A stretch of DNA of 64,000 nucleotides from Hyphomicrobiales bacterium (lineage in GTDB: Bacteria; Pseudomonadota; Alphaproteobacteria; Rhizobiales; NORP267), in contig JAJFGZ010000005.1 in assembly GCA_021775855.1 (NCBI GenBank), forward strand, positions 1 to 64,000. The letters are read 5' to 3'. Positions 1-64,000 of this stretch are shown here, in pieces (positions within the stretch are counted from its first letter, which is position 1; the number at the start of each line of letters is the position of its first letter). Both the position numbers and the translations under genes were made by a program. The notes beneath the pieces are model-generated. The model saw nothing but the letters and a program-made list of their open reading frames with translations. It was not told where the DNA came from and made no database searches.

Positions 1-62
1 CGGTCGATAAAGCCCCGGGGCAGCCGGGCCTTGACGCGGGCGGGTTTGGTTTTCTTGCTCAT
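1..62 (-). CDS. hisS: Histidyl-tRNA synthetase, N-terminal fragment (runs off window)
   Basis: Only the first 20 codons are visible, starting at an ATG at 62. They encode a Lys-rich lead-in followed by KARLPRGFIDR. A basic lead-in followed by RLPRGF-DR resembles the N-terminus of alphaproteobacterial HisRS, which charges tRNA-His in the cytoplasm. The gene lies 116 bp downstream of cheZ on the same strand. The identification rests on a short motif only, so it is tentative; a tRNA-His gene of the matching alphaproteobacterial type occurs at 30136-30212. Confidence 0.55.
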   Translation of the reverse strand, partial: MSKKTKPARVKARLPRGFID

Positions 63-178
63 GGAACATCTGGCTCATATGCGCGGCGCGGACGGCGCCG
101 GATTCCGCGCGGTTTTAGCCGATTGCCCGCCGCACCACAAGGCAACCCGGACGCGGGCCCGGTTTGTTGCAAGCAAAC

Positions 179-931
179 TCAATCAAACAAGGCGTCGATA
201 TCACCCTGTTCGGCCAGGTCATCATCGGTTTCGAGCGCGGGGCCGTGGAGCAGCGCGGCGTCGCCGGTCGGCTGATCCAAGTCATCCACCTCGATATCGT
301 CAAAGGACTCGATCCCGCCCCAGATATCCATCATCTTCCCGACCCGCTCTTCGATAAAGCGGAAAGCTGAAATCACCTTGGTGATCCGCTGTCCGGTCAG
401 GTCCTGGAAATTACAGGCTTCAAACACCTTGACCACCTGCGCCTGGATATCGTCGGCGAGGCCCTGGTCAGCCTCTTCGGTGAGTTTTGCGGTCAGGGTT
501 GAGGCGTTCTGGTCAATATCTTCCGCTGCCGACAGAATTGTCTCTGTTGCTTGTTCGGTGCCGACAACAATGGCATCCAGTTCGTCGGTCACGCGGGACA
601 TTTCCGCACCCTTGAACCCGGTTGTATGAAGTGTCGCGATTTCTTTCTTGGTATCGTCGATTATCTCGTAGATTTCGGAGAGTTCGTGCTTCAGCTTTGC
701 GGCTTCACCTAAATCCCGCTTGACCTCATCAAGGATCGATTTGGCCTCCTCCGCACCTGGCGCGGACGTGACCGGCCCGGATTTTCCAAGATTACGAATT
801 GCTTCCATGATCTCCCGGTGACGGGCCGCGGCGATATCATCGCCGGGATTGTCATTGACAAAACTCTCTTCATCTCCAGCGATATCGCGTTGAAGGGACT
901 CAATGCGAAAAACTTTTCGTTGTGCCGACAT
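179..931 (-). CDS. cheZ: Protein phosphatase CheZ-like
   Basis: This 250-aa cytoplasmic protein is predicted to dephosphorylate CheY-P. The diagnostic segment FQDLTGQRI lies at residues 175-183. D177 and Q181 match the pair D143 and Q147 that orient the attacking water in E. coli CheZ. The middle is helical and heptad-like (residues 60-190, the four-helix-bundle dimer in CheZ). After an acidic linker, the C-terminus ends in QGDIDALFD, resembling the C-terminal CheY-binding tail. No other chemotaxis gene is in the window. The ATG at 931 gives the full domain. Confidence 0.88.
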   Translation of the reverse strand: MSAQRKVFRIESLQRDIAGDEESFVNDNPGDDIAAARHREIMEAIRNLGKSGPVTSAPGAEEAKSILDEVKRDLGEAAKLKHELSEIYEIIDDTKKEIATLHTTGFKGAEMSRVTDELDAIVVGTEQATETILSAAEDIDQNASTLTAKLTEEADQGLADDIQAQVVKVFEACNFQDLTGQRITKVISAFRFIEERVGKMMDIWGGIESFDDIEVDDLDQPTGDAALLHGPALETDDDLAEQGDIDALFD

Positions 932-1092
932 ATGGTATCCAGATAATTTCGGTGACAGATCAAGAAGTTGAGTTTGGATATTCGCGGGATAGGGTTAAAA
1001 ATCCGTTCCGGAAATCTGATTCGACGCGGGTTGACCGTTTCTGTACACTTGGTCGCTAAATCCGTAGGCGCCAGATTTTGGGTGAAGGTAAA

Positions 1093-1437
1093 ATGCGACG
1101 TCAAATTATGTTCTGGGTATCAGGGATTATTTTTGCGGTTTCCCTGTTTGGGTTGAGACCCGCCGGGGCTGAAACACTGATGGAAAAAGCTGAGCTTTGG
1201 GGTGCAATGCACGGCTATTCGATCCATTGCCGAATGGCTAATTCGCACGAATTCGGTGTCCGCGCGGTTCGATATTTTCGCCGCAACGCCAGTGGCGAAA
1301 CGTTCGAGCGGTTGCGCGACGCCTACGGACTCAAGATCATGGAAAACGCACGCCAAACGCCCCCACGGTCGCTCGGAGGTGACTGCGGCAGCTTCCGCGT
1401 CAAGTTCATGGAAATTTACACTGAACTTGACGGATAA
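1093..1437 (+). CDS. Small secreted protein of unknown function
   Basis: The 114-aa product has a clear Sec signal peptide: Arg-rich start, hydrophobic core of about 15 residues, and a PAGA cleavage site near residue 26. The mature part is about 88 aa with two cysteines (IHCRM and GGDCGS) that could form one disulfide in the periplasm. The ATG at 1093 is preceded by GAAGG and is preferred over an in-frame TTG at 1078. No family is recognised. It stands alone between divergently read cheZ and the downstream L,D-transpeptidase. Confidence 0.6.
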   Translation: MRRQIMFWVSGIIFAVSLFGLRPAGAETLMEKAELWGAMHGYSIHCRMANSHEFGVRAVRYFRRNASGETFERLRDAYGLKIMENARQTPPRSLGGDCGSFRVKFMEIYTELDG

Positions 1438-1631
1438 ACCGTTGAGATCAATCGTTAATCGTTGATTCATAGTTATTGATTCGTTGACAGCGGATTCACT
1501 GTTTAGTTGCATGTGACTGGCATACTCCTCTTCAACAGGCGGGGACATTCCTTCTTCAAATCGCCTGACTGGTTCCACACCACGAGAGCCAGCAGGCATT
1601 GTCCCCATAACTCTTGATTGAGGGTGGCGAC

Positions 1632-2234
1632 ATGCACCAGATGTTTGGAATTTTTGTTATACTGGCCGGGATGATTTTGTCGACGCAGGCAAGCGCGAGC
1701 GATCGGCGCCACGCGAACGAACCGTTTCAAGTTGCGGCGGTTGATCCGATCGTAACCAGATCAATTGTCGAGAACGGGTCCAGCGCGTTCGACCCACGCT
1801 ATGAACCACAGATCGTGAACGTAACTACGCCATACGATCCGGGCACAGTCATCGTCGATACCGACCGCAAATTTCTTTATCTCGTACAGGAAAACGGCAC
1901 CGCTATTCGCTATGGCGTCGGGGTTGGACGGGCGGGTTTTGAATGGACCGGCACGGAGCGGGTCACGCGCAAGGCCGAGTGGCCTGGCTGGACGCCGCCA
2001 GCAGAAATGCGCCGGCGCGAACCCAATCTACCTGCCTTCATGCCGGGCGGTCCGGAAAACCCGTTGGGCGCTCGTGCACTGTATCTTGGCAGCACGTTGT
2101 ATCGGTTGCACGGCACGGCCAATCCCGCAACCATTGGCAGAAACATCTCATCCGGGTGCATCCGGTTACGGAACCAGGATATCGTCGACTTGTACGAACG
2201 CGTACCGGTTGGTGCGACGGTTATTGTATTCTAA
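1632..2234 (+). CDS. L,D-transpeptidase (YkuD domain)
   Basis: This 200-aa exported enzyme has a signal peptide (residues 1-20, ending in ASA) and a C-terminal YkuD domain. Enzymes of this fold crosslink peptidoglycan stem peptides or attach proteins to them. The catalytic signature is complete: YRLHGT supplies the histidine and SSGCIRL supplies the nucleophilic cysteine. The length suits the ErfK/YbiS/YcfS/YnhG type without a LysM domain. The ATG at 1632 follows GAGGGTGGCGAC, a better start than the upstream TTG at 1614. A strong terminator follows 25 bp after the stop, so it is probably monocistronic. Confidence 0.88.
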   Translation: MHQMFGIFVILAGMILSTQASASDRRHANEPFQVAAVDPIVTRSIVENGSSAFDPRYEPQIVNVTTPYDPGTVIVDTDRKFLYLVQENGTAIRYGVGVGRAGFEWTGTERVTRKAEWPGWTPPAEMRRREPNLPAFMPGGPENPLGARALYLGSTLYRLHGTANPATIGRNISSGCIRLRNQDIVDLYERVPVGATVIVF

Positions 2235-2259
2235 GAATTTAGTACCAAATTTATTTCGG

Positions 2260-2287
2260 AAAGGGTGGCGTTCGCGTCGCCCTTTTT
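2260..2287 (+). terminator. Rho-independent terminator after the L,D-transpeptidase
   Basis: An 11-bp stem (AAAGGGTGGCG with CGTCGCCCTTT, two G-T wobbles) is closed by a TTCG tetraloop and followed by a T run (2283-2287). It lies 25 bp after the stop of the L,D-transpeptidase gene. Confidence 0.9.
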
Positions 2288-2511
2288 GTTTCTCAGCCGG
2301 AATATATCGCGATTCTGATGGTTGCGTGCATCGGCTGTCAGATTGCACCCGATTAACGACCGGGTAACCTGTCTCGATCACACTGCCCCTGCCGTCGCAC
2401 GACACAGGTTGAACGCGGTAAAATACATCGCCAACGAACTGCGCGGGCGGACTTGAATGGCAAAACCCGATCGTGTCACAGCGATCGAAACGGTCCGCCC
2501 CGCACTTTCGG

Positions 2512-4107
2512 TTATTTTATCAAGTCGTAGGCCGGCAAGGTCAGGAAAGCAGGGAAATCATCTGACAACGCGACATCAGTAAAGACGCCGATCGCGCTTG
2601 TGAAATTGCCATCATCGTATGTTTCCGCGCCAATTGTTTCGCGTAGCGCCGCCATTTCCTCGTCGAGCAGCTTGCAGATCCAGTTTTTGGTCACAACCTG
2701 ACCAGCCTCGGTTTTAGCGCCGTGCCGGATCCATTGCCAGATCTGCGCTCGCGAAATTTCTGCAGTCGCCGCATCTTCCATGAGATTGTATAGCGGCACC
2801 GCACCGCGTCCACCGAGCCAGGCTTCGATATACTGAACCCCGACCCGGATATTTTCACGCACCCCGGCTTCGGTGATGGTACCGGTATGGATCTCCAGCA
2901 GCGCTTTTGCGCCGATCCCGCCTTCGGGAGATTTGTCAAGCTGGTTGGGCCCGGGCATCAAGCGGTCGAATACGTCTTTTGCAACCGGGACAAGGCCCGG
3001 ATGCGCCACCCATGTGCCGTCGTGCCCCACCCTGGCTTCGCGCTCCTTGTCGGCGCGGACTTTTTCAAATGCGACCTGGTTGGAGGCTTCGTCCCCTTTC
3101 ACAGGAATTTGCGCCGCCATGCCGCCCATAGCGTAGGCGCCCCGCTTGTGGCAGGTCTGGACCAACAGGCTGGCATAGGCACCGAGAAACGCCTTGCCCA
3201 TGACGATCTGGGCACGGTCCGGCATGACAAATTTTGGGTTGTTGCGCAGCGTCTTGATGGCCGAGAAAATATAATCCCAGCGCCCGCAATTCAGCCCGAC
3301 AATATGGTCCCGCATCTCAAACAGGATTTCATCCATCTCGAAGGCAGCCGGCAGGGTTTCGATCAGGACCGTGGCTTTGATTGTCCCGTCTGGAAGTCCA
3401 AGGGCCTTCTGGGCGGCCATGAAAACGTCATTCCAGAGCCGCGCTTCGAGATGGCTTTCGAGTTTAGGCAAGTAGAAATACGGACCGGAGCCACGGTCCA
3501 TCAGCGCCTTGGCATTGTGATAAAAATAGAGACCAAAATCGAACAAGCTGCTGGAGACAGGGTCACCGTCAACCAGCATATGTTCCTCAACAAGATGCCA
3601 GCCGCGCGGACGTACCAGCAGTACCGCCGGATGGTCGCCGACCGCATAATGTTTGCCCGAACCAGGGTCAGTGAATTCCAGTTTCCCGTGCGCAAAATCA
3701 TAGAGATTGAGTTGTCCCTCGATCATGTTCGACCAGGTTGGCGCGTTGGCATCTTCGAAGTCGGTCATGAAAACGTTGGCGCCGGAATTCAAGGCGTTGA
3801 TGACCATCTTGCGATCAGTTGGGCCGGTAATCTCAACGCGGCGATCCTCCAGATCAGCCGGAACCGTCCCGACCCGCCAATCGGCGCTTCGGACGTCGGC
3901 GGTCTCGTCGAGGAAACGGGGAAGCGCTCCGGCATCCCATTTTTTCTGCCGCGCCACCCGCCTGTCCATCAAATCACGGCGCCCGGCTTCGAATGCCCGG
4001 TGAAGGTCGGCCACATAGGCGAGCGCACCGGGGCTCAGGACTTCATCGTACCGGTCTGCATTTTCCGCCGTCAGCGCAATGCCCGGCAAGGAGATGGCGT
4101 TTGTCAT
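2512..4107 (-). CDS. aceB: Malate synthase A
   Basis: This 531-aa cytosolic enzyme condenses glyoxylate with acetyl-CoA to malate. The family signature RDHIVGLNCGRWDYIF is intact, preceded by the ETLPAAFEMDEI strand. The length (about 530 aa) matches the A isoform rather than the roughly 720-aa G isoform. It is the last gene of a glcD-glcE-glcF-aceB unit, 44 bp after glcF, so glyoxylate made by glycolate oxidase would feed straight into malate. No isocitrate lyase is in the window, which supports a glycolate-linked rather than acetate-linked role here. Confidence 0.95.
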   Translation of the reverse strand: MTNAISLPGIALTAENADRYDEVLSPGALAYVADLHRAFEAGRRDLMDRRVARQKKWDAGALPRFLDETADVRSADWRVGTVPADLEDRRVEITGPTDRKMVINALNSGANVFMTDFEDANAPTWSNMIEGQLNLYDFAHGKLEFTDPGSGKHYAVGDHPAVLLVRPRGWHLVEEHMLVDGDPVSSSLFDFGLYFYHNAKALMDRGSGPYFYLPKLESHLEARLWNDVFMAAQKALGLPDGTIKATVLIETLPAAFEMDEILFEMRDHIVGLNCGRWDYIFSAIKTLRNNPKFVMPDRAQIVMGKAFLGAYASLLVQTCHKRGAYAMGGMAAQIPVKGDEASNQVAFEKVRADKEREARVGHDGTWVAHPGLVPVAKDVFDRLMPGPNQLDKSPEGGIGAKALLEIHTGTITEAGVRENIRVGVQYIEAWLGGRGAVPLYNLMEDAATAEISRAQIWQWIRHGAKTEAGQVVTKNWICKLLDEEMAALRETIGAETYDDGNFTSAIGVFTDVALSDDFPAFLTLPAYDLIK

Positions 4108-4151
4108 GGTCAGTCTCCGTACAGGTCGAGAGGGTCAGGCGGGTATGAATC

Positions 4152-5453
4152 TCAGGAGAGCTTTGCCGGCTTCGGGCCACCGGTCGCCCAATCCAGCAAT
4201 TCAATGGTATGAACCAGGGGAATTTTGGTGCCTGTTGCTAGCTGGGTGATACAACCAAGGTTTCCGGTTGCAACGACGTCGGGATCGAGGCCTTCAATAT
4301 GGCCTATTTTTCGATTCCGCAAGGCCTTCGAAAGTCGGGGTTGCAGCATGTTGTAGGTTCCGGCCGAACCGCAACAGAGGTGCCCCTCCGGGATTTCGTG
4401 GACCCTGAACCCAGCCTTGCTCAACAGATCACGCGGGGGCTCATGAACCTGCTGGCCGTGCTGCAGGGAACAAGCGCTGTGGTAGGCAACGTCGAGGTCG
4501 GGATCGATCGTTGGATCGTCGAGACCGAGTTGGTTAAGAAATTCAGTGATGTCGGCCGCAAGTTCTGAAATGCGGGCTGCCTTCACGCTATAGACGGGAT
4601 CTTCGCGGAACATGAAACCGTAATCCTTGAGGGTGGTTCCGCACCCCGACGCGTTGACCAGGATCGCGTCCAGCCCCTGGTCGTCGATCTCGTGGGACCA
4701 GGCATCGATGTTGCGTTTGGCGAGCGCAAAACTGTCGCCGGTTTTGCCCAGGTGGTGAGGCAGGCCGCCGCAGCATCCCTCGCCTTTCGCCAGTACAACT
4801 TCGACGCCGTGGCGCTGTAAAATCCGGATGGTCGCATCGTGAAGCTCAGGTGCCAGCACCCGCTGGGCGCAGCCGGAAAGGAGCGCGACGCGCTTTCTCC
4901 GCACGCCCATGGCGGGGAAAGTTCCAGGCCCCTCATTCGCCGAACGGCCCGGCAGGCGCGACGGCGCGAGCCGGGCGAGTGCAGCCAACCGGCGGGTCAC
5001 GGGGATCGCTTCCAGAAGCGATGCAAACGGCTTCGCCACAAAACCCGCGATCATGCCAAGCCGGAACAGGCGCGGATTGGGCAACAATTTGGCCAGAATA
5101 GCCCGGAACAACCTGTCGCTCAACGGGCGCCTGTATGTCTCTTCGATATGGTCGCGGGCATAATCTACAAGGTGCATGTAATTGACGCTTGCGGGGCACG
5201 TCGACATGCAGGAGAGGCACGACAGGCAGCGGTCCACGTGTTTGACCGTGTCGGGCGACGGTGCACCGCCATCTTCCAACATGTTCTTGATCAGATAGAT
5301 GCGCCCGCGCGGGCTGTCGAGCTCGTCGCCGAGCAGGACGTAGGTCGGGCAGGTGGCAGTGCAGAACCCACAATGCACGCATTTTCGCAGGATATCGTTG
5401 GCAACCGAGATATCCGGGTCGGCAAGCTGGTGGATCGAGAATCGGGTTTGCAT
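4152..5453 (-). CDS. glcF: Glycolate oxidase iron-sulfur subunit
   Basis: This 433-aa subunit carries electrons from the GlcDE flavoproteins to the respiratory chain. Two ferredoxin-type [4Fe-4S] motifs are visible: C25/C28/C31/C35 and C76/C79/C82/C86, each followed by CP. Two CCG domains follow (CCGGLPHHLGK and CCGSAGTYN), as in GlcF and LutA. It starts 4 bp after the glcE stop, within a tightly packed glcDEF operon. No signal peptide is present; the complex is expected to be peripheral on the inner membrane. Confidence 0.95.
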   Translation of the reverse strand: MQTRFSIHQLADPDISVANDILRKCVHCGFCTATCPTYVLLGDELDSPRGRIYLIKNMLEDGGAPSPDTVKHVDRCLSCLSCMSTCPASVNYMHLVDYARDHIEETYRRPLSDRLFRAILAKLLPNPRLFRLGMIAGFVAKPFASLLEAIPVTRRLAALARLAPSRLPGRSANEGPGTFPAMGVRRKRVALLSGCAQRVLAPELHDATIRILQRHGVEVVLAKGEGCCGGLPHHLGKTGDSFALAKRNIDAWSHEIDDQGLDAILVNASGCGTTLKDYGFMFREDPVYSVKAARISELAADITEFLNQLGLDDPTIDPDLDVAYHSACSLQHGQQVHEPPRDLLSKAGFRVHEIPEGHLCCGSAGTYNMLQPRLSKALRNRKIGHIEGLDPDVVATGNLGCITQLATGTKIPLVHTIELLDWATGGPKPAKLS

Positions 5454-5457
5454 GGCG

Positions 5458-6666
5458 TCAGACCGTCCGGTACATGCGGCCGGGGTTTAAAATCCGTTCC
5501 GGATCGAACCCGTCTTTCAACCGGCTGGTAACCCCGGCGAGCGCGGCGTCCTGGGGATGGAAAATGTCGGTTTTTCTCCGGACGCCGTCGTCTGCCCGCA
5601 CCAGGGTCGCGTGACCGCCGTGGGGCCGTACGGCGTCGCGCACAATACCCGCACCGGCATCGTCGCCAGCTTCAGAGGAAAACTCGATCCAGACCAGACC
5701 ACCCGCCCAATCATATACTGCCCTGATGTCGGCTTGCCCTCTGAGTGTTGCGACAACGTCAGGTCCGGACATCGGCGCGACCGATACCCGCCAGAGGGGC
5801 CGGTCCCGGTGTTCGGTAAAGAATTCGGCATCGCGTACCGATCGCCAAAAAGCACGCGAGTCGCCTGTCTTCTCGATCCGGCAATCGCCTGCCGGTTTCA
5901 ACATCTCCGCCAGTCCCGCCGCCCGATAGGAAACCGAGGGACCGGTACCTTCGACCCTGATGGCTGCAATTGCCCCATCCGTCGCGCTTTTGATCGATAC
6001 ATCGGCCGGGATATAGGCCGCGCCAGAGACCTCAAAGCTCGACCCCATCGCGGCGGCCATGGCGTTAGTCGCGTCGCTGTCCGACAGCCCGGATACAATC
6101 ACTGTCAAGATACGCTGACCGGCGGGGAGCACCTTTACCGTGACTTCGGTTAAAATTGCGAGGGTGCCCCAGGATCCGCACAGTATTTTACACAGGTCGT
6201 AGCCGGTTACGTTTTTGACGACACGGCCACCCGCCTTGAAGATTTCGCCGCGCCCAGAGACCGCCCTGAGACCAAGAAAATGATCCCGCGCTGCGCCCGC
6301 CTTGATACGCCTCGGGCCGGAAATATTACCGGCGAGGATGCCGCCCAAAGTCGCACTCCCACCCCGCTTGCCATAGATTTTGCTGTAATCGGCGGGTTCA
6401 AAGGCAAGCTCCTGGTTGTTAGCGTGCAATGTTTTTTCAATTTCCGCCAAGGGTGTGCCGGGCCGGGCGGTCATGACCAATTCTTCCGGTTCGTATAGGG
6501 AAATTCCGGATAGTCCCGATACGTCTGCCAAAGCCGCCGCCTCGACCGGGCGTCCATAGCCGCGCTTTGTGCCCCCTGACACGATCTCAAGGGGTTTTTT
6601 GTCCGCGACCGCCCATTTGACTATCTCGAGGCAATCGGCTTCGTCGCGGGGTTTGAGTTTTTCCAA
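5458..6666 (-). CDS. glcE: Glycolate oxidase FAD-binding subunit
   Basis: This 402-aa FAD-linked oxidase is the second flavin subunit of glycolate oxidase. The FAD-binding segment includes SGGTKRGYGRP and GGSATLGGILAGNISGP, and the protein ends in the typical DPERILNPGRMY. The reading frame is open upstream to 6921, but that extension is a shadow of glcD. The likely start is TTG at 6666, placed behind GAGGAACGGGGTA, whose first bases overlap the glcD stop. This gives 11 bp between glcD and glcE and the usual GlcE N-terminus (LKPRDEADCLEIV). Confidence 0.9.
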   Translation of the reverse strand: MEKLKPRDEADCLEIVKWAVADKKPLEIVSGGTKRGYGRPVEAAALADVSGLSGISLYEPEELVMTARPGTPLAEIEKTLHANNQELAFEPADYSKIYGKRGGSATLGGILAGNISGPRRIKAGAARDHFLGLRAVSGRGEIFKAGGRVVKNVTGYDLCKILCGSWGTLAILTEVTVKVLPAGQRILTVIVSGLSDSDATNAMAAAMGSSFEVSGAAYIPADVSIKSATDGAIAAIRVEGTGPSVSYRAAGLAEMLKPAGDCRIEKTGDSRAFWRSVRDAEFFTEHRDRPLWRVSVAPMSGPDVVATLRGQADIRAVYDWAGGLVWIEFSSEAGDDAGAGIVRDAVRPHGGHATLVRADDGVRRKTDIFHPQDAALAGVTSRLKDGFDPERILNPGRMYRTV

Positions 6667-6677
6667 TACCCCGTTCC

Positions 6678-8213
6678 TCAGAATCTGGGAATATCCGGGA
6701 ACGGTATTTTGCCCCCATGGATATGGATGCGGCCGAGCTCGGCACAGCGGTGCAGCGTCGGGAAGACTTTTCCGGGGTTGAGCAGACCGTCGGCATCGAA
6801 GGCGCATTTGACCCGTTGCTGGTGATCGAGATCGGTTTCCGAAAACATCTCGGGCATCAGGTCGCGCTTCTCGACCCCGACCCCGTGTTCGCCGGTCAAG
6901 ACGCCGCCCACCTCGACGCACAGTCTCAATATATCAGCGCCGAAATCCTCGGCCGCTTCGAGTTCGCCCGGAACGTTCGAATCGTACATGATCAGCGGGT
7001 GCAGGTTGCCGTCGCCAGCGTGAAACACATTAGCGACCCCAAGGCCGTATTTTTCCGAAAGTTCGCGCATTCGTGCAAGAACCTTCGGCAATTGGTGGCG
7101 CGGGATGGTGCCATCCATACAATAATAGTCCGGTGAAATCCGCCCGATTGCAGGGAAGGCCGCTTTACGTCCGGCCCAGAATTTCTGGCGCTCGGGCTCG
7201 TTTTGCGAAACCTGCACATTACTTGCGTTGTTCGCGTCGGCAATCTCTTCAACCCGCCCGATCAGGTCGGTCACCTCTGCTTCCGGACCATCCAATTCCA
7301 CAATGAGAAGTGCCTCGACGTCGAGCGGGTAGCCGGCTTGCGCAAATTCGTCGGCCGCGTGGATTGCCGGCCGGTCCATCATTTCCATGCCGCCCGCTAT
7401 AATCCCGGCGCCGATGATGCTGCCGACGCAGGCACCTGCATCTTCGCTCGACGGGAACCCGATGATCATGGCGCGGGCGGTTTCGGGTTCGCGCAATATC
7501 CTGACGGTCACCTCGGTAATGACACCGAGCAGGCCCTCCGACCCGGTCAAAAGCCCGAGAAGATCGTAGCCGTCGCTGTCCAGGTGTTTGCCGCCTATAT
7601 TTATGATTTCGCCGGTGATCAGGACCAGCTGGAGACCAAGGATGTTGTTGGTGGTGAGGCCGTATTTCAAACAATGCACACCGCCGGAATTCTCGGCTAC
7701 ATTGCCCCCGATGGTGCATGCGATCTGGCTGGATGGGTCCGGCGCGTAATAAAAGCCGCGCCCCTCGACTGCTTTTGTAATGGCGAGATTAGTAACCCCG
7801 GGTTGCACAGTCGCGGTTCGGTTCGCGTAATCGATATCGAGTATCCGGTTGAATTTTGCGAGCCCCAGCAAAACCCCGTCCCCGAGGGGAAGTGCCCCGC
7901 CCGAGAGCGAGGTGCCGGCCCCGCGCGGAACGACCTTTAGACCGGTTTTATGGCAATAGCGGAGTACCGCCGATACCTGCTCAACGGTTTCAGGCAATAC
8001 AACGACGAATGGCAACTGACGGTAGGCCGTCAAACCATCGGATTCATAGACCCGCATCTCGCTCGTCTCTGATATGACACCTTCGCCAGGGACAAGCGCG
8101 CGCAGGTCGCGAATAATTTCGTTGCGGCGGCCAAGGATATCAACATCGAGTTCGGGCATCTCGAGTGCGGAATGTTGATCGAGTGACACGGCCTGCTCCG
8201 GGGCGCTGTTCAT
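6678..8213 (-). CDS. glcD: Glycolate oxidase catalytic FAD subunit
   Basis: This 511-aa flavoprotein oxidises glycolate to glyoxylate. The PCMH-type FAD domain is seen in the middle of the N-terminal half (VPRGAGTSLSGGALP, then CTIGGNVAENSGG). The C-terminal FAD-oxidase domain carries GEHGVGVEKR and ends with DADGLLNPGKVFP. It is the first gene of glcD-glcE-glcF-aceB. It is divergent from a LysR-type regulator with 86 bp between them, which contain a perfect dyad at 8240-8252. A D-lactate dehydrogenase of the same family is a less likely alternative, given the adjacent glcE, glcF and aceB. Confidence 0.93.
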   Translation of the reverse strand: MNSAPEQAVSLDQHSALEMPELDVDILGRRNEIIRDLRALVPGEGVISETSEMRVYESDGLTAYRQLPFVVVLPETVEQVSAVLRYCHKTGLKVVPRGAGTSLSGGALPLGDGVLLGLAKFNRILDIDYANRTATVQPGVTNLAITKAVEGRGFYYAPDPSSQIACTIGGNVAENSGGVHCLKYGLTTNNILGLQLVLITGEIINIGGKHLDSDGYDLLGLLTGSEGLLGVITEVTVRILREPETARAMIIGFPSSEDAGACVGSIIGAGIIAGGMEMMDRPAIHAADEFAQAGYPLDVEALLIVELDGPEAEVTDLIGRVEEIADANNASNVQVSQNEPERQKFWAGRKAAFPAIGRISPDYYCMDGTIPRHQLPKVLARMRELSEKYGLGVANVFHAGDGNLHPLIMYDSNVPGELEAAEDFGADILRLCVEVGGVLTGEHGVGVEKRDLMPEMFSETDLDHQQRVKCAFDADGLLNPGKVFPTLHRCAELGRIHIHGGKIPFPDIPRF

Positions 8214-8239
8214 CTTTTGGTTGACCCTAGCGCAATAAT

Positions 8240-8252
8240 TTCAATAATTGAA
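8240..8252. promoter_or_regulatory. LysR-type (T-N11-A) operator dyad between glcD and the LysR gene
   Basis: TTCAAT-A-ATTGAA is a perfect 6-bp inverted repeat fitting the T-N11-A LTTR box. It lies centrally in the 86-bp divergent region between glcD and the LysR gene. Its position suits autorepression and activation of glcDEF-aceB by the adjacent regulator. The site is seen; the regulatory role is inferred. Confidence 0.6.
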
Positions 8253-8299
8253 CACATAGCGACAAAACTTTTTATTATTTCCAAAAAGGAAATTCAACT

Positions 8300-9223
8300 G
8301 TGACACCTGTCCAGGACATGGAAATTTTCGCCCGGATCGTCACCGCCGGGACAATGACAGCGGCAAGCCGGGAGCTTAGCATATCCCCGGCGGTGGTCTC
8401 AAAGCGTATCCGCCGCCTGGAGGAACGTCTGGGTGTTCGCCTGTTCCAGCGCACAACGCGGCAGATCACGTTGACCGAAGCCGGTCAGGAATATTACCGG
8501 CGCGTTGTTGCCATCCTGGCGAGCATCGACGAAGCCGAGAACGCCATGTCCCGTGGTGCTGATCTGGCCCAGGGGACCATAAAAATCTCTGCGCCTACCA
8601 CGTTCGGGCGGCTCCACATCGCGCCCTATCTCGGGAAATTCATGGAACGCCATCCGGACCTGATGATCGATATCGCCCTGACCGACCATTTTGTCGATCT
8701 GGTTGCCGACGGCGTTGATGTGGCGATCCGGATTGCGGAACTGGAAGATTCAAACCTTGTTGCTAGAAAGCTCGCGCCCAATCACCGGATCCTGTGTGCG
8801 TCCGCCGATTATTTTGCAAACCACGAAATGCCGCAGACTCTGGAGGACCTGTCCAAACACAATTGCCTCGCGGCGACTGCCCAGGATATCTGGCGGCTTG
8901 AGGGTCCGGACGGGCCCGTCGATTTCCGGGTCGGCGGGCGGCTGCTGACCAATTCCAGCGAGGTGGTACACGAAGCCCTGCTTGCGGGGACAGGGATCGC
9001 GCTCCGCTCGACCTGGGATGTGGGGCCAGAACTGAAACAGGGATTGCTGAAAATCATCCTGCCCGAATACCAGGTCAAGACCCGGATCAGCATTTACGCC
9101 GTATTCCCGAGCCGGGAATTTCTGCCCGTCAAAGTTCGGCTATTTATCGATTACCTTTCAGCTATCTATGGCCCAGATCCCTATTGGGACGAAGGCCTGG
9201 ATCTTACGCAATATTTGGACTGA
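8300..9223 (+). CDS. LysR-family transcriptional regulator, probably of glycolate/lactate genes
   Basis: This 307-aa protein has an N-terminal winged helix-turn-helix (residues about 2-60, with AASRELSISPAVVSKRIRRLE and LFQRTTRQITLTEAG) and a C-terminal periplasmic-binding-like effector domain. It is closest in pattern to the LTTRs that start with a short M-x5-F lead. The start is GTG at 8300 behind AAGGA. It lies between divergent glcDEF-aceB and co-directional lutABC and could control both. Glycolate operons in enterics use a GntR protein (GlcC), so a LysR here is a different arrangement. The effector is unknown. Confidence 0.88.
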   Translation: MTPVQDMEIFARIVTAGTMTAASRELSISPAVVSKRIRRLEERLGVRLFQRTTRQITLTEAGQEYYRRVVAILASIDEAENAMSRGADLAQGTIKISAPTTFGRLHIAPYLGKFMERHPDLMIDIALTDHFVDLVADGVDVAIRIAELEDSNLVARKLAPNHRILCASADYFANHEMPQTLEDLSKHNCLAATAQDIWRLEGPDGPVDFRVGGRLLTNSSEVVHEALLAGTGIALRSTWDVGPELKQGLLKIILPEYQVKTRISIYAVFPSREFLPVKVRLFIDYLSAIYGPDPYWDEGLDLTQYLD

Positions 9224-9337
9224 TCCAACGCGGGATTGCAGACATTCGCGAAGATGATGTAGAAATGTTTCAATGGCTTGCCCGCTCGCGGGACATCGCC
9301 TCCCCCTCGCCACGGACATCCTTGGAAGTTTCGTTTC

Positions 9338-10126
9338 ATGACCATTCCAACACATCAGGCAAGCGCCGATAAACCCCATGTGGGGCTGTTCGTGACTTGC
9401 CTCGTGGACCTGATGCGGCCGGTGATCGGGTTTGCAACTGTCGATCTGATCGAGAAATCCGGGTGCCGGGTCAGCGTCCCTGAAATGCAAACCTGCTGCG
9501 GCCAGCCGGCGTTCAATTCCGGCGACCGGGCCGGCACCAAACGCCTCGCCCGGCAAGTGATCGCGGCGTTTGATGAGTTTGACTATGTGGTGGCGCCATC
9601 GGGCTCCTGCGCCGGGATGTTGAAAGCCCATTATGGAGAATTGTTCGCCGATGAACCGGGTATGTCGGACACGGTAAAATCCTTCTGCGACAAGACCTTC
9701 GAACTGGTCTCCTTCCTTGTCGATATCCGCGGCATGACGGAGGTTGCCGCCGAGTTCCGTGGCAAAGTCACCTACCACGATTCCTGCGCCGGACTTCGCG
9801 AACTGGGTATCCAGGCACAGCCCCGCGCGCTGCTCAAATCGGTGGCCGGGCTGGAGATCAGCGAAATGCAAGACCCGGATGTGTGTTGTGGATTTGGCGG
9901 CACATTCTGTGTCAAATACGGTGATATCTCGAACGCCATTGTGGAGAAGAAAACCGCCAATATCGACGCCTCCGGGGCAGAGGTGCTGCTGGCCGGTGAT
10001 CTCGGTTGCCTGATGAACATGGCGGGAAAATTGTCGCGCGAGGGCCGGTCGGTCGAAGTCCGCCATGTGAGCGAGGTTCTCGCCGGCATGACCGACGGGC
10101 CAGCCATCGGCGCGAAGAGAACCTGA
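9338..10126 (+). CDS. lutA: L-lactate utilisation protein LutA, (Fe-S)-binding
   Basis: This 262-aa protein contains two CCG domains (MQTCCGQPAFNSGD and DVCCGFGGTFCVKYG, plus the linked YHDSCAGLRELG), as in LutA/YkgE. With LutB and LutC it forms the iron-sulfur L-lactate oxidation complex. The ATG at 9338 sits 9 nt after GGAAG; the upstream in-frame extension to 9278 lacks a family match. lutB follows after 7 bp. Confidence 0.93.
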   Translation: MTIPTHQASADKPHVGLFVTCLVDLMRPVIGFATVDLIEKSGCRVSVPEMQTCCGQPAFNSGDRAGTKRLARQVIAAFDEFDYVVAPSGSCAGMLKAHYGELFADEPGMSDTVKSFCDKTFELVSFLVDIRGMTEVAAEFRGKVTYHDSCAGLRELGIQAQPRALLKSVAGLEISEMQDPDVCCGFGGTFCVKYGDISNAIVEKKTANIDASGAEVLLAGDLGCLMNMAGKLSREGRSVEVRHVSEVLAGMTDGPAIGAKRT

Positions 10127-10133
10127 CGGAAAA

Positions 10134-11564
10134 ATGATGGTCATCCGATCCGGAAAATTCAAGGCAAACGCCCGCGAGGCCCTGGCCGATCCGCAGTTAC
10201 AGCGCGCCATGAGCAATGTGGGTGTCGGGTTTGTCCAAAAACGCCGCATGGCGATGGACAAGTTACCGGAGTTCGACGCGCTCCGCGATCAGGCCCGGGA
10301 TATCAAGAACCACACCTTTCAATATCTCGACCTCTATTACGAGGAATACGAGAAGAAGGTGCGCGAGGCCGGGGGCCACGTTCACTTTGCCCCCACCGAT
10401 GGTGACGCCCGGGATATCATTCTGGATATCTGCCGCAACGCCGGAGCCCATTCGGTCACCAAGGGCAAATCCATGATCGCGGAAGAAATCGCGATCAACG
10501 ATCATTTGGAAGAAAACGGTATCAAGCCGATCGAGACCGACCTTGGGGAGTATATCATCCAGCTGCGCGGCGAAGCGCCAAGCCATATCATCGCGCCCGC
10601 AATTCATCTCAACAAGGATCAGGTTGAAGCATCATTCCGCGAGGCCCATACCGGGCTCGACGAGAATCGTAATCTGGATGAACCTGAATCCCTCGTCGCG
10701 GAAGCACGTTCCATGCTGCGCGAAGCCTTCCTCAATGCCGATGTGGGGATTACCGGCGCGAATTTCCTGATCGCGGAAACCGGCACATCTGTCATCGTCA
10801 CCAACGAGGGTAATGGCGACCTGACCCAGTCCCTGCCGCGCGTCCATATTGTGATTACCAGCCTCGAGAAGATGGTGCCGACGCTTGAAGACGCGACGGC
10901 CATCCTGCGGGTCCTGGCGCGTACGGCGACGGGTCAGGAAATGGCGGTCTATAATACCTTCTCGACCGGGCCACGGCGCGAGGGCGATCCGGACGGGCCT
11001 GAAGAATACCATGTTGTTGTCCTCGACAATGGCCGCTCGTCCATGATCGGCACCGAATTTCAGGATATGTTGCGCTGTATCCGCTGTGGGGCCTGCATGA
11101 ACCACTGCCCGGTTTACCAGTCGGTTGGTGGGCATGCTTATGGCTGGGTTTATCCCGGCCCGATGGGGTCTGTGTTGTCGCCCTCCCTGATCGGCGTTGA
11201 TAAGGCCGGGCATCTGCCGAATGCTTCGACCTTTTGCGGGCGCTGCGAAGCCGTCTGTCCGATGCGGATCCCGCTGCCGAAAATGATGCGGCACTGGCGC
11301 GAACGAGAATTCGAGCGCCACCTCTCACCATTTTCGGTCAGAAGCGGACTTGGGTTTTGGAAATTTTTCGCGACCCGTCCGCGGCTCTACAATTTCACGG
11401 CTGCTGTTGCGATGCCTGTCCTGGCTGCCTTAGCCGGCGCCAAGGGGTATTTGAAAGCTCTGCCGCTGGCGACCGGGTGGACCCACTATCGGAATCTGCC
11501 GGCCCCTGAAGGGCGTACCTTCCAGCAGCAATGGCGGGATCATCTTGCGGGGGTGGATGAATGA
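10134..11564 (+). CDS. lutB: L-lactate utilisation protein LutB, iron-sulfur
   Basis: This 476-aa protein has an N-terminal LUD domain and a C-terminal dicluster ferredoxin region with C315/C318/C321/C325 (CIRCGACMNHC) and C368/C371/C375 (CGRCEAVC), followed by the DUF3390-like tail. It is the electron-transfer subunit of the LutABC lactate oxidase complex. Two adjacent ATG codons (10134 and 10137) could both serve as start. The stop overlaps the lutC start as ATGA. Confidence 0.93.
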   Translation: MMVIRSGKFKANAREALADPQLQRAMSNVGVGFVQKRRMAMDKLPEFDALRDQARDIKNHTFQYLDLYYEEYEKKVREAGGHVHFAPTDGDARDIILDICRNAGAHSVTKGKSMIAEEIAINDHLEENGIKPIETDLGEYIIQLRGEAPSHIIAPAIHLNKDQVEASFREAHTGLDENRNLDEPESLVAEARSMLREAFLNADVGITGANFLIAETGTSVIVTNEGNGDLTQSLPRVHIVITSLEKMVPTLEDATAILRVLARTATGQEMAVYNTFSTGPRREGDPDGPEEYHVVVLDNGRSSMIGTEFQDMLRCIRCGACMNHCPVYQSVGGHAYGWVYPGPMGSVLSPSLIGVDKAGHLPNASTFCGRCEAVCPMRIPLPKMMRHWREREFERHLSPFSVRSGLGFWKFFATRPRLYNFTAAVAMPVLAALAGAKGYLKALPLATGWTHYRNLPAPEGRTFQQQWRDHLAGVDE

Positions 11565-12247
11565 CCATTGAGGACGAACGCCGTGAACAAGTGCTCGGCA
11601 CCGTCCGGCGCTCGCTCGGGAATATGAAATCCGACAAAGCCCGACGTGCGATCGTGCGCGGGCGGCTGGAAAACCATCCCAAAGGAGAAATTCCGGCTCG
11701 GGCACAGGTCAACCATTTCAAGCAAGTTGACTTGTTCGTGGAAATGGCGGGCGCGGTGGATGCCAGCGTTGACCGGGTAAAAACAAAAGCAGATATTCTC
11801 GACGCGGTGACAGAATTTCTTCGCAGTCGCAATCTGCCGCAAAGCCTGATCCACGGAGACGATGCCTACTTTGCGGACCTGCCCTGGGGAAAACACAAAA
11901 CGCTTGAACACCGGCGCGGACCGGCAGCGGCAAAGGATTTGGTATCACTCGCAAAGGCCCATAGCGGGGTCGCCGAGACCGGAACGCTGATGATGGCGTC
12001 CGGCGCGGATAACCCAGTGACGCTCAACTTTTTACCCGATGTCTCGATTGTGGTGCTGGAGACAAAGGATATCACGGGCGACTACGAAACAGCATGGGAC
12101 CGCCTGCGTGAGAAATTTGGCGAACGTGAAATGCCCCGGACTCTGAACATGGTGACCGGACCGTCGCGGACCGCCGATATCGAACAGACCTTGCTGCTCG
12201 GTGCCCACGGGCCGCGCAGCGTGCATATCATCATCGTCGGCAGGTAA
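11561..12247 (+). CDS. lutC: L-lactate utilisation protein LutC
   Basis: This 228-aa LUD-domain protein is the third subunit of the LutABC complex. The conserved segment SGVAETGTLMMASG and the C-terminal GPSRTADIEQTLLLGAHGP are typical. Translation is coupled to lutB through a 4-nt ATGA overlap. No lactate permease (lutP) is adjacent. Confidence 0.92.
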   Translation: MTIEDERREQVLGTVRRSLGNMKSDKARRAIVRGRLENHPKGEIPARAQVNHFKQVDLFVEMAGAVDASVDRVKTKADILDAVTEFLRSRNLPQSLIHGDDAYFADLPWGKHKTLEHRRGPAAAKDLVSLAKAHSGVAETGTLMMASGADNPVTLNFLPDVSIVVLETKDITGDYETAWDRLREKFGEREMPRTLNMVTGPSRTADIEQTLLLGAHGPRSVHIIIVGR

Positions 12248-12254
12248 TTGGGCA

Positions 12255-12875
12255 GTGACGCTTCAAAACCGCGTTACGCCAAAAGGCGACATTGTTGCCG
12301 CGCCGGCTCGAGGGTTGTTCATGGGGAACCGGGGTGGGCGCATCCACGATCCCTCGACCCGGACCCTGCTCAACCGGAAATGGGCATCAAAACGCTGGAT
12401 TTGTTGCGTCACGTCCTTCAAGGACCGCCAGCGCCAGGTCATGGGGCGCGGCTATACCGAAATGTTTTTTCTCGACGAAGTTACAGCGCTTGCCGCCGGT
12501 CACCGGCCCTGCTTTGAGTGCCGGCGCGGCGCCGCGCGCGCCTTTGCCGGGATTTGGCAGCAGGCTTTTGACCTCGCCGCACCGCCCATGGCCGACGATA
12601 TGGACCACGTGCTGCACCAGGAACGGGTGGTATCCGGAAAAGCCAGGCGATCTGTGATTGAGACCGCCAAACTGCCGGACGGGGCAATGATTGTGGTCCA
12701 GGAAAATATCTACGCCGTCCACCGCCGTTCATTGTTGCGATGGACGTTTGACGGGTATGAGGAAAGCAGCCGACGCTCCCTGGTACAAGAAGCGGAACTG
12801 CTAACCCCACCCGCGATCGTCGCGGTTCTTGAGGCCGGATACACGCCGGAATGGCATTCATCGGCTCGGGACTAG
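12255..12875 (+). CDS. Conserved alphaproteobacterial protein of unknown function
   Basis: The 206-aa product resembles an uncharacterised but widely conserved protein type known from alphaproteobacterial genomes. It has an N-terminal segment LFMGNRGGRIHDP, a tryptophan/cysteine pair (WICC) near residue 50, and a cysteine motif HRPCFECRR around residues 78-87. CFEC could bind a metal, but no enzyme family is recognised. The likely start is GTG at 12255, 7 bp after lutC, so it may be cotranscribed with lutABC. No signal peptide or membrane segment is seen. Confidence 0.75.
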   Translation: MTLQNRVTPKGDIVAAPARGLFMGNRGGRIHDPSTRTLLNRKWASKRWICCVTSFKDRQRQVMGRGYTEMFFLDEVTALAAGHRPCFECRRGAARAFAGIWQQAFDLAAPPMADDMDHVLHQERVVSGKARRSVIETAKLPDGAMIVVQENIYAVHRRSLLRWTFDGYEESSRRSLVQEAELLTPPAIVAVLEAGYTPEWHSSARD

Positions 12876-12886
12876 ATGCCTGGCTG

Positions 12887-14101
12887 TCAATCGAAATTCA
12901 ATCCTCGGCTGGTGCGCAAGGCGACGGCCATCGCGAGCAGCGCGCCAAGCCCGGCAGCGACCATCACCATAACCATAGCGATGCGGGTGTCACCGTAAAC
13001 GATCCCGACCAACCAGGTGGCAATCATGCCGATCCCGAATTGCAGAAACCCGACAATGCCCGCAGCCGACCCGGCAATGTTCGGATGGATGGAGATCGCA
13101 CTGGCCACCGCACTTGGGATGTTTATTCCGTTCGCGATTGCTATAAAAAACACCGGAATGAAGATCACCAACGGATGAGCGATCGATGTCATGTTCATGG
13201 CAACGAGAAAACCCAAGCTGGCGATCATCAATAGTGTCCCTACAACGATCATGCGGTTCGCCCCGGCCCTCTCGGCGAAGCGACCGGAGCAAAAATTCCC
13301 GAACATATAGCCGAAGGAAACGGTAATGAAATAAAACCCGAAAGCGGAAGGAGGCAGGCCATAGGTTTGCGCCATGACAAACGGCGCACCTGCCAGGAAA
13401 GCGAAAAACACGCCCGCGCCAAATGCTGAGTTGAGGGCGTATCCGAGGAAAGCAGGCTCGGCGAGCAATCGCTTTGCGTTTCGAAAAATCGTGCCCAGGT
13501 TCATTTCAGGCACCCGATTCAGGTTGGTCTCGGAGAGCTGGGTCCACACGATTGCGAAGGTGAAAAGCCCCATTCCGGTGATAAAATAAAACCCGGCCCG
13601 CCAGCCGGCAACCTCATCCAGAAATGCGCCGAAGACCGGCGCCAGCATGGGTACCGTTACCATCGCGGTCGTGACGTATCCGATCACCGACGCGGCCCGG
13701 TTGCGGGTATGGATATCGCGCACGACGGCGCGCGCGAGCGCCATCCCGGTAGTTCCTCCGGCTGCCTGCAATACCCGCCCAATCAGCAATTCTGTAATTG
13801 AGTCGGCAATCGCGCAGTAAAAACTTGCAAACGTGAATAAGGCAATCCCGACAAGCGCCACCGGGCGGCGGCCGTATCGGTCGGAGAGCGGTCCGACGAT
13901 CAGTTGCCCGATTGCCAACGCCGCCAGATAAACGGTCAGGGTTAGCTGCGCGGTGGCGTTGTCGATGCCCATTGAAGCCTGAAGGCCGGGCATGGAGGGG
14001 AGAAAAATATTGAGTGCGGCCGGGCCAAATGCCGCCATGGCGATAAGCACGAGAAGCCCTGGTCTGCGCCGGGTGGCGGCAGGAGTTTCGGTCGACAGCA
14101 T
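12887..14101 (-). CDS. Bcr/CflA-family drug resistance MFS transporter
   Basis: This 404-aa protein has about 12 hydrophobic segments and the MFS motif A (GPLSDRYGRRPV) after TM2, with LLIGRVLQAAGG in TM4, typical of the Bcr/CflA proton-driven exporter family. The ATG at 14101 gives the usual short N-terminal arm before TM1; the frame upstream to 14191 is low-complexity and not needed. It converges with the lutC-side genes 11 bp away. The substrate cannot be told from sequence. Confidence 0.88.
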   Translation of the reverse strand: MLSTETPAATRRRPGLLVLIAMAAFGPAALNIFLPSMPGLQASMGIDNATAQLTLTVYLAALAIGQLIVGPLSDRYGRRPVALVGIALFTFASFYCAIADSITELLIGRVLQAAGGTTGMALARAVVRDIHTRNRAASVIGYVTTAMVTVPMLAPVFGAFLDEVAGWRAGFYFITGMGLFTFAIVWTQLSETNLNRVPEMNLGTIFRNAKRLLAEPAFLGYALNSAFGAGVFFAFLAGAPFVMAQTYGLPPSAFGFYFITVSFGYMFGNFCSGRFAERAGANRMIVVGTLLMIASLGFLVAMNMTSIAHPLVIFIPVFFIAIANGINIPSAVASAISIHPNIAGSAAGIVGFLQFGIGMIATWLVGIVYGDTRIAMVMVMVAAGLGALLAMAVALRTSRGLNFD

Positions 14102-14287
14102 TGAGGTATCCGCGAATTGGGTCGTACTGTACAAATATCTGCGCAGCAGACGTGTTGCCCAATTATAAGTCTTAAAAGGCCGCCTGGCCAACAGTACGCC
14201 AATATTTTAACGCAAACACCGGGCTATCCACCTACACCGGCCCGGGATAAACTTCCTCAACCAATTGTTTCCGAACGGGATGGATCC

Positions 14288-15454
14288 ATGGACCTGGAAT
14301 TGAGTGAAGAACAGAATTTGATCAAGGAATCCGCACGCCGGATGGCCAACGACTTGTTGGCTCCCGTTGCACCTGCGCTCGATCATGGCGAGGGACATGA
14401 GGAATTTATGGTCAATCTCAGGAAGCTGGCCGATGCCGGATTTATGGGCATCAACATCTCAAGCGAATACGGAGGGACAGAGGCTGGTGTTGTATCCTAC
14501 GCGCTGGCGCTTGAGGAAACGGCGCGGGCCTGCGCGGCGTCTGCCGTCACACTGTCGGTCACGAACCTTGTTGCTGAGATAATTGAAAGCGTCGGCAGCG
14601 ACGCCCAACGTGCGGCCCATATTCCTAAAATCTGCAACGGGACCTACCCATCCGGCGCCTTCTGCCTGACCGAATCCGGTGCCGGGTCGGACCCATCGGG
14701 CATGCAGACACGGGCAAAAATGGACGGCAACGAATGGGTCCTCAATGGCGAGAAAATATTCGTGACTTCTGGTGGCATTACCGGGATTTTTGTCGTCTGG
14801 GCAGTGACCGATCCCGACGCTCCCAAAGGTCGGGGGATTTCCTGCTTTCTGGTCGAACCCGGCACGGAAGGTCTGGAGATTGGACGCGCGGAAAAGAAAA
14901 TGGGTCAGCGCGGGTCGCTCACAAATGTCATTACTTTCGATGATTGCCGGATCCCCGCAGACGCGATGCTGGGGGTCGAGAATGACGGGTTCCGGATCGC
15001 CGTTGGCGAGCTTGCAGGTGGGCGCATCGGGGTAGCCTCCATAGCGCGCGGGATCGCCTGTGCCGCGCTCGATGCCGCCAAAAGCTACATCAGCGAGCGC
15101 CGGCAGTTCGGCAAACGGATCGCCGATTTTCAGGGCATCCAGTGGCAGCTTGTTGATCACGAAACCGAGCTGGAGGCAGCCCGGCTGTTGATCCTGCAAG
15201 CAGCATTACTGAAAGAACAGGGCAAGCCGTTCGGGACGGCTGCTTCCATGGCCAAACTCTATTCGACCGAAGCCGCGCAACGCGCCTGTTATACCGCCCT
15301 GCAGCTCCATGGCGGCGCCGGGTATACAGAAGAGTTCCCAGTCGAGCGGTATATGCGCGATGTCCGGATCACGACGATTTATGAGGGTACCAGCGAGGTT
15401 CAGCGGGTGATTATCGCGCGCAATATCCTCAAGGAAATGGACGCAACGGCGTAA
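14288..15454 (+). CDS. Acyl-CoA dehydrogenase
   Basis: This 388-aa FAD enzyme introduces an alpha-beta double bond into an acyl-CoA. Signature CLTESGAGSDPSG is near residue 128, and the C-terminal IYEGTSEVQR supplies the canonical catalytic glutamate, as in short/medium-chain and butyryl-CoA dehydrogenases. The ATG at 14288 gives the standard MDLELSEEQ N-terminus. It stands alone, divergent from the MFS gene and convergent with the DUF1194 gene, so its pathway is not indicated by neighbours. Confidence 0.92.
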   Translation: MDLELSEEQNLIKESARRMANDLLAPVAPALDHGEGHEEFMVNLRKLADAGFMGINISSEYGGTEAGVVSYALALEETARACAASAVTLSVTNLVAEIIESVGSDAQRAAHIPKICNGTYPSGAFCLTESGAGSDPSGMQTRAKMDGNEWVLNGEKIFVTSGGITGIFVVWAVTDPDAPKGRGISCFLVEPGTEGLEIGRAEKKMGQRGSLTNVITFDDCRIPADAMLGVENDGFRIAVGELAGGRIGVASIARGIACAALDAAKSYISERRQFGKRIADFQGIQWQLVDHETELEAARLLILQAALLKEQGKPFGTAASMAKLYSTEAAQRACYTALQLHGGAGYTEEFPVERYMRDVRITTIYEGTSEVQRVIIARNILKEMDATA

Positions 15455-15474
15455 TCCCCGGTCAGGCAGTAGGA

Positions 15475-16185
15475 TCAGGAAATCCCGAGGCCGCGGATTT
15501 CGCGCTCCAACTTGCGGCGCATTGCCTCGGCAAAGGAATTGTATGATTCAGCCTCGATAATAAAATTCCCTGGTCCCCCGGTCACGTGGTTGCGAAAATA
15601 GGATTTCAACCACGCCACTTCGTGCAGGATGGTGAGGCCATTGATCGTCACACCGGTTGCGAGCGCCCGGGCACGGGCGTCATCGACCCGATCACCGTTA
15701 TTGTTGGTGCCGTCAGAGGCCACGTCGATCACGGACCGCAAACCCGAATAGGGACCCGATGCGATCAGGTTCACACTGTGGCGTAAAAACGCTGAGATCG
15801 AGGTTGCTCCGTCAGCCGTCTGCCGCGGCGTCGCCAAAATTTCCTGAGCCAACCGGGTGGCGTCATCACGAGACGCAACAATGGTCCAGGGAATCGCGGT
15901 GATCTGGCTCTCGCTGCTGGACCATTGCACAACCGTGATCGCGATCCGGCCGATGGGTCCGTCAGCGATTGCCTGCAATACATCCGGCGATACGATGGCG
16001 TTGGCAATGCCGGCTTTCTGGAGGAGGAATTCGTTGGCATCGACGCTGTAGGAACAATCGATCCCAAGCACCAGAGTGACGTCAACTTCAGGCCTTGATT
16101 GCCCAGAGACTGAAGATTGCAGAAAGACAAGTGTAAGCGCGACAGCCAAAAAGCATGCAAGTTGGCAGATCGAGAGGCGTGCCAA
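15475..16185 (-). CDS. DUF1194 (von Willebrand factor A-like) exported protein
   Basis: This 236-aa protein has a signal peptide of about 28 residues followed by a vWA-like fold: the opening VTLVLGIDCSYSVD resembles a MIDAS-type DxSxS strand in which Cys replaces the first Ser. DASDGTNNNGD provides the second acidic loop. The family is common in Alphaproteobacteria and has no established function. The start is TTG at 16185, supported by GGGAGG about 10 nt upstream and by the absence of another in-frame start before the signal peptide. It follows potC by 44 bp on the same strand, so cotranscription is possible. Confidence 0.8.
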   Translation of the reverse strand: MARLSICQLACFLAVALTLVFLQSSVSGQSRPEVDVTLVLGIDCSYSVDANEFLLQKAGIANAIVSPDVLQAIADGPIGRIAITVVQWSSSESQITAIPWTIVASRDDATRLAQEILATPRQTADGATSISAFLRHSVNLIASGPYSGLRSVIDVASDGTNNNGDRVDDARARALATGVTINGLTILHEVAWLKSYFRNHVTGGPGNFIIEAESYNSFAEAMRRKLEREIRGLGIS

Positions 16186-16229
16186 TTTTTAACGGGCCTC
16201 CCACTAATCGCGTTGCCCGGCAATAAATT

Positions 16230-17141
16230 TTATTGCGGCTTGATACCACGCAGCCGTTCGGACCTGCGACGCAACAATTCCAGCACCGTCAGTAATATGA
16301 TCGACAAGGTCACCATAATCGTGGCGACCGCCAAAATGGTCGGGCTGATCTGCTCGCGCAGACCGGACCACATCTGCCGTGGGATGGTGCGTTGCTCGAA
16401 GCCGGCCAGGAAGATGACGGCGACGACTTCATCGAACGAAGTGATAAAGGCAAACAGCGCGCCTGAAATCATGCCCGGCGTGATCAGCGGCATAACGATC
16501 TTGAAAAACACGGTGCGCGGATTGGCACCCATATTCGCGCCAGCACGCATAAGACTGCGATCAAACCCCACAAGCGTTGCGGTGACGGTAATCACCACGA
16601 ACGGGACTCCAAGCACAGCATGGGCGATGATAATTCCTGTATAGGTCTGGCTCAGGCTGAGATCCGACAGGAAGAAAAATAAAGCTGCCGCGGTAATGAT
16701 CAGGGGCACGATCATCGGGGCAATCAGCAGGCTCATGATGAGGTTGCGGTAAGGCATATCGGACTGGCTGAGACCGAGCGCGGCCAGCGTACCAAATACC
16801 GTTGCCAGGATCGTGGATACAAAGGCAATGAAGAAACTGTTGCGCATGGAATGCAGCCATTGGGCATTGTTCCAGCTATCGGCAATCCAGGCCCAGCCGA
16901 ACGGCGCGTTGCGGTCCGACATACCGTTAGTGAGAATATCCAAATACCAGCGCAGCGAATAGGCATCCGGGTCGAGCCGCAACATGCCTTCGGAGAACGA
17001 GAAGTAAGGTTCCGCGTTGAAAGATAACGGGATAATAACGATGATCGGGAGAATCAGAAACAGGAAAACAAGCCCGCAGAAAAAGCGGAAACTGTAATAC
17101 CAGATCCGTTCCCCGGGTCCTGCATAAGCTGGCAATGACAT
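16230..17141 (-). CDS. potC: ABC transporter permease, PotC-like
   Basis: This 303-aa inner-membrane permease has six hydrophobic segments and the EAA loop (MGANPRTVFFKIVMPLITPG) that contacts the ATPase. It is the second permease of a polyamine-type (or opine/putrescine-like) importer, last in the order potA-potD-potB-potC and 20 bp after potB. Substrate assignment within this family is uncertain from sequence alone. Confidence 0.87.
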   Translation of the reverse strand: MSLPAYAGPGERIWYYSFRFFCGLVFLFLILPIIVIIPLSFNAEPYFSFSEGMLRLDPDAYSLRWYLDILTNGMSDRNAPFGWAWIADSWNNAQWLHSMRNSFFIAFVSTILATVFGTLAALGLSQSDMPYRNLIMSLLIAPMIVPLIITAAALFFFLSDLSLSQTYTGIIIAHAVLGVPFVVITVTATLVGFDRSLMRAGANMGANPRTVFFKIVMPLITPGMISGALFAFITSFDEVVAVIFLAGFEQRTIPRQMWSGLREQISPTILAVATIMVTLSIILLTVLELLRRRSERLRGIKPQ

Positions 17142-17161
17142 GAACTTCAGTCTCCCAATCT

Positions 17162-18427
17162 CTAGCCGAACTTCATATTGTCGACGCCGACAATCTTGTT
17201 GTAGAGCCAGTACAAGAACAGAACGCCAAGCAGCAGGATGGTCGCGAGCGCTGCCGCCAGACCCCAGTTGAGCGACCGCTGCATATGGTAGGCGATGATG
17301 TTTGAGATCAGCTGACCCGACTGACCACCAACAAGAGCCGGGGTGATGTAGAACCCGATCGACAGGATAAAGACCAGGATCGACCCGGCCCCGACACCCG
17401 GTAGCGTCTGCGGGATATATACCCGCCGGAATGCTGTAAACTGGTTGGCACCCATCGAGCGCGCCGCGCGCATATAGCTCGGCGGGATGGTTTTCATCAC
17501 GGAGAATAGAGGCAGGATCATAAAGGGCAGCAGGATATGCACCATGGCGATCGTTGTGCCGGTCGCATTGAACATCATCTGTAACCGGTTTTCATCAGAC
17601 ACCAGTCCCAACCCCACGACAATATCGTTGAGCACGCCCTCTTTTTGCAAAAGGGTGATCCACGACGTTGTTCGCACCAATAGCGATGTCCAGAAGGGCA
17701 GCAAAACCAGGATCATCAACAAATTCGAATAGCGGAGCGGCAAGGTCGCGAGCAAATACGAAACGGGGTATCCGAGAAGAATGCAGAAACCGGTGATAAT
17801 CGCGCTCATGATCAACGTTCGAATGAAAAGCCTGACATAGATCTGGCGTTCTTCAGGCTGGCGCACGATCTCGTTATTCTCACCAACCTGATAATCGACC
17901 GAATTGAGATAGAAACGCGTTGTGAAGGGCTTTACCAGTCGCTGGAAATTCAACCAGAACTCGTGGTTGCCCCAGGCATCATTTATTTCAATTAGGCCCT
18001 CGGTATATGGGCCTTCAGTCAGCGTATTAATTTTTCGCCCAGTCCGGGTAAACACGCTGCGTGTCCCCGGAAACGAAAAATTGAAGCGGGTCGCGGCCCG
18101 GCCAATGGTCTTGTCTTCCTTTGCCTGGGTAAGATCCGCGACAACGGCGGTAAAAATGGCCTCGTCGGGTATCCCCTCGCCGTCCCAGTCTTCCATCAAA
18201 GCCGCTGTGCGATACATGATTTCGCCGAAATCCGGCGCGTGCACGCTGCGCAGAAGCATGGCCCCGATAGGCCACAAAAATCCAATAATCAGAAAAATTC
18301 CGAGCGGCGCAACGAGCCCCAATGCACGCAACTTGTTGCGTCTGGTCGCGCGAGCCAGTTTGGCCTTGAGTGAAACGCCGTCGTCAGTTTCAAGAAGATC
18401 GGACGGCTGGATCGATGTATCTGTCAT
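17162..18427 (-). CDS. potB: ABC transporter permease, PotB-like with large periplasmic insertion
   Basis: This 421-aa permease has one N-terminal TM (about residues 35-65), then roughly 130 hydrophilic residues predicted to be periplasmic, then five further TMs with an EAA loop (RSMGANQFTAFRRVYIPQTLPG). Typical PotB proteins are near 280-300 aa, so the insertion after TM1 is notable; it could contact the binding protein. It starts after an intercistronic hairpin that separates it from potD. Confidence 0.87.
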   Translation of the reverse strand: MTDTSIQPSDLLETDDGVSLKAKLARATRRNKLRALGLVAPLGIFLIIGFLWPIGAMLLRSVHAPDFGEIMYRTAALMEDWDGEGIPDEAIFTAVVADLTQAKEDKTIGRAATRFNFSFPGTRSVFTRTGRKINTLTEGPYTEGLIEINDAWGNHEFWLNFQRLVKPFTTRFYLNSVDYQVGENNEIVRQPEERQIYVRLFIRTLIMSAIITGFCILLGYPVSYLLATLPLRYSNLLMILVLLPFWTSLLVRTTSWITLLQKEGVLNDIVVGLGLVSDENRLQMMFNATGTTIAMVHILLPFMILPLFSVMKTIPPSYMRAARSMGANQFTAFRRVYIPQTLPGVGAGSILVFILSIGFYITPALVGGQSGQLISNIIAYHMQRSLNWGLAAALATILLLGVLFLYWLYNKIVGVDNMKFG

Positions 18428-18485
18428 GACTGCCCCAATAGCCCGGTAACTGGATGCGAAAATTTGTCAAATAAATTTATAAAGC

Positions 18486-18511
18486 CGGGAGTGGGGGAAA
18501 CCCCACTCCCG
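18486..18511 (-). terminator. Perfect intercistronic hairpin between potD and potB
   Basis: An 11-bp perfect stem (CGGGAGTGGGG with its complement) with a 4-nt loop lies 15 bp after the potD stop. On the transcribed strand it is followed by GGCTTTATAAATTT rather than a strict T run. It may act as a partial terminator or as a 3' stabiliser that raises potD mRNA over the permease message, as known for binding-protein genes in ABC operons. Confidence 0.7.
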
Positions 18512-18526
18512 TATTAGAGGTCCGGA

Positions 18527-19621
18527 CTAGTTAGCCAGCCAGGCGTTGAAACGTTCGTTCAACTGATCCTGGTTGTCTGCCCAGAATTCATAATCATTCT
18601 GGACAACGCGTTTAAAATTGTCCGGCGCGGTCGGCATATGCGGAGCCATAGGAATTCCGGCTGTCGCATGATCACCGATCAGGGGGTTTGAAGACATGCG
18701 TGCCGGGCCGTACGAGATGTACGCAGCCTGATTGGCAAGCTGCTCGGTAGCGGTCGAGAAGGCCACAAATTCGAGAGCGCTTTCCAAGTTCGCTGCACCC
18801 TTGGGGATCACCCAGAGGTCGAGATCGAAGATCTGACCGTCCCAGATAATCACGAAAGGCTTATCTTCAGTCGCAACCGCGTTGAAAATACGGCCGTTAT
18901 AGGCAGTGGTCATCACGACTTCACCGTCAGCAAGAAGTTGCGGTGGCTGTGCACCAGCTTCCCACCAAACAACTTCGCTTTTGATGGTATCAAGTTTGGC
19001 GAATGCACGATCAACACCTTCAGGTGTGTTGAGGACATCATAGACATCTTCAGGTGCAACACCGTCAGCCATCAGAGCCATTTCAAGGTTGGCTTTGGGG
19101 GACTTGCGTAGGCCGCGCTTGCCGGGGAATGCCGCAAGATCAAAGAAATCTTCCATGGTGCTCGGCTGTGCGCCGGTAATGACCGTTGAGTCATAGGCGT
19201 AAATTGTCGACCAAACGATGCTGGCGACAGCGCATTCGGTGATGGTGCCTTCGATGAAATCTTCCATGGCGGGCGTGCCATCGGGTGCCGCCGGCAGGAT
19301 CGAGGCGTCGATTGGCTCGAGCAGACCTTCGTCGCAACCGCGCACGGCATCAGACAATTCCACATCGACAAGATCCCATGTGACGTTGCCGGCCTCCACC
19401 TGAGCCTTGATTTCGGCAAGACCGCCGGAATAGTCGGCGGAATTAATGGTGATTCCTGTCTGGGCTGTAAATGGCTCATGATAAGCCTTGATCTGGCTCT
19501 GGGTGTACGCACCACCCCACGATACGACTGTCAGCGCTTCTTGCGCCACAGCCGGGCTGTATGCCAGACCAACAGCGAGGCCAAGAATGGCTGCTGCACT
19601 GGTCATTGAACGAAATTTCAT
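18527..19621 (-). CDS. potD: Extracellular solute-binding protein, PotD-like
   Basis: This 364-aa periplasmic protein captures the substrate for the Pot-type importer. A signal peptide (residues 1-26, ending AVAQ) precedes a type II binding fold starting LTVVSWGGAYTQSQ, typical of the PotD/PotF/spermidine-putrescine and related opine-binding group. It is second in the potA-potD-potB-potC operon. The exact ligand (polyamine, opine or other amine) is not determinable here. Confidence 0.87.
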   Translation of the reverse strand: MKFRSMTSAAAILGLAVGLAYSPAVAQEALTVVSWGGAYTQSQIKAYHEPFTAQTGITINSADYSGGLAEIKAQVEAGNVTWDLVDVELSDAVRGCDEGLLEPIDASILPAAPDGTPAMEDFIEGTITECAVASIVWSTIYAYDSTVITGAQPSTMEDFFDLAAFPGKRGLRKSPKANLEMALMADGVAPEDVYDVLNTPEGVDRAFAKLDTIKSEVVWWEAGAQPPQLLADGEVVMTTAYNGRIFNAVATEDKPFVIIWDGQIFDLDLWVIPKGAANLESALEFVAFSTATEQLANQAAYISYGPARMSSNPLIGDHATAGIPMAPHMPTAPDNFKRVVQNDYEFWADNQDQLNERFNAWLAN

Positions 19622-19687
19622 ACTAACTTCTCCCTATTTACGGCACCGCCCGTGCGGCACCAATTCACGATTGCCGGACTGGTCCGA

Positions 19688-20782
19688 TCATGCGATCGGG
19701 TCGAGGGCCCGACAGTCCCCGGTAAGCCACCCGATTTTAACGGTCTTACCTTCTTCCAACGGCGTGTGACCGCTCGTGTTTGGAACCTTTACAATAAATT
19801 CGCTACTGCCGCCGGCACTCATACGGGTCCGGATGTGATCACCGAGATAAATCGCTTCTTCGATTTTTCCGCTGATGATACTGCGGCCAGCTTTTGATTT
19901 TGGATTGATTTCGATCCGCTCGGGGCGTAGCGACAGCGTAGTCCGGGTGCCCTTGCCCCCTACATTAACGGCTGAAGCATCAACGGTCTCACCGGAATCG
20001 AGTTTCACCTTGCACTTGCCGTTGCGGACCGACAATATCGTTCCATCGAAGCGATTATTCTCGCCAATAAACTGGGCAACAAAAGAATTGTCCGGGCGCT
20101 CGTAGAGATCTGACGGTGACGAGAGCTGCTGGATAACACCATCATTGAAGACCGCGATCCGGTCTGACATGGTCAGCGCTTCCGACTGGTCGTGGGTCAC
20201 GTAGACAACAGTCACGCCGAGGCTTTCGTGGATGTGCTTGATCTCGTACTGCATCTGCTCGCGCAACTGCTTGTCCAAGGCGCCAAGGGGTTCGTCCATT
20301 AGAATGAGTTCGGGTTCAAAAACGAGCGCGCGGGCGACGGCCACGCGCTGCTGCTGGCCACCAGACAATTGCGCCGGCATCCGGTTGCCGAAAGCGCCAA
20401 GTTCAACCATGTCGAGGGCGCGTTTGACCTTGGTCTCGCGCTCGCTCTTGTCCATCCCACGAACTTCAAGCGGGAACGCCAGATTTTCACCCACCGACAT
20501 ATGCGGAAACAGCGCGTAGTTCTGAAACACCATACCGATGCCGCGCTTATGGGGTGGCACGTTATTGATCGGTTGATCGCCGAGGAAAATCTCGCCGTGG
20601 GTTGCCGGTTCAAAACCCGCCAGCATCATCAGGCAGGTCGTCTTGCCCGAACCCGATGGGCCAAGCATCGTCACAAACTCCCCGGCAGGGATATCTAGAT
20701 TAAGATTCTTTACAACGAGAATCTCACCGTCGTAACTCTTTTGGACTTTGTCAAACCTGACAAACGGCTGCGCTTCTGACAT
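19688..20782 (-). CDS. potA: ABC transporter ATP-binding protein, PotA-like
   Basis: This 364-aa ATPase energises the importer. Walker A GPSGSGKTT is at residues 41-49, the signature is LSGGQQQR, Walker B is LILMDEP followed by the D-loop and the switch histidine (VTHD), and a C-terminal TOBE domain covers about residues 280-364. It is the first gene of the operon, preceded by a 312-bp region holding candidate control elements. Confidence 0.92.
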   Translation of the reverse strand: MSEAQPFVRFDKVQKSYDGEILVVKNLNLDIPAGEFVTMLGPSGSGKTTCLMMLAGFEPATHGEIFLGDQPINNVPPHKRGIGMVFQNYALFPHMSVGENLAFPLEVRGMDKSERETKVKRALDMVELGAFGNRMPAQLSGGQQQRVAVARALVFEPELILMDEPLGALDKQLREQMQYEIKHIHESLGVTVVYVTHDQSEALTMSDRIAVFNDGVIQQLSSPSDLYERPDNSFVAQFIGENNRFDGTILSVRNGKCKVKLDSGETVDASAVNVGGKGTRTTLSLRPERIEINPKSKAGRSIISGKIEEAIYLGDHIRTRMSAGGSSEFIVKVPNTSGHTPLEEGKTVKIGWLTGDCRALDPIA

Positions 20783-21094
20783 ATATGGACGCCCACTTCA
20801 CCCTGGAATTTTGTTTTTTTGGCTTTGCGCCTTGAACGGTAATTTTGCATAGCTGAAAGCAGATTGCAAATTTTCTGATGGAACCCGTCAATCGCGCTTA
20901 CCTTTACATTCGGAGATCATTGTTCGGGTTGCTTTTATGTGCCCGGATAGTTCGCTTAACGAACCTAACATGTCGTTTTTTGGCCTTAAACACAATATCT
21001 TACGGTAAATCTCCGACCACGTACTGGAACTATCCAGGAGGCAAAAAATGCGCTTTGCCGGCAACCGTATTCATGGATCTCAGAAAAATTTGGA
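20783..21094. other. 312-bp region upstream of potA
   Basis: The region lies between potA (read leftward) and the 3' end of the AsmA gene. It holds the dyad GTTCG-CTTAA-CGAAC at 20950-20964, a candidate operator for potADBC, and a very strong Shine-Dalgarno (CAGGAGG) ahead of a plus-strand ATG at 21048. Apart from the doubtful small reading frame described separately, no gene is seen. Confidence 0.5.
20950..20964. promoter_or_regulatory. Inverted repeat, candidate operator upstream of potA
   Basis: GTTCG and CGAAC arms flank CTTAA, about 170 bp upstream of the potA start. The regulator is unknown; assignment is by position only. Confidence 0.35.
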
Positions 21095-21242
21095 TTATTC
21101 AGCTTGGTTGCGATTGAGAAGACCGTCGAGCAGTGACCTGACGTCGCCCTTGCCCCCGTCGATCGCCTCTTCCACTGCGTCGCGGGCAGCATCCAGATCA
21201 CCACTACGAACGGCGTCTCCGACGCTACGCACGGTTTCCTGA
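21048..21242 (+). CDS. Doubtful small ORF with strong Shine-Dalgarno
   Basis: A 64-codon frame starts at ATG 21048 behind CAGGAGGCAAAAA, the best ribosome-binding site in this region. Only its first 15 or so codons lie outside the antisense of the AsmA gene, and the remainder is rich in Ser/Arg/Leu as expected from antisense GC-rich DNA. It could be a leader peptide, a decayed gene start or a chance match. No family is recognised. Confidence 0.2.
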   Translation: MRFAGNRIHGSQKNLDYSAWLRLRRPSSSDLTSPLPPSIASSTASRAASRSPLRTASPTLRTVS

Positions 21243-23071
21243 ACGCGCTCATTACCCTGGATAAAACCGGCTGCATCGGGCCGGACGCGCGGCGACGCCC
21301 AGGGTCCGGTGACATTCAACGGGATCTCAAACAATGGTGTGCCGAGCTGGTCTTCCGGCGATCCCGTTTGATTGAGCAGGCTGGCGCGAACTTTAAGATC
21401 GAGGGTCTGCGCAGGCAGGTCGACACTGCCCGCACCATTGGCTGCGAAAGCGGGTCCCTGGGTCGTCAGATTCTGCACGGTGGCAATTCCGTTCTCGACC
21501 GTAAATGAGGCTTCTATAAATTCAAACTGGGTCTCCCCGCCTGTGCCGACAACGAGGCTTGCAAAGTCGCGGCGTTGTAGGCCGCTCAGCGCGCCGGCAA
21601 GATCGATCCCAATAATCCGGCCATTCGTAATCTGTAGCGAGCCGTTGCCGCTGAGGTTGGCGACAATCTCCTTCTCGTTGCTCCCGGAGGATGCCAGATC
21701 GATGGCGAGATTGGTTACGCCCGTGACCCGCCCGTTTTCGGCGACATCGTCGAGTACGGCGCCCAGGTCAACTTCGCTGGCATTGATCTTGGCCGTCATT
21801 GATGGCCGGGCGCCCCGCGCGTTGACGACGATATTGCCGTTGAGCTGACCGCCATAGGCACCCACTTCTGCAAGCTCGACGGTGATTCTCGAGTTCTTCA
21901 AGCCGATCGTCACCGCCCCGGCGCCGATATCATAGACCCCCAAATCAATATCGCTCGCTGACAATCCGATATCCGCGTCCAGTTCACCCAACCCGCCCAG
22001 ATCGAACCGCTCGACATTCCAGTTAGGTCCGGATGCGCCGCCAGATCCGCTATCCGCCCCGGCCTCCAGATAGGGGTTGAGGTCCAGATTGGCCAAGGCC
22101 AGCGTCGCCTGGACGTACGGCCTGTCCTCGCCAGCGACAAAGGTGACCGCGCCTTCGGCGGCGTTGCCGTCAAACTCGATCTGCGCTTCCGAGAGCGCTA
22201 TCTTGTCGCCGCCCGCGGTAATGCCCGACTGAATGATCAATTGTCCAAAACCGGGGCCCGAAGGGACGTCGGTTCCAAACCACCTGGCGAGCCCGCGCAC
22301 CGAGGGAACGTCAAGATTTAGATTCCCGTTCACGGCAAGATCGGTGGTCATGCTTGCAAGACCCGAAATGGTTGCTCGCATCGGACTGGATGCAATTGCG
22401 AGCGTCGTTGTAGAAGACCCATTGTTGATGAACGAAACAGGATCGCCGAACAGGCCCTCAAACTTGATCATCTCGCCCTGCCAAACCAATGATCCGCTGG
22501 CGTCCAACGGGGACGACGTGCTCGGCCAGTTGATCTCAGCATTGAGCGATGTCACTTCAAAGACTTGGCCATCCTGCAAATTGCGGTAGCGCAGAATTCC
22601 GTCCTTGATCACCAGCAAACCCAGTTCGATCGACGGCGAAATCCCGGCGCCGTCCGGGCTTGCGTCAGTGGATTCAGTAGAACTACCCGATAGCTGCCAA
22701 TTGGCCTGACCATCGCTGTCGACAACAAGTTCGATTCTCGGTCGAACAAGTTCAAAACTATCAACCTGAATTTGACCTGACAGCAACGGAAGCAATTGTA
22801 CCCGGCCGCGGATGCCGTCCATGGCGATGATCGGGCTGTCTCCGAAACGCGGTTCGTTGGCGATGGATATCCCGGAAATGTCAATCGAGATATTCGGGAA
22901 AACTTTCAGCGTGGCCGGTCCGGTTAGCTGGACGTCGCGCCCGGTCCACATTGTCAGCTGTTCGGAAACCTTGTTTCGTACTACGTCCATGGAGAGAAAA
23001 TAGGGGAGCAGGGCAACGAGCACACCCGCAGCCACAATCAGAAACAGCAAAAATACAAAAAGCCGCTTCAT
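21095..23071 (-). CDS. AsmA-family protein
   Basis: This 658-aa protein has a single N-terminal membrane anchor (residues about 4-25) followed by a long beta-rich periplasmic body. The N-terminal AsmA domain is recognisable (DVQLTGPATLKVFPNISIDISGI), and the C-terminal half contains the AsmA_2-like segment with GRIIGIDLAGAL and FEFIEASFTVENGIATVQNL. AsmA-like proteins are tied to outer-membrane biogenesis and lipid transport between membranes. It is divergent from the acetoacetyl-CoA synthetase gene. Confidence 0.88.
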   Translation of the reverse strand: MKRLFVFLLFLIVAAGVLVALLPYFLSMDVVRNKVSEQLTMWTGRDVQLTGPATLKVFPNISIDISGISIANEPRFGDSPIIAMDGIRGRVQLLPLLSGQIQVDSFELVRPRIELVVDSDGQANWQLSGSSTESTDASPDGAGISPSIELGLLVIKDGILRYRNLQDGQVFEVTSLNAEINWPSTSSPLDASGSLVWQGEMIKFEGLFGDPVSFINNGSSTTTLAIASSPMRATISGLASMTTDLAVNGNLNLDVPSVRGLARWFGTDVPSGPGFGQLIIQSGITAGGDKIALSEAQIEFDGNAAEGAVTFVAGEDRPYVQATLALANLDLNPYLEAGADSGSGGASGPNWNVERFDLGGLGELDADIGLSASDIDLGVYDIGAGAVTIGLKNSRITVELAEVGAYGGQLNGNIVVNARGARPSMTAKINASEVDLGAVLDDVAENGRVTGVTNLAIDLASSGSNEKEIVANLSGNGSLQITNGRIIGIDLAGALSGLQRRDFASLVVGTGGETQFEFIEASFTVENGIATVQNLTTQGPAFAANGAGSVDLPAQTLDLKVRASLLNQTGSPEDQLGTPLFEIPLNVTGPWASPRVRPDAAGFIQGNERVQETVRSVGDAVRSGDLDAARDAVEEAIDGGKGDVRSLLDGLLNRNQAE

Positions 23072-23237
23072 TTATTCAGACCTGTCCCCGATTGGTAAAG
23101 TTTACCGCCATGCCGAAGCATGTGGAAATCGTCTCGTGCTTGTGGCAAAACTCACGCCAAACAACAAGTACCATTTGCGTGTAAATTTTTAAACCGCAGA
23201 TCGACCGCAACCTGTGAATGAACAAGGCCCAAATATC

Positions 23238-25193
23238 ATGGACCAGCCGCTCTGGACACCCGACCCGAAAATCGTAGCGAAATCGAGGCTGATCAGATTT
23301 CGCGACCATATCAATGCGACCGAGAAGACGAAGCTGGAAAGTTACAGCGACATGCTTCGCTATTCGACGACAGAACTGGATGGGTTCTGGAACGCTGTCT
23401 GGGAATTTTGCGGCGTGATAGCAAGCGTCAAAGGCAACCGCGTTCAGGAAAACCCGGGCAAGATGCCCGGAACTCTGTTCTTCCCCGACGCCCGTTTGAA
23501 TTTCGCGGAGAATTTATTGCGCCGTCGCGACGACAGCGAGTGCCTGGTATTTCGCGGCGAGGACAAGGTCCAGGTGCGGATGACGTGGGCGGAATTGTAT
23601 GACGAGGTCGCGCGCGCGGCTGCGTACTTCAAGGGTATCGGGCTAACCGCAGGCGACCGGGTGGTCGCCATGATGCCCAACATGCCCGAGACGATCATCG
23701 CCATGCTGGCCGCGACTTCGCTCGGCGCCATCTGGTCGTCGTGTTCGCCCGACTTTGGGGTCAACGGGGTCACTGACCGGTTCGGCCAGATCGACCCGAA
23801 AATCCTGATCGTGTCGGACGGATATTTTTACAACGGCAAGACAATCGACATTGCGGAGAAGGTTAGACAAATTATTTCCGACTTGTCGAGCCTGGAGAAG
23901 GTGCTTGTTGTGCCTTACGCGGGTGACGGCAGGGGTATCGGAAAGACATCTGACAAAACCATTGTCTGGCGTGATGCGCTTGGAGACGCCCCGGGTGGCG
24001 ACATTGATTTCCTCCAGGTGCCGTTTAACAGCCCCCTCTATATCCTGTTTTCAAGTGGCACGACGGGGGTCCCGAAATGCATCGTACATTCGGTCGGCGG
24101 CGTGCTGCTCCAGAATCTGAAAGAACACCAGTTGACCGGCGGGCTGGAGCCTGACGAGCGGGTATTCTATTTCTCCACCTGCGGGTGGATGATGTGGAAC
24201 TGGCTGGCCGGGGCATTGGCGAGCGAATGTACGCTCATGCTGTATGACGGGTCACCCTTTTATCCGGACGTATCGGCGTTGTTCGATTATGCCGAAGCCG
24301 AGTCCTGGGCGGTATTTGGTACCTCGGCTAAATATATCGACGCGGTCAAGAAAAGCGGGTACCGGCCAGGCGACAATCACAACCTCGATAGCATTCGATT
24401 GATCTGTTCGACCGGGTCGCCTCTGGTGCCGGAGAGTTTTTCCTTTGTCTATGACGCCTTCAAGCGGGATGTGCATCTGGCTTCGATGTCGGGTGGAACC
24501 GATTTGTGCGGTTGTTTCGTCGGTGCCGATTCGACTTCGCCCGTCTGGAGTGGCGAGATCCAGGCACCATCGCTCGGGATGTCGATCGAGATCTGGGACG
24601 ACGATGGCAAGCCGATGACAGAAGGTAAAGGTGAGCTAGTCTGTACGGTCCCCTTCCCCTCGATGCCGCTGATGTTCTGGAGTGACGAGGGCGGCCAGAA
24701 ATATCACGACGCCTATTTTGCGCGCTACGACAATATCTGGTGTCAGGGCGATTTCGCCGAATGGACCACGAATGGCGGGATCGTTATCCATGGCCGCTCG
24801 GACGCGACGCTAAACCCCGGCGGGGTGCGGATCGGAACCGCGGAGATTTACGCCCAGGTCGAGAAGTTGCCCGAGATCGTCGAGGCGCTCGCCATCGGGC
24901 AATCCTGGGATAACGATACGCGCGTCGTGCTGTTCGTTATCCTGGCAGAGGGGGTCGCGCTGGACGACGATCTGGCGGCGCGGATCAAGCGAAATATTTT
25001 TACCGGCGCCTCGCCGCGCCATGTGCCCGCGCGGATCATCGCGGTCAAGGACATCCCGCGCACCAAATCCGGCAAGATCACTGAGATTGCAGTGCGCGAT
25101 ATCGTCCATGGCCGTACCATCAAAAACCGCGAGGCGCTGGCCAACCCCGAAGCGCTTGATCTGTTTATCGATCTACCTGAACTGCAATCGTAG
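23238..25193 (+). CDS. Acetoacetyl-CoA synthetase
   Basis: This 651-aa AMP-forming ligase activates acetoacetate to acetoacetyl-CoA, used in ketone-body or polyhydroxybutyrate metabolism. The N-terminal PLWTPDP, the P-loop FSSGTTGVPKCIVHS, the STCGWMMWNW segment and the C-terminal catalytic lysine in RTKSGKITEIAVRD fit this family, as does the length of about 650 aa. ATG 23238 follows AAGG by 10 nt; a GTG eight codons upstream is the alternative. Its 3' end overlaps the convergent iron-type permease gene by 29 bp. Confidence 0.93.
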   Translation: MDQPLWTPDPKIVAKSRLIRFRDHINATEKTKLESYSDMLRYSTTELDGFWNAVWEFCGVIASVKGNRVQENPGKMPGTLFFPDARLNFAENLLRRRDDSECLVFRGEDKVQVRMTWAELYDEVARAAAYFKGIGLTAGDRVVAMMPNMPETIIAMLAATSLGAIWSSCSPDFGVNGVTDRFGQIDPKILIVSDGYFYNGKTIDIAEKVRQIISDLSSLEKVLVVPYAGDGRGIGKTSDKTIVWRDALGDAPGGDIDFLQVPFNSPLYILFSSGTTGVPKCIVHSVGGVLLQNLKEHQLTGGLEPDERVFYFSTCGWMMWNWLAGALASECTLMLYDGSPFYPDVSALFDYAEAESWAVFGTSAKYIDAVKKSGYRPGDNHNLDSIRLICSTGSPLVPESFSFVYDAFKRDVHLASMSGGTDLCGCFVGADSTSPVWSGEIQAPSLGMSIEIWDDDGKPMTEGKGELVCTVPFPSMPLMFWSDEGGQKYHDAYFARYDNIWCQGDFAEWTTNGGIVIHGRSDATLNPGGVRIGTAEIYAQVEKLPEIVEALAIGQSWDNDTRVVLFVILAEGVALDDDLAARIKRNIFTGASPRHVPARIIAVKDIPRTKSGKITEIAVRDIVHGRTIKNREALANPEALDLFIDLPELQS

Positions 25194-26886
25194 CATCGCG
25201 GTCGGTCCGGAACGACAATCCGATTGTCGCGCTCAGGATTGCCACCGGCACGAGGCCGACAGCGACGATCGCGAGCGCGGGGAGAGCGGCGTCCTCGAAC
25301 CGCTCGATCGACGCGTAGGTGTAGACGTGAGTCGCCAGGGTGTCGAAATTGAACGGGCGCAACAAAAGGGTCGCTGGTAGTTCCTTCATGGCATCAACAA
25401 ACACCAAGAGGGCGGCGGTGATGATCGCCGGACGGATGAGTGGCAGATCCACATCGCGCAGGGTCCCGCCGGCGCTTCTCCCCAGGGTTCGGGCGGCGAG
25501 CGACAGGTTGGGGCTGACCTTGCCAAGCCCGGCCCCGATCGCACCCTGGGATATTGCCAGAAATCGGATTGTGAAGGTCAGGACCAGCGCGAACAGGGTA
25601 CCGCTCATCAGCAAACCCGTGGAGACTCCGAACAGGTTTTTCATCCACCCGTCGATATAATTGTCGAGCGCAGCCAGCGGGATCAGTACGCCAATCGCAA
25701 GCACGGTACCGGGCACCGCATAGCCGATGCTCGCCAGCCGCGTCAGCGCGTGCAACGGACGCCACCGGATAAACCTGCGCGCATAGACCAAGACAAGACC
25801 CGCGAAAATAGCCGTGATCGCAGCGACGACCGATAGAAACAGGCTGTTGCCCGCAAGGCTGAGGAAGGACACGCCGGGAGGCTCGCCGATCCTGGCATAG
25901 ACGTAGATGCCCAACAGGCTTGCCGGGATGACAAAACCAACAAGAACCGGCGACAGGCAAAAGAGAGTAGCCAAAACCCTGCGCCATCCAGCAATCCGTT
26001 TTGTCGGCAGCCCGTGATATTTGCTGGAGGTATGGTGAAAGCGCTGTTTGCGCCTGCTCCATCGCTCGAGCCAGAGCAGCAGCATGACGACGATCAGCAG
26101 AATAACCGCGAGCTGGGCGGCGCCCGACAGGGAACCGCGCCCGAGCCAGGTTGTATAGATTGTCACAGTAAGTGTCCGGACCCCGAAATATTCAACCGCA
26201 CCAATGTCATTCAGCGTTTCCATCAACGCGATCGTGACACCAGCGACCAAGGCCGGGCGGGCCAGGGGAATAGCAACTTGGCGGAAACTGTCCCACGGTC
26301 CTGCCCCCAGCGTTCTGGATACATCAAGAACACAAACCGATTGGGCCAGGAAGGCGCTCCGGGCGGTGAGATAGACGTAAGGATAGAGGACGCTGGCGAT
26401 CACAAACACAGCGCCTGGAAGCGAGCGGATTTCAGGGAACCAATAGTCGCGGCTCGACCGCCAACCCATCAGGTCGCGCAGCAGGGTCTGCACCGGCCCG
26501 GAAAAATCCAGTATCTCCACATAACTATACGCAATTATATATGTGGGCATGGCGAGCGGCAGCAGGAGTGCCCAAGACAAGAATTTGCTCGCCGGGAAAC
26601 GGTACATGGTGACCAGCCAGGCAGTGGCGGTTCCGGTGGCGAGCGTCAGGATGCCGACACCGGATAAAAGCAGCGCGGTATCGATCGCGGCGCGCGGTAA
26701 AATGGTAGAAACCAGATGCGGCCAAATATTATCGCTGGCCTGAAACGCGATTGTCAGGATCGCGAAAATCGGCGCGGTGGCAATCAGGACGATGGCACCA
26801 ACCAGCCAGATCCAGACCCTGTTGCCTACCCCGGCAATCGCCGTGCCGGTATGGCGGACTGGGGCGTTTGTGGATTCCGCTGTCAT
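25165..26886 (-). CDS. Fe(III)-type ABC transporter permease (fused double permease)
   Basis: This 573-aa protein has about 12 hydrophobic segments and two permease halves, each with an EAA loop (RTLGAGPWDSFRQVAIPLARPA and RTLGRSAGGTLRDVDLPLIRPA), the layout of FbpB/SfuB ferric-iron permeases. No binding protein or ATPase lies beside it, so partners must be encoded elsewhere. It is 48 bp downstream of bacterioferritin on the same strand, which supports an iron role. Its last codons overlap the convergent acetoacetyl-CoA synthetase gene. Confidence 0.87.
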   Translation of the reverse strand: MTAESTNAPVRHTGTAIAGVGNRVWIWLVGAIVLIATAPIFAILTIAFQASDNIWPHLVSTILPRAAIDTALLLSGVGILTLATGTATAWLVTMYRFPASKFLSWALLLPLAMPTYIIAYSYVEILDFSGPVQTLLRDLMGWRSSRDYWFPEIRSLPGAVFVIASVLYPYVYLTARSAFLAQSVCVLDVSRTLGAGPWDSFRQVAIPLARPALVAGVTIALMETLNDIGAVEYFGVRTLTVTIYTTWLGRGSLSGAAQLAVILLIVVMLLLWLERWSRRKQRFHHTSSKYHGLPTKRIAGWRRVLATLFCLSPVLVGFVIPASLLGIYVYARIGEPPGVSFLSLAGNSLFLSVVAAITAIFAGLVLVYARRFIRWRPLHALTRLASIGYAVPGTVLAIGVLIPLAALDNYIDGWMKNLFGVSTGLLMSGTLFALVLTFTIRFLAISQGAIGAGLGKVSPNLSLAARTLGRSAGGTLRDVDLPLIRPAIITAALLVFVDAMKELPATLLLRPFNFDTLATHVYTYASIERFEDAALPALAIVAVGLVPVAILSATIGLSFRTDRDATIAVQVDR

Positions 26887-26934
26887 GGAATGTCGGGGCT
26901 GTGTGCTCGCGCCAGCTTACCTGTACGGGCAGTG

Positions 26935-27426
26935 TTAGTCGGCGTTTTCATCACCGGCGGCACCCATCTGCGATTGGAGATACATACCTTCGCCGAGATG
27001 TTTCATCAGACGAAGCTGTTTCTCCAGCCACTCGGTATGGCCTTCTTCATCTGAAATAAGCGAAACAAAAAGATCGCGGCTGACAAAGTCGCCGGCCTTT
27101 TCACAATCTGTCGCCGCATTCGCATAGGCTGCGCGCGCGGCGCGCTCCCCGATAAGATCTTTTTCGAGCAGCTCGGGAACGGTTTCCGAGATCGTCACCT
27201 TGTCCAAAGTGGAGAGATCGGGTTCGCCGCCGTGAAACAGGATCCGCTCAATCAGGAGGTCCGCATGCCCGGCTTCCTCCGCCATTTCTTCGCGCATCTT
27301 GTTGGATAATTTGTCAAAACCCCAATCGCGCAGGATATGAGAATGCAGCAGATACTGATTGACGGCGGTCAGCTCCATGCGAAGCGCGGTCGCCAGATGC
27401 TGCATGACGGCTTTATCTACGTTCAT
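26935..27426 (-). CDS. bfr: Bacterioferritin without the haem-ligand methionine
   Basis: This 163-aa iron-storage protein is a four-helix ferritin. Ferroxidase ligands align in E. coli Bfr numbering: E18, E51, H54, E94, E127 and H130 are all present. Position 52, the axial haem ligand Met in E. coli Bfr, is Ala (EEAGHAD), so this subunit should not bind haem in the usual way unless it pairs with another subunit. ATG 27426 gives the canonical N-terminus; the open frame upstream is not homologous. The downstream neighbour is an iron-type permease. Confidence 0.9.
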   Translation of the reverse strand: MNVDKAVMQHLATALRMELTAVNQYLLHSHILRDWGFDKLSNKMREEMAEEAGHADLLIERILFHGGEPDLSTLDKVTISETVPELLEKDLIGERAARAAYANAATDCEKAGDFVSRDLFVSLISDEEGHTEWLEKQLRLMKHLGEGMYLQSQMGAAGDENAD

Positions 27427-27536
27427 TTTTTCCTCGAAAATTGGAGCGCCATAGGGACCCGCATATTCCCCCGAACACATTGCCAGACTTTGGTCGCGGA
27501 GTCTCGCCGGGGTGGCACTATTTAACTTTCACCCGG

Positions 27537-29792
27537 TTAACTGGCAAGCACCCGATTGATCGGAAATGTGACCTCGACCAAGGTGCCTTCGCCGACTGCG
27601 CTTTCGATCGAGAACCGCGCCCGGTTGGCTTCAATCATAGCGTGGGTCAACGGCAGCCCGAGGCCCGTGCCCTCGATTTCGCCGCGCACAGTTTCCGCCC
27701 GGCCAAACGGTTTCAGCGCCGTACCCAATTCTTCATCCGACATGCCACGCCCTGTATCGCGGACCCGCAATTGCTGTTCGCCGTTATCCGTCATGCGGGT
27801 ACTGACAATAACCTGGCCGCCGGGACCGGTATATTTGACCGCGTTGGACAATAGGTTGAGGGCGATCTGGCGCAGACTTTGCTGGTCGGCAACGATTTCA
27901 GGCATATCGGTCGCCAGGTTTGAGCGGATGATAATCCTCTCCTTGTTGGCGTCAGGCTGCATCATCTTCACGCACCCGGACGCTAGTTCGTTTAGATCAA
28001 CGCTTGCAAAATTTAGCTCGGCCTGGCCGGCTTCGATCTTCGAGAGGTCCAGCATATCGTTGACCAGACCCAGAAGGTGGGTCCCGCTATCGTGGATGTT
28101 CTGGACATATTCCGTATACTGCTTGTGCTCCAGCGAACCGAACCGCTCTTCGATAATGGCTTCCGAAAATCCCAGAACCGGATTGAGCGCGGTGCGGATT
28201 TCGTGGCTGATACTGGACAGGAATTCAGATTTCTGATCGCTCGCGTCTTCTGCGGCCGTGCGGGCGCGGGCTTCGGCGGCCGTTGCGTCGCGCCAGCGGC
28301 TGATATCGGTAAAGGTGGCGCAACAGGTTGAAGCTGAACCCGATTCAGGCAAGTCGCGTAAAATCATATTCAGGGGCAGATCGGCACCGCCATAAACCCT
28401 GCCGAGTACTTCCAGCCCGGAGGACTGCGCATGATCCTGGTTGTCGCGGAGCCGGTTGAGAAATTCACCAGGGCTCTCGCCCGTGGCGGATTCCAGTACA
28501 TTTGTGAGCGAAAGCCCGTCCTGACCGTCATTTTCAAGGTTGAACAGCGCGATCGCTGCAGCATTGGCGTGCAGAATGTTGCCGGTGTCGTCGAGAATAA
28601 TTGCAGCTTCAAACGCCTCGTCAAATGCTATTGCAAGATCGACGCCGTCAGGGGCAACAGATGGAGATGCAACTTCCACCTGCTTCCGGTTGGTCAACGT
28701 CATCACGACAGCGCCTGTTCCCTGCCAGTTGATGACATCCAGCCGCGCCAGCACCGGCACGTTCGCGCCGCTCCCGGTTGTGATCGTCATGATCTGGCTG
28801 TCCCCGGAAAATTTATCGGGGGTCTGAGCTACAGGCAACAAGGCCGCGATCCCACCTGCTGCAATAGCCATTTCCATGCTGTCGTAGCCGAACAATTCGA
28901 GATAAGCGTCGGAGGCAAAATACGCTTCGCCTTCATAGTCCTCGCCCGCGGCGCGGTAGACGAAACAGGCAACGGACAACTTGTTGACCAATGCCCAGGT
29001 TTCAGACCATTTTGTATCGATGGGTGTCGCAACCGTATTTTCAGCGGCGACCCCGCCGGTATCACTGTCATCATGAGGTTCCGCTTCGGCGGGTTCCTGT
29101 CCCTCGGTCAGATCGAGCGCATCGGCGATTGCCTGAAAGGCTTCCTTCTCGTCACCGGTCAGTTGTGATGCGTCAGATCCTGTTGCCGTACCGGAATTCC
29201 GGAAGGGTACAATGTTTGCTCCCACAAGCGCATCGAGGGCGCCAACCGCGCTTTCCACGACGTCATTGAGGATGGTTTGGTTGTCGTCCGGACGGTCGAT
29301 ATCATCAACGTCCATGTCGTCACCGGCCGGCCCCTCGTCACCTTGCGCGATCTCATCCAGATGTTCGTGTATTTCATCTAGAGGCACAGCCAGGGTGTCG
29401 CCATCATCATCCGTCGTGTCGACCACCGGAAGATTGGGGATTGGGCTCATCGACATGGCGAGCAGGTATTTCGTGCCGTCTAAATTCAGCGCGTTGATCT
29501 TGCAGGTCAACAGAACGTCGCGGCCGTGGCGAAAGAAACGCAACCGGTCGACGCGGGCACGGCCCGTTTCCAGTTCCTCGCCGAGGCGGTCAAGGTGACG
29601 AAAACCGTGCGCCCGGCCCGGGGCACCACGGGTTGAAAGTTCGGATAAAGACGCAAAACCCCAAAACGCCAACCCGGTACGGTTGGCCCAGACAATCCGG
29701 TGGCCACTGGGTGACCAGAGCCATGCCGGTCTGATATCGCCGGCGAGCGCCGTTAGTTCGGGCGATTGAGCGAAATTCAAGGTGTCAGTCAT
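27537..29792 (-). CDS. PAS-domain sensor histidine kinase
   Basis: This 751-aa protein has an N-terminal PAS-like segment (PAWLWSPSGHRIVWAN), an acidic low-complexity linker, two further PAS-like stretches (around residues 270-380 and 400-480), then HisKA with phospho-acceptor H530 in SSISHEIRTALNPVLG, and HATPase_c with N box LLSNAVKYT, G1 DTGRGMSDEE and G2 GTGLGLPL. The arrangement resembles the PleC/DivJ-type kinases of Alphaproteobacteria in having no obvious membrane segments, so it is probably cytoplasmic. No response regulator is adjacent. ATG 29792 is preferred over TTG 29816. Confidence 0.88.
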   Translation of the reverse strand: MTDTLNFAQSPELTALAGDIRPAWLWSPSGHRIVWANRTGLAFWGFASLSELSTRGAPGRAHGFRHLDRLGEELETGRARVDRLRFFRHGRDVLLTCKINALNLDGTKYLLAMSMSPIPNLPVVDTTDDDGDTLAVPLDEIHEHLDEIAQGDEGPAGDDMDVDDIDRPDDNQTILNDVVESAVGALDALVGANIVPFRNSGTATGSDASQLTGDEKEAFQAIADALDLTEGQEPAEAEPHDDSDTGGVAAENTVATPIDTKWSETWALVNKLSVACFVYRAAGEDYEGEAYFASDAYLELFGYDSMEMAIAAGGIAALLPVAQTPDKFSGDSQIMTITTGSGANVPVLARLDVINWQGTGAVVMTLTNRKQVEVASPSVAPDGVDLAIAFDEAFEAAIILDDTGNILHANAAAIALFNLENDGQDGLSLTNVLESATGESPGEFLNRLRDNQDHAQSSGLEVLGRVYGGADLPLNMILRDLPESGSASTCCATFTDISRWRDATAAEARARTAAEDASDQKSEFLSSISHEIRTALNPVLGFSEAIIEERFGSLEHKQYTEYVQNIHDSGTHLLGLVNDMLDLSKIEAGQAELNFASVDLNELASGCVKMMQPDANKERIIIRSNLATDMPEIVADQQSLRQIALNLLSNAVKYTGPGGQVIVSTRMTDNGEQQLRVRDTGRGMSDEELGTALKPFGRAETVRGEIEGTGLGLPLTHAMIEANRARFSIESAVGEGTLVEVTFPINRVLAS

Positions 29793-30135
29793 CTGGAATA
29801 TTGTCCCGAATACCAAAATTGCGGGGTTTTATCCCCTCTAAGTGTCGGCACGGGCCTCGTATTGCCGCCGGATCGTGGTTCCGCCAAACGTTGCGATCCG
29901 GATCATTCCGTTATAAACCAGCGCCGCCAAAGACAATAGCCCCGGCGACCGGATTTGGCCGCGGAAATTAATAATTGGTTAACCTAGGCGGCGTCCGTAT
30001 ATCCCTATTTCCCGGGAGTTTTTCAACAAATTGCCCCTGAAAAAATTTGCCTTATTGTCATGTAATCGCATTCAAGACTGCTTGCAATGGCAAGGGCAAG
30101 GGCCTAGGTTGCCCCCGCTATTGGAAAGGCCCCGT
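29793..30135. other. Intergenic region upstream of tRNA-His
   Basis: The 343-bp region has no supportable protein gene. It contains the upstream sequence of the histidine kinase at its left end and the tRNA-His promoter at its right end (30082-30110). The rest shows nothing recognisable. Confidence 0.5.
30082..30110 (+). promoter_or_regulatory. Probable tRNA-His promoter
   Basis: TTGCAA (30082-30087) and TAGGTT (30105-30110) are separated by 17 nt and lie 25 bp before the tRNA 5' end. Confidence 0.45.
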
Positions 30136-30212
30136 GCAGCTGTAGCTCAGTCGGTTAGAGCGCCTGATTGTGGATCAGGAGGTCCCCCGTTCAATTCGGG
30201 GCAGCTGTACCA
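30136..30212 (+). tRNA. tRNA-His (anticodon GTG)
   Basis: The 77-nt sequence folds as a full cloverleaf. The acceptor is GCAGCTG with CAGCTGT, the anticodon stem CCTGA/TCAGG flanks loop TTGTGGA with anticodon GTG at 30170-30172, the T arm is CCCCG-TTCAATT-CGGGG, and CCA is encoded at 30210-30212. The discriminator is A73 and the base before G1 is T, so the usual G-1 of bacterial tRNA-His is not encoded. Lack of G-1 together with A73 is the known alphaproteobacterial variant, recognised by a matching HisRS. Confidence 0.95.
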
Positions 30213-30253
30213 TTCCACCCAAACACTTCCAGATTTCTGTTCGCACCCGCCTT

Positions 30254-31165
30254 CTATTCGAGCTTGAACCTGATCGCCATGTTGATGGTGATCTGGCTTA
30301 ATTCCATGCTGGCGGGCATGGTCGGCAGCGGCTGAACCCTATCGATCATGTTGCGTACTTCCTCGTCGAGGATGTCGAAGCCCGAGCCGCTAGTGATTCG
30401 GAATGCGGTGACGCGGCCGGCCCTGTTGATCGTCAGCCCGATCTGCACCACGCCTTCGATGCTGTCGCGCCGGGCCGATTGGGGATAGCGTCTTGAGCGC
30501 ACCAGCTGACTGTGCAATCTGGTCAGATAGTCGGCCCGTTCTGCGTCGCTGCTGGCATCGGTCCGGGCCTGCTGGTTTTCGAAATTTCGCTGCGCAGCGA
30601 GTGCGGTGCGTTCCGTCCTGACTTCCGGTAGCGGGGCCGCCGCCAACCCGGTATCCACCGGCGGGTCGTCGTGTTCGGGAGCGCCTTCAAGATCTTGCGT
30701 CGGGTCGGGCACAGGTTGATCCGGTTCGGTTTCAGCGGTCACATTTGCCGGCTCGGGAACCGGTTCGGTCAGATCCGCCTCTGGTATTTCCGATACCGCA
30801 TCCACGGGAATCTCAACCGAGGTCGCTTCCGGTGGGGCGTTTTCAGCCTCCAGCCCGGCAGGGCCCGTCGACGGTATATCTGGAGTCGGGCCGTCCGGTT
30901 GTTCCGGCTCAATTGCAGCTGTTTCCGGATTTAGTGGTTCCGGAGGCGCAGCTTCGGGGGAGAGCACCTCCTCCACATTTTGCTCGGCCGTGTCTTCGTC
31001 TCCAGCCCCAGTTTTGGGCGGTGTGCCGAGCGCAACCAGAATGCCTTCGTCACCGTCGGGCGCGGCGCCGCTGGCGTCGGGCACTTCGAATTGCAGGAAA
31101 ATGGCAGCATGGAGCGCGAGGGCCCCCAGAAACGCCCCCGCCAACCAGACCGGCCGGAGCGTCAT
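30254..31165 (-). CDS. tonB: TonB-family energy transducer
   Basis: This 303-aa protein has an N-terminal TM (residues about 5-25), a long Pro/Glu-rich periplasm-spanning linker (about 30-190), and a C-terminal TonB domain (SRRYPQSARRDSIEGVVQIG and later DILDEEVRNMIDRVQPLP). It transmits the proton-motive force to outer-membrane receptors. It is the last gene of exbB-exbD-exbD-tonB, overlapping the second exbD by 4 nt. Confidence 0.9.
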   Translation of the reverse strand: MTLRPVWLAGAFLGALALHAAIFLQFEVPDASGAAPDGDEGILVALGTPPKTGAGDEDTAEQNVEEVLSPEAAPPEPLNPETAAIEPEQPDGPTPDIPSTGPAGLEAENAPPEATSVEIPVDAVSEIPEADLTEPVPEPANVTAETEPDQPVPDPTQDLEGAPEHDDPPVDTGLAAAPLPEVRTERTALAAQRNFENQQARTDASSDAERADYLTRLHSQLVRSRRYPQSARRDSIEGVVQIGLTINRAGRVTAFRITSGSGFDILDEEVRNMIDRVQPLPTMPASMELSQITINMAIRFKLE

Positions 31166-31566
31166 TGCCCGGTCTCCAGGGTCAGCAATACGAGTTCCTC
31201 GACACCCGCCAGGCGGAGCTGTTCGAGGACCCGGATGACCTGGGCCGTCGGCGCGCCGCCGTCCACCTTGAACCGGATCCGGGTTTCCGGATTGCCGGAC
31301 AATTGGCCAGCAATAGCCGCGCGCAATTGCCCGATATCAAACATTTCTTCGCGCAGATAAAGGCTTCCCTCGCCATCCATCACGATTTCAGCAAGGCCGT
31401 TATCCTCGCGCTCGCCGCTTGTGGAAACAGGCGGGGCGACACTAACAAAATCCGTCGGTTCGACCGAGCCTGCCAGCATGAAAAACAGCAACAGCAGGAA
31501 CACAATGTTGATCATCGGCAGATTAAATTCGGGGTAGGCCCGCTGGGTCCGCCGGGGCAGTTTCAC
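31162..31566 (-). CDS. ExbD-type biopolymer transport protein (second copy)
   Basis: This 134-aa protein has one N-terminal TM (NLPMINIVFLLLLFFMLAGS), a small periplasmic domain, and the ExbD/TolR TM aspartate position occupied by Asn (NIVFLLLLFF), unlike the first copy, which keeps Asp. The start is GTG at 31566, overlapping the upstream exbD stop as GTGA. Together with ExbB it forms the proton-driven motor. Confidence 0.88.
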   Translation of the reverse strand: MKLPRRTQRAYPEFNLPMINIVFLLLLFFMLAGSVEPTDFVSVAPPVSTSGEREDNGLAEIVMDGEGSLYLREEMFDIGQLRAAIAGQLSGNPETRIRFKVDGGAPTAQVIRVLEQLRLAGVEELVLLTLETGQ

Positions 31567-31982
31567 TCTGAGTCCTCCCCATCCACCTGCTCGACCAGCG
31601 TGGCATCGGCACCACCCAAATCGTCGATCATATCCAGCAGATCGATACTGTCCTGGAGCGTTACACCAGGGGCAACCCGTACGATGATCGGGCGATCCGG
31701 ATTGGCTCGGAGAACCACACCAAGGGGCAGCGCAAGATCCCTGCCGTCGAATTCATTTCCCCCAAACAATACGCCACGACCATTGGTCAGGGTTAGAGTA
31801 ACGGGGTTTTGACCTTCTTCGCCAACGGTGCCGGGAGGCGGCAGGCTCATTCGGAGCCCGCTCCAGTCGTTGAAACTTGACGCCAACATGAAAAAGATCA
31901 GCAGAATGAATACCACGTCCACAAGCGGGGTCAGGCTGACCAGCGCCCGTCGTGGAGGTTTGGACGTAGCGAATTGAATCAC
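31563..31982 (-). CDS. exbD: ExbD-type biopolymer transport protein (first copy)
   Basis: This 139-aa protein has the ExbD topology: TM segment LTPLVDVVFILLIFFMLASS with the functional aspartate (LVDVVF), then a periplasmic domain. The GTG start at 31982 overlaps the exbB stop (GTGA), giving translational coupling. Two unequal ExbD copies suggest a heteromeric motor. Confidence 0.9.
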   Translation of the reverse strand: MIQFATSKPPRRALVSLTPLVDVVFILLIFFMLASSFNDWSGLRMSLPPPGTVGEEGQNPVTLTLTNGRGVLFGGNEFDGRDLALPLGVVLRANPDRPIIVRVAPGVTLQDSIDLLDMIDDLGGADATLVEQVDGEDSE

Positions 31983-32704
31983 AGTTGAGCCATAGTGGAT
32001 CTGGCTTCCGCCACTCTGGTCTCAGCGGTTCTGGCCGAGCTTGCTCCCGACAGGATGAGGGTGACCGACTGTTCCATGCGGGACACGGTTTTTTCGACGG
32101 CGCCTTCGAACAAACTATGAAAAGTGGCGGCTGGAATGGCCACCACAAGACCGGCCGCAGTCGTCAACAATGCGACCCAGATACCTCCGGATAGGATCGA
32201 CGGATCGACCCGGCTGCCGGCCTCCTCAAGGGCACGGAAGGCTTCAATCATGCCAAGCACCGTGCCCAACAAGCCCAATAGAGGTGCGGTTATGGCTACC
32301 AGCTCAATCGCGCGCAGAAACTGGCGGAGCCCGGCAATTTCCCGGACCGCTTCGATTTCAAGAATTTCCTCGATTGCCGAACGCTGGATGCCTTTGCTCC
32401 GGGCCGTCATGGCACCAGCCATCAGCCGGGATACAGGTGCCGAATTATTCATGACCAAGCCTCTTGCCTGATCTCTTTCGCCTTCTTGCCAAAGCGCGAG
32501 AGCGCGCGATTCACGCGAGGCCTGCACCTTGAGTACCGAGAATTGAAGTATTTTGTAGAGGATTAAAGTCAGGACCAGCACCGACATACCGGCCAGGATA
32601 TAGAGGACCATTCCGCCTTGCCCTGCGAACAGATTGGCGGCGTCGGTTGCCCGATCCATAACACTGCCGCCCTGCGCCGCGGTTTCGGTCGTGGTATTTT
32701 CCAT
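31979..32704 (-). CDS. exbB: ExbB/TolQ-type proton channel
   Basis: This 241-aa protein has three TMs (about residues 30-55, 140-165 and 180-205) and the family segment IELVAITAPLLGLLGTVLGMIEAF. It forms the proton-conducting core of the Ton motor and opens the exbB-exbD-exbD-tonB operon. ATG 32704 is the only sensible start. Confidence 0.92.
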   Translation of the reverse strand: MENTTTETAAQGGSVMDRATDAANLFAGQGGMVLYILAGMSVLVLTLILYKILQFSVLKVQASRESRALALWQEGERDQARGLVMNNSAPVSRLMAGAMTARSKGIQRSAIEEILEIEAVREIAGLRQFLRAIELVAITAPLLGLLGTVLGMIEAFRALEEAGSRVDPSILSGGIWVALLTTAAGLVVAIPAATFHSLFEGAVEKTVSRMEQSVTLILSGASSARTAETRVAEARSTMAQL

Positions 32705-32879
32705 GCTGGTATTTTCTCCGTTCCCGTCAGACGGGCTACGACTAATTGTAATTGGACGAAATCAGGATACGTTCATAGCGAACCGTTCGAGATAAAAAAA
32801 TCGATTTATATCCACCTTGCCATAGTGTTTTGGCCTCGATTCCAACCCCAAATGGGTGCTGGTTAAGGCCCTATCAACC

Positions 32880-33635
32880 ATGTTGGTGCAAATTGTGGCT
32901 ATGGTTTCAGGTATCGGTCCTGTCCCGGTGTTTGCCCGATCAGGCCTTGCAGCCGCGACAGGTGTGGCCGGGTCCGGTCAGGCAATTCAGTCGCGTATCC
33001 CTGACGGCGGTGCTGCTGCACGCGCCACGGAGTCGCGTGCGCCCGCTTCTACGCGTCCGATTGAACCTGTCGAGAATACTTCAAAATCCGCAAAGACGAA
33101 TGATCAGGACCTTTCCAAGGAAGAAGAAAGCACAGTCCGGGAGTTGAAACGGCGCGATACAGAGGTACGCGCCCACGAACACGCCCACGCCACCGCGGGG
33201 GGTGACCTGACGGGGTCGCCGAGTTACGAATTTACCCAGGGGCCTGACGGCAAACGCTATGCGACGGGCGGCGAAGTGCAAATCGATTCGAGTCCGGTGC
33301 GTGGGGACCCTGCTGCAACAATCCGCAAAATGGACATCGTTATCCGCGCCGCTTTGGCGCCCGCCAATCCGTCTTCGCAGGATCAGCAGGTCGCCCGCCA
33401 GGCCCAGCAAGCGCGTACCCAGGCACAAGCAGAGCTCGCAGGCCAGCGGCTCGCGGAAAACCCGGACGGCGGTGAGGAGGCGTTATCAGGCTCAGAATCC
33501 GCGACAAATGAACAGCCCTCCTCCGCCAGGCAATTGCAGGCCCGATCCGTCTATGGACAATCGGAAACCGGCGGCGAAGAAGATATCGCAACCCAGATAT
33601 TCGCTGCCGCGAACGCGCTTTCTGTATTCGCCTAG
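32880..33635 (+). CDS. SprA/CJM1_0395-type putative metalloprotease
   Basis: This 251-aa protein has a hydrophobic N-terminal stretch, a low-complexity Ala/Ser/Pro segment to about residue 75, then the conserved core RRDTEVRAHEHAHATAGG, where H99-E100-x-x-H103 forms a HExxH zinc motif. The next conserved part is GPDGKRYATGGEVQID. A long Ala/Gln-rich helix and a variable tail follow. The family is annotated as a putative metalloprotease; activity has not been shown to my knowledge. The start is uncertain (ATG 32880 or GTG 32856). It converges with the JmjC gene. Confidence 0.8.
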   Translation: MLVQIVAMVSGIGPVPVFARSGLAAATGVAGSGQAIQSRIPDGGAAARATESRAPASTRPIEPVENTSKSAKTNDQDLSKEEESTVRELKRRDTEVRAHEHAHATAGGDLTGSPSYEFTQGPDGKRYATGGEVQIDSSPVRGDPAATIRKMDIVIRAALAPANPSSQDQQVARQAQQARTQAQAELAGQRLAENPDGGEEALSGSESATNEQPSSARQLQARSVYGQSETGGEEDIATQIFAAANALSVFA

Positions 33636-34831
33636 GTCTTTTGTCCGTCCACCAGAACCAGACCTTCACGCACCAGCCGCTCGATCAACACCTGGCGGCT
33701 TTCGTCGTCATCCAGATCCGGAATATCGGACAACGCAAAGGCCTTGTCCTGCAGACAGAATGATACAGCGTTCGCGGCACCAGCGGGAAAGCGCACTTCC
33801 TTGCCATAAAACCGCAGAACAAAATTTTCGTCCTCGTCGTATTGCTGGACCGGAATGGAATGATTGCCGCGATAGGATTTCTCGTTGTTCCTCGACAGGA
33901 AGTTTATCGCTGAGAGGAATTGACCGGAAAATTGGCCGTCGAGCCGATCGCTCCACAAGTGTGGAAAATCCCGTAATTCGTTGGCGATGAAATCTTCATC
34001 TATAAATTCAGCGATCATTTTTGCCCATTTTCGCGATTCTTTTTCGCCACCACTGGCGAGGTCCATCATCGGAATGGCTTCGCGCAGCACCTGGTGTTTG
34101 CGGGACGCGGAATCGATTACCTGGGTCAGCAAACGATACCAGGTCGGCGGATGAAAACCGAGGGTGACATGGATCGAAAATTCCGTGTCGCTGGATTCAG
34201 CCCGGTGCAGAAAACCCTTGGGAACGAAGATCATGTCTCCCTTGGTCATCATGTGTTCGGTAAAGGTACGGCCCTCCATGCTGTCGGGACCTTCATAATG
34301 GTCACCTTCGATCGGGAAGGACAGGAGTTCGGAATCGACGAACCATTTCTTGACGCCGTGGGTTTGCAGGATGAATACGTCGTGGCCGTCAAAGTGTAAT
34401 TTAAAAGCGCGCGCTGCCGGCGGGGTGATATAAATATTACACTGGAAGCGGTACATCGTCTCGGCCTGGAGGGCGATACACATGTCTTTCAGAGGCGGGT
34501 GGCGGACCTGCAGCGCGTCAAGCACAATCGAATGACCACCATGGAGCTTGTCGTAGACCTGTTCCATGTAGGAATGTTTGGCGCCCCCGCTAAATCCCGA
34601 ACGGCGCCCTTCTTCGTCGGTGGCGCTGACCGTGGAAATATGATCCAGGTCGGTTTCAATGAGAAATTCCAGATCGTCCAGTTCCAGCAAACCGTCATAA
34701 TAGCTGGGGTCCTTGCGATCAAAAAACATAGGCTTCTTTTCGAAATAATCGCGAAAGAATTCGTCGCGGGTCATCCCGTGCAATAGGTCTGAAATCTGGC
34801 GGATCGGCTTATTGACAACTGATTTGAGCAT
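33632..34831 (-). CDS. JmjC/cupin-type 2-oxoglutarate oxygenase (RoxA/NO66-like)
   Basis: This 399-aa protein has a JmjC double-stranded beta-helix core. LHFDGHDVFILQTHGVKKW supplies the HxD iron ligands (H146 and D148), and VPKGFLHRAESS supplies the distal ligand H209; the lysine after the motif fits 2-oxoglutarate binding. A winged-helix-like C-terminal region follows, as in ribosomal oxygenases that hydroxylate arginine or histidine in ribosomal proteins. ATG 34831 follows AAAGGTG by 7 nt. A TTGTCA-N17-TAAGGT promoter lies at 34999-35027. Its upstream neighbours are the Asp-rich Tat-signal genes. Confidence 0.85.
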   Translation of the reverse strand: MLKSVVNKPIRQISDLLHGMTRDEFFRDYFEKKPMFFDRKDPSYYDGLLELDDLEFLIETDLDHISTVSATDEEGRRSGFSGGAKHSYMEQVYDKLHGGHSIVLDALQVRHPPLKDMCIALQAETMYRFQCNIYITPPAARAFKLHFDGHDVFILQTHGVKKWFVDSELLSFPIEGDHYEGPDSMEGRTFTEHMMTKGDMIFVPKGFLHRAESSDTEFSIHVTLGFHPPTWYRLLTQVIDSASRKHQVLREAIPMMDLASGGEKESRKWAKMIAEFIDEDFIANELRDFPHLWSDRLDGQFSGQFLSAINFLSRNNEKSYRGNHSIPVQQYDEDENFVLRFYGKEVRFPAGAANAVSFCLQDKAFALSDIPDLDDDESRQVLIERLVREGLVLVDGQKT

Positions 34832-34998
34832 ATTTTTCACCTTTGGTTTGCTGTGCGCACTTGGCAGTACCCTCGCAACCATTCACTGGACTTTACCCCA
34901 AGACCCGCCCGGCAAGTCTTTCTGAATGGCCCACCTCGTTTCTGGTCCTTTGTTCAACCAGATGGCTGCCCGCAAACGTCGTATACCCGCACCAAAAT

Positions 34999-35027
34999 AC
35001 CTTAAAGAGCGGGGAAAGGGATGACAA
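34999..35027 (-). promoter_or_regulatory. Probable promoter of the JmjC oxygenase gene
   Basis: On the minus strand TTGTCA (35027-35022) and TAAGGT (35004-34999) are separated by 17 nt. The implied leader is about 160 nt. Confidence 0.45.
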
Positions 35028-35080
35028 TACGGCAAGGAAGAAATTCGCTCCAGGGATCGATAGACCGTATGCGCCGTATT

Positions 35081-35117
35081 AAAAATCAGACCAGCGAAGC
35101 CGCGCCCCGCTGGTCTG
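35081..35117 (-). terminator. Terminator after Asp-rich gene A
   Basis: A perfect 10-bp stem (CAGACCAGCG with CGCTGGTCTG) with an 11-nt loop is followed on the minus strand by ATTTTT. It separates gene A from the JmjC gene. Confidence 0.88.
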
Positions 35118-35181
35118 TGTTTCCGCTGTAATCGTGTCGGTCCAGATGCATCGCTGCACCTGCCCGCAATCACGAATGAAT

Positions 35182-35556
35182 CTAGTCCGAGTCGGCCCCG
35201 TTATACGGATCCGAATCCGCAGGGTCCGAATAACGCCGCTGACGACGACGGCGCCTGCGCGGGGTCCCGTCCCTAATATCTGTGTCATCATAGGGATCGT
35301 TGTCATAGGGATCGTTGGAGTCGGTATCTTTAGCTCCCTGCGGCGTATTTCTCCCGGTACGACCATCCCTGATGTCGGAATCATCGTAAGGGTCGTTGTC
35401 GTACGGGTCGCCCGGATCGCCGTCTTTGGCGGCTGCCGTCTTCGGCATGAGGCTTGTTCCGGCGATGGAAACAAATGCGCCCACGGAACCCAGTTTCAAA
35501 AGGCGTCTTCGATCCAAGTCGCGGACTGTTTCAATATCTTCTTTTTTGAGTTTCAT
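35182..35556 (-). CDS. Asp-rich Tat-signal small protein, paralogue A
   Basis: This 124-aa protein belongs to a five-member local family. Residues 1-43 form a twin-arginine-type signal (R16-R17-R18-L-L-K, hydrophobic stretch, AAA cleavage site). The mature part is two near-identical acidic blocks (residues 50-65 and 82-97, DPYDNDPYDD-S/T-DIRDG) spaced 32 residues apart, then an Arg run (100-108) and an acidic tail SDPADSDPYNGADSD. The Asp spacing is loosely like calcium-binding loops, but no family is recognised. ATG 35556 follows GAGGAAACCGG; upstream codons to 35571 are not conserved in the paralogues. Confidence 0.82.
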   Translation of the reverse strand: MKLKKEDIETVRDLDRRRLLKLGSVGAFVSIAGTSLMPKTAAAKDGDPGDPYDNDPYDDSDIRDGRTGRNTPQGAKDTDSNDPYDNDPYDDTDIRDGTPRRRRRRQRRYSDPADSDPYNGADSD

Positions 35557-35613
35557 CCGGTTTCCTCTCAATATTCCTCGACCACCTGCAGGATCCTCGC
35601 ATTCAGTGGAATC

Positions 35614-35642
35614 ATTCTAATGTCAGAAACAGGAATTGACAA
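35614..35642 (-). promoter_or_regulatory. Promoter of Asp-rich gene A
   Basis: TTGTCA (35642-35637) and TAGAAT (35619-35614) with a 17-nt spacer, about 60 nt upstream of the start. Confidence 0.6.
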
Positions 35643-35671
35643 GGTCGCCGGCGTTGCGCCGGCGCTGAACA

Positions 35672-35709
35672 CAAAAAGCCAGACCCCATGATCGCAGGGT
35701 CTGGCTTTC
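35672..35709 (-). terminator. Terminator after Asp-rich gene B
   Basis: A 9-bp perfect stem (GCCAGACCC with GGGTCTGGC), extended by A-T pairs, is followed by TTTTTG on the minus strand. It lies between genes B and A. Confidence 0.85.
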
Positions 35710-35767
35710 TAAAATTTATTCGGACAGTCGGTCTATCGACAACCAACACCCGATACAGGACTAGATC

Positions 35768-36049
35768 CTAATCGGCGTCGGCTCCGTTATATGGATCGGA
35801 ATCGGCCGGGTCGGAACGGCGCCGGCTTCTGTGGCGGCGGCGCGTGCGGGTGCGGCCGTTTCGGATATCGGAATCATCATAAGGATCGTTGTCATACGAA
35901 TCCGAGGGATCGGAATCATGGGCTCCAGCCTCCTCAGTGGAGAGCACCGTCCCCGTCATTGCAACCAATGCTCCAGCCGACCCGTATTTCAGGAGACGTC
36001 TGCGATCCGGATCGCGAATTGTCTCGATATCGTCTTTTCCCAATTTCAT
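35768..36049 (-). CDS. Asp-rich Tat-signal small protein, paralogue B
   Basis: This 93-aa member has the shared leader (DIETIRDPDRRRLLKYGS), a single acidic block (SDSYDNDPYDDSDIRNG), a strongly basic stretch (RTRTRRRHRSRRR) and the family tail SDPADSDPYNGADAD. It is the most diverged of the four block-containing copies. ATG 36049 follows GGAGGG; the open frame extends to 36103 without conservation. Predicted periplasmic; function unknown. Confidence 0.8.
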   Translation of the reverse strand: MKLGKDDIETIRDPDRRRLLKYGSAGALVAMTGTVLSTEEAGAHDSDPSDSYDNDPYDDSDIRNGRTRTRRRHRSRRRSDPADSDPYNGADAD

Positions 36050-36108
36050 TAGATTGCCCTCCAAAAGACCTGTGCTGCAAGCCTGCATATTCTTCCGCAA
36101 CATGGATC

Positions 36109-36137
36109 AGACTAGAGCAACACATGCCAAAAGACAA
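36109..36137 (-). promoter_or_regulatory. Promoter of Asp-rich gene B
   Basis: TTGTCT (36137-36132) and TAGTCT (36114-36109) with a 17-nt spacer. Confidence 0.45.
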
Positions 36138-36237
36138 TATTTCTCCATCAACTGAGTTTATCGGCCACCCAGGCGGGTTTGCCATAATCATGAAAAAACC
36201 CGACTTACGGAGAATTATCCACTAGCCGGGTATTGGT

Positions 36238-36281
36238 TAAAATGTGTGAGGGGAGACGCCAAGGTGCCTACCCCACACATT
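36238..36281 (-). terminator. Probable terminator after Asp-rich gene C
   Basis: A stem of AATGTGTGGGG pairing with CCCC-CACATT (one bulge) and a loop of about 17 nt is followed by TTTTAA on the minus strand, 20 bp after the gene C stop. Confidence 0.6.
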
Positions 36282-36300
36282 CGAAGAGAACCGCCAGATT

Positions 36301-36573
36301 CTAGTCGGAATCAGCGCCATTATAAGGATCTGAATCGGCTGGATCTGAATACCGGCGGCGGTTGCGGCGGCCGGTGCGGCCATCACGAATATCGGAATCA
36401 TCGTAGCGATCGTTATCATAGGGATCACCGGGGTCGCCGTCTTTGGCAGCTGCTGTCGTAGGTTCCAAAGTTACGCCTGCTATGGTGATGAAAGCACCCG
36501 CAGAACCCAGTTTTAGCAGACGCCGTCGATCCAGATCGCGGACCGTCTCGATATCGTTCTTTTTCAGTTTCAT
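36301..36573 (-). CDS. Asp-rich Tat-signal small protein, paralogue C
   Basis: This 90-aa, shortest block-containing copy has the leader with DLDRRRLLKLGSAGAF, an AAA cleavage site, one acidic block (DPYDNDRYDDSDIRDG), a short basic link (RRNRRR) and the tail YSDPADSDPYNGADSD. It looks like paralogue A with one repeat unit missing. Its 5' leader AGGAAACCGG before the ATG is the same as in gene A, pointing to recent duplication. Predicted periplasmic, function unknown. Confidence 0.82.
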   Translation of the reverse strand: MKLKKNDIETVRDLDRRRLLKLGSAGAFITIAGVTLEPTTAAAKDGDPGDPYDNDRYDDSDIRDGRTGRRNRRRYSDPADSDPYNGADSD

Positions 36574-36654
36574 CCGGTTTCCTTCCCTTGAAATTGTGCT
36601 TGGTATTTCGGTAATTCACTTTCCAGACTGCGAATTGGCCGTTCCAATTTAGAT

Positions 36655-36683
36655 TCTATAACAATCAGGACACTGATTGGCAA
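36655..36683 (-). promoter_or_regulatory. Promoter of Asp-rich gene C with an internal dyad
   Basis: TTGCCA (36683-36678) and TATAGA (36660-36655) are separated by 17 nt. The spacer contains most of the dyad CAATCAG-N4-CTGATTG (36662-36679), which could be an operator or a weak terminator of gene D. Confidence 0.55.
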
Positions 36684-36701
36684 AACATATCCGGGAACAG
36701 T

Positions 36702-37055
36702 TTAGTCGTTATCCGACCCATTATAGGGATCTGAATCGGAGGGATCCGAACGGCGTCGGGACGTTCCGTCCCGGATATCGGAATCATCATAATTATCGTT
36801 GTCATAGGGATCGTTGGAGTCTGTATCCTTCAAACTCTGAGGTTGATTTCGCCCAGTGCGGCCATCGCGGATATCGGAATCATCGTAGGAATCGTTATCG
36901 TACGGATCGCCCGGATCGCCATCCTTGGCAGCTGCCTTTTTCGGAAACAGGCTCGTGCCGGCAATGGAGACAAAGGCGCCGACGGAGCCTAATTTCAATA
37001 ACCGCCTTCGATCCAGGTCGCGGACAGTTTGGATATCGTCTTTTTTTAGTTTCAT
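36702..37055 (-). CDS. Asp-rich Tat-signal small protein, paralogue D
   Basis: This 117-aa copy is the closest to A: the leader DLDRRRLLKLGSVGAFVSIAG is identical, and it has two acidic blocks (DPYDNDSYDDSDIRDG and DPYDNDNYDDSDIRDG) with a near-identical linker. It lacks most of the Arg run (only RRR) and ends SDPSDSDPYNGSDND. ATG 37055 follows AGGGGAAGAATA. Predicted to be exported folded by the Tat system. Confidence 0.82.
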   Translation of the reverse strand: MKLKKDDIQTVRDLDRRRLLKLGSVGAFVSIAGTSLFPKKAAAKDGDPGDPYDNDSYDDSDIRDGRTGRNQPQSLKDTDSNDPYDNDNYDDSDIRDGTSRRRSDPSDSDPYNGSDND

Positions 37056-37105
37056 TATTCTTCCCCTTAAACCCTGCCCAGGGTGTCCGCATATTCAGTG
37101 AGCGG

Positions 37106-37134
37106 ACTGTATGGCACATGCCCAGGATTGGCAA
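37106..37134 (-). promoter_or_regulatory. Promoter of Asp-rich gene D
   Basis: TTGCCA (37134-37129) and TACAGT (37111-37106) with a 17-nt spacer, about 50 nt upstream of the start. Confidence 0.5.
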
Positions 37135-37257
37135 TCAAAGAGAATGCTTTCTCCCCGGCATAACACCTTCAGGAAAAAAGATTTTCCGCTTGCCGCTCTG
37201 CTGAATTCGTTCAAAGGTTCCCGGTAAACAATTTTAATCTCACCTGCTGTAGCTTCA

Positions 37258-38145
37258 ATGACTGATGTTGTCTCCATAGCGGCCGATCGTGGCCGGGGCG
37301 TATTGTACGGCGCCCTGGCCGGAATCGCACTCAGCCTTGGCGGGCTGATCGTTCGCCTGATGAGCGGCGAGACCAGCGGCTGGCAAATGCTGACCTGGCG
37401 AAGCCTGGCGTTTGCTGCGCTGATGTTCGCGATCGCCTTGTTCCGAACCAGGTCACTGCGCCAGATTGTCCGCAATATTGTCGACGCCGGATGGCTTGGC
37501 GTTGGCGTCGCGTTGGCGGTTGGGCTCGGACAGATCGCCTATCTGATGGGCCTGATCCACACCAGTGTTGCCAATGTGACCTTCCTGCTTGGCTCCGCGC
37601 CGGTCGTCGTCGCCTTTGCCGGGTGGCTGGTTCTTGGCGAGCGTCTCTCAGGCAGGGGAATCGTGACACTTGTCGCCGCAATGTCCGGTGTTGCGATCAT
37701 GTTTTCCGGCGGGATCAGCGGCAGCGATGTGCTCGGCGTGGCTTACGCCGCAGGTGCGCTGGCTGCCTACGCATCCATGGTGCTCCTGCTCCGAAAAGCC
37801 GGGCCGGTCGATACCTTCGCTGTGACAGGCGTTGGTGGGCTGCTGTCGGCGATCATTTCGACATGGATTGCGGGAGGCGATTTGGCCATCGTTCCCGCAG
37901 ACGCTGCGCTCAGTGTCGTTTCCGGGGTATTCCAGGTTGGTGCCGGGTTTGCCCTCATTGCCCTTGCGGCACGCTACGTGAAGGCCGCCGAGGTGACGCT
38001 GCTTGTTCTGCTGGAGACCATTCTAGGCCCCCTGCTGGTCTGGATTTTCATTGGCGAGACACCCGCGCCGGTTACGCTCGTCGGCGGTGCGATCGTAATT
38101 CTCAGCGTGGCGGCGTTTGCGATTTTTGCGCGGGAAAAGAGCTAA
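37258..38145 (+). CDS. DMT/EamA-family transporter
   Basis: This 295-aa inner-membrane protein has about ten TMs in two EamA repeats, typical of drug/metabolite exporters. It is divergent from Asp-rich gene D and convergent with gene E, so it splits the family. The substrate is unknown; a link to the Asp-rich proteins is possible only from location. Confidence 0.87.
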   Translation: MTDVVSIAADRGRGVLYGALAGIALSLGGLIVRLMSGETSGWQMLTWRSLAFAALMFAIALFRTRSLRQIVRNIVDAGWLGVGVALAVGLGQIAYLMGLIHTSVANVTFLLGSAPVVVAFAGWLVLGERLSGRGIVTLVAAMSGVAIMFSGGISGSDVLGVAYAAGALAAYASMVLLLRKAGPVDTFAVTGVGGLLSAIISTWIAGGDLAIVPADAALSVVSGVFQVGAGFALIALAARYVKAAEVTLLVLLETILGPLLVWIFIGETPAPVTLVGGAIVILSVAAFAIFAREKS

Positions 38146-38149
38146 GCAA

Positions 38150-38401
38150 CTAGTAGCCGCCATCATCCTCGGTACTGATATCGGCCGGATCCTTGGGCGG
38201 CGGTACGCCGTCCTGCAGGTCTTTGTCATCAGCAGTATTCTGGTCCACCGAACTATGATTGCCGCTATGTTTGGCCAGCGCTGTCTGCGACCATTGGCTG
38301 ACGGTTGTAATCGCTACAAGGGCGCTCACGGACCCAAGCTTCAATAGCCGTCGGCGATCCGGGTCCCGGACTGTTTCGATATCCTGTCTATCCAGTTTCA
38401 C
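38150..38401 (-). CDS. Divergent fifth member of the Asp-rich Tat-signal family, paralogue E
   Basis: This 83-aa protein shares the leader (VKLDRQDIETVRDPDRRRLLKLGS, twin-arginine at residues 16-18) but not the mature repeats: the mature part is KHSGNHSSVDQNTADDKDLQDG followed by a Pro/Asp-rich tail ending EDDGGY. The start is GTG at 38401, six nt after GGAG. Conservation limited to the leader suggests the signal or N-terminal segment is the shared functional element, or that this copy has decayed. Confidence 0.7.
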   Translation of the reverse strand: MKLDRQDIETVRDPDRRRLLKLGSVSALVAITTVSQWSQTALAKHSGNHSSVDQNTADDKDLQDGVPPPKDPADISTEDDGGY

Positions 38402-38457
38402 TTGAGGCTCCACAATTCCGACCGATCTTCACCCGTTCGGTCAACGGCAAGGGCTAT

Positions 38458-38486
38458 AAAATACCATCCCGGTCAGACGTGAACAA
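38458..38486 (-). promoter_or_regulatory. Promoter of Asp-rich family gene E
   Basis: TTGTTC (38486-38481) and TATTTT (38463-38458) with a 17-nt spacer. Confidence 0.45.
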
Positions 38487-38504
38487 GGCAGCGAGACATC
38501 ACGA

Positions 38505-39335
38505 TCACATGATCAGGCCGCCGCCGGCGAGCAGGACCTGGCCGGATATGTAATTGGCCTCCGGCGTGCACATCAGGTAGACGGCGCCTGCTGCCTCTTC
38601 CGGGGTGCCGCCGCGCCCGAGCGGTATCATCTGCTCCATCGCCTTGATCATTTCGGGTTGGATACCCATTCCGATCTCCCGGTTGCCGATTTTCGCAATC
38701 GCGTCACCGGTACCCAATTCCTGGGTCATGCGGGTGCGGATGAAGCCGAACGCGACGCAATTGACGTTGACATTGTAACGCCCCCATTCCTTGGCGAGCG
38801 TCCGGGTCATGCCCACCAGCGCCGATTTCCCGGCAGAATACCCCATCTGCCCGGCATTGCCGTAGAGGCCGGATACCGACGAAATATTGACCACCTTGCG
38901 GTACCTGATTTCACCATTCCCCATTTCGGCCTTGGCTGCGGGGCGGATAAAGTCGGCGGCCGCGCGCAGGATGCGGAATGGCGCGACTGTGTGGACGGCG
39001 AGCATAGCCTCGAACTGCTCGTCTGACATTTTCTGGATAACGCTGTCCCAGACGTACCCGGCATTATTGACAATAATGTCGACGCCACCAAAATTGTCGA
39101 CCGCAGCGTCGACAAATCGTTTGCCGAAATCGGGCGTGGTAACGTCGCCGACGCAGGCAACCGCCTTGCTGCCCAGGGCGCCGATTGCGTTGACGGTCTC
39201 GCCCGCAACATCGTCGTCGAGATCGTTGACCACGATAAATGCGCCTTCAGACGCCAGTTTCTCGGCAATCGCCCGGCCGATCCCCCGGCCCGATCCGGTA
39301 ACCAGGGCAACCCGCCCCTCGAGATTTCCGCTCAT
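38505..39335 (-). CDS. SDR-family oxidoreductase
   Basis: This 276-aa NAD(P)-dependent dehydrogenase has the cofactor motif TGSGRGIGRAIA near residue 13, NNAGYVWDS, and the catalytic Ser and Y-SAGK (MGYSAGKSALVGMTRTLAKE). It is probably a hydroxyacyl or 3-oxoacyl-CoA dehydrogenase. It is the last gene of the 13-gene catabolic operon, 26 bp after the CoA-transferase. ATG 39335 follows GGAG by 9 nt, preferred over the start at 39356. Confidence 0.9.
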   Translation of the reverse strand: MSGNLEGRVALVTGSGRGIGRAIAEKLASEGAFIVVNDLDDDVAGETVNAIGALGSKAVACVGDVTTPDFGKRFVDAAVDNFGGVDIIVNNAGYVWDSVIQKMSDEQFEAMLAVHTVAPFRILRAAADFIRPAAKAEMGNGEIRYRKVVNISSVSGLYGNAGQMGYSAGKSALVGMTRTLAKEWGRYNVNVNCVAFGFIRTRMTQELGTGDAIAKIGNREIGMGIQPEMIKAMEQMIPLGRGGTPEEAAGAVYLMCTPEANYISGQVLLAGGGLIM

Positions 39336-39361
39336 TGAAATTTCTCCGTTCTGCATAACCG

Positions 39362-40561
39362 CTATTGGGACGAGAAAATTATTCCATCGCCCGCGAGAGA
39401 TTTAATTTCTGCGTCCGAGAGGCCCGCTTCGCCAAGGATCGCTTTCGTGTGTTCGCCGTAGCGCGGGGCAAAATCCAGATCAGTCTTGGCGCCTTTCGTG
39501 TCCACTGCCATCGGTGGCATGCTTATCAACTTACCGTCCGGGGCAGTGGTCGTGGTCAGCCGGGATTTGACGGCAGGTTCTTCGCGTACCATAGGGACGG
39601 TGTTGATAACGGCGTTTGGGACGCTGGCTGCTGAGAAATCGCGTTGCAAATCAGCGGTCTCGAATTGCGCGGTGATCGCGCCAATATCGGCATAGATGGC
39701 TTCGCAATCCTCGTAGCGCCCGGCATTGCTGGCGCGCGCCGGGTTTGCCAGTGACCTAAATTTCTCAACCTCGACCATGCGCTGCCATTGGCGGTCGGAC
39801 CCCATGGCCACGTAGATAAAACCATCCCTGGTGGGGTAGACGTTGGAGGGGATGAATTTGCGGTGGGCGTTGCCCCAGCGGGTCATTTCTTCGATGCCCG
39901 CACCAAAATCGATCAGCGGCAGGGTGGTGATCAGCCACGAGGAGGCTGCCTGTAGCATGGAAACATCGATCCTTTTCCCGGTACCGGTCTCGGCGCGTTC
40001 GGCGAGCGCCAGACAAACCTGAGCGAACACCTCATCGCCGGCTTTCAGATCGATGATCGGGATGCCCGACAGCATCGGCGGGCCATCTGGATCGCCGGTG
40101 GTTTCCATGAACCCGGCCATGGCCTGGATGCCCGGATCGTAGCCCGGCGTATCCGGGTATTCGGGCCCGAGCGCTGAAATCCCGGCCCAAATCAGTTCGG
40201 GGCGGATCGCGGACAGGGTTTCGTAGTCGATCCCAAACGCCTGGTAGCGTCCGGGCAAGGTATTACAGCAGAATACGTCCACATCCATTTCGCGGATCAT
40301 ACGGTGCAACACGTCGCGCCCGGCCTGTTCCTTAAGATTGAGGGCGATCGCTTCTTTGCCCACATTCGGCGCGATGAAATAGGAGTGGCGGTCTTCGTCC
40401 GCGATATCCGATCCGATATAACGGTTCGGATCGCCGGGGGGACCTTTGCCGGTCGGCGTTGCCTCGATCCGGATCACGCGCCATCCGAGCTGTGCAAAAC
40501 GCAAGGTCGCATAGGGCATCGACAAGGCCTGCTCGAGCGACAGGATTGTGCGCTTTTTCAT
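39362..40561 (-). CDS. Class III CoA-transferase (CaiB/BaiF family)
   Basis: This 399-aa enzyme moves CoA between carboxylates without ATP. The catalytic aspartate is in [16 protein letters not shown], and the N-terminal Rossmann-like part ([23 protein letters not shown]) is typical. In the operon it probably activates the substrate taken up by the TRAP importer, or passes CoA to a ring-opened product. Confidence 0.9.
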
Positions 40562-40645
40562 GGGACTAAGTTGGCCACAAACTGAAAACGGAACCGGGCT
40601 GCGTGCAAATTCGACCTAACCTCGATGGGGAGCGGTGGACGTGAT

Positions 40646-42964
40646 CTATTCCGCGTCATTTTTGTTGCTTCTCTCCCAGATCGCGCGGGCTACTTTTTCA
40701 GGGTTCAAGGGCGGGTGATCGATGCGCACACCGGTCGCGTTATAGAGCGCGTTGCCGAGCGCGGGCGCGATCACGATGGTCGGCAATTCTGCGATGCCCT
40801 TGGCGCCCGCCGGGCCTTCGTGATCGTCGGTTTCGATAAAAGCCATGTCGATGGGTGGCATTTCAGGCGCGGTCACTACGTGGTAATCGCGGAATGCCGG
40901 GTTTTGCACGATCCCCTTTTCGATTTTCAGGTCCTCGTGCAAACCGTAGCCGATGCCCATGGCGATGCCGCCCTCGATCTGGCCTTCCAGGCCGTTGAGG
41001 TTGATGATCTTGCCTACATCCTGGACCGACCAGATTTTCTCGATTTCGATCTCACCGGTATGGGTGTCGACGATAATCTCCGCCACATGGGCGGCGTGGG
41101 AATAGGCCGCCGACATGTCACCCATATGGTTCTCGTCTTCGGGTTCGGTGGGGGGTTCGTAATAGTCCGTTGCCATGACAAGCTTGGCGTCCTCGCCTGC
41201 AAAATGCATCTGGCGGAGCAACCGGCCTGTCTCAATGACCACTTCACCATTGTCCGCCTGGACCACGTGTCCGCCCCGGAGATCGAGTTGATCGGCAGTG
41301 ACGTTGGATTGTTTTTCCGCTGCTGCCAGGATCTGGTTACGGGCGTCGAGCGCTGCGCGTTTTGCAGAATTCCCGGCAATGTAGGTCGTCCGGCTGGCAT
41401 GGACGCCCACGTCCCATGGCCCGAGCGCGGTGTCGTTGTTGATGACCGTGATATCGCGCAGCGGCACGCCGAGTTCCTGGGCCACGATCTGGGCGATCAC
41501 CGTGTCGCTGCCCTGGCCGATATCCGAGGCCCCGGTCATCACCGTGACCCGGGCATAATCGTCCATGGTGAGGATCGTACCGCAACCATCGGACTTGTGG
41601 ATTTTAGCGCCACCCGCATTGTGCAGCGAGGTCGCGATGCCAATACCACGCTTGTAGCGCTCGCCATTGTCCCATTGGGCGCTGTAGGCGTTCCACTTTT
41701 TGAGAAAGTCTGATTTCTCAGCAGAAATCTTGATGCAACCGACAAGATCGATGCAGCCAAGGTTGGAGCCTTGCGGGGTCATCGAATGCGGTTGGTTGGC
41801 GTTACGCAAGCGGATTTCAAGTGGGTCAAGACCCGCCACTTCGGCCATCTTGTCCACGTGGGTTTCCAGCATCCAGGTCGCCTGCACGTTGCCGTAGCCA
41901 CGGAACGATCCGGCATAGGGGTTGTTGGTATAAACCGCGCGCGCCGAGTAGCGGATATGCGGCACCACGTAATGAGACGAACAGGTGCGCATGGTGACGT
42001 ACGGCGTCGTTGCGCCCCACGAAGTATAGCCGCCATTGTTCAACAACGTCGAGATATCCCGGAAGGTGAAAATGCCGTCGCTGGTCATCCCGGCACGGAT
42101 CCTGAATTCCACCGGCTGGCGGGTGGGGGACGCAATAAATTCTTCCTCCCGGCTGAATTCCAACTTGACTGGGCGGCCGGTCTTGCGTGCCAGCAATACG
42201 CAGATCGGTTCGTACGGGTAGACGTCCAGCTTGGAGCCGAACGCGCCGCCGACAGGTGGCTGGATGATGCGCAAATCGCCGGGGTGAATGCCGAGAGCCG
42301 GGGCAAGATCCATCTTCATGATGTAGGGATACTGGCTCTGGGAATAGAGCGTCACTTTGCCATCGACTGAAATGTCCGCGAGGCAGCAACTGACCCCCAT
42401 ATTGCAATGGGTGACGTAATGGACGTTGTATTTGCCTTCGACAATATGGTCGGACGCCTTTTCGCCCTCTGCGATATCACCAGCGCTGAAATCCTGCGCC
42501 ATGGCGATATTGTCGGGGCGGTCCACTTCGATCACCGGAGCGCCGGGTTTGAGCGCGTCCTCGCAAGTAAAGACAGGCGGGAGGTCTTCATATTCGACCT
42601 CAATCAGGCGAAGCGCCGCGTCGCAAATCTCTTCCGTTTCGGCGGCGACTGCGGCCAGTTCGTCGCGGATGCAGCGCACCTTGTCCTTCTTCAAAGGCGG
42701 GTTATCCTTGATAACCCCAATCTTGCCGTCAGGGGCATCAACCCCTGTGATCACGGCAACTACACCCGGCAGGGCTTCGGCCTTAGAGGTGTCGATTTTA
42801 AGTATCTTGGCATGGACCCGGTCGGTGCGGAAAATCTTGGCGCGCAGCATGCGCGGCAGCACCATGTCGTTGATATAGCGGGTCCGGCCGGTGACTTTTT
42901 CCGGTGCGTCGAGCTTTGCGACCCGGGCGCCGATGATATCTTCCCTGTCGATAGTCTTGTTCAT
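40646..42964 (-). CDS. Molybdenum hydroxylase large (molybdopterin) subunit
   Basis: This 772-aa subunit of the xanthine dehydrogenase/4-hydroxybenzoyl-CoA reductase family binds the Mo-cytosine-dinucleotide cofactor. It has the N-terminal hammerhead domain (ARVAKLDAPEKVTGRTRYINDM), the PPVGGAFGSKLD motif, YAGSFRGYGNVQA and a C-terminal AKGIAELPTIVIAPALGNA with the candidate catalytic glutamate. The Cox-type CSFR motif is absent, so it is not a CO dehydrogenase. The ATG at 42964 overlaps the 2Fe-2S gene stop. No maturation factor (XdhC/CoxF) is adjacent. Confidence 0.92.
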   Translation of the reverse strand: MNKTIDREDIIGARVAKLDAPEKVTGRTRYINDMVLPRMLRAKIFRTDRVHAKILKIDTSKAEALPGVVAVITGVDAPDGKIGVIKDNPPLKKDKVRCIRDELAAVAAETEEICDAALRLIEVEYEDLPPVFTCEDALKPGAPVIEVDRPDNIAMAQDFSAGDIAEGEKASDHIVEGKYNVHYVTHCNMGVSCCLADISVDGKVTLYSQSQYPYIMKMDLAPALGIHPGDLRIIQPPVGGAFGSKLDVYPYEPICVLLARKTGRPVKLEFSREEEFIASPTRQPVEFRIRAGMTSDGIFTFRDISTLLNNGGYTSWGATTPYVTMRTCSSHYVVPHIRYSARAVYTNNPYAGSFRGYGNVQATWMLETHVDKMAEVAGLDPLEIRLRNANQPHSMTPQGSNLGCIDLVGCIKISAEKSDFLKKWNAYSAQWDNGERYKRGIGIATSLHNAGGAKIHKSDGCGTILTMDDYARVTVMTGASDIGQGSDTVIAQIVAQELGVPLRDITVINNDTALGPWDVGVHASRTTYIAGNSAKRAALDARNQILAAAEKQSNVTADQLDLRGGHVVQADNGEVVIETGRLLRQMHFAGEDAKLVMATDYYEPPTEPEDENHMGDMSAAYSHAAHVAEIIVDTHTGEIEIEKIWSVQDVGKIINLNGLEGQIEGGIAMGIGYGLHEDLKIEKGIVQNPAFRDYHVVTAPEMPPIDMAFIETDDHEGPAGAKGIAELPTIVIAPALGNALYNATGVRIDHPPLNPEKVARAIWERSNKNDAE

Positions 42965-43434
42965 GATGTTTCCCCACTGGCAGCAACGATGGCGTCGACA
43001 ATCTTGTGGTATCCGGTGCAACGGCAGACATTACCTTCGAGCCCGCGCAGCACGTGGTCGCGGGTAAGTTTTTTGCCGGGTGCCAGCAGGAATTTTGCCT
43101 GCATCACCATGCCGGGCGTGCAAAATCCGCACTGGACCGCGCCTGCTTCGACAAAAGCGTCCTGCAGAAGGTCCATTCCATTCCCGGTCCACAAGCCTTC
43201 GACGGTTTCTACATCACGCCCGTCAAGGTCTACGCCCGGCGTCAGGCACGAATTGCGCGAAACGCCGTCTAAAAGGATCGTGCAGGCTCCGCATTCACCC
43301 TCGCCGCAGGCGAGTTTGGCCGACGTCAGATCAAAATCCCGGTTCATCACCTGCAGGGCAGACGCAGAAACGGGGACCGCCGCAGCGACCGGGCGGCCAT
43401 TCAGGGTGAAAGCAATGTCAACTTTGTGCGGCAT
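42961..43434 (-). CDS. Molybdenum hydroxylase 2Fe-2S subunit
   Basis: This 157-aa subunit has the plant-type ferredoxin motif CGEGECGACTILLDG and the helical second cluster CGFCTPGMVMQA with CRCTGYHKIV, typical of xanthine dehydrogenase-family small subunits. The open frame extends further upstream into the FAD gene, but ATG 43434 gives the family N-terminus. It overlaps its neighbours by 17 and 4 nt. Confidence 0.92.
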   Translation of the reverse strand: MPHKVDIAFTLNGRPVAAAVPVSASALQVMNRDFDLTSAKLACGEGECGACTILLDGVSRNSCLTPGVDLDGRDVETVEGLWTGNGMDLLQDAFVEAGAVQCGFCTPGMVMQAKFLLAPGKKLTRDHVLRGLEGNVCRCTGYHKIVDAIVAASGETS

Positions 43435-44308
43435 CGTGCAAAGCCTCCTGCAAGTAGGTGCGTGCCAGGTGCTGGCGGTACCAGGCCGACCCGCGCACAT
43501 CGTCGATCGGGGATATTTCGTCGGCAAGGGTGTCCAGCGCCGCCGCCTTGAGATCATCCGTTAGCCGTTGGCCTTCGAGCAACTTTTCAGTCTTGCGCGC
43601 GCGGACAGGGGTTGGCCCGACGGCGCCAAGGGCTATGCGCACGTTGGTCAATTTGCCACCGGCGAGGCGGGCGCTAAACCCGAGAGACACAATGGCGATT
43701 TCCAGCGCCGGGCGTGGGCCGCTCTTGAAAAAGCGGGCGATTGGATTCGTGCCCGGGTGCTCGAAGGATATGGCTGTGATCAATTCGTCAACGGCGAGGA
43801 CAGATTGTCCGGGAGCCGAAAAAAAAGCGTCCGCCGGAACGTCCCGGGTCGAGATTTTCTTGCCGTCCCATTTCGACAATTCAATTTTCGCGTCGAGGCA
43901 TAGAAGTGGCACAACCGCATCGGCGGCGGGCGAGGCGTTAGCGACATTGCCGCCGATGGTGGCGGCGTTGCGGATTTGCGGGCTGGCAAATTTGTTGGCG
44001 GCTTCACACAACGCCGGGGCGATATCGCCCAGGTCGCCATTGTCGAGGATATCGCTCATGGTCACGCGGGCGCCAAGGCGGATTCGGTCCCTCCCGATCT
44101 CGATACGCGCCAACTCCTCGATATTTGAAATATTGATCAGACGCGGGCCGAAGGTCTTGTGCGCCTCGTCCTTCTGCACCCACAGATCGGTCCCGCCCGC
44201 AACGACCGTCCCGTCGCCAATTGCGAGCGCCTTGCACGCTTCGTCTATGCTCGTCGCGTTGACAAAGGCCTCGAACGCAGTCGGTATCTGGTTTTGCGGC
44301 AACGCCAT
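43418..44308 (-). CDS. Molybdenum hydroxylase FAD subunit
   Basis: This 296-aa medium subunit has the FAD segments VVAGGTDLWVQ and ATIGGNVANASPAADAVVPLL. It passes electrons from the 2Fe-2S subunit to an acceptor. It is the first of three overlapping genes (FAD, 2Fe-2S, Mo), 22 bp after the mutase gene. Confidence 0.92.
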   Translation of the reverse strand: MALPQNQIPTAFEAFVNATSIDEACKALAIGDGTVVAGGTDLWVQKDEAHKTFGPRLINISNIEELARIEIGRDRIRLGARVTMSDILDNGDLGDIAPALCEAANKFASPQIRNAATIGGNVANASPAADAVVPLLCLDAKIELSKWDGKKISTRDVPADAFFSAPGQSVLAVDELITAISFEHPGTNPIARFFKSGPRPALEIAIVSLGFSARLAGGKLTNVRIALGAVGPTPVRARKTEKLLEGQRLTDDLKAAALDTLADEISPIDDVRGSAWYRQHLARTYLQEALHDAAQS

Positions 44309-44330
44309 TCCGTTTACTCCCTGGGTCCGG

Positions 44331-45950
44331 TTAAAACATTACCGGTTCGTTGTATTTGCCGAACACGTCGGTCAGGACCGCGTTTATCTCACCGACGCTG
44401 GCATAGGCCTTCACGGCGCCCATGATGGCCGGCATCATATTGTCGCTGCCCTCGGCCGCCTGGCGCAAACTGGCAAGGGCGGCTGTGACCGCGTCATTGT
44501 CACGTTCAGTTTTAACGGCCTGAAGTCGGGCCACCTGCTTGTCGGCGTCCTCGCGTTTATAGGGGTGCATTTCGACCGCATGGTCTTCCTGCCCGGTCTC
44601 GAAACAATTGACGCCGACCTTTCGGAAACTCCCGTCTTCCAGTCTCTTCTGGTGCTCGTGGGCCCGCTTCGAGACCCGCGCCTGGATCTTGCCTTCCGAT
44701 ATCAATTTCAGGATGCCACCCTCGGCATCGACCTCTTCCATGACCCGAACCATCTCGGCTTCCATCTGGTTGGTCAGGGTCTCCACATAGTGCGAGCCAG
44801 CCAGAGGATCGACGGTGTCGGTCAGGCCCATTTCCTCGATTAGAATCTGCATGGTGCGGGTGGAGATGCGTTGGGCTTTTTCCGACGGGATCGTGTAGGC
44901 CTCGTCGTAGCAACAGAGCGCCACGGTCTGGGCACCCGACAGGGCCGAGATCAGGGCATAGTATGCGCCGCGCACGATGTTATTTTCCGGTTGCTCGATG
45001 GTCAGGCCCGAACCGCCGCCACCGGCAATCATGCGCAGCCACATGGATTTAGGGTTTTTGGCGGAATATTCGTGTCTGACGATTTTAGCCCACAACCTGC
45101 GCCCAGCGCGGAATTTGCAAATCTGTTCGAAGAGCTGACCGAAAATATTGAAGTTGAACGACATACGGTAGGCAAACTCGTCGATATCGAGGCCGCGCTT
45201 TAAGACCTCGTCGAAATAGGCGCGGGCGATGCAGAAGCCGTAGGCCATTTCCTCGACCGGGGTCGCACCGGATTCGCGGATATGGTAGCCGCAGACAGAA
45301 ACCGGGCTGTAGAGCGGGGCCTCCCGCGCGCAATATTCCATCGTATCGGCGACCAGACGGACGGAGGCGTCGACCGGGTAAATCCAGGTGCCGCGACCGA
45401 CATATTCCTTCAGGATATCGTTCTGACAAGTGCCGCGCAGGTTTTTCAGGTCGAACCCGCGCTTCTCGGCAACCGCCAGATACATGGCGATCATGATTGC
45501 CGCAGAACCGTTGATGGTCAGCGACACGGTAACGTTCTCGATGTCGATCCCGTCGAAGGCGATTTCCATGTCCTTCAAGGTATCGATCGCCATGCCGACC
45601 CGGCCGACTTCGCCAGCCGCCATGGGGTCGTCTGAATCAAGGCCGCACTGGGTCGGTAAATCGAAAGCCACGTTGAGCCCGGTATTGCCGGTCTCGATCA
45701 GGTATTTGAAGCGGGCGTTGGTGTCTTCAGCATTCCCGAAACCGGTATACTGGCGCATGGTCCAGGGGCGTTTCCGGTACATCAGATCGTGGATACCGCG
45801 GGTGAACGGGTATTCGCCCGGCAGACCGACGCCATCCGATATCCCCGGCTCGTCGATCCGGCTCGCGGCAACATCGTCCGCCGTATAAAGCGGTTTGATC
45901 TCGATCCCGGATTCGTTCCAGCGGACATCCACCTTAACTTGCTTATTCAC
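44331..45950 (-). CDS. Coenzyme B12-dependent acyl-CoA mutase, large subunit (methylmalonyl-CoA mutase type)
   Basis: This 539-aa catalytic subunit carries the TIM-barrel part only; the B12 domain is the separate upstream gene. Key residues in methylmalonyl-CoA mutase spacing: Y68 (MRQYTGF), A95 (VAFDLP), R186 (VGRGTW), H223 (CGYHIRES), matching Y89, A116, R207 and H244. Isobutyryl- and 2-hydroxyisobutyryl-CoA mutases replace Y and R, so a substrate with a free carboxylate such as methylmalonyl-CoA is favoured. GTG 45950 follows GGAGAAAACCG and overlaps the small-subunit stop. Confidence 0.88.
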   Translation of the reverse strand: MNKQVKVDVRWNESGIEIKPLYTADDVAASRIDEPGISDGVGLPGEYPFTRGIHDLMYRKRPWTMRQYTGFGNAEDTNARFKYLIETGNTGLNVAFDLPTQCGLDSDDPMAAGEVGRVGMAIDTLKDMEIAFDGIDIENVTVSLTINGSAAIMIAMYLAVAEKRGFDLKNLRGTCQNDILKEYVGRGTWIYPVDASVRLVADTMEYCAREAPLYSPVSVCGYHIRESGATPVEEMAYGFCIARAYFDEVLKRGLDIDEFAYRMSFNFNIFGQLFEQICKFRAGRRLWAKIVRHEYSAKNPKSMWLRMIAGGGGSGLTIEQPENNIVRGAYYALISALSGAQTVALCCYDEAYTIPSEKAQRISTRTMQILIEEMGLTDTVDPLAGSHYVETLTNQMEAEMVRVMEEVDAEGGILKLISEGKIQARVSKRAHEHQKRLEDGSFRKVGVNCFETGQEDHAVEMHPYKREDADKQVARLQAVKTERDNDAVTAALASLRQAAEGSDNMMPAIMGAVKAYASVGEINAVLTDVFGKYNEPVMF

Positions 45951-46344
45951 CGGTTTTCTCCCTGATGAAGGCGACGATCTCGTCGAGTTTGGCGCCTGTA
46001 TTGAAGACCCCTTCGATGCCCAGCTCCAACAAACTGGCATGGTCCTCTTTCGGGATATTACCGCCAATCACCCAGACCTTGTTGGTGAGCTGGTACTTTT
46101 CCAGTTGCGATTTCAACGCGCTGCAAAGCGGAATATGCGAGCCGGACAGGATTGAGAGGCCGATTACATCCACATCGTTGTCGCGGGCGGCGAGCGCGAT
46201 CTCCTCGGGGCTTTTGCGCAGTCCTGTATAGATCACTTCAAAACCGGCTTCTACAAGCGCGCGGGCGACCACCTTGCCGCCTACATCATGGCCGTCGAGA
46301 CCAGGCTTGGCGATCAGTACCTTGATTTTTTTGTTCCCGCTCAA
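45943..46344 (-). CDS. Cobalamin-binding small subunit of the acyl-CoA mutase
   Basis: This 133-aa B12-binding protein has the DxHxxG motif (LDGHDVGGKVV), whose His coordinates cobalt, the SxL loop (SILSGSH) and the VIGGNIP motif. The start is TTG at 46344, overlapping the stop of the dehydrogenase gene (TTGA), behind AAGGAATTGTCAGC. With the large subunit it forms a heteromeric mutase. The open frame upstream to 46491 is a shadow. Confidence 0.88.
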   Translation of the reverse strand: MSGNKKIKVLIAKPGLDGHDVGGKVVARALVEAGFEVIYTGLRKSPEEIALAARDNDVDVIGLSILSGSHIPLCSALKSQLEKYQLTNKVWVIGGNIPKEDHASLLELGIEGVFNTGAKLDEIVAFIREKTGE

Positions 46345-47474
46345 GCTGACAATTCCTTGGCGATGATCAGTTTCAGGATTTCGCTGGTGCCGCCGCCGAT
46401 CAGCAGAAAACGCACGTCGCGCAAGTAGCGCTGAACCGGATATTCCATGGCGTACCCGTACGACGCAAAAACCCGAGCTGAATTGTCGCAAATCCGGGCC
46501 GCCGCTTCAGTCGCGAACAGCTTGGCCATGGACGATTCTTTGTGGTGCGGCAGACCGGAATCTTTCAGCCAGGCAGCGTTTGAGACAATGTGGGTGGCTG
46601 CTTCGAGGTCGGTCGCCATGTCGGCGAGTTTCAGCTGGATCGCCTGGAACCGGTTGATGGGCTTACCGAACTGGACCCGCTCGCTCGAATATTGCACTGC
46701 TGCGTCAAGTGCCGCCTGGCCAATTCCGAGGCCCATGGCAGCGGTGATGATGCGGATTTCAGCAAGTAATTTTCGCAGATGGCGCTCCCCGTCACCCTCC
46801 TCCCTGCTCAAACGGTGCGTGTCCGGTACAAAACAGTCGTTGAACGCTACTTCGGAGGTTGGCAGCGCCCACACCCCCATCTTTTCAATCGTCTTGCCGA
46901 TTTCCAGCCCGTCGAAATCCTTCTCGACAAGGAAGATGGTGATTTTTTCTTCGTTGCCCGCTTTGGCAAATACCGTGAAGAAATCCGCTACCGGCGCAGC
47001 GGTCACCCACATTTTCTGGCCGTTCAGTTTATAGCCGCCTTCAACTTTGACGGCGTTGGTGGTCATGCCACCAAGATCGCTGCCGGAATTCGGTTCGGTC
47101 ATGCAGATCGCGCCGATTTTCTTGGCGTCAAGCGCCGGAGCAAATAGGCGCGCGCGGATATCGTCATTGCCAAGCATATGGAGAAATTTAGTGCCCATTA
47201 GCGACTGCATGGCGACGCACCCTGCGAGCGACAGGGACCCGCGCGCAACTTCGCGGAGCGCGATGCAGAAGGTCTGCAGATCGACACCAGAACCGCCATC
47301 CTCTTCCGGGTAGCGCATGGCGATGAAGCCAAGGCCAGCCAATTCGCGCACCAGTTCGAGCGGGTAAGCATGGGCCTCGTCGATGGCTTCGGCGGCAGGC
47401 GCAATGCGCTCATCCGCGAACCTTGTAAAGGTATCACAGACCGCCTGCTGCTCTTCGCTCAGGGTGAAATCCAT
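46341..47474 (-). CDS. Acyl-CoA dehydrogenase with atypical catalytic site
   Basis: This 377-aa member has the FAD signature CMTEPNSGSDLGG, but its C-terminal motif is LIGGGTSEIL rather than IYEGTSE: the usual catalytic Glu is Gly. Isovaleryl-CoA dehydrogenase has a similar C-terminal motif and uses a glutamate on helix G instead; AEIRIITAAMG is a candidate here. A branched or unusual acyl-CoA substrate is likely. It overlaps hyuB by 1 nt (TGATG) and the B12 subunit gene by 4 nt. Confidence 0.88.
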   Translation of the reverse strand: MDFTLSEEQQAVCDTFTRFADERIAPAAEAIDEAHAYPLELVRELAGLGFIAMRYPEEDGGSGVDLQTFCIALREVARGSLSLAGCVAMQSLMGTKFLHMLGNDDIRARLFAPALDAKKIGAICMTEPNSGSDLGGMTTNAVKVEGGYKLNGQKMWVTAAPVADFFTVFAKAGNEEKITIFLVEKDFDGLEIGKTIEKMGVWALPTSEVAFNDCFVPDTHRLSREEGDGERHLRKLLAEIRIITAAMGLGIGQAALDAAVQYSSERVQFGKPINRFQAIQLKLADMATDLEAATHIVSNAAWLKDSGLPHHKESSMAKLFATEAAARICDNSARVFASYGYAMEYPVQRYLRDVRFLLIGGGTSEILKLIIAKELSA

Positions 47475-49162
47475 CAGCCCGCCTGTCCCGCCTTGTAGCC
47501 GTAAACGGTTTCCGCCATTTCCGCTGAAATGACGCCGTTGGTGATTTCCTCGGCAAGCACCCTTGTATCGCGTTTTTTCGGATCGCCGTAGCCACCGCCA
47601 CCACCAGCAAACTGATGGTACAACGTACCTTTGGGCACGCCGGCGATCAGGTCCTTGTTGTTCGGGACATGCTCAGTGCCATCGGGGTAGGTCAGCACAA
47701 TTGAGTTGAGTGTTGAATCGTGGCCACCAAACAGGCCAAAGGCCGGTTCGAAATCGCCATCGCCGAATGTGACAAACTGGGTATCTTCCGACCCGATGGT
47801 GTAGATCGTTTCGACCCCGAGGCCGCCGCGCCATTGGCCCGCGCCAGCGGAATCAATCGTATATTCGTGGCGGTGCAACAGGTGTGGAGTCTGCTGCTCG
47901 AACATTTCGTAATCCTGATCCAGCACCCCGCCAGACGCGTCGATCATGCCGATATGGTCGTAGCCGTCGGTGCCATTCATGCCACCAGACCCGCCCTTCA
48001 AACCCATAAAGCCGATATCTACGTAGGCTTCGCCGTTGCCGGGGTCGATGCCGGTGGTCAGGGAACAGAGCAGGTTGTTCCAGCCCGCCGTGACCCGATC
48101 GGGGATGACCGGGGCCAGGGCGCGGATGATCGCGTCGGCGTTTGGCGGGCATAGATGGTTGCCGAACGTGGTCGCTTTCGGGTAGCTGGCGTTCAGGATG
48201 GTGCCTTCCGGGATGATGATTTCGAACGGCTCCACCATGCCCTCATTGTGCGGAATATCGGGGTTGACCATCTGCAGCAAGGTCAGGACGGTTGCCGAGG
48301 CGCTGGACGTGTAGGTGCCGTTTACAAATCCATCCGTCTGGGCGTCGGTCTCGCTATAATCGAAGGTGATCTTCTCGTCTTCGACGTGAATTGTCACCCG
48401 GATGGTGAATTCGGTGCCGAGGTTGTGGCCATCGAAATAGACCATGCCTTCGCCCGAATAGGTGCCATTCGGGATCGAGCGGATTTCTGCCTGCATCATT
48501 TTGCGGGTGGCGTCGAACAGGGCCGCCTTGTGGGCGTCGTAACTCGCGATGCCGTATTTGGTGATCAGGGCCTGGATGCGGCGCTCGCCGACAGTGCAGG
48601 CCCCCATCTGGGCCTTCAGATCATGCTCGACGATGTCGAAACGGATATTGGCGAAAATCAGATCCCAGACGTCCTTGCGGCGTTTGCCCTTCTCGAACAC
48701 CTTGACCGGCGGGATGCGGAGTGCCTCCTGCCAGACTTCGGTGGCGCGCGGATTGTAGCCGCCCGGCACGTTGCCGCCGATATCGGCCTGGTGGCCTTTC
48801 ACCGCCGACCACGCGACCAGTTTGGCGTCGGTAAAGATTGGTTTGTAGACGGCGACGTCGTTATTCTGATTGCCGAGGGAAAAGACATCGTTGTGAAAAA
48901 TAACATCCCCTGGGTGAATATCCCCATCGAAATATTCGATGATATATTTACAAACCGGCGCCAGCGAAAAAGCCAGGATCGGCAGGTTTTCAGTCTGTTC
49001 CAGCATCCGGCCTTCGGCATCGTACAGACCCGTGACGAAATCCTTGGCTTCGCACAGGATCGGCGAGCGGGTCGTTTTCTGCACCGACATGCTCATCTCG
49101 TCGGAGATTGATTTGAAGGTGCGGGCATAGACCGAGAGAAGGATTGGATCGACCTTTGTCAT
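47474..49162 (-). CDS. hyuB: Hydantoinase B/oxoprolinase-family protein
   Basis: This 562-aa subunit belongs to the HyuB family that pairs with HyuA in ATP-dependent hydantoin, 5-oxoproline or ketone-carboxylating enzymes. Typical segments are LCEAKDFVTGLYDAEGRM near the N-terminus, KGHQADIGGNVPG, and the C-terminal GGGGYGDPKKRD. It overlaps hyuA by ATGA. The substrate is not predictable, but the acyl-CoA enzymes in the operon suggest ring opening or carboxylation upstream of beta-oxidation. Confidence 0.9.
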   Translation of the reverse strand: MTKVDPILLSVYARTFKSISDEMSMSVQKTTRSPILCEAKDFVTGLYDAEGRMLEQTENLPILAFSLAPVCKYIIEYFDGDIHPGDVIFHNDVFSLGNQNNDVAVYKPIFTDAKLVAWSAVKGHQADIGGNVPGGYNPRATEVWQEALRIPPVKVFEKGKRRKDVWDLIFANIRFDIVEHDLKAQMGACTVGERRIQALITKYGIASYDAHKAALFDATRKMMQAEIRSIPNGTYSGEGMVYFDGHNLGTEFTIRVTIHVEDEKITFDYSETDAQTDGFVNGTYTSSASATVLTLLQMVNPDIPHNEGMVEPFEIIIPEGTILNASYPKATTFGNHLCPPNADAIIRALAPVIPDRVTAGWNNLLCSLTTGIDPGNGEAYVDIGFMGLKGGSGGMNGTDGYDHIGMIDASGGVLDQDYEMFEQQTPHLLHRHEYTIDSAGAGQWRGGLGVETIYTIGSEDTQFVTFGDGDFEPAFGLFGGHDSTLNSIVLTYPDGTEHVPNNKDLIAGVPKGTLYHQFAGGGGGYGDPKKRDTRVLAEEITNGVISAEMAETVYGYKAGQAG

Positions 49163-51270
49163 TTTGCTGATCCCTTTATTCCTGAGGATACTAGGTCTTC
49201 ACGTCCCTTCAGATAGAGGACGAACGAATCGTTCGCATCCAGCATGCAGTCGAAACCGGCGCTGACGAAAATCGCGGTGGTGACCTGCTCGATCATGGCC
49301 GGGCCTTCGATCTTGTGGCCAAAATGCAGACGTGCACCATCGTACACGGAAATATCCGCGAACGCATCGGTCTCCGGGATGTAAACCCGGCGGGACCCCT
49401 TGATCGCGGTGGCGGCGTCTGAAGTCGCCTTTTCGCCAGTTCCCATTTTCGGCTTGCTGGTTTCACCCACGGCCTGGAGACGAACATTGATGATTTCGAC
49501 CGGCACCTCGCCGCTATCGAGGGAATAGCCGTAGAGCCGGTTGTGTTCCTCGTGGAAGGCGGTTTCGATTTTCGTGGCGTCGCGCGCCTTGATCGCCGTA
49601 TCGTCGACGACAAAAGACACTTCGTGGTACTGTTTCAGGTAGCGGCAATCAAATTTGACGTGGAATTTACAGTCCTTCGCCGCGATTCCCTCATCCTTCA
49701 GCATGGCGGCGGCGGCCGACTTCATATCGGTGATGCGGTCGTCAAGCGCGCCCCAATCGTGGGTCCCGAGCCGGGCAACGAAGGTACGGACCATGTCGTG
49801 GCGCAGGTCACTCATCAACATCCCGACGGCGCACAGGACAGAGGATTCCCTGGGCACAATCTGGAGCGGGATTTCAAGCTCGTTGCAGATCTGGCAGGAA
49901 TGGATCGGGCCGGCACCGCCCGCAACTATGAGCGGGAATTCGCGCGGATCGAAACCGCGCTTGATAGTCACCTCGCGCACCCCCTGCGCCATATTGTTGC
50001 AGACCACCCGGTACATGCCGGCGGCGGCGGCCTCGACGCTCATGCCAAGCGGTTTGGCGATTTTTTCTTCAATTGCCTTGCGCGATCCCTCGATATCAAG
50101 GCTGATCTGGCCGCCCGCGAAAAAATCAGGGTTGAGGTACCCGAGTACCAGATTGGCGTCGGTACAAGCGGGATCTACCCCGCTCTTGCGGTAACAGACC
50201 GGGCCCGGATCGGCACCGGCTGATTGCGGACCCATGCGCAACAGCCCGCCCTTGTCGATCCACCCAATGCTGCCACCACCCGCCCCAATGGTGTGGATAC
50301 CGAGCATCGGCAGGGCAAGCTTGTGGCGGTCGATCGATCCTTCGTTGACCATGACCGGGCTTTCGTCAACGAGCGCCGCCTCAAAGCTTGTGCCCCCCAT
50401 ATCGACAACCAGACATTTATTCTGACCGTGGGCTTCGGCATAAACCAGCCCTGCAGCGGGGCCGCCAGCGGGGCCCGAGAGGAGTGTCAGGGCGGCATGA
50501 TCGCGGGCTATTTCCGGTGACATGACACCGCCGTTGGACTGCATGATCAGCAGGGTGCCGTTGAACCCGGCGTCCCCCAGCCGGGAACGCAGCTGGTCAA
50601 GATAATGTGCCAGGATCGGCCCGATATAGGAATTCAGCGCGGTGGTGGAGATGCGCTCGTAAAACCGGATCGATGGGAGCAGGTCGGTGGAGACTGTCAG
50701 GTAGGCGTCGGGCATTTCTGCACGCACAAGGTTCGCGGCGGCCTGTTCGTGATGCGGGTTGGCAAAGGCATTCATGAAACAGATGGAAATCGCTTCAACG
50801 CCGCTCGCCTTGAATTGATCAATGGCAGCCTTCACGTCCTCAAGATTGAGAGCCGTAATTTCGTTACCGTCACGATCAATGCGTCCTTCGACGCCGATGC
50901 GGCGACGGCGCGGGACCAACGGTACCACATTGGTATAGCGGTTGTTGTATTGCTCCTCGCGGATGCCGCGGCGCATCTCAAGTGCGTCGCGCAGACCCAT
51001 GGTTGTGATGAGCCCGGACTTTGCGCCGCGCCGGGTTAGCGTCGCGTTGGTCGTTACCGTGGTGCCGTGGACGATGGTCTCCAGGCTGCCGGTGAACTCC
51101 TCAAGCGACATGGCCGGGTCCAGGCTTTCCGCGATTTCGTGCAACCCCTTCACGACCGCGATCGAGGGGTCGTCAGGTGTCGACAGCGTTTTGAAAATCA
51201 GCGGTGCGGACCCGTCCCGGGTCAGGAAAAAATCCGTAAACGTTCCGCCAACATCGACACCGAGTTTCAT
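49159..51270 (-). CDS. hyuA: Hydantoinase A/oxoprolinase-family protein
   Basis: This 703-aa ATP-dependent subunit has the N-terminal actin-like ATPase motif GVDVGGTFTDFF, a second phosphate loop DMGGTSFEAALVD and the GAGGGSIGWIDKGGLLRMGPQSAGA segment. The family includes N-methylhydantoinase, 5-oxoprolinase and acetone/acetophenone carboxylase. The gene sits 4 bp after the thiolase gene. Confidence 0.9.
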   Translation of the reverse strand: MKLGVDVGGTFTDFFLTRDGSAPLIFKTLSTPDDPSIAVVKGLHEIAESLDPAMSLEEFTGSLETIVHGTTVTTNATLTRRGAKSGLITTMGLRDALEMRRGIREEQYNNRYTNVVPLVPRRRRIGVEGRIDRDGNEITALNLEDVKAAIDQFKASGVEAISICFMNAFANPHHEQAAANLVRAEMPDAYLTVSTDLLPSIRFYERISTTALNSYIGPILAHYLDQLRSRLGDAGFNGTLLIMQSNGGVMSPEIARDHAALTLLSGPAGGPAAGLVYAEAHGQNKCLVVDMGGTSFEAALVDESPVMVNEGSIDRHKLALPMLGIHTIGAGGGSIGWIDKGGLLRMGPQSAGADPGPVCYRKSGVDPACTDANLVLGYLNPDFFAGGQISLDIEGSRKAIEEKIAKPLGMSVEAAAAGMYRVVCNNMAQGVREVTIKRGFDPREFPLIVAGGAGPIHSCQICNELEIPLQIVPRESSVLCAVGMLMSDLRHDMVRTFVARLGTHDWGALDDRITDMKSAAAAMLKDEGIAAKDCKFHVKFDCRYLKQYHEVSFVVDDTAIKARDATKIETAFHEEHNRLYGYSLDSGEVPVEIINVRLQAVGETSKPKMGTGEKATSDAATAIKGSRRVYIPETDAFADISVYDGARLHFGHKIEGPAMIEQVTTAIFVSAGFDCMLDANDSFVLYLKGREDLVSSGIKGSAK

Positions 51271-51274
51271 CTTC

Positions 51275-52483
51275 TCAGGACCTGTCGCTTACTTTCAAGA
51301 CCACGGCCATCGCGGTATCGCCTGCGGCGCAACCTTCGAACAGGCCGGTGCCGCCGCCGCGCATCGCCAGCTCCTCGATCAACTCGATGATCGAGCGCAT
51401 GCCGGTCGGTCCCTGGGGGTGACCCCAGATCAGCGAGCAGCCGTAATTGTTCATGTCGTTGGCGTCGACGCCGGTGGCGCTCGCAAACACAATATCGTTG
51501 ACCGCGAACGGATTGTGGGAGTTGATCGCGTCCATCTCGCTGGCTTTCATGTCCGCTGCATCGAGGGCACGTTGTGCGGCCGGGATTGTTGCTTCAGGCA
51601 TATAGGCAAGTTCAGCACGGGCCAGGCCAAAACCGAGAATTTCAATTCGAATTCCGGCGTCGGTCGCCAGCTCCCTGGCTTTGTCGGACGTTGTCACCAT
51701 CATGCCCGCGTTGCCGTCGGCGGGGTGGGTCTGGGCGCCATACGTGACCGTGCCGCCGTCTTTGACGGGCCGCAATTTGGCCAATCCCTCGGCGGTCGAG
51801 ATAGTGATACCCTCGTCGCCTTCCATGGTCGTCGCAGTCTTGCGGTAGCGCTGATCGGGGACATCGAAAGGCAGGGTCATGTAACGCTTCTGGAAGGCGT
51901 GGTTGTCGGCAGTTGATGTCAGATATTGCTCGGTGCGGCGCAGCACCAGGTCGTGTTGTTGCTCGGCCGTTACCTGGTGCCTCTTGGCGACATTTTCGGC
52001 TGTGTCGATCATGGCATGCCCGCCAAGCGGGTCGCAGGAAAAATTGTCCATGACCCAGTCTTCATGCGTACCGGTTCCACCTGGCCCGCTCGGATTGGGG
52101 TAATAGAGGTGCGGACCATTTGAAGTGCGGTCGCAGGTGGCGACGATGGCGTTGGTTGCCATGCCAACTTCAACCTCCTGTACTGCCGCAAGCAAACTCC
52201 GAACTGACGTGGCGCAGGCTTGCGACAGGGTCGGGCCGCCAACTTTGTTGGCCCCGATCATTCCGGTAAACCAGGGCACGCCGTAAAAGGAATGGTGCTG
52301 TACGACAGACAGGCCCAGGACGCCAAAATCGATTTCCTCCGGCTCGATCTTCCGCTTTGCCATCTCCTTTTTGGCGACATGGGCGGCAAACTCCACCGAG
52401 TTCAGGCCCGCCAGGCTGCCCTGCCAGCGGGCAAAAGGCGTCGACCAATAGGCACCGTATGGAATTTCAGCTTTAAACGACAC
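51275..52483 (-). CDS. Thiolase-family protein
   Basis: This 402-aa protein has the thiolase fold: nucleophile in LSQACATSVRSL, NSHNPFAVND with the base histidine, GHPQGPTGMRS and the second cysteine in FEGCAAGDTAMAV. The length and first-domain composition fit acetyl-CoA acetyltransferase/SCP2-like thiolases, which cleave 3-ketoacyl-CoAs. The start is GTG at 52483 behind AGGAG. Confidence 0.9.
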   Translation of the reverse strand: MSFKAEIPYGAYWSTPFARWQGSLAGLNSVEFAAHVAKKEMAKRKIEPEEIDFGVLGLSVVQHHSFYGVPWFTGMIGANKVGGPTLSQACATSVRSLLAAVQEVEVGMATNAIVATCDRTSNGPHLYYPNPSGPGGTGTHEDWVMDNFSCDPLGGHAMIDTAENVAKRHQVTAEQQHDLVLRRTEQYLTSTADNHAFQKRYMTLPFDVPDQRYRKTATTMEGDEGITISTAEGLAKLRPVKDGGTVTYGAQTHPADGNAGMMVTTSDKARELATDAGIRIEILGFGLARAELAYMPEATIPAAQRALDAADMKASEMDAINSHNPFAVNDIVFASATGVDANDMNNYGCSLIWGHPQGPTGMRSIIELIEELAMRGGGTGLFEGCAAGDTAMAVVLKVSDRS

Positions 52484-52516
52484 GTGAATGCACTCCTGTT
52501 TCCAGCGAAATATTCG

Positions 52517-52939
52517 TTAGCCTACTGCAACTACTGCTTTTCCAGCGAGCAATATGTCGCCATTCTGGTTGACCGCCTCGAGGTCCAGATCGACCAGATG
52601 CTCTCCCGCTTCCTGGCGTCTGCCCGCTACCCGGCCGCGGCATGAGATCGTATCGCCGGGTAATGCCATGGCCGCGAACCGGTTCGAGAATGAACGGATC
52701 TGGTTTTGCCCGGCCCAACAGGTGATCAGCCGCCCAAGCACCGCCATGTTGAACATGCCGTGGATAATGATCCCCGGTAATCCGCTGGAACGCGCGATTT
52801 CATCATCGAGATGGATCGGGCTCGGATCGCCGGAAGCCTTGGCAAACGCAGCGATGGTTTCCTTGTCCACCGGGCCGATCTCGACGGGAGGCAATGCGTC
52901 GCCGATCGCGATATTTTCGAAACTCGTAAGGGTCACCAT
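52517..52939 (-). CDS. MaoC-like hotdog dehydratase, C-terminal type
   Basis: This 140-aa hotdog protein carries the hydratase motif FAKASGDPSPIHLDDEIARSSG, with Asp and His of the (R)-specific enoyl-CoA hydratase site, then GIIIHGMFNMAVLGRLI. It is 7 bp after the other MaoC gene; the two probably act as a heterodimer that hydrates an enoyl-CoA. Confidence 0.88.
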   Translation of the reverse strand: MVTLTSFENIAIGDALPPVEIGPVDKETIAAFAKASGDPSPIHLDDEIARSSGLPGIIIHGMFNMAVLGRLITCWAGQNQIRSFSNRFAAMALPGDTISCRGRVAGRRQEAGEHLVDLDLEAVNQNGDILLAGKAVVAVG

Positions 52940-52946
52940 TCCGCTC

Positions 52947-53390
52947 CTAACTGTTCAGAATGACGATGGATGTCTTGAGGTCGCAGACGCGGGCCCCGTG
53001 CTGATTGTCCATCTGTGTCTCGGTGACGATGAATTGCAACGCACCGCCTTTTTTTTCGAACATGTCTGCAATCTTTTGCCGCCCGGTGATTGTATCACCG
53101 GCAAACATCGCGGCGTGGTAATTGAACCATTGTTCACCGTGGACCGTTTTCGGGATCGGGATATCCATGTCGCCGTGTACCAGGAAGGATTGTTCGGCAT
53201 CCATCATAAGGGAAAAACAAAATGTCAGTGGGGCCGGAATCGCCGGATACCCAGCTGCCCTTGCCGCCACCTCTTCCCGGTAAACCGGGCTGGTCTCACC
53301 GATGGCGTCGGCGAAGGCTGCGATCCGCGCCGCGTCCACAATTATCGAAAACGGGGCATATTCCTTGCCGATATAATCCGGATTCCACAT
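52947..53390 (-). CDS. MaoC-like hotdog dehydratase, N-terminal type (FAS1-type)
   Basis: This 147-aa hotdog protein is of the MaoC_dehydrat_N type (FADAIGETSPVYREEVAARAAGYPAIPAPLTF) and contains HGEQWFNYHAAMFAGDTITG. Such N-type proteins lack the catalytic Asp/His pair and partner a C-type subunit, here the next gene. It is the first gene of the 13-gene operon. ATG 53390 is the family-like start; upstream codons to 53462 overlap the operator region. Confidence 0.85.
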   Translation of the reverse strand: MWNPDYIGKEYAPFSIIVDAARIAAFADAIGETSPVYREEVAARAAGYPAIPAPLTFCFSLMMDAEQSFLVHGDMDIPIPKTVHGEQWFNYHAAMFAGDTITGRQKIADMFEKKGGALQFIVTETQMDNQHGARVCDLKTSIVILNS

Positions 53391-53474
53391 GACGTGTCTT
53401 GAGCTCCAACCGATCCAGTCAAATCTCCCCGCCAACCTCGCGTTTGAGGCCGCCGGAACCATTTTTTAGTCCGG

Positions 53475-53492
53475 TTTTACGCTAGTGTAAAA
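53475..53492. promoter_or_regulatory. TetR operator 1 (TTTTAC-N6-GTAAAA)
   Basis: A perfect 6-bp inverted repeat with spacer GCTAGT, in the divergent region between the catabolic operon and the TetR gene. It is one of three identical-arm sites in this locus and nowhere else noticed in the window. Confidence 0.8.
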
Positions 53493-53497
53493 TCTTT

Positions 53498-53515
53498 TTT
53501 TACATACCTGTAAAA
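53498..53515. promoter_or_regulatory. TetR operator 2 (TTTTAC-N6-GTAAAA)
   Basis: Same arms as operator 1 with spacer ATACCT; centres 23 bp apart. It immediately precedes TTGACT (53516-53521), so it may overlap a promoter of the TetR gene. Confidence 0.8.
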
Positions 53516-53581
53516 TTGACTGTGCAGATGTTACCAATGGTCCTAGTATAGGCCCACTCAATTATTGCGGAAAATGACCGG

Positions 53582-54160
53582 ATGGGACGACGAAACGAAA
53601 TCCTGCAGCGCGCGACAGAGGTATTCGAGCGCAAAGGGGTGACCCAGACCTCGATCGAAGATATCGCACAGGCGGTCGGGATCAAGCGCGAGGCGATCTA
53701 TTATTATTTCAGGGGCCGCCACGATATCCTGCTGGAAATCATCCTGCCATCGAGCAAGGAGTTGCTGACGGGGATCGAGGCAATCCGGGATAGCGACACG
53801 CCGGGTGCGGAGAAACTCAAGGATGCGGTGCGCAATCATTTGCTTGCCTACGACCCGCGCTATCTGGAAATGAGTGTGGCGTTGCGCGAAGATCTGTTTT
53901 TCAGCGATGGCGACGGCAAATTGCGTGAATTGCAGGATATCTGGCATCGGTACGGCGACCTCTGGGCGGAACTCATCGAAGACGGTCAGATGACGGGCGC
54001 TTTTCGCAGCGACCTGGACGCCAAACTAGTATCTTACGCTATCCTCGGCATGTGCAATTGGCTGTCGCGTTGGTTCGACCCCAAAAAAGATCTTTCGCTC
54101 GACGAGATCATCGATACTTATTTCAAGCTCACGTTCGAAGGCATCCAGCCGCGCGGCTGA
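53582..54160 (+). CDS. TetR-family regulator of the catabolic/TRAP locus
   Basis: This 192-aa repressor has an N-terminal helix-turn-helix (EILQRATEVFERKGVTQTSIEDIAQAVGIKREAIYYYFRGRHDILLEI) and a helical ligand domain. It is divergent from the 13-gene operon and next to two TTTTAC-N6-GTAAAA palindromes; a third lies before dctP. It probably senses the substrate or a CoA intermediate. The EthD-like gene follows after 17 bp. Confidence 0.9.
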   Translation: MGRRNEILQRATEVFERKGVTQTSIEDIAQAVGIKREAIYYYFRGRHDILLEIILPSSKELLTGIEAIRDSDTPGAEKLKDAVRNHLLAYDPRYLEMSVALREDLFFSDGDGKLRELQDIWHRYGDLWAELIEDGQMTGAFRSDLDAKLVSYAILGMCNWLSRWFDPKKDLSLDEIIDTYFKLTFEGIQPRG

Positions 54161-54177
54161 CAATCCGGACCATACCC

Positions 54178-54888
54178 ATGACCTACCGATTGATCGCCAC
54201 TTATGAGCGCAGCGACAGCTCAACCAGAAAGGCCGCGAGCGCTGAACTGGATTCATGGTTCTCGTCACCTGAGTTTGAAGACATTGCCCGCGCGCCGGGG
54301 TTGACGGCCTTCGATGTCTTGGTGCCCGAGACCGGAAAAGCTCGGTTTTTTGATGACGGACCGGCTCCGGTAGCGATCGTCCACCTCTCTGCTGAGACAC
54401 CCGGAATGCTCGCGGATCTCGCCCGATCAGACCCGTTCATTGACGCCTTCTGGAAGACCCCGTTAAAGCTGGCCGGTGTTTCGCCTGATTTTGGGCTATA
54501 CCAGGTAATCGCGGCTCCGATCGGCGATACACCTGACCCACAGGATCGCAAGGCGGCGCTCTCCTTCGTGGTGCGGTATTTTGAACCGATCGTGGAGGCC
54601 AAAAAATTCCGCGACTTTTATGTTGCGAACCACCCACCGATCCTGGCGCGGTTTCCGGATGTCAGAAACGTCCTTTGCTACCTGCCAATCGACGCGGATT
54701 TCGGTGACTTTTCCGCTGCCAGAGTGGCGCTCGGTAATGAAGTTGTTTTCGACGATCTAGCAGCGCTGAACACGGCACTCTCGTCAAACGTCTTGGCGGA
54801 TCTCAGGGAAGATTCGCAAAACTTTCCGCCGTTCGGCCGCGTCTGCCACCACGCGATGATCCGGCATCGCCATTTTACACTATCGTAA
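54178..54888 (+). CDS. EthD-like dimeric alpha-beta barrel protein
   Basis: This 236-aa protein appears to contain two ferredoxin-like halves; the second (VVRYFEPIVEAKKFRDFYVANHPPILARFPDVRNVLCYLP) fits EthD/DABB proteins. Such proteins are often small catabolic accessory proteins or isomerase/monooxygenase-like. ATG 54178 is chosen over an upstream frame that overlaps the TetR gene. Its stop codon lies inside the third operator. Confidence 0.7.
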   Translation: MTYRLIATYERSDSSTRKAASAELDSWFSSPEFEDIARAPGLTAFDVLVPETGKARFFDDGPAPVAIVHLSAETPGMLADLARSDPFIDAFWKTPLKLAGVSPDFGLYQVIAAPIGDTPDPQDRKAALSFVVRYFEPIVEAKKFRDFYVANHPPILARFPDVRNVLCYLPIDADFGDFSAARVALGNEVVFDDLAALNTALSSNVLADLREDSQNFPPFGRVCHHAMIRHRHFTLS

Positions 54889-54890
54889 AA
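54873..54890. promoter_or_regulatory. TetR operator 3, upstream of dctPQM
   Basis: TTTTAC-ACTATC-GTAAAA has the same arms as operators 1 and 2. It overlaps the stop codon of the EthD-like gene and directly precedes the candidate dctP promoter. Confidence 0.8.
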
Positions 54891-54894
54891 TTGT

Positions 54895-54923
54895 TTGCCG
54901 GGGCGCACTCCTTGCCCTAAGCT
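54895..54923 (+). promoter_or_regulatory. Candidate dctP promoter
   Basis: TTGCCG (54895-54900) and TAAGCT (54918-54923) are separated by 17 nt and lie immediately downstream of operator 3. Confidence 0.5.
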
Positions 54924-54963
54924 TGAATGGGATTTGCGGCTCGAGAGCTTCAAATCTCCAGTG

Positions 54964-54987
54964 GCACGAGAATGCATAATCTCGTGC
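54964..54987 (+). promoter_or_regulatory. Hairpin in the dctP leader
   Basis: An 8-bp perfect stem (GCACGAGA with TCTCGTGC) with an 8-nt loop lies in the leader, 53 nt before the dctP start. There is no T run, so it is not a terminator; leader stability or folding is possible. Confidence 0.4.
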
Positions 54988-55039
54988 TACCACAATATTT
55001 CACGGGCGATTCAAGCTCCAACCTAGTGGGAGGAAGAGT

Positions 55040-56041
55040 ATGACATTCCTGAAATCATTATTTGCCGCCGTTGGTCTTTCGGCGATGTTATTCAGCGGGC
55101 AGGCGCTCGCGGTCGAGAGAATTACCGCCGTCCACGCGTTCCCGGCATTTCTGGTTTATACCAAAACCTTTCTCGCCATGATCGACGATCTGAACGCCCG
55201 TGGCGAGGGTATTCTGGAAGTCGAGGTTCTTGGCGGCCCAGAGGCCATCGGCATGTTCGAGCAACCCAACGCAGTACGTGACGGGGTTGTCGACATGATC
55301 CACACACCCGGCAGTTTTTACGGCGCATCGGTGCCTGAAATCGACGCTATGGTTGCCGGGCGGGTGACTCCGATGGAGGCCCGCGCCAATGGCGGCGCCG
55401 CGCTGATGGACGAAATCCATCAGGCCCGCTTCAACGTCAAGCATCTCGGCTGGATTGATGGCGGCGTCAATTTCCACATCTATTCGGTCAATCCGCCTAC
55501 TTTTAACAGCGACGGACTGCTCGATCTGACCGGCGTGAAACTGCGCGACAACCCGATCTATCACGCGTTTTTTGTCGCCTTGAATGCGACAACCTCTTCG
55601 ATGCCTTCGACCGAGGTTTACTCGGCGCTGGAAAAAGGCGTGGTGGAATCGACCGCATGGACATCGATTGGCCTGCTCGATCTGAAATGGAACGAGTTTC
55701 TCAATTTCCGTGTCGACCCGGCTTTCTACAACACTGACATCGGCGTCATCATGAACAAGGACCGGTGGGATAGCCTGTCACCTGAAGCCCAGGCTTTGAT
55801 CCAGCAGGTGGTGATCGACTGGGAGCAGAAATCCTACGACGCCCGCCAGACAGACCGGGTCAGCGACGAAGCAGCGTTACAGGCCGGCGGCATGCAGTTT
55901 GTTGCCATGACAGATGAAGCTGCAGCAGCCTACCAGAAGATGGCGGACGATGCCGCCTGGGCGCGGATGCGTGGCCGGTTGGATGAAATGGGATCCGCAG
56001 AGAATTACGACCGTCTGCGCGAATTGTATTACGGGGAATAA
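55040..56041 (+). CDS. dctP: TRAP transporter substrate-binding protein
   Basis: This 333-aa periplasmic protein has a signal peptide (residues 1-23, ALA cleavage) and the DctP/TAXI-like fold; the segment VKLRDNPIYHAFFVALNATTSSMPSTEVYSALEKGVVE holds the conserved Arg that binds the ligand carboxylate. It delivers a carboxylate to DctQM. A strong GGGAGGAAG site precedes ATG 55040. The upstream operator links it to the TetR regulon and the catabolic operon. Confidence 0.92.
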   Translation: MTFLKSLFAAVGLSAMLFSGQALAVERITAVHAFPAFLVYTKTFLAMIDDLNARGEGILEVEVLGGPEAIGMFEQPNAVRDGVVDMIHTPGSFYGASVPEIDAMVAGRVTPMEARANGGAALMDEIHQARFNVKHLGWIDGGVNFHIYSVNPPTFNSDGLLDLTGVKLRDNPIYHAFFVALNATTSSMPSTEVYSALEKGVVESTAWTSIGLLDLKWNEFLNFRVDPAFYNTDIGVIMNKDRWDSLSPEAQALIQQVVIDWEQKSYDARQTDRVSDEAALQAGGMQFVAMTDEAAAAYQKMADDAAWARMRGRLDEMGSAENYDRLRELYYGE

Positions 56042-56065
56042 CAGGCGGACCTTGGACGGGCCGGA

Positions 56066-56566
56066 ATGTTGATGCGTGCGATCGATCGGGTATGCGATGT
56101 TCTCGCTATTTTTGCGGGAATATATCTAGTCGCGATCATGGCGGGAATTGTCTTTCAGGCAACCGCGCGCACGCTGAACTTTTCCGGCTCGTCCCACATT
56201 TTCACCTTTACCGAATACGGCCTGCTGTACATCGCGATGGCCGCCTCGCCGTGGCTGGCGCGGATACGTGGGCACGTTTTTATTGAAATGCTCACAGCCG
56301 CATTGCCGAATCGGCAGGCCAGGGCCTTCTCCCGGGTTATTGCTGGATTGTGTGTTGTAATCTGCCTGCTACTCGTCTGGTATTCGGGCGGCGCCACCAT
56401 CAAGGCGTATGCGCGTGGCGACGCCGATATGCGCTCTCTGGATATGCCGAAATGGCTATTGCTTGGAGCCATGCCGATCTGTTTTTCCCTGATGGCGGCG
56501 CAGTTTTCGAGGTTCATCTGGGGCGATGAGACGATGCATTCCGGGGAGGCCGGGGTCCATGAATAG
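56066..56566 (+). CDS. dctQ: TRAP transporter small permease
   Basis: This 166-aa protein has four TMs (about residues 15-35, 50-65, 85-110 and 130-145), the DctQ topology. It bridges DctP and DctM. ATG codons at 56066 and 56072 are both possible. Confidence 0.88.
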   Translation: MLMRAIDRVCDVLAIFAGIYLVAIMAGIVFQATARTLNFSGSSHIFTFTEYGLLYIAMAASPWLARIRGHVFIEMLTAALPNRQARAFSRVIAGLCVVICLLLVWYSGGATIKAYARGDADMRSLDMPKWLLLGAMPICFSLMAAQFSRFIWGDETMHSGEAGVHE

Positions 56567-56596
56567 CCGCCAGTTCAGGACAGGATAAGCGCCAAA

Positions 56597-57934
56597 ATGG
56601 AATGGTATTTCGCGCTTGTTTTCCTGCTCGGTTCGGTGCTCGGATTTATGTTTCTGGGCGTACCAGTGGCACTCGCATTTCTTGCCGCCAACATGGTCGG
56701 GGCCACCTTCTTCATGGGCGGCAGCGGCGATCTGTTTACACAGATGTCGCGCGGTATCGGGCAATTGGTAAACAATGCGATCCCGACAGTCACAACTTTC
56801 AACCTGATGCCAGTGCCCATGTTCCTGCTTATGGGTGAAATATTTTTCTTTACCGGGCTTGCCAGCCGAATGTTCTCGGCGATCGACCAGTTGATGGGCC
56901 GGATCCCGGGCCGGTTGTCCTTCGTCACCGTTGCCGGCGGCACAGCATTCGCCACGCTGTCCGGATCATCGATAGGATCGACCGCCCTGCTCGGCTCGCT
57001 GATGGTGCCGGAGATGGAGAAGCGCGGGTACAAAAAGCACATGGCGATCGGGCCTATTCTCGGCACCGGCGGACTGGCCATGCTGATCCCGCCATCGGCG
57101 CTTGCCGTATTGCTGGCGACGCTTGCCAACCTTGACGTGGGCCGGTTGCTGATCGCAGGTGTCGTCCCCGGCCTGGTGCTGGCATGTTTTTATGCGATCC
57201 TGATCCTGGCCATGTGCTTGATCGATCCTGACGCCGCGCCTTCTTACGACGTTGTGCAAACGTCTCTGGTCGAGAAATTCCGCCTGCTCTTGGTCGACAT
57301 CCTGCCGATGATCTCGATCGTTGCCGGTGTCATTCTGCTGATCCTGAATGGCTGGGCGACGCCGTCCGAATCGGCCGCCTTTGGCTGCGTCGGGGTGATA
57401 TTGCTGGCGGCGATTTACCGCAAGTTGACTTGGGATTCGATGATTAAGTCGGTCACCGGAGCCTTGAGGGTTACGACGATGGCGCTGTTGATCATTTTCG
57501 GCTCGGCAACCTTTTCGGCCCTGCTGGCTTTTTCCGGCGCCAGCTCCGGATTGATCCGCTGGGCCACCGGGTTCGATTTCGACGCCATCACCATGCTGTT
57601 GATTATGTTTGCGATCCTTCTCGTGCTTGGCATGTTCATGGATCAATTGTCGATGATGCTCCTGACCGTCCCGATATTTTTTCCGCTGGCGACCCAATTC
57701 GGTTTCGATCTAATTTGGTTCGGTGTGATTGTCCTGCTGGCGCTGGAAATCAGCTTTACGACACCACCCTTCGGCCTACTGCTGTTCGTCATGAAAGGGG
57801 TTTCGCCGCCCGGCACCAGCATGCGCGATATATACATGGCAGCCGTACCATTCATGGCCTGCGCCATGGCGCTGGTCGGGCTCCTTATCCTATGGCCGGA
57901 TATCGCCCTGTGGTTGCCCAATCTCGGGCGCTGA
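56597..57934 (+). CDS. dctM: TRAP transporter large permease
   Basis: This 445-aa inner-membrane protein has about 12-13 hydrophobic segments, including TLSGSSIGSTALLGSLMVPEM and the C-terminal TTPPFGLLLFVMKGV, typical of the DctM subunit that couples sodium or proton flow to carboxylate uptake. Third gene of dctPQM, convergent with the second TetR gene. Confidence 0.92.
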   Translation: MEWYFALVFLLGSVLGFMFLGVPVALAFLAANMVGATFFMGGSGDLFTQMSRGIGQLVNNAIPTVTTFNLMPVPMFLLMGEIFFFTGLASRMFSAIDQLMGRIPGRLSFVTVAGGTAFATLSGSSIGSTALLGSLMVPEMEKRGYKKHMAIGPILGTGGLAMLIPPSALAVLLATLANLDVGRLLIAGVVPGLVLACFYAILILAMCLIDPDAAPSYDVVQTSLVEKFRLLLVDILPMISIVAGVILLILNGWATPSESAAFGCVGVILLAAIYRKLTWDSMIKSVTGALRVTTMALLIIFGSATFSALLAFSGASSGLIRWATGFDFDAITMLLIMFAILLVLGMFMDQLSMMLLTVPIFFPLATQFGFDLIWFGVIVLLALEISFTTPPFGLLLFVMKGVSPPGTSMRDIYMAAVPFMACAMALVGLLILWPDIALWLPNLGR

Positions 57935-57966
57935 AACCCTGCCTGACAGCCCGCTTAATCGCCAGA

Positions 57967-58551
57967 TCAATCGGCCAGCAAATCGGCGACGACGCGGTCG
58001 AACAGAGCCATGCCGTCCAGGTTTTTAGCCAAGATCATTGCACCCTGTAATGTCGCGACAATGTGCTCCGCTCTGGCACGCGCTTTTTGTTCGCCAAGAT
58101 CGTCGGCCAACGTTTCGGAAAGCCAGGAAATGTTTCGTTCCAGAAATGCTGCAACCGCTTTGCTCAATTCGTTCGGAAGGCCATCTTTTTCCGCACCGAA
58201 TATGCCACACAGACAAATCTTGTGGTTCTCAGCCAAGGCCCCCCGGTAAAGCCTGTAGAATATCGCGAGGCGTTCACTGTTGGTCGATGCGGTCTCACAT
58301 TCTGCGTCCAGCAAGTTGAATATTTTCTTCGAGTATTGCTCGACTACCGCCAGGCCAAGGTCTTCCTTGCGGCGGTAATAATAATGGACGCTCGAGCTTT
58401 TGATCTCCAGCTCGTCGGCAAGTTCCCGGAAACTGACACCGTGATACCCATCGGAACGAAATCGGTTCTCGGCAGTATCCAGCAGTTTTTGTTGCATATC
58501 GCTCACAATGCGCACCATTCTCACAAATCTATCGATAGGTAGGCTTGACAT
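57967..58551 (-). CDS. TetR-family regulator of the GST gene
   Basis: This 194-aa repressor has an N-terminal helix-turn-helix (ENRFRSDGYHGVSFRELADELEIKSSSVHYYYRRKEDLGLAVVEQY), with YYYRRKEDL typical, and a C-terminal domain containing CLCGIFGAE, a cysteine pair seen in some thiol-sensing TetR proteins. Starts at 58551, 58518 and 58497 are all possible: the operator-like dyad at 58529-58538 and the promoter of the divergent GST gene favour a start downstream of 58551, while GAGG sits close to 58551. Divergent from the GST gene. Confidence 0.87.
   Translation of the reverse strand: MSSLPIDRFVRMVRIVSDMQQKLLDTAENRFRSDGYHGVSFRELADELEIKSSSVHYYYRRKEDLGLAVVEQYSKKIFNLLDAECETASTNSERLAIFYRLYRGALAENHKICLCGIFGAEKDGLPNELSKAVAAFLERNISWLSETLADDLGEQKARARAEHIVATLQGAMILAKNLDGMALFDRVVADLLAD
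58529..58538. promoter_or_regulatory. Second operator-like dyad near the TetR start
   Basis: CTATCGATAG shares the CTATC/GATAG arms of the larger site at 58577-58594, without a spacer. The role is inferred. Confidence 0.35.
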
Positions 58552-58574
58552 AACCTCAAGCTATTGCGTATATC
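58545..58574 (+). promoter_or_regulatory. Promoter of the GST gene
   Basis: TTGACA (58545-58550) and TATATC (58569-58574) are separated by 18 nt, the best consensus match in this region. The operator at 58577-58594 lies right after the -10 box. Confidence 0.7.
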
Positions 58575-58576
58575 AA

Positions 58577-58594
58577 CTATCTACTGATAGATAG
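58577..58594. promoter_or_regulatory. Operator in the GST promoter
   Basis: A perfect 7-bp inverted repeat (CTATCTA-CTGA-TAGATAG) over the expected transcription start; the divergent TetR is the likely ligand. Confidence 0.7.
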
Positions 58595-58614
58595 AGGTAT
58601 GGAGATACATTACA

Positions 58615-59235
58615 ATGAAAATTTATGATTACAGGGAATTCCCCAATCCGGCTCGGGTGCGTATTGCCCTGGCCGAACTTGAGCTTATCGATCAGGTCGA
58701 ATTTATCAGTGTCGATGTCCCGAACGGTGAGCATAAATCACCGCAATTCCGCAAAATGAACCCGTTTCCCGCCGTACCCGTGCTTGAACTGGAGGACGGA
58801 ACCAAGCTTGCGGAATGTACCGCTATTACTGAATACCTTGACAATCTGGGTGACGTACCAAAACTCACCGGGACGGACGCAAAGCAGCGTGGAATTATCC
58901 ACATGATGCAGCGGCGGGCCGAAGCCGTTTTGCTGGATGCCGTCGCGGCCTATTTCCATCATGCCACGCCCGGGCTTGGTCCCGATATCGAAGAATTCCA
59001 ATGCAAAGAATGGGGCCTGCACCAGCGCGAACGCGCAGCCAAAGGCATGGCTTATTTCAATGGTGTTCTTGAAACCCAACCCTATGTTGCAGGAGATAAT
59101 TTTTCCATGGCTGATATTACAGTCTTTGCCGGACTGAGTTTTGCTGACGCCGTGAATATCGACATACCGGAAGATTGCACACACCTGAATAAGTGGCGGC
59201 AGAAACTGAACAAACGCCCGAGTATCGCAGGGTAG
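58615..59235 (+). CDS. Glutathione S-transferase family protein
   Basis: This 206-aa protein has an N-terminal thioredoxin-like domain (KIYDYREFPNPARVRIALAELEL, with PNPARVRI at the active-site position and PAVPVLELEDGTKLAECTAI forming the glutathione-binding cis-Pro and Glu-Cys region) and an all-helical C-terminal domain (SMADITVFAGLSFA). It is under an inducible-looking promoter controlled by the adjacent TetR, suggesting response to an electrophile. GGAG precedes ATG 58615. Confidence 0.9.
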   Translation: MKIYDYREFPNPARVRIALAELELIDQVEFISVDVPNGEHKSPQFRKMNPFPAVPVLELEDGTKLAECTAITEYLDNLGDVPKLTGTDAKQRGIIHMMQRRAEAVLLDAVAAYFHHATPGLGPDIEEFQCKEWGLHQRERAAKGMAYFNGVLETQPYVAGDNFSMADITVFAGLSFADAVNIDIPEDCTHLNKWRQKLNKRPSIAG

Positions 59236-59249
59236 AAACCAGATCAGGT

Positions 59250-59279
59250 CCCGTCAGCCCGAATACCTTGGCTGACGGG
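59250..59279 (+). terminator. Hairpin between the GST and cupin genes
   Basis: A perfect 10-bp stem (CCCGTCAGCC with GGCTGACGGG) with a 10-nt loop follows the GST stop by 14 bp. No T run follows, so termination may be weak or the hairpin may protect the mRNA end. Confidence 0.5.
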
Positions 59280-59301
59280 GGTCGGGCAATAAGGAACATC
59301 C

Positions 59302-59997
59302 ATGAAAATCAACGCGGATTTTAGCCAACGCACGCTTGTGCACGGGGCGTCGATCGACTGGGTCGAGACCCGCATGCCGGGCGTTTCTCGACGCATGCTG
59401 GACAGGATTGGAGCCGAGGCGGGGCGGGCCACGTCGATTGTCCGGTACGCGCCCGACAGCCGGTTTTCAGCCCATACCCACACAGGTGGCGAGGAATTCA
59501 TCGTCCTTGACGGTGTCTTTCAGGACGAGCATGGCGACTATCCGGCGGGTTATTATGTGCGCAACCCGCCCCAATCGCGCCACACCCCGCGCTCGGATGA
59601 AGGGTGTACGATCTTCGTCAAGCTCTGGCAGTTCGAGGATCAGGACCGGAGCCACGGGCGGATTGATACCAATAAAATGGTTTTCACGCCCGAAGCCGAC
59701 GGGGTTGAGGTTATGCCGCTGTTTCACGATTCCCGCGAAGACGTCCGGATGGAGACGTGGGCCGCCGGGCAATTCGTCTCTCTGGCCGCGCCAAAGGGAA
59801 TGGAAATCTTTGTACTTGAGGGCGGCTTTGCCGAAGCCGGAGAGACGCTGGAAAAATGGTCCTGGCTGCGCTTGCCCGCCGGGTCGACGACCACCGCGAT
59901 TGCCGGGCAATCGGGGGCCCGGGTCTGGATCAAGCGCGGACACCTGGACGTCGAGACCCTGGCGGCGCAATTGCAATTCGCTGAGACCGTCGCCTAG
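59302..59997 (+). CDS. Double cupin (ChrR-like) protein
   Basis: This 231-aa protein has two cupin repeats: the first (residues about 35-105) carries FSAHTHTGGEEFIVLDGVFQDEHGDYPAGYYVRNPPQSRH with the metal-binding His-x-His and Glu, and the second (about 135-215) lacks the full set. It is similar to the ChrR cupin domain without the anti-sigma zinc domain. The GST neighbour suggests a stress or detoxification role. Convergent with iorB, 5 bp apart. Confidence 0.8.
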   Translation: MKINADFSQRTLVHGASIDWVETRMPGVSRRMLDRIGAEAGRATSIVRYAPDSRFSAHTHTGGEEFIVLDGVFQDEHGDYPAGYYVRNPPQSRHTPRSDEGCTIFVKLWQFEDQDRSHGRIDTNKMVFTPEADGVEVMPLFHDSREDVRMETWAAGQFVSLAAPKGMEIFVLEGGFAEAGETLEKWSWLRLPAGSTTTAIAGQSGARVWIKRGHLDVETLAAQLQFAETVA

Positions 59998-60002
59998 GCG
60001 TA

Positions 60003-61571
60003 TTATTCGCCGGGTGATAACGCGGCTGCACGGCTGCCAGCCCTGGCCCCGTTTTCTTCCGCACCAGGCAGCAATGCTACAAATTGATTGCCGTCCGGGT
60101 CGGCCAACGCGGAGTCTCTGGCTTCGGCAACTTTTTTGGCGGCGTTACGGTTGGCATCGATCGCAGGCATGACGATTTCAGCCATCAGGCGGTTGAAGTT
60201 CGCAACCCCACGGCGGTAGGTGTTGCCATACCCCTTGATCAGGTTGGCGCATTCGGCCACCTCGACGCCGAACCGGTAATTGACATTGGCGGCGCGCAGC
60301 ACCAGCCCGAGCCAGGTCTCGATCTGCGCCTTCTCCTGCGCGTAACGCCACGACCGCTTACGCAAACCGCGAAGCGCGGCCAGGATCCGCATGGTGAGAA
60401 AGCCGGTAACAGTGTCGGAGCGAATATGCATCCCCATATGGTACCGCGACTCATTGCCATTGCGGCGCACCCGGTTCATCAACCAATTGCCCACACCAAT
60501 CGGCAGCAGCGCGCAAAACTCTTCCGGTCCCGGTTTGAGAAATTCGGTGATCCGGACCGGTTCGTGATCGCCGGCACGGGCCTCCTCACGGATCCGGTCG
60601 AAACGGGACTTTCTGGTTTTCAGCCAGGCAACGCGCATTATGTCTTCATAACTCATGCGGAGCGCGAGATAGCGGGCGGTCTCCTTGGTGAGTTGCCAAC
60701 CGTTGCGGGCACCTCTATGGGCCCTGTCGAACGCGATAACCGGTGCCATGTGCTCAAGATACAAAGCAGCGTATTTATTGTTCTGGTAATCGATCAAACG
60801 GGCAAGTGCCGCCATCCCGACATACTGGGTTTCCACCGGCCAGCTGGCGCTGACGCGATCTGCCAGAAACGAGGGAGGCGCTATTGTGTTGGGGGCACTA
60901 GCAGGGGTAGGGGTTTCCACTGCGCCGACTTCGGTAACCGCCCTGAAGCCGCGATGATATCCGGCAAGGCTCGCCTCGGCGGCGCGCCCGGAATTGGCGA
61001 CCACAGCCTCGAATTTCGCGGCCGGGATAGGGACCGCGCCGGTGCCCGCCAACCCCCCGATCATGACCGAGGAGAGCACAGTACCTTCGTCGGCCGCGAT
61101 TTTTTCCATGTCGAAAATGACAGCACGCGCAGCCATTTCATGGCACGCTTTAAGCGCCAAATCAGAATCGAACGTACCGTCGCCCATGGCGGATTTTTCG
61201 GCGATCGCGAATACCCGGTGGGACGACGCAATTAACGTTGTGCGTTTGGGATCCACAAAACCGCCCTGGACCGCGCGGGCAGCTTCGATCAGTTCCGAAG
61301 TAATCACCACATCGACCCGCCCCGGCATCGGGGTCAGGGCGAGGTTGGGCCGGCGGTTGCCAAGTTCGGAGATCGGGACCGGGTAAAACTCGATATAATA
61401 GGTCGTACCGCCGGTCCGCTGGGCAACGCCCGGGATCGAGGTCGATTGCACGTAATAGCCGCAACTGGAAATCGCCTGGACCAGCCAGTTGGTCAGCACG
61501 CCACCGCCTTCGCCGCCAAGCGCCGCGATCAGAATGCCAAATGTCCGGGGGCGGGGTTTCGTCTTGGCCAT
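60003..61571 (-). CDS. iorB: Indolepyruvate ferredoxin oxidoreductase beta subunit, extended form
   Basis: This 522-aa protein has the gamma-type domain in its first 200 residues (FGILIAALGGEGGGVLTNWLVQAI and STSIPGVAQRTGGTTYYIEFYP), longer than the classic 200-aa IorB; the C-terminal 300 residues match the DUF6537-type extension seen in alphaproteobacterial fused enzymes. The ATG at 61571 overlaps the iorA stop by 1 nt (TAATG); the open frame further upstream is a shadow of iorA. Confidence 0.88.
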   Translation of the reverse strand: MAKTKPRPRTFGILIAALGGEGGGVLTNWLVQAISSCGYYVQSTSIPGVAQRTGGTTYYIEFYPVPISELGNRRPNLALTPMPGRVDVVITSELIEAARAVQGGFVDPKRTTLIASSHRVFAIAEKSAMGDGTFDSDLALKACHEMAARAVIFDMEKIAADEGTVLSSVMIGGLAGTGAVPIPAAKFEAVVANSGRAAEASLAGYHRGFRAVTEVGAVETPTPASAPNTIAPPSFLADRVSASWPVETQYVGMAALARLIDYQNNKYAALYLEHMAPVIAFDRAHRGARNGWQLTKETARYLALRMSYEDIMRVAWLKTRKSRFDRIREEARAGDHEPVRITEFLKPGPEEFCALLPIGVGNWLMNRVRRNGNESRYHMGMHIRSDTVTGFLTMRILAALRGLRKRSWRYAQEKAQIETWLGLVLRAANVNYRFGVEVAECANLIKGYGNTYRRGVANFNRLMAEIVMPAIDANRNAAKKVAEARDSALADPDGNQFVALLPGAEENGARAGSRAAALSPGE

Positions 61572-63706
61572 TACGCCGCCTGCCCGCCCTGCAGCCAGCC
61601 GATCACGCGGCTGCGCACGCCAAAGAGCATCCGGTCGAGCAGGTTCGGGTTCTGGATGATGGTGGTCTTGTGGAAGGACGGGCATAGGATCGCGGCGTGG
61701 GCCACCTCGCCGCAATTGCCGCAGCCGATACAGCCGTTGGTGACATGGGCAACCGGATCCTTGCGCAGGGGATCGCGGCTCTCCTTGATGGTCAGGGTGG
61801 GACAACCAGACAGTCTGATACACGAATGATCGCCGGTGCAGGTCTCTTCATCGACGCCGAACCGGACCCGCTCGACCCGTTTGCCGGATTTCAGCGCAGC
61901 GGCGATTTTTGGTTTGATGCGGCGCTGGCGGGCGAGCATGCATTCGCCTTCGGCGATGATGACGCTGAGGCCTTTTCTGGTGCTGGTGATGGCCCGCTTC
62001 AGGCTGGTAATCATCTTGCCCACACTGAAAGAATCGACGCGCTCTATCTGTGTGACGCCGATACCGCGCAGCGCCTGTTCGATGCTCATACCAGTTTCCA
62101 TGTCGCGGGCATTTGTCCCGGTCGAAGGGATATGCTGGTGCCCGGTCGCCGACGAATAGCCGTTGGCGACGATGACCAGTACGCCGTCATCCTGGTTGAA
62201 TATGTGGTTGGCAACGCCGGTTGTGAGGCCGTTGTGCCAGAACCCGCCATCGCCCATGATCGAGACAACCTTGCGCTTCATCATCGACGATAGTCCCGTG
62301 GATGACGCCAGCCCGAGCCCGTATCCAAGCACCGTATTGCCGAGGTTGAAAGGCGCCAGAGCCGCAAAGGTGTGGCAGCCGATATCGGCGCTGATATGCA
62401 CCTTGCCGACCTGTTCCTCCACCAATTTAAGGGCGCTGAAGATCGGACGTTCCGGGCAGCCGGTGCAGAAACCGGGCGGACGCGCAGGGACCGGCTGGCC
62501 GAGAATATCGGCGGCCCTGGCCTGGATATTGTCCATTTCCTTAACCGCCTTGGCAATGGGCCCGAGGGCGGTTTCCGCTGAGCGGTGTTTCTTGAAAAAG
62601 TCCGACAGGCCCCGGAGCATGGCTTCGCCGTTCAACTCGCCCGCCATGAGCATCACATCGCCGCCTGAAACCTTCGTCTTGATGCTGCGATCCAGCACCA
62701 GCGACTTGATCTCATGCTCCATAAATTTCGGCTGTCCTTCCTCAACGATGAGGACCGCCTTTTTACCCTTGCAGAAATTTGCAATTTCGTCGGGCACCAA
62801 AGGATAGACGACGTTGAGCACCAAAAGCGGAACATCGGTCTTGCCGAATTCGTCAGCTAGCCCGAAGGCCTGCAGCGCCCGGATCACGCCGGTATACATG
62901 CCGCCCTGGACGATCAGCCCGGTTTCCTTGACCCGGCCTTTGTGCAATTCGTTGAGTTTGTTTTTGGCGATGAACTTGATCGCAGCCGGCCAGCGCACTT
63001 CGATCTTCAGCTTTTCCTGCACATAGGTCGATGGCGGCAGGCTGATGTGGTCCTGATTATAATACGGCTCTTGGATCGGGTTGTTCAGGGACAGATCGGC
63101 AGCCACATTGTCGCGCGCCTCGAACCGTCCGCTCATATGGCAGACCCTGGCACGCAATTCCATCATGACCGGGGTGTTGGTGGCTTCCGACAGTTCGAAC
63201 GCCTTTTCGGTCAGATCGACGATTGTTTTGAGGTCCGGTTTCGGGTCGAGCAGCCAGACCTGGGATTTCATGGCGACCGCGTGGGTGCGCTCCTGGATAA
63301 TGCTCGAGCCTTCCCCGTAATCCTCGCCAAGCACGATCAACGCGCCACCGGTCACGCCAGGGGATGCCAGATTCGACAAGGCGTCGGAGGCCACATTGGT
63401 GCCCACAATAGATTTGAACGTCACAGCGCCGCGGATCGGGTAATTGATCGACGCGCCCAACATGGCAGCGGCACCCGCTTCGTTAGCGCAGGTCTCCAAA
63501 TGGATGCCCAATTCGTCGAGGATATCGCGGGCGTCGTTGAGCACGTCCGTGAGGTGCGAGACCGGGGCGCCCTGGTAGCCACCCACATAGGAGACTCCTG
63601 ACTGTAGCAAGCCCTTGGTGACGGCAAGGATGCCTTCGCCTTCGAAGACTTCACCTGCCCCGACACGCAGTTGCTTGACTTCTTTCGCGAACGATCGCTC
63701 TGGCAT
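61571..63706 (-). CDS. iorA: Indolepyruvate ferredoxin oxidoreductase alpha subunit
   Basis: This 711-aa thiamine-diphosphate enzyme decarboxylates aryl 2-oxoacids to aryl-acetyl-CoA with ferredoxin as acceptor. Visible are the pyrimidine-domain segment GYQGAPVSHL, the TPP-binding IMGDGGFWHNG with TGHQHIPS, GFCTGCPERPIF and two C-terminal iron-sulfur motifs (CTGDHSCIRLSGCP and CIGCGNCGE). ATG 63706 follows GGAG by 10 nt. It follows an aryl-CoA ligase-like gene on the same strand. Confidence 0.93.
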   Translation of the reverse strand: MPERSFAKEVKQLRVGAGEVFEGEGILAVTKGLLQSGVSYVGGYQGAPVSHLTDVLNDARDILDELGIHLETCANEAGAAAMLGASINYPIRGAVTFKSIVGTNVASDALSNLASPGVTGGALIVLGEDYGEGSSIIQERTHAVAMKSQVWLLDPKPDLKTIVDLTEKAFELSEATNTPVMMELRARVCHMSGRFEARDNVAADLSLNNPIQEPYYNQDHISLPPSTYVQEKLKIEVRWPAAIKFIAKNKLNELHKGRVKETGLIVQGGMYTGVIRALQAFGLADEFGKTDVPLLVLNVVYPLVPDEIANFCKGKKAVLIVEEGQPKFMEHEIKSLVLDRSIKTKVSGGDVMLMAGELNGEAMLRGLSDFFKKHRSAETALGPIAKAVKEMDNIQARAADILGQPVPARPPGFCTGCPERPIFSALKLVEEQVGKVHISADIGCHTFAALAPFNLGNTVLGYGLGLASSTGLSSMMKRKVVSIMGDGGFWHNGLTTGVANHIFNQDDGVLVIVANGYSSATGHQHIPSTGTNARDMETGMSIEQALRGIGVTQIERVDSFSVGKMITSLKRAITSTRKGLSVIIAEGECMLARQRRIKPKIAAALKSGKRVERVRFGVDEETCTGDHSCIRLSGCPTLTIKESRDPLRKDPVAHVTNGCIGCGNCGEVAHAAILCPSFHKTTIIQNPNLLDRMLFGVRSRVIGWLQGGQAA

Positions 63707-63856
63707 TTGGATGCATCTCCTGATCGCAAGCCTGGCCCGGTTTATGACTATCCAGGCCAAGGATGTCTGACCGGGATGGTGTCACGAAATGTGGCGGCGC
63801 TTCAAGTGTAATCAGGAAACGAAGTTCCACTTGCGAGAGCAAGCCTGTCTGACTGG

Positions 63857-64000
63857 TCAATCGTTCCGGTCGGGCATGTTCAGCAATTGCTGACGGTCTA
63901 TCTTGCCCGTGCCGGTTTTCGGTAAGTTTTCAACGAAAACGACGATGCGGGGGTACTTGTAGGGCAGCAGGCGGTCTTTCACAAAAGCCTGCAGGCCCTT
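63857..64000 (-). CDS. AMP-forming acyl/aryl-CoA ligase, C-terminal fragment (runs off window)
   Basis: The last 47 codons carry the C-terminal subdomain: [34 protein letters not shown], with the catalytic lysine in [15 protein letters not shown] resembles benzoate-CoA ligase-type enzymes. It lies 150 bp upstream of iorA on the same strand, a pairing that suggests aryl-acid metabolism. Only the C-terminal end is visible, so the substrate class is uncertain. Confidence 0.75.

Follow-up and report, generated by a model that had tools for sequence, protein, structure and literature searches.

A proposed RiPP-like pairing of Asp-rich Tat-leader peptides with a JmjC oxygenase that carries an RRE-like domain

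NO66 (RIOX1), MINA53 (RIOX2) and YcfD are PF08007 JmjC oxygenases, and the enzyme described here resembles them in its whole-length fold, its C-terminal winged helix and its Fe/2OG residues. A precedent for a JmjC oxygenase that modifies a RiPP precursor, the role that we infer for the present enzyme, is provided by BipG and BpmG, the ornithine hydroxylases encoded in biphenomycin RiPP clusters (PMC12707348, PMC12257519), although these belong to a multi-enzyme cluster, act on Arg/Orn in an FRF motif and lack both Tat leader and Asp repeats. The accessible part of another account (PMC12710340, mSystems 2025) describes RRE-fused PF08007 JmjC proteins as bacterial homologues (~30% identity) in RiPP-like contexts; going by that part, they are the same kind of enzyme as ours, and it gives no description of the precursors, their Tat leaders, the repeats or the leader motif. 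In bufferins and other MNIO RiPPs a Sec signal peptide is the leader, the product is periplasmic and an iron enzyme acts before export (PMC12452194). The system proposed here is similar in using a signal peptide as leader, in its periplasmic product and in having an iron enzyme act on the peptide ahead of export, but has JmjC, Tat and Asp cores where bufferins have an MNIO enzyme, Sec and mostly Cys cores. Identity with the bufferin/MNIO (DUF692) RiPPs was rejected, the peptides having no cysteine and their linked enzyme being of the JmjC_2 type. Regular D-x-D spacing is also a property of EF-hand loops, dockerin and thrombospondin type 3 repeats; the spacing of our blocks differs, however, an oxygenase is paired with them, and profiles of these three gave no match up to E=1 for the peptides studied or 0.1 for their relatives.

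The window, by which we mean the whole 64,000-nucleotide stretch of a Hyphomicrobiales contig (JAJFGZ010000005.1) that was analysed, holds the features listed in Table 1. A preliminary description had recognised five minus-strand genes with a common Tat-type leader, and open reading frames and alignment agree with it: the segment K-L-x-x-x-D-I-x-T-x-R-D-x-D-R-R-R-L-L-K is common to A-E (5/5), and 29 columns of the alignment are invariant. The 16-residue Asp block and the tail ascribed to four members were recovered in A-D as the patterns D[PS]YDND.YDD[ST]DIR[DN]G (for example DPYDNDPYDDSDIRDG), in the numbers first given, and SDP[AS]DSDPYNG[AS]D.D. Gene E had been said to have no block, but a degenerate block (QNTADDKDLQDG) and a degenerate tail (DPADISTEDD) are retained in it. 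The AAA cleavage site reported for the family stands for A, C and D, whereas B has AGA and E has ALA. Gene A is preceded by a good ribosome-binding site (GAGGAAACCGGATG). Synonymous changes exceed non-synonymous ones in the codons of the paralogues (29:5 for A/D, 36:9 for A/C and 29:11 for C/D), and these genes are therefore not chance ORFs; the paralogues are under purifying selection.

Table 1. Positions of the peptide genes, the oxygenase gene and associated features in the window.
Feature	Position	Strand	Remarks
JmjC-domain Fe(II)/2-oxoglutarate oxygenase, proposed peptide hydroxylase	33632..34831	-	399 aa; Pfam JmjC_2 2.1e-21
C-terminal RRE-like winged-helix domain, proposed leader binder	33635..33892	-	residues 314-399 of the 399-aa form; pLDDT 89.5; beta-beta-beta-alpha-alpha
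JmjC_2 (PF08007) catalytic domain	34133..34462	-	residues 141-250 (416-aa version)
Terminator-like hairpin between gene A and oxygenase gene	35087..35117	-	14-pair stem, then ATTTTTAA
Peptide gene A	35182..35556	-	Tat leader, two Asp blocks, Arg-rich link, tail
Peptide gene B	35768..36049	-	Tat leader, one block, tail
Peptide gene C	36301..36573	-	Tat leader, one block, tail
Peptide gene D	36702..37055	-	Tat leader, two blocks, tail
EamA-family transporter	37258..38145	+	between D and E; syntenic in genus
Peptide gene E	38150..38401	-	leader as A-D, degenerate block and tail, GTG start, beyond EamA gene

The window's own peptide type is narrow. Two genomes of the same genus have one orthologue each, and another family of the order has a divergent one. 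The source genome yielded no further copies of A-E, a search of plasmids did not find the peptide, a peptide search of all genome contigs with the window family alone as query gave no relative, and its profile returned only chance-level matches outside the source genome among 385 alphaproteobacteria. Nor did Pfam and NCBIfam contain a named family for these peptides or their relatives, beyond weak Tat-signal matches. The peptides belong, however, to a far larger set than the preliminary description could show, the link to the other types being made through relatives of the enzyme.

The JmjC gene lies next on the same strand and was absent from the preliminary description. An in-frame ATG upstream, at 34882, offers an alternative start that gives 416 residues. 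The AF2 model (pLDDT 92.7) matches NO66 and MINA53 over the whole length, and the JmjC fold, HxD...H iron site and 2OG residues of a ribosomal oxygenase are all present, H146 and D148 of the 399-aa form being iron ligands. Since the HxD...H residues and the Lys are invariant in 80/80 relatives, the oxygenase is predicted to be catalytically competent. The hairpin between it and gene A makes a single operon uncertain, and the two genes may perhaps not share one transcript, a faint hint only; terminator-like hairpin sites were about equally common in shuffled sequences. EamA was rejected as an obligate partner, as the copy beside the peptide-enzyme pair of locus L017 is a distant paralogue only (26% identity to that of the window) and EamA is absent from the neighbour families common to other loci; any role for it in the peptide system is doubtful. 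Among the neighbour families of the relatives' loci, none besides peptide and enzyme was conserved across phyla.

Enzyme loci comprised the 80 top-scoring hits of the enzyme profile, 79 of them distinct, together with the window, and peptides were scored by a fixed detector that combined a Tat-like signal with at least two D.D motifs, no farther than 2 kb from the JmjC gene. Such peptides were found at 60/80 loci of the best enzyme-profile matches, a count that does not include the extra peptides chosen by eye for leader-motif and mature-region comparisons. Within the same loci, 79 detector ORFs lay in 300 kb near the JmjC gene and 3 in the more distant 753 kb, a 66-fold difference. In a single genome sample, 10/12 loci of the enzyme clade were peptide-positive, compared with 0/18 other ribosomal-oxygenase-like loci (p=2e-6), and locus L136, which the detector missed due only to a long mature part, is the eleventh peptide-linked locus of the 12. 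In contrast to NO66, MINA53 and YcfD, the enzyme of the window has a Tat-leader Asp-repeat peptide as its genomic partner, and the difference between clade and other loci argues against a ribosomal-protein substrate. Rhodobacter-type peptides occurred in 7/385 alphaproteobacterial genomes, all 7 of them among the 12 with the enzyme clade (p=3e-12, computed without kinship correction). A single enzyme may act on several precursors encoded at separate sites of a genome. Gene neighbourhoods strongly point to a functional linkage of peptide and JmjC enzyme across several bacterial phyla.

The same data bear on whether these are ordinary Tat-exported Ca2+-binding repeat proteins that adjoin a ribosomal-protein hydroxylase by chance or co-regulation. 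The D-x-D-x-G-x-x-x-D spacing of Rhodobacter-type repeats would suit such proteins, as would the likeness of the enzyme to NO66 and MINA53 over its whole length, but the linkage persists across several phyla and gene orders, the other ribosomal-oxygenase-like loci lack a peptide, no Pfam Ca-binding family matches and the leader motif is kept where the Tat signal is absent; we consider this account highly improbable. The peptide is, with good confidence, the substrate of the enzyme, and its reaction is probably hydroxylation.

Many of the peptides have in common an N-terminal motif, L-x-D-x-[DE]-I-x-T, the window form of which is KLKKEDIET (compare the leader peptide MKLKKEDIETVRD). Actinomycete and Chloroflexota peptides without an RR/Tat signal retain L-x-D-x-[DE]-I, while Erythrobacter, Roseomonas-type and Granulosicoccus peptides adjoin the enzyme without the motif. 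The C-terminal domain of the oxygenase is predicted to fold like the RiPP recognition elements of MccB, PbtF, TbiB1 and PqqD: in the predicted model, MccB, TigE, PbtF, TbiB1, lasso B1, TruD and PqqD gave VIA Z scores of 5.5-7.9 over 72-82 of 86 residues, and nearly all structural matches other than ribosomal oxygenases were such elements. NO66 and MINA53 gave Z 8-12 in this model, and because the human proteins have the same C-terminal fold, an RRE-like fold is no proof of leader binding; such binding by the domain is reasonably likely. Leader motif and C-terminal signature are associated (40/50 vs 0/22), but on the tree the association comes down to only 1-3 independent contrasts and is too clumped for independent evidence.

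Tat substrates often make use of leader-binding chaperones. This favours a reading of the JmjC-RRE protein as mainly a Tat proofreading chaperone that would keep hold of the leader until the peptide is ready, with an oxygenase activity of minor importance or directed at a different substrate; the RRE-like domain and the conserved segment ahead of the Tat motif agree with this reading. The invariance of the catalytic residues and the fact that non-Tat actinomycete peptides, too, are paired with the enzyme speak against it, and we give it hardly any weight. A short precursor, a conserved leader, a variable repeated core and an adjacent modifying enzyme are found together, and the likely interpretation is a class of RiPP-like products: a JmjC-RRE oxygenase would first hydroxylate the Asp-rich cores, and Tat export would follow. 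The earlier suggestion that these are modified-peptide precursors sharing a conserved leader finds good support in the adjoining oxygenase and its relatives, whereas folding or cofactor loading before export, also suggested, is better read as enzymatic modification at that stage.

The residue that is modified is less certain. Asp and D.D are the sole features in 87/87 mature regions, while Arg is missing from five and the Streptomyces clavuligerus core lacks Arg as well as His and Lys, and for this reason Asp is our best guess from the sequences, at about even chances. The same two-gene system would also be compatible with hydroxylation of Arg, for instance in the D-G-R or G-x-G-R-G of the repeat, since 94% of mature regions contain Arg, most repeats include G-x-G-R-G and the PDB annotation of YcfD, a relative by fold, is that of an arginine hydroxylase of L16; this is unlikely given the Arg-free regions, as Asp and D.D are never missing.

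The twin-arginine leader first proposed is borne out by a twin-arginine motif, an h-region and an AxA site in the peptides and by TatC in the genome. Pfam scores of the window peptides fall short of the Tat cut-off and a relative, L039, passes TIGR01409; Tat export is very likely, with the AxA-type site as the putative place of leader removal. Beyond export, lipobox-like sites after RR in some relatives and a peptidoglycan-binding domain in the relative L156 (Pfam 1.6e-18) point to envelope tethering. The hydroxylated product might instead be freed as a small bioactive peptide, such as a siderophore-like chelator or an antimicrobial. In S. clavuligerus an annotated 48-aa gene with the leader motif adjoins JmjC, S9 peptidase and ABC transporter genes, and an ABC-transporter-like ORF of ~600 aa lies within a few kb at 4/5 actinomycete loci checked, but no conserved peptidase or dedicated exporter was found in proteobacterial loci and the signs of tethering run counter to release, so that we rate this possibility low.

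In the mechanism that we propose, the oxygenase would hold the leader segment K-L-x-x-x-D-I-x-T through its RRE-like domain and would hydroxylate the Asp-rich repeats, most likely at the Asp beta-carbon in D-x-D-P-x-[DN] motifs. The leader would double as Tat signal and then be cut off by signal peptidase, and no dedicated protease or exporter would thus be needed. The hydroxylated repeat protein would act in the periplasm or cell wall, plausibly by binding Ca2+, Fe3+ or another cation. Metal binding by the repeats is a tentative suggestion, and the biological role of the peptides is speculative.

The peptide-enzyme family looks widespread and largely undescribed, not a local oddity. That it forms a multi-phylum RiPP class with a fused JmjC-RRE oxygenase, poly-hydroxyaspartyl repeats, Tat exit, cation-binding envelope proteins and scattered precursors is a conjecture to which we give somewhat less than an even chance. 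If true, it would be a broad and minimal RiPP class of a precursor and one enzyme, in which the Tat signal serves as leader and signal peptidase cleaves it off, and the bacterial NO66-like JmjC proteins would gain a directly testable substrate. It would also suggest that ribosomal oxygenases, including human NO66 and MINA53, carry at their C-terminus a version of the same peptide-holding domain as the RRE that serves throughout RiPP biosynthesis, and poly-hydroxy-Asp proteins would add a new type of material to the bacterial envelope.

The peptide system of the window is real and wider than the preliminary description reported, and the description that suits it best is a RiPP-like family of two genes, in which precursors with a Tat-type leader and Asp repeats are linked to a JmjC oxygenase with a domain resembling a RiPP recognition element (RRE). 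The five genes A-E exist as previously described, with their tails and numbers of 16-residue Asp blocks borne out, while the adjoining JmjC_2 gene on the same strand had been overlooked. The five aligned products share 29 invariant columns. Synonymous changes exceeded non-synonymous ones between paralogues (29 to 5 for A/D, 36 to 9 for A/C and 29 to 11 for C/D), which identifies A-E as proteins under selection. TatC is encoded in the source genome, and no copies of the family were found there beyond A-E. The hairpin 3' of gene B, followed by T (AAAGCCAGACCC...GGGGTCTGGCTTTTT), is strong and is missing from the terminator-scan output, probably owing to its long loop.

Features of the peptide locus and its surroundings in the window
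Feature	Coordinates	Strand	Content
TonB-like to SprA-related region	30254-33635		TonB-like C-terminal protein and ExbB/TolQ-like protein, upstream of the SprA-related gene (by eye)
SprA-related gene	32856-33635		PF12118; convergent with the JmjC gene
JmjC gene	33632-34831	minus	JmjC_2 protein (Pfam 2.1e-21)
Peptide gene A	35182-35556	minus	two blocks and tail
Hairpin 3' of gene B	35670-35710	minus	hairpin then T (by eye)
Peptide gene B	35768-36049	minus	one block and tail
Peptide gene C	36301-36573	minus	one block and tail
Peptide gene D	36702-37055	minus	two blocks and tail
Peptide gene E	38150-38401	minus	block and tail degenerate, none intact

Two genomes of the same genus hold one peptide copy each, in the order SDR, EamA (divergent), peptide, JmjC and SprA-related (convergent). 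The window has the same frame with five copies, E sitting between the SDR and EamA genes, and a one-to-five expansion is therefore likely. Synteny of the TonB-like to SprA-related region is also retained in the genus. A genome of the same order but a different family (G082, locus L017/L033) encodes, immediately next to a JmjC protein 51% identical to that of the window, a divergent form of the peptide (MKLKKTDIETVRDMNRRRLLKL... DAVDNDPGDDRDIADG).

When about 85,000 species genomes of bacteria and archaea were scanned with the enzyme profile, the best 80 matches resolved to 79 loci. Many of these adjoin small ORFs that combine a Tat signal with repeats of the D-x-D type. The repeats read TDSDPNDGPGxGRG in Acetobacteraceae and Erythrobacteraceae, DSDTGAYADPxGxGRG in various alphaproteobacteria, ADIDNGxWTDxGxCPRGxGG in the Rhodobacter group and SDSDTGxxADPTGCGR in Granulosicoccaceae. 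A detector for such peptides (a Tat-like signal and at least two D.D motifs), settled before counting though prompted by inspecting some of those same loci, marked an ORF within 2 kb of the enzyme gene at 60 of 80 loci (best profile matches and window). Near the enzyme there were 79 such ORFs in 300 kb, two of which look spurious (L078 7153 and L086 10971) and were left out of the composition analysis, against 3 in 753 kb farther off, one of these (L043) being itself a peptide with the leader motif discussed below. Because of the detector's origin, replication in 385 evenly drawn alphaproteobacterial genomes matters. Here the genomes matching the enzyme profile fell into two sharply separated groups, 12 genomes at E≤1e-101 and 40 no better than 1e-62, and a detector peptide was present at 10 of 12 loci in the stronger group and 0 of 18 in the weaker (p=2e-6). 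In the reverse direction peptide implies enzyme, as a Rhodobacter-type peptide profile matched 7 of the 385 genomes, all inside the 12 of the enzyme clade (hypergeometric p=3e-12, kinship between genomes ignored). Some genomes have a single enzyme gene and extra precursors on other contigs (five contigs in G427), as expected for modification in trans.

The closest solved relatives of the enzyme by sequence are NO66 and MINA53, followed by YcfD. Its AF2 model (pLDDT 92.7) matched NO66 over the full length (VIA Z 30.7, 390 residues, rmsd 6.0), with Z 28.5 to MINA53 and about 19 to YcfD, and the HxD...H iron site and a K were invariant in 80 of 80 relatives. Modelled alone (pLDDT 89.5), the C-terminal 86 residues most resembled NO66 and MINA53 (Z 8-12); the matches that follow are mostly RREs, over 72-82 residues: MccB 7.9, TigE 7.7, PbtF 7.6, TbiB1 7.3, ThcOx 6.8, lasso B1 6.6, NisB 6.4, TruD 6.2, a McbBCD-complex chain 6.0 and PqqD 5.5. 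Scores below 8 can reflect a mere common arrangement, yet the company of RREs among the matches to this model appears telling. The nearest published statement found comes from PMC12710340, which independently reports PF08007 JmjC proteins of fish and algae with fused RRE-like domains and places their closest bacterial homologues in RiPP-like contexts.

Most motif-bearing peptides carry L-x-D-x-[DE]-I-x-T about 7-8 residues ahead of the twin arginines (K-L-K-K-E-D-I-E-T in the window). The motif is retained beside the enzyme in peptides without a Tat signal, in actinomycetes (MATSLNDDDITVIHP, MARTLNDEDIRVV, MATSLNPEDIRVL) and Chloroflexota (SLNDNQIYT), and so is more than the n-region of a Tat signal; it also occurs in Aquimarina (LKLSDFEIDN) and is absent from the Erythrobacter, Roseomonas-type and Granulosicoccus peptide groups. 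On Streptomyces clavuligerus plasmids an annotated 48-aa gene (MDDKKTSLEPDEIEVIPPVSTPDFVIADNDPSDPPIAIADPDPFDPVI) adjoins enzyme, S9 peptidase and ABC transporter genes; this is a conventional arrangement for a RiPP, and the core is again D-x-D-P-x-D. In Actinomadura rupiterrae (L045) tandem JmjC genes (6681-7889, 7959-9194) lie upstream of one leader-motif peptide. The linked oxygenase and the leader motif favour the modified-peptide precursor among the options first offered for A-E; membership in the RiPPs is provisional.

JmjC oxygenases are proven RiPP hydroxylases acting on ornithine (PMC12707348, PMC12257519), and beta-hydroxylation would be the most economical guess at the chemistry for this fold. 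Asp is likewise the economical guess for the residue modified in a shared reaction, since Asp and D.D are universal (87 of 87 mature regions) and Arg, Asn, Pro and His are each missing from some (Arg from 5, Asn from 7, Pro from 3, His from most). Arg is a serious alternative given the numerous GxGRG repeats, but a shared Arg target is at odds with the 5 regions without Arg and with the S. clavuligerus core, which lacks Arg, His and Lys.

Related JmjC proteins were also seen in other settings. On Rhizobium etli IE4803 plasmid pRetIE4803b (L180, 1218-6520) one belongs to a gene run that also encodes a radical SAM/SPASM protein, a GNAT acetyltransferase and hypothetical proteins and that resembles a RiPP-type cluster of a different sort. 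On a Dolichospermum plasmid (L181, 2661-5146) another is close to a 71-aa peptide whose leader is of the double-glycine type (QQLNGG) and which has an SDEDI segment and a core without Asp. A Phycisphaeraceae homologue immediately 3' of a radical-SAM-like gene (L100, 6773-9191) is possibly another RiPP context. The components of the family are of known kinds, and no earlier description of their combination was found in the literature searched on RiPPs with JmjC, PF08007 or Tat, most subscription-journal papers lying outside it.

One precursor, encoded on a different contig from the enzyme gene (L156, 1093-1902), joins Asp repeats to a C-terminal peptidoglycan-binding domain (PG_binding_1, Pfam 1.6e-18). 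Lipobox-like sites follow the twin arginines at seven loci (L037, L058, L079, L082, L083, L090 and L106), and no protease or exporter is conserved across the proteobacterial enzyme loci. Together these observations favour a product that would remain in the envelope, where, as a speculation, its Asp or hydroxy-Asp repeats may bind cations.
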